Source: a virus
Direction: 5' to 3' (one strand)
Length of the DNA: 21,530 bases
IMG/VR virus record: IMGVR_UViG_3300030406_000030
Location: 1-21,530 of that record
Part shown: positions 1-21,530 of the stretch, one piece after another
Numbering within the stretch: the stretch's first letter is position 1
Layout: each line of letters opens with the position of its first letter
The notes under the pieces: generated by a model
The model's input: the letters and a program-made list of their open reading frames with translations, nothing else
What the model was told of the DNA's origin: nothing
The model's database searches: none
Translations under genes and position numbers: made by a program

Positions 1-139
1 GGAGATCTTTCTGTAGCTGATCCTCAGCACTCACAAAACGACTTATCGCATTACCTGCTGAGGCTATATCTTTTCCATTTTCGAGTGTTTGTTTAATAAC
101 AGCGAAGGCACTATTTGCAATCATTAGCATTTCAAGCAC
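1..139 (-). CDS. Conserved small phage protein, partial (C-terminus outside the window)
   Basis: This is an open frame running off the left edge, with about 46 codons visible. I chose the GTG at 139-137 as the start: GAGGTG lies 5 nt upstream and the peptide then begins (M)LEMLMIANSAFAV. An in-frame ATG at 130 is the alternative. The upstream gene stops at 149, leaving a 9-nt gap. The N-terminus is mildly hydrophobic (MLMIANSAFAVI). The rest is polar with K, D, E and Q and looks helical. It resembles short conserved proteins that follow the fibre and lysis-type genes in marine T7-like podoviruses. I do not know its function, and nothing catalytic is visible in the part present. Confidence 0.6.
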   Translation of the reverse strand, partial: MLEMLMIANSAFAVIKQTLENGKDIASAGNAISRFVSAEDQLQKDL

Positions 140-148
140 AGTGTCACC

Positions 149-376
149 TCACTTACTTAGCACCTTATCTAGTTTATCTTCTAGTCTATTAAGTGTTTCT
201 ACAATACGATTAGATGTATGACGTAGATCTTCTTTTGATGCATATTCTTCTCTAGTCTTGTTGAGAAGTATTTGTAATCGTTTTACTTCTGCAAACATTT
301 TATTAAATGCCCATGCAAATGGCATTATAATTAATGTAATAATTATATTCCAAATAAAGGTAGCATCAAATGCCAT
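149..376 (-). CDS. Small membrane protein with one TM helix and a coiled coil; holin- or spanin-like candidate
   Basis: This is a 75-aa protein when started at ATG 376. A TTG at 397 would add seven residues, but its context is no better. The start overlaps the stop of the preceding gene (ATG 376-374, TGA 368-366), which suggests translational coupling. Residues about 3-24 form one hydrophobic stretch (FDATFIWNIIITLIIMPFAWAF). The rest is a charged, heptad-like helix rich in L, R, K and E, ending DKLDKVLSK. An N-terminal TM plus a coiled coil fits a class of phage lysis accessory proteins (small holin-like or i-spanin-like). Its place just after the fibre genes matches T7 gene 17.5 (holin). 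The assignment rests on topology and position only. Confidence 0.65.
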   Translation of the reverse strand: MAFDATFIWNIIITLIIMPFAWAFNKMFAEVKRLQILLNKTREEYASKEDLRHTSNRIVETLNRLEDKLDKVLSK

Positions 377-665
377 CAGTATTTTGGCTTTCTGCAAATG
401 TTTTATAGTTAGCCTTTACTGTATCTGTCCACACAGCATTTGCTACTGCTTGTACTTCACTAGCTTCTTTGCTTATGTCGGTGTCTGTGTGTGTCCACTT
501 ACCATCTTCACCTTTTAATGATGAGTATGGTGTAAGGTAGTGCCTATGTCTTGACCTACTAATTTCTTTACCATTTTCTTTTATCACAGTGTCAGTTGCA
601 ACTTGTATGTTCCAAGAATTTACAACTTCTATTTTTGGTGTTTCTGTTGATTTAGTAATTGACAC
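366..665 (-). CDS. Conserved hypothetical phage protein (99 aa)
   Basis: It starts at GTG 665, chosen because AAAAGGAGA (679-671) lies at normal spacing upstream and no ATG occurs nearby. The protein is soluble, with no signal peptide or TM segment. The first half looks beta-rich (WNIQVATDTVIKENGKEISRSRHRHYL). It is followed by a Ser/Asp/Thr linker and a C-terminal helix (AVANAVWTDTVKANYKTF). The 'RSRHRHYLTP' and 'AVWTDTVKA' segments look like conserved signatures of a family I associate with the fibre/lysis junction of marine podoviruses, but I know of no assigned function. It could be a minor virion protein or a lysis-module accessory. Confidence 0.7.
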   Translation of the reverse strand: MSITKSTETPKIEVVNSWNIQVATDTVIKENGKEISRSRHRHYLTPYSSLKGEDGKWTHTDTDISKEASEVQAVANAVWTDTVKANYKTFAESQNTDGI

Positions 666-689
666 TTTAATCTCCTTTTTATTATCAAA

Positions 690-1466
690 TTAAGAGGTTC
701 TATAAATTAAATTTGCTGAAAAATAACTTTTTTGTGTGGTTATGTTACTTCCACCATCAATGACACCCGAATTTTGATGAATACCACCATTATTTTCGCC
801 ACTACCATTTGAAGCAAAATTACCAATTAGTACAGCACCAGAACCAGCATCTACTGTAAAAGGTAGTCCAGATATAACTAAATTGCTTCCTGCTGTTCCA
901 GTATTTCCACCATCACAATAAAAATGAGCAAGAACCAAGCGACCTATTTTTACATAGTTACCAATCCTAACAGAAAAAGTACTTGAAGAACTTTGGTTTT
1001 TTACATCAGGAGTAAAAGTTCCTTCTTCATAATCGTCAAGCAGATTAGATGCAGTAGCTGAAGTTACGCCAAGATGTATACCTGCATTTGATGAAGGTAA
1101 AACTATATTCCCTGATGAATTTAACTCAAATAATGTTGAACCTGATGAATTACTTACTCTAAAATTATCAGCACCACCTGAACCTAACCACACATGATTA
1201 TTGCTTCCATTTTTTAAACCAAGTCTAAATTGATTGCTACCTTGAATGAATGCTCTTTTATCATCACTCGTACTACCAACAATAAATTTTGCACCTGATG
1301 ATTCATCTGTTGTACCAATCATTACATCTTCATCACTTGATATAGTCATAGCAGTAGCATCTGCATTATCGTCTATTCCTTGAGATGTAAAAGCACCACT
1401 GACATCTAGTGTGCCACCCAAGTTAGCATCAGTTATTACGTTGGATATATCTCTTGCTCTTGTCAT
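690..1466 (-). CDS. Second tail-fibre or receptor-binding-like protein (258 aa)
   Basis: The ATG at 1466 lies 2 nt after the stop of the large fibre gene. Its SD (GAGG) is formed by the last codons of that gene. The composition is fibre-like: rich in Gly, Ser, Asn, Thr and Asp, with only one Cys. Residues about 1-100 hold short beta repeats (VMIGTTDESSGAKFIVGSTSD, HVWLGSGGADNFRVSNSSGSTLFELNSSGN). Residues about 143-155 carry LDDYEEGTFTPDV, a motif frequent in tail-fibre C-terminal regions of marine and other phages, followed by a beta-rich head domain (NYVKIGRLVLAHFYC). It has no T7 gp17-like N-terminal anchor, so it probably attaches to the large fibre or the tail tip. Receptor binding is inferred from composition and position. 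Confidence 0.75.
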   Translation of the reverse strand: MTRARDISNVITDANLGGTLDVSGAFTSQGIDDNADATAMTISSDEDVMIGTTDESSGAKFIVGSTSDDKRAFIQGSNQFRLGLKNGSNNHVWLGSGGADNFRVSNSSGSTLFELNSSGNIVLPSSNAGIHLGVTSATASNLLDDYEEGTFTPDVKNQSSSSTFSVRIGNYVKIGRLVLAHFYCDGGNTGTAGSNLVISGLPFTVDAGSGAVLIGNFASNGSGENNGGIHQNSGVIDGGSNITTQKSYFSANLIYRTS

Positions 1467-1468
1467 TT

Positions 1469-4400
1469 CTACCTCACTAAATATTCGTGAACTGTATCAG
1501 ATATTTCTCTCATCTTAATCCATCTATCACCAACAGTTTGCCCAACATTAACTCTAAGTTTACCTACCAAACCTATAGGACTAAACTCTTTTCTATCTTC
1601 TCTAGGAATATAGGTTTTACTTGCATCAAATGCTGAATTAAGTTTTTTTCTTTTTAAGTTATCACCATTCTCATCTTTAGATGTCACTTTTGCATCTTTA
1701 GGTACAGTAACATCACTTGGTATTTTATCTGTATTGTAGGTTTTTAAATTTTTAGCTCCATCACTTGCTTCTTCTGCCCATTCTGTTTGTGTGTATTCTT
1801 CATAAATATATCTTCCATAATTATCTGTTTCAAATTTATCTTTCCATTTTTCACTTTGAGCATCACCAAGAATTACTGGTCTTGCAGATACAACTCCTAT
1901 GATGCTTGATTGTGCATCACTACTTGTTGACAATCTTATTTGATTTCCATCAAGCACAACAGTTTTTCCTACCCTATCTTCATTAGAGGTGTTACCATCT
2001 TTCCATTCAAACATCTCGGCATAGTCACCACCACTTGAACTGTAAGCACCATCAGCATGGACAGTGCCATCACCTTGTAGTCTAATTTCTCTATCAGCAC
2101 CATTACCTGAGTAACACTCTAAGAAGTTATAACTACTACTTGCTGCCCTAACAACAATTACTTGAGTTGCACCACCTGCATAACTTCCATCTGATGTTTG
2201 AAAAACCATTGCAGGATTGCCACCATGATCTGTCTGAAACTCACCAAATTGACCAGTAGCATCTCTATAAGTTCCATTTCTATTACCAGCCTTAAAAAAA
2301 GTAGATGCAATAAATCTTGCACTTTCAGAGTTACCATTTTTAAATTGAGTTACATCACTACCTAAAAAATTAATTTGTGTATTGGTATCATCAGATTTAG
2401 TAAATGTATCTGCAATAACTTTACCATTAAAAGTTGCATCACCACCCTCTGATGTATCAAGGGTAAGCATAGTGGTGTTAGTACCACCAACATTACCTCT
2501 AAACTGAATATCTTTATCTTGTACAACTGCCTTAAATATGACGAGACTGCTATCACTTTGAACTGTTAAAAATTCCGTGCCACCATGTTTAAATCTAGTA
2601 TCGCCACCTCCAGCATCTATGCTAATGTCTCCTGCAACATCAAGTGTAAAATCACCACTAGCATTAGCTATATTACCAGTAACAGTTACACCACTAGAAG
2701 TAGTTTCAAACTTTTTGCTATTATCGTGATAAAGTTCTACTGCACCATCAGCAATCGCATTTATCAAATATTCATTGAGTGCTGAGTTCATTATGCCTAC
2801 AGCAGTACTACCACCAATAAACAAACTTCCAGTACCACTATCAACAATACTTGATAAACTACCAGTGTGTTGAATCTGTAAATCACCACTGTCACCTAGC
2901 TTTATTATATCTGCATCACCCATATTAAGATGTGTTTGTAGTGTAGTTTCTCCTTGTACGTTTAGTGTTCCGTTTATATCCGAATTACCAGTAGTAAGTG
3001 TAGATGTACCATTATCAATATTACCAAACCCACTAGTTATTGATCCTGAGTTCAATGCACCAGTAGACACAATATTTGCAACTTGAAATGTACCAAATGT
3101 TACAATATCAACTACATCACCATTAGATAATGCACTAGCAAAAACAACAGAAGTACCTGACGTTACAGTTACATCTGTACCATTCACCATCTTTACACCA
3201 TTTAGGTATACATCAATAAACCCAGCATCATATGCTAAAGTATTACTATTAGCTTCTGCAAAGCCAGTACCTGATGCACCAGTTAATGTTGTAGGTGTGC
3301 CAGTAATATTGTATGTAAATCTTTCTGATGTACCATTAACAGATGACCCAGCATTTTGAAAACCACTTGATCCAAACACTTTAAGTGTATTAGCCGCAGT
3401 ATCAAAAACTAGATCACCAACATCATTATCAGAACTTGGCACACCTGATTGTACTCTATATCTTTCAGCAAAGCTATTCACACCTGATAAGTTAGATGCA
3501 ACAGTATTTACATTTGATATTGATCCACCAACATTATTAACATTAGTTATTGCACCTGCTACTGTATTTATATTACTAGCATTACTTACTACTGAGTTTA
3601 TATTAGTAGCATTGCTTACAGCAGAATTAATATTACTAGCATTACTAACTGCGGCATTAATATTACTTGCATTAGATACAGCAGAATTAATATTACTTGA
3701 GTTTCCTGCAACAGATGTGACATTACTTGCGATACCTGCAACAGTAGTGACATTAGCTTTTATTCCCTCTACTGCATTTAAATCAGATACAAAATCTGAT
3801 GTAGCTAATAAATCTAAATCAGCAATTATTGCAGTAGTTGCAAGTGCATTTAAATCAGCTATAAAATCTGATGTTACAACTGACATATCTGTGACAAAAT
3901 CACTAGTAACTAAATTAATTTTTGATACAAATGTACTATCTATAAGTGCCATATCAGCGGCAAAATCAGATGTAATTAATGATGCTTTACCTGCTACAGT
4001 AGTAACATTACTAGCTATCCCTGCTACTGTACTAACATTACTTGAAATACCTGCAACTGTACTGACATTAGAATTATTGCTTGCAACTGTTGTAACATTA
4101 CTACTAATTCCTGCTACTGTATTAATATTTGCAGTAATAGCAGATAAAGAATTAACATTAGCTATTGTTGGACCTGCTTCAGCCGCTCCAGTAGTAGCAT
4201 TAAATCCTAATACTGTTCCTTTTCTTGCATCTTTTAGAGGCAATGTCATAGTAGCCGCATCATCAAACTCTTGTAATCTGATGGTTCTATCAACATTATC
4301 ATTAAAATCAGACTGAATAGCAGTAAGGGTGTCAAGTTCAGTATTAAGTTTAGCTATCTCAAAAGCACCTGAACTTGGAAAGTCTGTTGTTCTTGATAAA

Positions 4401-4672
4401 GGTATATCACGAGTGATAACAACAGTACTGCCACCAGTAGCACCAGTGACAGAAGTTGTTACAGTTCCAGTAGAACCATTGCCACCACTCACAGTATACA
4501 ATGAAGTATTACTTGTACTTGCATCAAAGGTACGTTCAGTACCATCAACAAATACATTTAAATCTGTTGATCCAGTAAAAAATACGAATGGTACAGCAAA
4601 TGAGGTTTGAGTTGCTCCCTGACTTACTGTGTAACTCACTCGTGGTGTATTTGCACTTAAAGCTATAGTCAT
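1469..4672 (-). CDS. Large tail fibre: T7 gp17-like N-terminus, repeat shaft, Peptidase_G2-like C-terminus
   Basis: A 1067-aa host-recognition fibre. Residues about 1-150 resemble the T7 gp17 N-terminal anchor that docks on the tail (VSYTVSQGATQTSFAVPFVF, then VFVDG and the RDIPLSRTTDF region). Residues 182-231 and 307-396 are decapeptide repeats of the N-[VI]-x-T-V-A-G-x-x-S type, with 11-12-residue TSDF repeats at 232-299 between them. Residues about 400-870 are beta-rich fibre modules (for example LQIQHTG, ELYHDNSKKFETTSSGVTVTGN). From about residue 878 the sequence matches the Peptidase_G2/intramolecular-chaperone type (GGDYAEMFEW with D883, DGN.IR.ST, IIGVVSARP..LGDA, PIGLVGKLRV). That domain normally helps trimerisation and then cleaves itself off. 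The start overlaps the gp16-like stop as TAATG, with GAGG about 11 nt upstream. Confidence 0.93.
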   Translation of the reverse strand: MTIALSANTPRVSYTVSQGATQTSFAVPFVFFTGSTDLNVFVDGTERTFDASTSNTSLYTVSGGNGSTGTVTTSVTGATGGSTVVITRDIPLSRTTDFPSSGAFEIAKLNTELDTLTAIQSDFNDNVDRTIRLQEFDDAATMTLPLKDARKGTVLGFNATTGAAEAGPTIANVNSLSAITANINTVAGISSNVTTVASNNSNVSTVAGISSNVSTVAGIASNVTTVAGKASLITSDFAADMALIDSTFVSKINLVTSDFVTDMSVVTSDFIADLNALATTAIIADLDLLATSDFVSDLNAVEGIKANVTTVAGIASNVTSVAGNSSNINSAVSNASNINAAVSNASNINSAVSNATNINSVVSNASNINTVAGAITNVNNVGGSISNVNTVASNLSGVNSFAERYRVQSGVPSSDNDVGDLVFDTAANTLKVFGSSGFQNAGSSVNGTSERFTYNITGTPTTLTGASGTGFAEANSNTLAYDAGFIDVYLNGVKMVNGTDVTVTSGTSVVFASALSNGDVVDIVTFGTFQVANIVSTGALNSGSITSGFGNIDNGTSTLTTGNSDINGTLNVQGETTLQTHLNMGDADIIKLGDSGDLQIQHTGSLSSIVDSGTGSLFIGGSTAVGIMNSALNEYLINAIADGAVELYHDNSKKFETTSSGVTVTGNIANASGDFTLDVAGDISIDAGGGDTRFKHGGTEFLTVQSDSSLVIFKAVVQDKDIQFRGNVGGTNTTMLTLDTSEGGDATFNGKVIADTFTKSDDTNTQINFLGSDVTQFKNGNSESARFIASTFFKAGNRNGTYRDATGQFGEFQTDHGGNPAMVFQTSDGSYAGGATQVIVVRAASSSYNFLECYSGNGADREIRLQGDGTVHADGAYSSSGGDYAEMFEWKDGNTSNEDRVGKTVVLDGNQIRLSTSSDAQSSIIGVVSARPVILGDAQSEKWKDKFETDNYGRYIYEEYTQTEWAEEASDGAKNLKTYNTDKIPSDVTVPKDAKVTSKDENGDNLKRKKLNSAFDASKTYIPREDRKEFSPIGLVGKLRVNVGQTVGDRWIKMREISDTVHEYLVR
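3485..3754 (-). repeat. Nine 30-bp in-frame repeats encoding a decapeptide in the fibre shaft
   Basis: Fibre residues 307-396 divide exactly into nine units of ten: NVTTVAGIAS, NVTSVAGNSS, NINSAVSNAS, NINAAVSNAS, NINSAVSNAT, NINSVVSNAS, NINTVAGAIT, NVNNVGGSIS, NVNTVASNLS. A degenerate tenth unit (GVNSFAE) follows. The four central 'NIN' units are nearly identical also at DNA level, which suggests recent unit duplication. The regular hydrophobic positions point to a repetitive trimeric shaft. This is a coding repeat, not a CRISPR: there are no unique spacers. Confidence 0.9.
3980..4129 (-). repeat. Five 30-bp in-frame repeats encoding a decapeptide in the fibre shaft
   Basis: Fibre residues 182-231 hold five units of ten: NINTVAGISS, NVTTVASNNS, NVSTVAGISS, NVSTVAGIAS, NVTTVAGKAS. 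This is the same motif as the second array, but the two are separated by a block with a different period (residues 232-306, positions 3755-3979). In that block the units are 11-12 residues long and of the form LVTSDFVTDMS. Confidence 0.9.
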
Positions 4673-7600
4673 TAAAATCTATTCCTCAGTAATCTATCTA
4701 TATCACTTTCGTCTGTGTCTTGCAACATTCTTCCAAATTCGTTAACATAATCTCGCAAAAACCACAATCTCATAAATGGTAAATTTTTAACAAATTGTGA
4801 TGCACCTTTCATGTCACCCTCTACTGCAAACTTGTATGCACCCTCTGTAAGATCGTATCCAATACTAGGACCTGCACCACCTATAGCAGTAAAAGCATCA
4901 ACATAACTTGGATCTTGTGGAAACTTTGGCTGTAATAAACCCATTGATATATCAGGTCCATCTAGTGCCAATGAGGTTTGCATTGCTGTATAAAAAGCAT
5001 CACTATATATTGCCGCTAATCCTGAAGCATCAAATGCTCTAGCCATCTTATCTTCTATTGACATTTTATCCCAAATGTAACCAGTACCATTAAGTTCATA
5101 CTTAATTGATAAGGACATATATGCTAACCCCATACTAGTTACCATAGATATAGCTCTATTTTTAGCTTGTCCAGTTGCCATAGCCGCTGTAATTTTATTA
5201 GCCGCCGCAAAACTATAACTAAAAAATTGGAATGGTAATCCTGCTAAACCAGTTTCTACTCTTGTATATCCTCTAAATCTAGCATCTTCTTTTAATCCAA
5301 ACTTCTCTCCAATCCATGATGGAATATATGCTACACCATCAGAGATAATTGGTTTATCAGCAGGTGTACCCATAACCACAGTATTAGCAACTCCTGAGTT
5401 CATAGCTACTCTAAATTTATCTATTGTATCTTCTGATACTTTCTTTTGTTTTTTTATTTCTGCTAATGCTAAGTCATTAATTTTATTCTCATATTCTGCC
5501 TTACCACCTTTTTTTCTTAAATCTATTCCTAAACTTTTTGCAGAATTTCTAGTGTGCATAATTTCGTGCATCACTACAAAATTTAACCAATCTTCAGGTT
5601 CTTTAAATTGATTTATAGATAAAGGCTTTACACCCTCTAGCTTTGGATTAGTCCATGCTTGTGACTCAAACATTTCACCTTTAATATAATCTCTATCAAT
5701 AAGTATAGCATTTTCACTTTTTCTAAATAATGCAGGTACATATCTACCTTCTATAGTTTTACCAGTTTTGCCATATATAATCTTAGCTGTTGTATCTGGA
5801 AAAACTATACTTGTATTCCATTTATCAGTATTAGCTAAATACATACCATTTTCTGATACTTCCCACCCTGCACTAGCTATTTCTCGACTTTGCTCTTTGC
5901 CTATACCATATCTTCTAAGATATTGAATATCTTTAGCAGTAGCAGTGCCATTATGTTCTTTTACACTAAACTCAATTAATTCATGCTGTCTTATAATACC
6001 ATCAAGTTTTTTAATAACGTTTGTTATTGGTGCTAATCCATTAAGTATATAGAATAAACTTCTTGCTTTAGTTCTAAATCCAGTTTCAAGAGGGTTATTA
6101 GTTAAATCCTCTACAAACTTCATGTGTGCATCACCTTGTAATATCTCTAATGCTTCAGCCGCAATTCTAAGTTCTTTTCTTGTCATTCGTACTTTTGAGT
6201 CTGATAGTATTCCATACAAACCTTTGAATACATTTTTAAGTTCATGCTCCATCAATACTTTGGCGGCATCAGGAATACTTGATATACCTGCTGATCCTAA
6301 ATAATTAAGTTGTGCTAAATCTCGTAACATATTAGCAAATCTCATATCTAATCTTGCAGGATTAGTTAAAACTCTACCAACAACACGATCATAAGAATGT
6401 AAAAAGTTTTTTCTAACTTTATTGATTTCACGCATTGAGATACCTGCGTTCATCATATCATTGTCCATATCATCAAGAACTTCATCAATAGTTCTACCAC
6501 CATACATTTTATTAAATTCATATTTTGGTGCTACTCTTTGAGTGTATATTCTCATAACTTGTACTGGATTTACTTCTATAAAATCAGTAACTAAAGCATT
6601 AGGAATATCTAATTCTCTATGTCTAAAATGTTGTGATTTGCCATAACCATAAAATGCAAAAGAATCATCTGTAAGATCAGCACCTTCTTTTGTTATAGCT
6701 TTTATAGTGCTGTCTACTCTCTTAGCAATAGCATCAGCAGTTGTTGCCCTGCTTATTTCTTCAGGTGTTTCGGCAGATCTCCTTAACTTTGTGCCATCTG
6801 CTTTAGTCACCATAACTGTAGGGTTATCTGTAAACCACTTTGTTAATACTTGAGCAAACTTCTCTCTATTATTTTTTATTTTATCTACTGACCAATATCT
6901 TGGAAAGAAAAACTCCTCATTTGCAGGTAGTACTTTCTTTTGTCTAGCATTTTTTAGATTTATATTTAAATCTTGTATTTCAAAATTATTTCTAGCTAAC
7001 CTTTTAATTATATTATTTTTTTTCTTTTGCAAACCTGAAGGTAAAAAAGTACCTTGCTGTTTTTTCATTTTTAATGACTCAAGAAACTCTAACTGTTTTT
7101 CACTTAAACCAACTTTTTCAGCTTGACCCATAAATTGTGCATCTAGTTCATCTAATATTTGTTGGTATTTCACAGTCATTTCTGCGTCTAATACTGCAAG
7201 ATCTCTAAGCTCTCTTACATCTTTAAATACTCTTAGTTGTTTTTTTTCTATATCTTTAGCAATAGATGCTGTGTCACCTATAATACCTGCATCTCTTAGT
7301 CTTGTTTCCCATCTTTCAAAGAATGAGTCTATTTGAGATTTAACTCTTTTTTCGATATCAGTTAATTTTTCACCTTTTAATATTTTTGTATAAGTACCTT
7401 CTAACCAATCATGGTAAGTTGTTCTTTTTCTTAACCTTGATACAGCATCATCAATATCTATATCCATAGCATAAAGATTTTTACCAAACTGTTCTTTATA
7501 AATTGTTCTTAGAACATCATGTGTAGCTACCCATTCACCTTCTCTTATTTTAGATAACTGATATACAGAGTTTTCTGTAGCTAATCCAAATTTTGTTTTT

Positions 7601-8931
7601 GTTAAATTCATGGCACTATCACCAATTAATTTAACAAAATCTAATTTAGTTATTGTTGGTATTGCACTTGATAATGCACTTTTAAGTGGTGTTGGAATTG
7701 CTTTATAAAACCAACTTTCTGTAAACCAATTTTTTTCTAATGATAGTGGATCTTCTATTTCTGTATTTAACTGTGCATCTTCTTCTACTCTTCTAAAAGA
7801 AAGTTCTGCATCAAGTTGTGATAATATTCTTTGATTATCTGCTAAATCTTTTACAGTCTTATTATAAGCATTTCCATTTTCTATATCTTTTTCTAATTTT
7901 TTAATCCGATTTATAAATTCTGTTTTAACATAATCTGACTGTTCTTTTGAAAAAGATGCTTTTGTTGCTTCAAAATCTTGTAAATCTTTTTTTGCATCTT
8001 TTAATCTTGACTGTAAATTTGGCAAGTTATCTGCCAATATATCAAAACCTTTTCTTTCTTGATCTGCTTTCCTTTTTTCATTACCAAATCTTTCATTTGG
8101 CAATGCTTTCTTTAATCCTTGTAAATATTCTGTAGTATATATTGGCTCTGACTTACCATCTTTACCAACCTTTACTTCTTTATCTATAGCAAAAGGTCTA
8201 TCTAATTTACTATCTATTGCTTTTTGTAATAACGTAGTATCTGTAGATTGTTCATCAATAGTTTTAATTAATTGTAAACTATCTTCTTCTAATTTCTTTA
8301 ATGCACCAACTTGCCTACTTACTACTGCTCCAGTAGCACCACCAATAATTGCACCACCTAATACAGAAAAAGCTATATTACCTGCAACCTCTTGACCAGT
8401 AGCTAAAGGATCAAAAGGATATCTTAATGCTTCTTGACCTGCTGTTAATATACCTACACCTCTACCAGTGCGAAAAGCGGCAGTAGCCGCACTAACTGTA
8501 AAACCACCAAAAGGTATAGCAAAAAGATTTATTGGATCAAATATACCTGATATAAGTTGTTGTGGTATAGAGCTTTGAGCAAGTATTTGTCTACGTTCTT
8601 TGTTTTCATCAATCTGCTGTTTTAGATCTCTCATATGCTCTGCATTTTTTGCATCAATAAGATCATCAACAAACTCTTCATAACCAATCATATCTCGTAA
8701 TGGCTCATATTCATTATCTACTTCATCTCTATATCTTACTGCATTTTCAACAGCATTAATCAATGGCATATAAGAATAGCCAAGTTGTGCTGATATAGTA
8801 TCACCAAAACTAGGAGAGTCAGTTGAATTAAGTGTAAATTGTGGCACTGATCCACGAGTTTGTAATCTAAATAATTGATCTTCACTTAATATTTCAGGTG
8901 CAAATCTACCACTAGAGAATACATCAACCAT
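4672..8931 (-). CDS. Internal virion (ejection) protein, T7 gp16-like, with zincin motif
   Basis: This 1419-aa protein sits directly before the fibre gene, as T7 gp16 (1318 aa) does. It would be part of the internal core that is ejected to form the DNA channel through the cell envelope. Residues about 125-153 and 181-209 are hydrophobic and Gly/Ala-rich (FDPINLFAIPFGGFTVSAA; FSVLGGAIIGGATGAVV). A Lys/Glu-rich coiled-coil region follows (about 210-400), then a long helical body. I see no N-terminal lytic transglycosylase like that of T7 gp16. Instead HEIMH lies at 1122-1126 (H1122, E1123, H1126), with a plausible third ligand E1148 in YENKINDLA, the pattern of a gluzincin-type metallopeptidase. 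The start overlaps the previous stop as TAATG. The gp16-like role rests on size, order and hydrophobic segments. Confidence 0.85.
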   Translation of the reverse strand: MVDVFSSGRFAPEILSEDQLFRLQTRGSVPQFTLNSTDSPSFGDTISAQLGYSYMPLINAVENAVRYRDEVDNEYEPLRDMIGYEEFVDDLIDAKNAEHMRDLKQQIDENKERRQILAQSSIPQQLISGIFDPINLFAIPFGGFTVSAATAAFRTGRGVGILTAGQEALRYPFDPLATGQEVAGNIAFSVLGGAIIGGATGAVVSRQVGALKKLEEDSLQLIKTIDEQSTDTTLLQKAIDSKLDRPFAIDKEVKVGKDGKSEPIYTTEYLQGLKKALPNERFGNEKRKADQERKGFDILADNLPNLQSRLKDAKKDLQDFEATKASFSKEQSDYVKTEFINRIKKLEKDIENGNAYNKTVKDLADNQRILSQLDAELSFRRVEEDAQLNTEIEDPLSLEKNWFTESWFYKAIPTPLKSALSSAIPTITKLDFVKLIGDSAMNLTKTKFGLATENSVYQLSKIREGEWVATHDVLRTIYKEQFGKNLYAMDIDIDDAVSRLRKRTTYHDWLEGTYTKILKGEKLTDIEKRVKSQIDSFFERWETRLRDAGIIGDTASIAKDIEKKQLRVFKDVRELRDLAVLDAEMTVKYQQILDELDAQFMGQAEKVGLSEKQLEFLESLKMKKQQGTFLPSGLQKKKNNIIKRLARNNFEIQDLNINLKNARQKKVLPANEEFFFPRYWSVDKIKNNREKFAQVLTKWFTDNPTVMVTKADGTKLRRSAETPEEISRATTADAIAKRVDSTIKAITKEGADLTDDSFAFYGYGKSQHFRHRELDIPNALVTDFIEVNPVQVMRIYTQRVAPKYEFNKMYGGRTIDEVLDDMDNDMMNAGISMREINKVRKNFLHSYDRVVGRVLTNPARLDMRFANMLRDLAQLNYLGSAGISSIPDAAKVLMEHELKNVFKGLYGILSDSKVRMTRKELRIAAEALEILQGDAHMKFVEDLTNNPLETGFRTKARSLFYILNGLAPITNVIKKLDGIIRQHELIEFSVKEHNGTATAKDIQYLRRYGIGKEQSREIASAGWEVSENGMYLANTDKWNTSIVFPDTTAKIIYGKTGKTIEGRYVPALFRKSENAILIDRDYIKGEMFESQAWTNPKLEGVKPLSINQFKEPEDWLNFVVMHEIMHTRNSAKSLGIDLRKKGGKAEYENKINDLALAEIKKQKKVSEDTIDKFRVAMNSGVANTVVMGTPADKPIISDGVAYIPSWIGEKFGLKEDARFRGYTRVETGLAGLPFQFFSYSFAAANKITAAMATGQAKNRAISMVTSMGLAYMSLSIKYELNGTGYIWDKMSIEDKMARAFDASGLAAIYSDAFYTAMQTSLALDGPDISMGLLQPKFPQDPSYVDAFTAIGGAGPSIGYDLTEGAYKFAVEGDMKGASQFVKNLPFMRLWFLRDYVNEFGRMLQDTDESDIDRLLRNRF

Positions 8932-11900
8932 TAATCACCACCAAAAGTTCTAACTGTTTTATTGCGTTCTTCTAATATCTTTTGTGCTTTTGTTTCTATA
9001 CTTTCACCTTTACGAGCTTTTTGACCTGTTATCTTCATTACACTTTCATCTTCTTGTGAAGTAACAACATCTATGCTTTCATTTATTTCTTCTGTTGTTT
9101 TTGTAGCATTAAGTAAGCTATCTAAATTATATACTTTAGGTTGTCCATCAGGAAGATAAGGTTGAAAAGAACCATATTTATTATTAAAAAAAACTGCTTG
9201 ATATAAAACATTAGATTTTTGTGTATCACCACCTGTAAATGGAGTAACAACAGGAACTAGAAATATTTGATCTTTAACAACACTTACACCTTTTTTTGTT
9301 ATTTTTTTATCAGGCACACCTTCTGCTTGAGTTTGTTGTTCAAGCACAGCAAGTGTTTTACCAAATACATCTGTTGCTCCTTGTCCTACTTTAAGTTTTT
9401 CTTGTACATCTTTGAATATACCAGTAGTAGGTCTTTCTGTGCCATCATAATCTGTATCTTCAAATTCATCATCTAATACTGTTTTAGGCTGTACAAATGT
9501 AGTATTAAAAAGCATTGCATTATCGGGTAGATCTGCATTAATTAAATTAATTATTTGTTCTCTTTTTTCCTGATTTGGAATCATTCTTTGAAACCCAAAT
9601 TTAGATTTACTTTGTATAGATGAAAAAAATGGATCAATAACAAATCCATTATCAACATAAAGCTTATCTTTCATATCCATAATGATAGATCTTAACTTTG
9701 GTTCTTCTATATTTAATTTCATTCCTATTTTAGCAACTGATTTAAAATCTAATATTTCATTAGTTCGTAAACCTAATGATGCAAGATATGTAGTAGCAGG
9801 ATCACTTATTGCAACTTTATCACCATATTCTTTTATACTTTCTTTATTAAATGGCACTTGACCAGTTTCTTTAATAAGTCTTATTATTTGTGTCAATCTT
9901 ACTTGACCATTTGGACCAGTGCCTTTTGTATTAAATATTTCAGTTTTTCCTTTGAAGTCTGTATAAAGATCAGCCGCCATAGCTAAAATACTATTTTGTG
10001 TATTTGTTAAACCACCATCTCGTACAAGAACATTAAATGGCAATGTAGAGCTTGTATCTGAAACATTACTATATCTGCTCCAATAACTTAATCCTAATAA
10101 AGCGGCGGCTTCATCAGAAGCACTATTTGTTGAAAAATTACCATCTGATAAAGAACTTAAAGTTTGTATTAATCTTTGTGACATACCTCCACTCATTATA
10201 TGTCTATCCAAAGCTTTATGATTATCATTGTTAGCAGGGTCAAAAGAGTCAGGTTTACCTTTTGTTAAAAAAGTATCTACTGTTACACCATATGTAATAT
10301 CTCTATTTTGTTTATTAGTTTTATCGTTCGTATAAATTCTTCTACTATCATTTTGGATAGTATTATTTTGACTTGCAGTTTGTGCTGATGATGTTGAAGA
10401 TCCACCACTATCAATTCGTAAAGCATTTATTTTTCTTTGTATTAAACCTAAACCTGCACTACGACCATCTTGATAATTATTAGCTAAAGATTGCATTGCA
10501 TCATAAAATGTCTGCTCCTCTTTAGTTAGATTAATTTGTTTATTTGGATTAGTAAGTTTTACATTTACTCTTGCTAAAGAGTCTGCTGTATTAATTGTAT
10601 CAGGGTGTTGAAATAATTTATGTACTGTTTGAGTAATTAAATCTTGATGTAAATATTTTGCTTCTCTATCACCGTTATTTATAAAACCAAATGTAGCATC
10701 TTTATTTTTAACACCAATACTTTTCATTATTCTATCATTTAATGATCTAAATGTTTCTTCATTCCATTGTCCATTTTCTATCCAATCATTAACAATATTA
10801 TCAGGTGATTCATTTGTTATAAAAATATCAAAGTTACTATTATTTTGTTGTGTAACTAAACTTTCTTTTATCTTAGCTTCATCTTCTTCAAGTTTTCTAT
10901 TTGCTTTTTGTTCTTCTACACTTTCATCAGATTGAACTTGTCTTTGACCTGCTGATAATGTTCTTGCTTCTGCTCTAACTATACTTATATTTTTTCCTGC
11001 TAATTTTTTAATAGCATCTAAAACTTTATATTCATCTTCTGATATTCTTGGATCTTTTTGACCATTCCCAATATATCTTTCTGCTAGTTCTATTTGCAAA
11101 GATGTTTTGCCACGAGAATAACCTTTCATTAAACCTACTGGTATAGCTGTAGAAATCAAAAGATTATTATTATTTATTTGAGTTTTAGTGAAGCCAGTTA
11201 ATCCAAACTCAGATACCATACCATCAAAAACACCTTTAGTTTCTTTCTTTTGTATTTGTAACTGTTTAATTAATTCTTCTAATGGCAAATCTGAATTAAT
11301 ATAGTTTGATGCTTCGGCTGTTATTTCTTGAGCAGAGTTTCTTACTGCAAGTTCACCATCTTGTGCCTGATTAACTATATTGAGTTTCTTTTCATCTAAA
11401 GCCATATCAAAATAATGTTGAGTAGATAACTTTGCTACACCTTCTTGTATTTGAGATGTAAAATCACCACCACCTAACTTATTTATTTCTTCAATATATG
11501 CAGGTATAAAATTATTAATTTTTGTTTGAAAGTCATTAGAGTCTGAAGAATCTAATCTTATTTGTTCTATATTTTTAGATATATCATTTGATAATGCTAA
11601 GGCATATTTTTTTTCTAATAATGGTTTAGCTGTTTGTTGTGCCACTTTACTAAGAGAAGCATCAAGAGGTCTAAAATCAAGTTCACTTCTTACTACAGTT
11701 GGATTGCCCATAGGATCAGATTCTTCTACAATCATTTTTCTTGTAGATAAATTTGCTACAAAATCTTTACCTTTTTGTATTTCTTGCTCTGTTGCATCTT
11801 TAAAATACATAGTAGCCAAACTATTAAATACATCAGCTTGTACTTTAGCCGCTTGTATGCCACCAGTATCAACAGATACTACACCTACTGGCTTGTTTAT

Positions 11901-11936
11901 AAATGATGATCGTTTTGCTCTAATAAATTCTACCAT
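8931..11936 (-). CDS. Internal virion (ejection) protein, T7 gp15-like by position
   Basis: A 1001-aa protein, longer than T7 gp15 (747 aa). It lies between a gp14-like and a gp16-like gene, which is the T7 order for the inner core. It is mostly polar and helical, rich in Lys, Asn, Gln, Asp and Glu, without TM segments or signal peptide. Charged coiled-coil-like stretches are seen (for example VEEQKANRKLEEDEAKIKES) and the C-terminus is strongly charged (KGESIETKAQKILEERNKT). No enzyme motif is recognisable. Translation probably couples to the upstream gene: the start and upstream stop share TAATG. The stop overlaps the gp16-like start in the same way. The name is based on synteny and protein style, since gp15 proteins diverge strongly. 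Confidence 0.8.
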   Translation of the reverse strand: MVEFIRAKRSSFINKPVGVVSVDTGGIQAAKVQADVFNSLATMYFKDATEQEIQKGKDFVANLSTRKMIVEESDPMGNPTVVRSELDFRPLDASLSKVAQQTAKPLLEKKYALALSNDISKNIEQIRLDSSDSNDFQTKINNFIPAYIEEINKLGGGDFTSQIQEGVAKLSTQHYFDMALDEKKLNIVNQAQDGELAVRNSAQEITAEASNYINSDLPLEELIKQLQIQKKETKGVFDGMVSEFGLTGFTKTQINNNNLLISTAIPVGLMKGYSRGKTSLQIELAERYIGNGQKDPRISEDEYKVLDAIKKLAGKNISIVRAEARTLSAGQRQVQSDESVEEQKANRKLEEDEAKIKESLVTQQNNSNFDIFITNESPDNIVNDWIENGQWNEETFRSLNDRIMKSIGVKNKDATFGFINNGDREAKYLHQDLITQTVHKLFQHPDTINTADSLARVNVKLTNPNKQINLTKEEQTFYDAMQSLANNYQDGRSAGLGLIQRKINALRIDSGGSSTSSAQTASQNNTIQNDSRRIYTNDKTNKQNRDITYGVTVDTFLTKGKPDSFDPANNDNHKALDRHIMSGGMSQRLIQTLSSLSDGNFSTNSASDEAAALLGLSYWSRYSNVSDTSSTLPFNVLVRDGGLTNTQNSILAMAADLYTDFKGKTEIFNTKGTGPNGQVRLTQIIRLIKETGQVPFNKESIKEYGDKVAISDPATTYLASLGLRTNEILDFKSVAKIGMKLNIEEPKLRSIIMDMKDKLYVDNGFVIDPFFSSIQSKSKFGFQRMIPNQEKREQIINLINADLPDNAMLFNTTFVQPKTVLDDEFEDTDYDGTERPTTGIFKDVQEKLKVGQGATDVFGKTLAVLEQQTQAEGVPDKKITKKGVSVVKDQIFLVPVVTPFTGGDTQKSNVLYQAVFFNNKYGSFQPYLPDGQPKVYNLDSLLNATKTTEEINESIDVVTSQEDESVMKITGQKARKGESIETKAQKILEERNKTVRTFGGD

Positions 11937-12409
11937 TATATACTCGTTACATCTTTACCACTTGATAATCTATCAGCTTGATAAGCACCTCTCATTAAAG
12001 TACCAAAGGCTTGAAATCTATATGCTCGTGCTAAATTATTGCCTTTCATAACTGCCATTCTTTGTGCAAAAGATCTTTGTGCTTGTTCTCCTGCAAGTTG
12101 TGTTCTTGCTCTATCTACACTAACAGAAGTTTCTCTTCTTGCTCGATCTATTATAGCTTTCAAACTTCTATCACTACCTATATCTCTACCCATAGTTCCT
12201 GACAATGCTTGGTTCATTCCTATAAATGTTTTTAAACTATTCATACGAACATTATGTTCTTGTAATGCTCTAAGTCTTGCTTGTTTCTTTTGTGTTTCTA
12301 ATTGTCTTGCTCTTAGTGCGGCTTCTCGTTTTGCTGCTCTTGCCGCACTCATAGAACCCATAAAAGATATTGCAGTTGAACCTATTGCTAATGCTAATGG
12401 TAATCCCAT
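11936..12409 (-). CDS. Internal virion protein, T7 gp14-like
   Basis: A 157-aa protein (T7 gp14 is 196 aa). The N-terminus is hydrophobic (residues about 2-20, GLPLALAIGSTAISFMGS). A long Ala/Arg/Lys/Gln-rich amphipathic helix follows (AARAAKREAALRARQLETQ onward), then a helical region with SLKAIIDRARRETS and a C-terminal ARAYRFQAFGTLMRGAYQA. A short hydrophobic start followed by basic Ala-rich helix is typical of gp14-type proteins, which form an outer-membrane channel component of the ejected complex. The start lies 1 nt after the tubular B stop, with SD GAGGTG about 10 nt upstream in the end of that gene. Confidence 0.85.
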   Translation of the reverse strand: MGLPLALAIGSTAISFMGSMSAARAAKREAALRARQLETQKKQARLRALQEHNVRMNSLKTFIGMNQALSGTMGRDIGSDRSLKAIIDRARRETSVSVDRARTQLAGEQAQRSFAQRMAVMKGNNLARAYRFQAFGTLMRGAYQADRLSSGKDVTSI

Positions 12410-12410
12410 A

Positions 12411-14687
12411 TTAAAATGCCACCTCTACTATCATTCCGTTAATCTGTAAATCTAAAGGAAAAGACTGTGATACTATAACTCTAGGATCACGACTATACCC
12501 TAACAACCTAAACTCTTCTTTACCAGTTACAGAAGATCTTTCCATAAAACCAGTAGTTACAGTATCAGTTGTATTCCTTATAACTAAATCTCTACTTGTT
12601 GATGTTGTACTTGGTCCTTGCACACTTACAGCAAGTGTTGAATGTAAATCTAATATGACTTTAGGTATTTGTCTAGGCTCTCCAGTTAAAGGACCACCTT
12701 GTATAGCGGCATCTATAGGCAAAGTTTTAAGTGTAGGTGTAAAAGCATATCCTATAAATGCCTGACTTAATCCACTTTTTACAGCACTAGCATCTATCTC
12801 GCCACTTGCCACTGTAAACTCACCTAAAAAATCATTACCATTTGTAGCTTTGACTACTGCATTATTACTAAAGTGTGATGTTAAACTACCAAATACACTG
12901 GCACTGCCACTAAATGTATTACAAAAATCCATAGGCATATCTGTCTGAAACTCTTCTAAAAACAACTTAGTAGTGCCTGAGCCATCATCTCTAGCACAGA
13001 CTACAAACAATCTTTCATGTACTGCACAGATACTATGCCACAATCCTTGTGTATCCCACAAACTCCACCCTGCTTTTTGATCTCCTCTTACAGAATAAAA
13101 TACAGCTATAGTGCCATCATTATTTATTAAAAAGGCATAAGACTCACTTCTATTCAAAGCACCTTTAATAGATGTTTGCTGTACTGGATCTAGTATGAGA
13201 TGTGGTGCAAGACCTGATACAGCTACAGATGTATATGCACTTTCTGCATCTGTAAATAAAAACTCTCTCAATGCACTACCAGTTTTTTGTATAAATAAAG
13301 TAGCACCATCAAATACTGTAGGTCTAACAAAGCTAGAACCAAAAGGTGTCTGCCTTCTAATCTGTGCATTAGCAGGAGTCACTGGTTTGTTAGCAACAGT
13401 AGGAATAAACAACTCAGCACCAGTAGTAAATATCTGTAGATCTCTATTAGATACTAAATGTCTAATAGAAAATATCTCACCCACATTAGCAGTAAGATCT
13501 AAAGCATCATTATCTTCAGCATCACCTACATCAAAATTAAAAAACAAACCTGATTTACTACCCCATATTCCATCAGGCTGTGCCAAAGTGCCACCAAACC
13601 AAAGTCTATTTTGATGAAAGGTAACTGCCGCAGGATAGCCACGATAAGCAGAATAACTTTGTTCTGACCATTCAGTAGTAGCCGCATTTGTTATAATACG
13701 AGGACTACCACCACCTATAGCACTAGATGTAGCAGTTGCACTACTTCCTGCTGTAAACTCAAATGTATTTTCATCAGGTACAGCAGTTATAACTCTTGCA
13801 CCATTTATATTACTATTTGCTATGCCCCCTACTGCACCTGCTCTTTCAAAGGTAACAGTTGAGTTAACAGCTAATCCATGTAATGCTTTAGTAACTCTTA
13901 CTGTGCCACTACCCTCAAATGTTTTAAGACTATCTATTTCTAGTTGCTGTCTTAATGTTCCATTAATAGTTGCAGTTACTTTTGTAGCACTAATTAAAGC
14001 TGTTATTCGACATCTTACACCTCCCATCAACAAATCAGTTCCTACATGATTAGATACAAAATAATCTCCTGATGCAGTCAATGTAACACTTCCAGTTGTA
14101 TTAGTTGCTATAAGAGTCATACCTAATGGTTGAAAACTAAAATATGGCTGAAAAATGTCATTGCCATCTCTTGAGGTATCAAAGTTAAATGTTGATACTG
14201 AGAATGTAGTAAGACCAGTTCTTTCCAATATTCTTGTTTGAAAAGTATTATGACATATAAACATTAGATCACCTTGCTGTGCAAAAGTAATCTCTTCAAG
14301 ATAAGATGCTGATGTTGTATTCACTAACCATGATTGTCCAGTAATTGCTTGTATAGATGACACACTGCCATCAGTAGGACTAATTTGAAATATCTCTATC
14401 CTTGTATTACTAAATGCTATTATATATCTTTCATCATCTGAAAATATAAAAGGTTCTATTCTCACACTTTGTCTAAGACTAGCTAGTGCAGTAAATGCAG
14501 GATTACTTCCAAAGTTATGTAATCTTTTTGTACCAGTTCTTTTTTTTAAACCACCTTCAGATCTAATAAAAAAGTTTCTTACCTGCTCACCTGCATTAGT
14601 ATATACTTTTGTATCTGTCCTAGATGTTAAAGAAGGACTTATCTCTCCAAACTGAAAGTTATTTAATGGCACTCTTACTCTAGCCAT
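12411..14687 (-). CDS. Tail tubular protein B (T7 gp12-like nozzle)
   Basis: A 758-aa protein, close to T7 gp12 (794 aa). The N-terminus holds the family signature at residues about 11-53: FQFGEISPSLTSRTDTKVY, then QVRNFFIRSEGGLKKRTGT. The rest is beta-rich with the propeller-like repeats expected of the hexameric nozzle (NRLWFGGTLAQPDGIWGSK, then VGEIFSIRHLVSNRDLQIFTTGAELFI). It would form the tail tip below tubular A and hold the fibres. The start directly abuts the TAA of tubular A, and its SD AGGAGAAG lies in the final codons of that gene, so the two subunits should be translationally coupled. The assignment is strong. Confidence 0.95.
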   Translation of the reverse strand: MARVRVPLNNFQFGEISPSLTSRTDTKVYTNAGEQVRNFFIRSEGGLKKRTGTKRLHNFGSNPAFTALASLRQSVRIEPFIFSDDERYIIAFSNTRIEIFQISPTDGSVSSIQAITGQSWLVNTTSASYLEEITFAQQGDLMFICHNTFQTRILERTGLTTFSVSTFNFDTSRDGNDIFQPYFSFQPLGMTLIATNTTGSVTLTASGDYFVSNHVGTDLLMGGVRCRITALISATKVTATINGTLRQQLEIDSLKTFEGSGTVRVTKALHGLAVNSTVTFERAGAVGGIANSNINGARVITAVPDENTFEFTAGSSATATSSAIGGGSPRIITNAATTEWSEQSYSAYRGYPAAVTFHQNRLWFGGTLAQPDGIWGSKSGLFFNFDVGDAEDNDALDLTANVGEIFSIRHLVSNRDLQIFTTGAELFIPTVANKPVTPANAQIRRQTPFGSSFVRPTVFDGATLFIQKTGSALREFLFTDAESAYTSVAVSGLAPHLILDPVQQTSIKGALNRSESYAFLINNDGTIAVFYSVRGDQKAGWSLWDTQGLWHSICAVHERLFVVCARDDGSGTTKLFLEEFQTDMPMDFCNTFSGSASVFGSLTSHFSNNAVVKATNGNDFLGEFTVASGEIDASAVKSGLSQAFIGYAFTPTLKTLPIDAAIQGGPLTGEPRQIPKVILDLHSTLAVSVQGPSTTSTSRDLVIRNTTDTVTTGFMERSSVTGKEEFRLLGYSRDPRVIVSQSFPLDLQINGMIVEVAF

Positions 14688-15275
14688 TTAACTTCTCCTA
14701 TTAGAAATAAATCTTGATGTAACTAATTTTCTTGTTGTCTGTTGTTGTGCATCTATGTTTCTTGCTTTTGCCATTAGTTGATTAGCTTTTGTTTCCATCA
14801 TTTGCATAAGTCTATCATCTCTAGCTATTGATGTGGCAAAGATAGATGCCAATGAATATTGCAAAGCTAAAGAAAAGTATGATGGAAAATCAACTTCATC
14901 TGCTCTAAATGTAAAATCTGCAACTAAAGAATCTGATGATGTTGCATCACTAAATACCTTATCTCCATATACTGTAAACTCTATAAGATTATCATTTACA
15001 GTAACACCATGTAATACTAGTAAATTACTAGGTAATTGATGAGCAATATCAAACCTACCAGTAGGCACATCTGACAATTGATTTAGAACTGCTTGTTCTG
15101 TAGCAAATCGCCATCTTGCTGTAGATAGCATGGCTCTAACTGTATCCTCATACATATTAGTTGCTACTAAGGCTTCAGTACTTGAAGAGTCAAATGAAGT
15201 AATAGGCTCTGCACCAATAAGAACTAAGGCTCTTGATGCTATATCTATTGATGAATTTGCTCTTGTACTTGTCAT
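14688..15275 (-). CDS. Tail tubular protein A (T7 gp11-like adaptor)
   Basis: A 195-aa protein, nearly the same length as T7 gp11 (196 aa). The start region SSIDIASRALVLIGAEPITSFDSSSTEA and then MYEDTVRAMLSTARWRFATEQAVL (residues about 8-65) is the family pattern: a helical adaptor of the dodecameric ring that joins portal to nozzle. I keep ATG 15275 because the family fold begins immediately after it. No SD lies at normal linear distance. The nearest good one, AGGAG (15307-15303), is separated from the ATG by 27 nt, of which 20 fold into a strong hairpin (described separately). The stop abuts the next start. Confidence 0.93.
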   Translation of the reverse strand: MTSTRANSSIDIASRALVLIGAEPITSFDSSSTEALVATNMYEDTVRAMLSTARWRFATEQAVLNQLSDVPTGRFDIAHQLPSNLLVLHGVTVNDNLIEFTVYGDKVFSDATSSDSLVADFTFRADEVDFPSYFSLALQYSLASIFATSIARDDRLMQMMETKANQLMAKARNIDAQQQTTRKLVTSRFISNRRS

Positions 15276-15282
15276 ATAAAGA

Positions 15283-15308
15283 TAGGGGGATTGCTCCCCC
15301 TACTCCTA
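15283..15308 (-). promoter_or_regulatory. GNRA-capped hairpin between SD and tail tubular A start; RBS structure or Tphi-like terminator
   Basis: On the transcript, the preceding stop TAG and the SD AGGAG overlap (15308-15303). They are followed at once by a perfect 8-bp stem, TAGGGGGA (15302-15295) and TCCCCCTA (15290-15283), closed by the tetraloop GCAA. Seven nt (TCTTTAT) then lead to ATG 15275. Linear SD-to-ATG spacing is 27 nt, but it is 7 nt if the hairpin stacks out. T4 genes 38 and 25 are known precedents for folded ribosome sites. The place between capsid and tubular A also matches the T7 Tphi terminator. The U-tract here is poor (TATCTTTAT), so termination, if any, would be partial. 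Confidence 0.75.
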
Positions 15309-15572
15309 ATCTCCGTCTGTTTCTGCAACAGCAGTACCATCTGAAACATCTACAGTAGTACCATTGTTTGATAAGACAGTTACAAAGTTAGTTGTTGGTG
15401 TATTCGTATCCTGCACAATTACCAAGTCACGAACATTTAACATATTTATAGATTCACCAGTAAAATAACCTGCTGAGTTTACAGTAGCTATTGTATCTGT
15501 AGTTTGATAAATCCATAAGTTAACACCACTTGCTCCACCAATTCTGTGTAAGCCACTTGCACTATAAGCCAT
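15306..15572 (-). CDS. Small probable capsid-associated protein downstream of the capsid gene (88 aa)
   Basis: It begins MAYSASGLHRIGGASGVNLWIYQTTD and continues with IATVNSAGYF, SINMLNVRDLVIV and an acidic C-terminus. This is a recognisable style of small beta-rich protein found immediately after the capsid gene in many phages with this type of capsid. The SD is very strong (AGGAGGG at 15584-15578, 5 nt before ATG), which fits abundant synthesis like the capsid protein. A decoration or head-fibre role is plausible by position and expression signal, but I know of no proof. It has no TM segment and no Cys. Confidence 0.8.
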   Translation of the reverse strand: MAYSASGLHRIGGASGVNLWIYQTTDTIATVNSAGYFTGESINMLNVRDLVIVQDTNTPTTNFVTVLSNNGTTVDVSDGTAVAETDGD

Positions 15573-15584
15573 CTAACCCTCCTA

Positions 15585-16397
15585 TTAATTATTATCAAGG
15601 AGTTCATAGACACCATTGTTATCAATAACAACAGCACCCATAGACATCATTGAGGTTGCTAAATGAGATACTTTTTCTGCAATGTAGTTTAGTTCTGTAC
15701 TTACATCAGCACCGATACCTAAACCAACAGCAGTAGTATGATATGCCATATTCTTACCTGCTGTGATAGCCGCAGTAGAAAAAATCTTAAATCCTAAAAA
15801 TTCTTTCATTGTCATGCCACCTGCAAAAGGTAAGTTCTGCTCACCAACAAAGTCTGATGATGCAAACTCAGTAATATTAAATAAGTCGGCATATCCCTTT
15901 GGGTGCATAGCAATATATCTGCCACCATCTTCTGGAATATTTGCAGTACCAAAAGTTTCAAATACAGCTAACAAATCTGCTTTTTGAACAGCAGAACTTG
16001 TGTCATGTATCTGTGTACTATTAGCACCTGAATCCATTGCAGTATATAGCAACTCGTCAGTTTTTCTTCCAAGAGCCGCCGCCGCACTTGTTGCCACAGC
16101 TTGTCGCTCATCTATATTGGTCTTTAGCTCATCTAACTTGTCGATAAACTCTGCGGCAAAAAAGTCCTGCATTGTTACATCTACAGTTGTATGTGCTAGT
16201 TCCATTGGTGTTACTTGTCCATTTCGAGATTTAGTACTCGCAGTTCCAGTACCAATTTTCTGAAACCTTGCTGTATTTCCTTGTACGTTAGCTACAGTAC
16301 GGACAGTATTTCTTAATTTACTACCCATTCTTTGATAAGCTAAATGCACTTCGGTCTCGAACTGGGTAATAAAGGCTGTATCTATTGTATTAGCCAT
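15585..16397 (-). CDS. Major capsid protein
   Basis: A 270-aa protein of the compact HK97-fold type (Phage_capsid_2-like), shorter than T7 gp10A (345 aa). The N-terminus MANTIDTAFITQFETEVHLAYQR is typical of such capsid proteins (a helical N-arm). Residues about 35-75 (VANVQGNTARFQKIG, then QVTPMELAHTTVDVTM) and the following FFAAEFIDKLDELKTNIDERQAVATSAAAALGRKTDE helix form the expected E-loop and spine segments. Its place between scaffold and tail genes agrees. The SD GGAG lies 8 nt before ATG 16397. The 81-bp gap upstream, the largest non-coding gap seen here, holds a 12-bp direct repeat. Confidence 0.93.
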   Translation of the reverse strand: MANTIDTAFITQFETEVHLAYQRMGSKLRNTVRTVANVQGNTARFQKIGTGTASTKSRNGQVTPMELAHTTVDVTMQDFFAAEFIDKLDELKTNIDERQAVATSAAAALGRKTDELLYTAMDSGANSTQIHDTSSAVQKADLLAVFETFGTANIPEDGGRYIAMHPKGYADLFNITEFASSDFVGEQNLPFAGGMTMKEFLGFKIFSTAAITAGKNMAYHTTAVGLGIGADVSTELNYIAEKVSHLATSMMSMGAVVIDNNGVYELLDNN

Positions 16398-16432
16398 TTC
16401 AGTTCTCCACTAAAAAGTTAAAGTTACATTTT

Positions 16433-16468
16433 ATCTAGTTATCCAATGTTAGCTTCATCTAGTTATCC
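16433..16468 (-). repeat. Two 12-bp direct repeats upstream of the capsid gene; possible regulatory element
   Basis: GGATAACTAGAT occurs twice on the coding strand, at 16468-16457 and 16444-16433, with a 24-bp centre-to-centre distance (about two helical turns). The copies lie in the 81-bp gap between the gp13-like stop and the capsid ATG. The downstream copy runs into an AT-rich TAGATAAAATG, somewhat -10-like, but no matching -35 is seen. The element could be a late promoter, a binding site or an RNA-processing site. It could also be chance repetition in AT-rich DNA. Confidence 0.45.
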
Positions 16469-16478
16469 GTTAGGGCTA

Positions 16479-17012
16479 TCAGCTACAAACTGGGCTATAT
16501 TCTTTATTTACCAAAATTTTTTCGCCTTTGCAACGTACAAATCGCAAAACAGCAAAACCATTAATCATTATAGGTTGTTCTATAACTTCAAAACCTATGT
16601 AATCTAACCATTGTAATGTCTTTGCATGGTCAGCAGGTACAACATTTTCTAGCTGATAATACTTATTTTGAAAGTAATTAACTACTGGCACACACCATTT
16701 AAGAAACTTTTTTTGTATTTTGTATATATCATATGTGCCTAATGCCCATATTTTGCCAATCATATTATCCAAAATAGGATTACAGCCAAAGATAAATGCA
16801 GGTTGCCCATCAACCATAACAGTAAAACTTTCACTATTAGGCTCACGGATACCTGCCATCAAAGCACGAAAAGGTGTTGCACCATGTATCATGCACTCTC
16901 TAACATCTGCATCTCTCATATTATTTTGCAGATAACTTAAATGTTTAATATGTGATTTGACTATAGGGTATCCATCATAGATACCCTCGCCATTAAATTC
17001 TCTTAAAGCCAT
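16479..17012 (-). CDS. T7 gp13/DUF2833-like protein with GNAT-like fold
   Basis: A 177-aa protein. The pattern RALMAGIREPNSESFTVMVDGQPAFIFGC, then IGKIWALGTYDIYKIQKKFLKW, and near the C-terminus KTLQWLDYIGFEVIEQPIMINGFAVLRFVRC resembles the DUF2833/Phage T7 gp13 family. Those proteins have an acetyltransferase-like fold: beta-bulge, helix, and the final 'LGF' type segment, here DYIGFEV. I cannot see a clear acetyl-CoA P-loop (R/Q-x-x-G-x-G/A), so activity is doubtful. T7 gp13 acts in virion maturation and lies between genes 12 and 14, whereas this gene lies between scaffold and capsid. Its start overlaps the end of the scaffold gene by 20 bp. The SD is weak (AAGAAA), so coupling is likely. 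Confidence 0.75.
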   Translation of the reverse strand: MALREFNGEGIYDGYPIVKSHIKHLSYLQNNMRDADVRECMIHGATPFRALMAGIREPNSESFTVMVDGQPAFIFGCNPILDNMIGKIWALGTYDIYKIQKKFLKWCVPVVNYFQNKYYQLENVVPADHAKTLQWLDYIGFEVIEQPIMINGFAVLRFVRCKGEKILVNKEYSPVCS

Positions 17013-17739
17013 CAGTTATTTCTTGAACATATGCCTTATCTCTTCTTGCAGGATCATAGTATCTAGGATCTCGCATCTTAGCCATAAGATCTTCAATCGT
17101 AACTTTAGATGGTGATTGTGCTTGAGCATTAGGTGCTGTTTGTTGCATTGATCTTTGTATAAGTTCTAATGCTTTTATACCTTCAGCACTTGTGCCAAGC
17201 TCTGCCACAGCATCTCTTAGTTCTTCAGGAAAAAACTTATTAACAAATAACTGTGTAGCTTCTACCCTTGAGTTTGCATTATCACCTAAGTCTTTTTTAA
17301 CTTGCTCAAGATCAGGTTCATCAGAAGTATTGTACTCTGCCCATTTAGTAATACCTTCATCAAACTCTTCTTGTGATAGTCCGTTATTCCAAGAATATTC
17401 TGACCACCATTTTAGCAAAGGATTAGTTGCCGCTTCTCCTTCATCTAATATTTCAGGTATTATATAATCACCTGCACTAGCAGGTCTATTAGCATAGGCT
17501 TCTGTTTCTAACTCTTGTAAAACATTAGCTTTTATATCTTCTTCTTTCTTACCTTTCCATGACTCTAACTCTGAATATGACTTAGCCATATCTTCCCATG
17601 AATTAAACTTTTCAGGTAAGCCTTCAGGTCTAGTTGGTTCAGCTACAGACTCAACAGATGTGGGAGGCACACTTGTTTCGGTTGGGGTATCTGTAGCTGA
17701 TTCTGTTTGTTCTATTGATGTTGTTTGTTCTTCACTCAT
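16993..17739 (-). CDS. Scaffolding (capsid assembly) protein, T7 gp9-like
   Basis: A 248-aa acidic protein. Residues 1-40 are low-complexity Ser/Thr/Glu/Pro (SIEQTESATDTPTETSV), probably disordered. The segment LPEKFNSWEDMAKSYSELE (about 41-60) is a motif I associate with phage scaffold proteins. A helical middle part follows, then a basic C-terminus (MRDPRYYDPARRDKAYVQEI, about 221-241), which in scaffolds binds the coat protein. It lies just upstream of the capsid block, as expected. The start overlaps the previous gene's stop as ATGA, with GAGGT 8 nt upstream. Confidence 0.85.
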   Translation of the reverse strand: MSEEQTTSIEQTESATDTPTETSVPPTSVESVAEPTRPEGLPEKFNSWEDMAKSYSELESWKGKKEEDIKANVLQELETEAYANRPASAGDYIIPEILDEGEAATNPLLKWWSEYSWNNGLSQEEFDEGITKWAEYNTSDEPDLEQVKKDLGDNANSRVEATQLFVNKFFPEELRDAVAELGTSAEGIKALELIQRSMQQTAPNAQAQSPSKVTIEDLMAKMRDPRYYDPARRDKAYVQEITDGFKRI

Positions 17740-17987
17740 TTTTTTAACCTCACTGCATGATTGATTCTTTTAACTATTAAAGCCACTAAATATCTTTGTC
17801 CTTCCAAATGCCTTAACTCTGCATCTGAAATGTTAGCACCACTAACTGCTTCGATAGTTATTGACTTTAAATACTGTAACATCTCCAAACCATTTGGAGT
17901 TTTGAATACTGATTCTATTACTTTGGAAATTTGTTCGTCTTGCTCTTTGGGTCTAGGGTATCCGTCAACCCCCAAGTGTTGCGGCAT
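17736..17987 (-). CDS. Small conserved protein between portal and scaffold (83 aa), possibly Bbp19-like
   Basis: It overlaps the portal's 3' end by 23 bp and has its own SD (AAGGAG, about 9 nt before ATG 17987). The core VFKTPNGLEMLQYL...AELRHLEGQRYLVALIVKRI resembles the pattern of the Bbp19 family of phage small proteins: 'F.t..G...L..L' followed by an 'EGqR..v..I' helix. That match comes from memory of the pattern and is tentative. It is helical and soluble, and the C-terminus is basic. Its position between portal and scaffold suggests a role in head assembly. No enzymatic motif is seen. Confidence 0.8.
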   Translation of the reverse strand: MPQHLGVDGYPRPKEQDEQISKVIESVFKTPNGLEMLQYLKSITIEAVSGANISDAELRHLEGQRYLVALIVKRINHAVRLKK

Positions 17988-19512
17988 TAGGTAGTTCTCC
18001 TTGTTGTTGCATCTGTTGCATCTGCTGTACTGATCTAATTAATTGTTCTCTTTCATCTGCATCTCTAATTAAGTTATCAGGTACACCAAACTTCTTTGCT
18101 AAATAGAGAGCAGTTTCTTCTGATGATATCAAAATATTTAATATCTCAGGACCGAATGATCCTGCCACAGTTTGTAGAAAACGATTAAGAGAAACAATAT
18201 CTTGATTGCTTTGTGCTTGTGCTAGGGGAGAAACACTGCGAATCTTAACTTCTCTACCATTTACTGTTGGCATTTCTATTCGACCCTGCTTCTGTAATAT
18301 ATAGACAACTCTTTGTAATAATGGTTGTACCATTTCAGATTGCAGTCTACCAAAAGCTGATCCTATCTTTCTTGACAGATCTGCCATACGTTCTGCAACC
18401 TCTGTAGCTGATGCAGGTGTTTTATTAGGATCACCTAACATATCATTATACAAAGCTCTCTTTATATTATTCCTCATATCATTTAAAATTAAGTTTGCTA
18501 CATCAAAAGAACCTGCGGCTCTAATTGGCTGTAGTCCTTGAGAGTTTGGTGCTTTTGGAATGACTGTGCCGGGGACTAAGTTTATTGTATCAACATTAAT
18601 AACACCATCATCATCTATTTGATAAATACCTGATATAGCCATCTGTGCATTTTCCAAAACCATTTCTATAGTTAGATTACAAGTCTTGATTGCACTAAGT
18701 GCATTTAGAGCAGGACCTCTACCATATATTTCACCACTTGCTTTACTCCATCTAAAAGCTATAAATGGATTTGATCCAACACCTTTATATGTTTCAGCCA
18801 TAATCATTTCTTTATTACCCTGATCTATAACATAATAACCATATTTTTCTTCATTTGGATCATCATATAGCTTACAAGAAACTTCTAATATTTTTGTTTT
18901 AGCATCAGGATTCTTTGATACATTCTCTAACATCTGTGGTGTAAATATACCATTAGGGTATGCAACAATTAAATCTTCATTCTTAATATGTCTTTCACGA
19001 TACACATGATCTACCTTACCATCAGGTCCAGTATCTAATACAACTTGTGGTAATGGAATAGATTGAAACCTAATAGGATTAACTGCATCACCTTCCATAA
19101 CACAAAGGACAGCAGTGCCAAGTGCCAAGTCTATAAAGCACTCATGTATCTCTTGTGCAAAGTTTGATGTCTGTAAGATCTCAAATACATAATCTGTCAC
19201 TGCATCTAGTGCATTATTGACATCATCTCTTTCTGCTTCAGGAACTTCCTGACCAGTAACAAAGTCTGCCCATCTAGCAAAGTTAGGAGTTAATCCAGAC
19301 TGTAATCTTGATGCAAACTCTTGAATGCCTACAACTGCTGTTTCATCAAATATTCTATCATCTCTTCTTTCACCAATCGTTACAGTTTTAAAACCTTGAC
19401 GTTGTGGCAGACAAAAATCAAATATTTCATCATAGACATCTTCGAAATGCAGTCTATGAGATTTAGCCTTCTCATAGTTTTGGATTAATCTTTCTACAGT
19501 CTTTTCGTGCAT
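17965..19512 (-). CDS. Portal protein (head-tail connector, T7 gp8-like)
   Basis: A 515-aa protein, close to T7 gp8 (536 aa). The N-terminal ERLIQNYEKAKSHRLHFEDVYDEIFDFCLPQR and the following IFDETAVVGIQEFASRLQSGLTPNFARWADF are classic for the podovirus head-to-tail connecting family. Further landmarks are GRGPALNALSAIKTCNLTIE and the C-terminal Gln-rich helix QMQQMQQQGELPN (barrel/crown). It forms the dodecameric ring at the unique vertex through which DNA is packaged and ejected. The start overlaps the preceding stop as TAATG and has only a weak SD, so it is likely translated by reinitiation. Confidence 0.96.
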   Translation of the reverse strand: MHEKTVERLIQNYEKAKSHRLHFEDVYDEIFDFCLPQRQGFKTVTIGERRDDRIFDETAVVGIQEFASRLQSGLTPNFARWADFVTGQEVPEAERDDVNNALDAVTDYVFEILQTSNFAQEIHECFIDLALGTAVLCVMEGDAVNPIRFQSIPLPQVVLDTGPDGKVDHVYRERHIKNEDLIVAYPNGIFTPQMLENVSKNPDAKTKILEVSCKLYDDPNEEKYGYYVIDQGNKEMIMAETYKGVGSNPFIAFRWSKASGEIYGRGPALNALSAIKTCNLTIEMVLENAQMAISGIYQIDDDGVINVDTINLVPGTVIPKAPNSQGLQPIRAAGSFDVANLILNDMRNNIKRALYNDMLGDPNKTPASATEVAERMADLSRKIGSAFGRLQSEMVQPLLQRVVYILQKQGRIEMPTVNGREVKIRSVSPLAQAQSNQDIVSLNRFLQTVAGSFGPEILNILISSEETALYLAKKFGVPDNLIRDADEREQLIRSVQQMQQMQQQGELPNAATLGG

Positions 19513-19739
19513 TATCTATCATATTCGTTGTAGAAACCTATGCCACCACCTGAGCCTCGTAGCAATGATCTCCTACCACTACCTTTCCTTTTAGTAGTAA
19601 TATTTTCTTCAAGCACATCTTGTCTTGCATCTACTCTCTTTTGAGTTTCAACTTCTTTTTGTGCTTCTGTTTCCATCTCAGCTTCTTTTTCTGCTTTAGT
19701 TGGTGGGGGTGGACTTGAGCCGCCTCTAGGTAAACACAT
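19512..19739 (-). CDS. Small Pro-rich/charged/Gly-rich protein between terminase and portal (75 aa)
   Basis: I start it at ATG 19739 because AAGGAGAG lies just upstream (overlapping the TerL stop TAA at 19752-19750) at about 5 nt spacing. A longer frame from 19811 would run inside terL and has no such signal. The protein reads MCLPRGGSSPPPPTKAEKEA, then a Glu/Gln/Lys helix, then GRRSLLRGSGGGIGFYNEYDR. It therefore has three zones: proline stretch, charged helix, and Gly/Arg-rich tail. Proteins of this layout between terL and portal recur in marine podoviruses. The function is unknown, and a head or connector role is only positional. Confidence 0.8.
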   Translation of the reverse strand: MCLPRGGSSPPPPTKAEKEAEMETEAQKEVETQKRVDARQDVLEENITTKRKGSGRRSLLRGSGGGIGFYNEYDR

Positions 19740-19749
19740 TAGACTCTCC

Positions 19750-21288
19750 TTACATTCTTGCCCATAAGCCTTGCCTTCTTTGTTGCTTAGGTCTGCGATT
19801 AAAGACATCATAATCTACTCTAGCATTAAATGTTTCTATCTTTTTATTCATGCCTAGTACCTGCCTTCCCTCACCTGACCCTAACATTAAATACTGCAAA
19901 GCATCATGGATATGTGAGTATCTATCTTTAAGAGGTTTATCTTCATATCGTTCTCCTGAAACTTGAAGTCTACGATATTGATAACCTCCCTCAAACCCTT
20001 TTACCAATTCTTTACACCTAAAGTCAATCAAAATCCCTGCCATACCATCTACCATGCGATTTAATACAGATGATACAGACTCAATTCGTAACGCAACATC
20101 ATTGCTTTGCGTAGGTCTAGCAGTCAATCCTGCACCTCGCAATATCTGAAAAGGGGTAGATTCATCTGTTTGAGATCTAAAATCTCCTGCAGGATCTCCA
20201 TATATATGCACCTCACAGTTTGCATATCGTGTTGCTATTTCTGCACGAAGTAACTCTGCAAACCTAACAACTCCCATATCAAAAGCCACAATCTCTTGTA
20301 GTATATTCCACCTACCTCTAACCTTTTGACCAAAGACTGCCGCAGGTGTAAGACCAAAGTCTAATCCAATATATACTGGCACACCATCTGCAACTGGTAT
20401 TTCTTCTTTTGCTACATGAGTTTCAGCTACAAACATATTATAAACTGGCTTACCATCTTGGATACTACCAAGCCTATTCATAACATACACATCTATCCAA
20501 GATTTTGTTTTACCTTGCACCAAGTTAGGATAATATGATTCTAAAATATTTTTTCTATTCTCTGCTTTTTTATTTGGCACATAGTTAGTGACAGTACCTT
20601 CTTCATCTTTTTCTTCTATCATTCCACTAGGCTGTGTAAAAAACTGCCAGTTATCAGGCTTTATTAACATACGACTTTCTTCCAAAGAAATGTGGTCTGG
20701 AACTGGTACTTCACCTGACATGATTGACCACCAGTGATCTTCTTCAGGACTGTTAGTGTCACAGATAACACCTGACCATGTAGCACCACCATCTTTAACA
20801 GATGGGTATCTTCCAACTCTCATAGTACAAGCATCAATAATAGACTTAGGTATTTCTCTAGCTTCGTTGACCCACACCCCAGTAAGCTCTAATGATAATA
20901 GTTTCTTAACATCTTCAGGTCTATCAAGTGCAAGAAAGATAACTTCCATCTCAAGATCACCTGCTGTAATCATATGAGTATATGGTACAGACCAAGCAAA
21001 CTTACCCCATTCGTTTTCAGGAAACCAATCAAGCCAAGTCTTAATAGTTGTTGTTCTAAGTTGAGGATTAGTATTTCTTATGATTGCCCATCTGCTTTTT
21101 CTTTTACCTGACTTATCAGGTTCTTGCATTAAAGCTCTTCTAAATATTTCTATACTACAAGCAACTGACTTGCCACTACCAACTGGACCTCTAATGCCAC
21201 GAAAAAAAGTATTGTCTTTCATAAATGCTTTTAATACAGCACCATCAGGTTTGTACTTAAACGTTATCAATGTTTGTATTAACTCCAA
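19750..21288 (-). CDS. Terminase large subunit (packaging ATPase and nuclease)
   Basis: A 512-aa protein. Walker A is GPVGSGKS (residues 34-41). The Walker B-like strand is TGVWVNEARE (136-145), with Asn141-Glu142 in place of the usual Asp-Glu. The coupling motif region is CDTNSP (176-181). The C-terminal RNase H-like nuclease has acidic residues D310 (GLDFG), D365 (YGDPAG) and D462 (SHIHDALQYL). It binds the portal and pumps DNA into the procapsid. The start is uncertain: TTG 21288 gives the longest frame but has AGGA directly adjacent, while TTG 21270 has GGAG 12 nt upstream. ATG at residue 23 would nearly abut Walker A. It overlaps the 64-aa upstream gene. Confidence 0.96.
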   Translation of the reverse strand: MELIQTLITFKYKPDGAVLKAFMKDNTFFRGIRGPVGSGKSVACSIEIFRRALMQEPDKSGKRKSRWAIIRNTNPQLRTTTIKTWLDWFPENEWGKFAWSVPYTHMITAGDLEMEVIFLALDRPEDVKKLLSLELTGVWVNEAREIPKSIIDACTMRVGRYPSVKDGGATWSGVICDTNSPEEDHWWSIMSGEVPVPDHISLEESRMLIKPDNWQFFTQPSGMIEEKDEEGTVTNYVPNKKAENRKNILESYYPNLVQGKTKSWIDVYVMNRLGSIQDGKPVYNMFVAETHVAKEEIPVADGVPVYIGLDFGLTPAAVFGQKVRGRWNILQEIVAFDMGVVRFAELLRAEIATRYANCEVHIYGDPAGDFRSQTDESTPFQILRGAGLTARPTQSNDVALRIESVSSVLNRMVDGMAGILIDFRCKELVKGFEGGYQYRRLQVSGERYEDKPLKDRYSHIHDALQYLMLGSGEGRQVLGMNKKIETFNARVDYDVFNRRPKQQRRQGLWARM

Positions 21289-21451
21289 TCCTAAGTAACT
21301 TGTCTACTGTTTCAGGACCAATAACAGCTATGACTTTATCTGCTTCCCTATCAGTACAAAATTGTTCAGGGTGATGTTTGAGGTGTACTCTTTTAACAAC
21401 CTCTCGAAGTATTCTTCTCTCTTCAATTTTTAATGTATGTAGAAAGCTCAT
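21257..21451 (-). CDS. Small conserved protein upstream of terminase (64 aa)
   Basis: A helical, charged protein starting at ATG 21451 (AGG of AGGTTACAGA upstream, a weak SD). The pattern EERRILREVVKRVHLKHHPEQF, then TDREADKVIAVIGPETVDKLLR looks like a conserved short phage protein family found next to terL. It occupies the place where a small terminase subunit often lies but is short for a TerS and shows no clear helix-turn-helix. TerS function is possible but unsupported. Its 3' end overlaps the terL start by about 32 bp (or about 14 bp if TerL begins at 21270), which suggests coupling. Confidence 0.75.
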   Translation of the reverse strand: MSFLHTLKIEERRILREVVKRVHLKHHPEQFCTDREADKVIAVIGPETVDKLLRIGVNTNIDNV

Positions 21452-21530
21452 TCTGTAACCTACGAGTAGCTTCTGTATTTTTTCGTTTTTCTTGCAATCG
21501 CTTTTGGCTGTTTAGATACTTGTTTACCTC
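21423..21530 (-). CDS. C-terminal end of an upstream gene entering from the right edge (frame ambiguous)
   Basis: The frame beginning at 21530 is open for 35 codons to TGA at 21425-21423 and reads like a charged coiled-coil end (YLNSQKRLQEKRKN, RRLQNELSTYIKN). It overlaps the next start by 29 bp. A competing frame is open from 21528 to TAG at 21462-21460 and reads as a basic tail (KQPKAIARKTKKYRSYS), stopping 8 nt before the next ATG. Both are plausible and codon use does not decide. The product is unknown; a gene such as a spanin or small terminase would be usual here, but nothing visible proves it. Confidence 0.4.
   Translation of the reverse strand, partial: EVNKYLNSQKRLQEKRKNTEATRRLQNELSTYIKN

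Follow-up and report, generated by a model that had tools for sequence, protein, structure and literature searches.

Why should a marine phage protein that resembles the ejection protein gp16 of T7 carry the HExxH motif of a zincin-like metallopeptidase? The question is raised by a 1419-amino acid (aa) protein encoded in the DNA analyzed here (the window), which spans a whole IMG/VR virus record of 21,530 bases. A first description made from the letters of this DNA (the sequence-only reading) had called the protein gp16-like, had seen no N-terminal transglycosylase of the kind found in T7, and had suggested that a zincin-like segment within it pierces the envelope or processes the protein itself. 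Its account of the carrier proved sound. The protein matches phrog_342, the T7 gp16 family (E 1.1e-40), and phrog_16310 (E 2.7e-22), and its gene is the third in a gp14-gp15-gp16 run (Table 1), the gp15-like member of which, without a match in Pfam or PHROG, was recognized from its position alone. Residues 92-218 pair with residues 294-419 of T7 gp16 (hhalign E 6e-5, probability 65%, with low sequence similarity), the match to the gp16-family PHROG covers the profile (1235 positions) only from position 219 onward, and Pfam identified no transglycosylase at the N terminus. N-terminal transglycosylases are a feature of T7-type ejection proteins only and are absent from those of P22 and Sf6.

Table 1. 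Positions, in the window, of the zincin domain, its predicted active-site residues, the carrier gene and the neighboring ejection-protein genes.
Feature	Window positions	Strand	Basis
T7 gp16-like ejection protein of 1419 aa, lacking an N-terminal transglycosylase	4672..8931	(-)	phrog_342, phrog_16310, alignment with T7 gp16
Hydrophobic TMH-I-like region, residues 125-204	8320..8559	(-)	hydropathy; aligns to T7 gp16 TMH I
Inserted zincin domain (predicted), subtype I, site A, residues ~1042-1166	5434..5808	(-)	absent in sister proteins; predicted fold; zincin matches
HEIMH motif (residues 1122-1126), with H1122 and H1126 as predicted zinc ligands and E1123 as predicted base	5554..5568	(-)	invariance
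E1148 on the next helix, predicted to be the third zinc ligand	5488..5490	(-)	invariance
gp15-like ejection protein, 1001 aa	8931..11936	(-)	gene order and position only
gp14-like internal virion protein, 157 aa	11936..12409	(-)	phrog_418, E 1.1e-4

Two other genes in the window are mentioned for completeness. The C terminus of a tail-fibre-like protein (ORF 1469-4672) is formed by a self-cleaving chaperone domain, Peptidase_G2 (PF11962, E 1.6e-30; 1532-2089, minus strand), and a 177-aa protein encoded upstream of a capsid-like gene (16479-17012, minus strand) has, by eye only, a GNAT-type likeness, its Pfam result being a weak DUF7683 score (E 0.03).

The motif itself, HEIMH at residues 1122-1126 with E1148 22 residues further on, lies exactly where it had been reported. 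AlphaFold2, supplied with 26 diverse copies of the segment, predicted a zincin domain (pLDDT 88.9, pTM 0.84) of three main strands and three helices, two of which carry HExxH and the conserved glutamate, respectively, with E1148 on helix 109-136 of the model; a preceding run with five close homologues had reached a pLDDT of only 55.7, and its zincin-leaning matches are taken as no more than a hint. The β-sheet and active helix fall where the sequence-only reading had put them, whereas the limits it gave (5450-5870) are slightly shifted from those found here. The best matches to the model in the PDB, as ranked by VIA-align, are almost all zincins: IrrE/PprI leads (Z 6.9, rmsd 2.9-3.1 over 87-89 residues), followed by a YbeY-type protein (Z 6.2), ArdC (Z 5.4, rmsd 3.2 over 83 residues), Wss1 (Z 5.2) and mini-gluzincins (Z up to 5.0), with other zincins, including lethal factor, further down. 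Because Z values of 5-7 taken alone might reflect only a common arrangement, the case for a zincin is built on the identity of these matches together with the conserved site. Foldseek searches with the model gave weak matches in the PDB and, in BFVD, large phage proteins at E values down to 4e-7; a search of PDB sequences with a profile of the segment detected no relative. Among peptidase families, MPTase-PolyVal of Pfam (PF18818) matches the same residues at 12.6 bits in the full protein and 17.0 bits in the segment, below its gathering cut-off of 27.5, and the best E value among close copies is 0.0021; no match to the ImmA/IrrE family was found among the 26 copies at E values up to 1. These data support the prediction that residues ~1042-1166 form a compact zincin domain in which H1122, H1126 and E1148 would bind zinc.

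This domain, 125 residues in length, is a discrete insertion, a possibility that the sequence-only reading had raised. In IMG/VR relatives that are 66-79% identical (best segment), exactly residues ~1042-1166 are missing, while relatives about 80% identical contain them. Two scans with the C-terminal core of the protein yielded 142 long gp16-like proteins (including L038, L039 and that of Pelagibacter phage Hodr), and in these the interval between residues 1040 and 1168 (site A) measures either 2-9 residues (71 of 142) or at least 123 (71 of 142), with nothing in between. Every one of the 71 filled slots contains HExxH. A filled and an empty slot can occur in proteins as similar as L155 and L153, respectively, which are 88% identical. 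The annotated phages Hodr, Vibrio K411 and CKB-S2, TL-2011b and Mwe-JY08, as well as more distant relatives, have no insert at site A, and no copy of the domain was detected in about one third of the non-redundant relatives.

Conservation within the insert is concentrated on the predicted active site. In 47 non-redundant site-A inserts that were picked by length, with the motif ignored, invariance within the insert is confined to H1122, E1123, H1126, E1148 and F1118 (W1038 and T1169, which are also invariant, lie outside it). We base the claim of invariance on this set because the HExxH columns of our alignment of 26 copies from four positions (alignment A5) are invariant partly through selection; E1148 is invariant in that alignment as well. 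Of eight pairs compared, seven give dN/dS ratios of 0.03-0.15 for the insert; the remaining pair is saturated. One alternative, that HExxH arose by chance where no domain exists, could draw on the weak Pfam score of the full protein. It is contradicted by the conservation, the predicted fold and the modular behavior of the segment: composition (12 His, 99 Glu) predicts 0.007 such motifs in a protein of 1419 aa, and all 97 HExxH motifs across the 142 relatives fall within the zincin domain, at most one per protein, and are therefore not accidental. We give a chance motif next to no credence.

The zincin domain is a mobile cassette. A search profile built from site-A inserts only, for which reversed controls gave nothing better than E 1.4, located the same domain in other lineages at three further positions, with E values from 1e-4 to 1e-36: site B follows residue ~582, site C follows residue ~709, and site D lies in the linker at ~210-440. 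No protein has two copies. Two subtypes can be distinguished, subtype I at sites A and D and subtype II at sites A, B and C, and at site A one has replaced the other between nearly identical phages. The backbones of L165 (subtype II) and L169 (subtype I) are 97.5% identical in protein and 93-94% identical in DNA on both sides of the slot, yet the inserts have no nucleotide match to each other; L114 and L117 display the same swap, and the backbones of the swapped pairs are 96.9-97.5% identical. Seven inserts themselves hold a further insert of up to ~240 aa between the HExxH helix and the glutamate helix. On a tree of 83 backbones, site or type must have changed at least 14 times, and a more careful tree of 47 requires 9 such changes, counts that do not separate gain from loss. 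Since relatives gain the domain, lose it, swap it or carry it elsewhere, it has the look of exchangeable cargo.

Free variation of the HExxH residues, which would speak against a working site, was not seen, with one exception at a different position. The protein of the isolated pelagiphage Hodr (L027:3612-7355, WDQ27578.1) includes, at residues ~257-371 in the site-D region, a degenerate copy of subtype I in which KKEVYRG replaces the HExxH stretch, so that both histidines are lost and the equivalent of E1148 is kept. That this copy is recognizable despite the lost histidines would suit a domain that is purely structural, or that binds metal and has no peptidase activity. In the 47 length-selected inserts, however, the predicted base E1123 varies no more than the ligands do, and a structural zinc would not need a base; we regard a merely structural domain as improbable and the module as very probably an active zincin of some kind.

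Among 50,697 GenBank phages, Hodr is the only record in which any version of the domain was detected. A tblastn search of phages and plasmids with the segment returned chance matches only, one of them in a Vibrio phage and without HExxH, and no stand-alone zincin was found with the type-I profile elsewhere in the relatives' loci. In bacterial genomes a relative was found on just one contig, assigned to an archaeal MAG, and as this relative has no module it provides no link to a host. Other domains are also found in these proteins. One zincin-less relative begins with a phage lysozyme domain (L092:3921-4412, PF00959, 27.5 bits, above the cut-off), a further enzyme fused to an ejection protein. 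Extra inserts in L074 (7179-7940) and L025 (~241-385 of a 1562-aa protein) resemble ADP-ribosyltransferases by eye (HFTRKQNVESLL...MYFTQD; YHGT...VSFS), with no match in Pfam.

Where would such an enzyme act? In the structural model of T7, gp16 residues 1-228 lie in the periplasm, where the transglycosylase (residues 1-156) acts, residues 243-410 and 1119-1290 are putatively in the membrane, and residues 411-1118 form a cytoplasmic ring (PMC8954989). Sites A to D all come after the TMH-I-like region and within the stretch that matches T7 gp16-C (site A near position 1000-1040 of the 1235-position gp16-family profile), which places the enzyme with the cytoplasmic part and not with the T7 wall hydrolase. 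By homology with T7, at low sequence similarity, the domain would be located in the cytoplasm after ejection. The proposal of the sequence-only reading that the module pierces the envelope, opening the cell wall in place of the missing T7 transglycosylase, finds some encouragement in the lack of any recognizable wall hydrolase in the 1419-aa protein and of a T7-type transglycosylase or lysozyme in 28 aligned homologues of the gp15-like protein. Given the position of the module after the TMH-I-like region, rather than in a periplasmic N terminus, the proposal is nevertheless very unlikely. Many relatives, moreover, have neither a zincin nor a wall hydrolase, and to our knowledge the zincin families matched by the model are not wall enzymes.

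Zincins in injected phage proteins are already known, from polyvalent proteins and from the virion RNA polymerase (vRNAP) of phage N4. The MPTase-PolyVal domains (PF18818) of polyvalent proteins, among them ArdC and P1 DdrB, are described by Iyer et al. 2017 (PMC5512222) as having, like the module studied here, HExxH and a glutamate on the next helix, variable inserts between these two helices, and a large carrier thought to be delivered with DNA; to these similarities can be added the sub-threshold Pfam match. Our module differs in its mobility, with four positions occupied and swapping at one, and in its carrier, a T7 gp16-like ejection protein, a type not mentioned in the passages found in PMC5512222. 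IrrE/PprI is the closest structural match, although a Z score of 6.9 may reflect a common arrangement, and the domain is unlike ImmA/IrrE proteins in lacking the Pfam family match and in not being a stand-alone regulator. Domain C1 of the N4 vRNAP (PMC12633501) is likewise an HExxH domain within an ejected giant virion protein, but in a different carrier; as a candidate relative it was rejected, since hhalign aligned only nine motif residues, at a probability of 1.3%. T7 gp16 shares a homologous backbone to which an enzyme domain has been added, but the enzyme is another one and is located elsewhere, at the periplasmic N terminus. In the literature covered, mostly outside subscription journals, we found no report of a zincin in gp16-like ejection proteins, of such a domain at four positions, or of its replacement between near-identical phages. 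The zincin family, its gp16-like setting and its swapping thus appear to be new.

Polyvalent proteins also suggest the chief rival explanation, namely that the substrate of the zincin is the carrier itself or the gp14-like or gp15-like partners, cut within the capsid or in the course of ejection so as to mature or remodel the DNA tunnel or to free a domain. The zincin is fused to its would-be substrate, and in PMC5512222 self-processing is proposed for MPTase domains of polyvalent proteins, with P1 DdrB processed before packaging; according to the same paper, the N4 vRNAP has such a domain but is packaged unprocessed. The module is missing in many close relatives, and cleavage next to four different positions would yield different fragments. 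An enzyme that matures the tunnel should be fixed, which a mobile and optional module is not. Because the module hops and is swapped, we do not favor self-processing and consider it rather unlikely.

The reading that we prefer, with about an even chance of being correct, is that the module is an exchangeable cargo zincin in a gp16-like carrier, delivered to the cytoplasm and most likely cutting one or more host proteins. The carrier would presumably be packaged in the head and leave it with the DNA, and the module would reach the host cytoplasm with the gp16-C-like part. There, with zinc held by H1122, H1126 and E1148 and with E1123 as the base, it could cut one or a few defense or regulatory proteins early in infection. 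An accessory weapon of this kind is suggested because the module is optional, exchangeable at its slot, independent of position and prone to acquire more inserts. More broadly, and with somewhat less confidence, we propose that in marine phages the cytoplasm-entering part of the gp16-like protein may be a cargo slot for an injected peptidase that hops, is exchanged for a distant subtype between near-identical phages and receives further inserts. If this is true, the pattern at the slot is what would be expected from an arms race with host defenses. The near-identical natural pairs, with and without the module or with subtype I and subtype II, are ready controls.

Ejection proteins are usually viewed as DNA tunnels accompanied by a wall hydrolase. 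That a module with a strictly conserved zincin site comes and goes, moves and is exchanged inside an ejection protein that is otherwise conserved suggests a further role for these proteins, the delivery of enzymes into the cytoplasm of the host. Why internal virion proteins are among the contents of hypervariable islands in marine phage genomes was called obscure in PMC3909814, and a swappable module of this type may help explain it.
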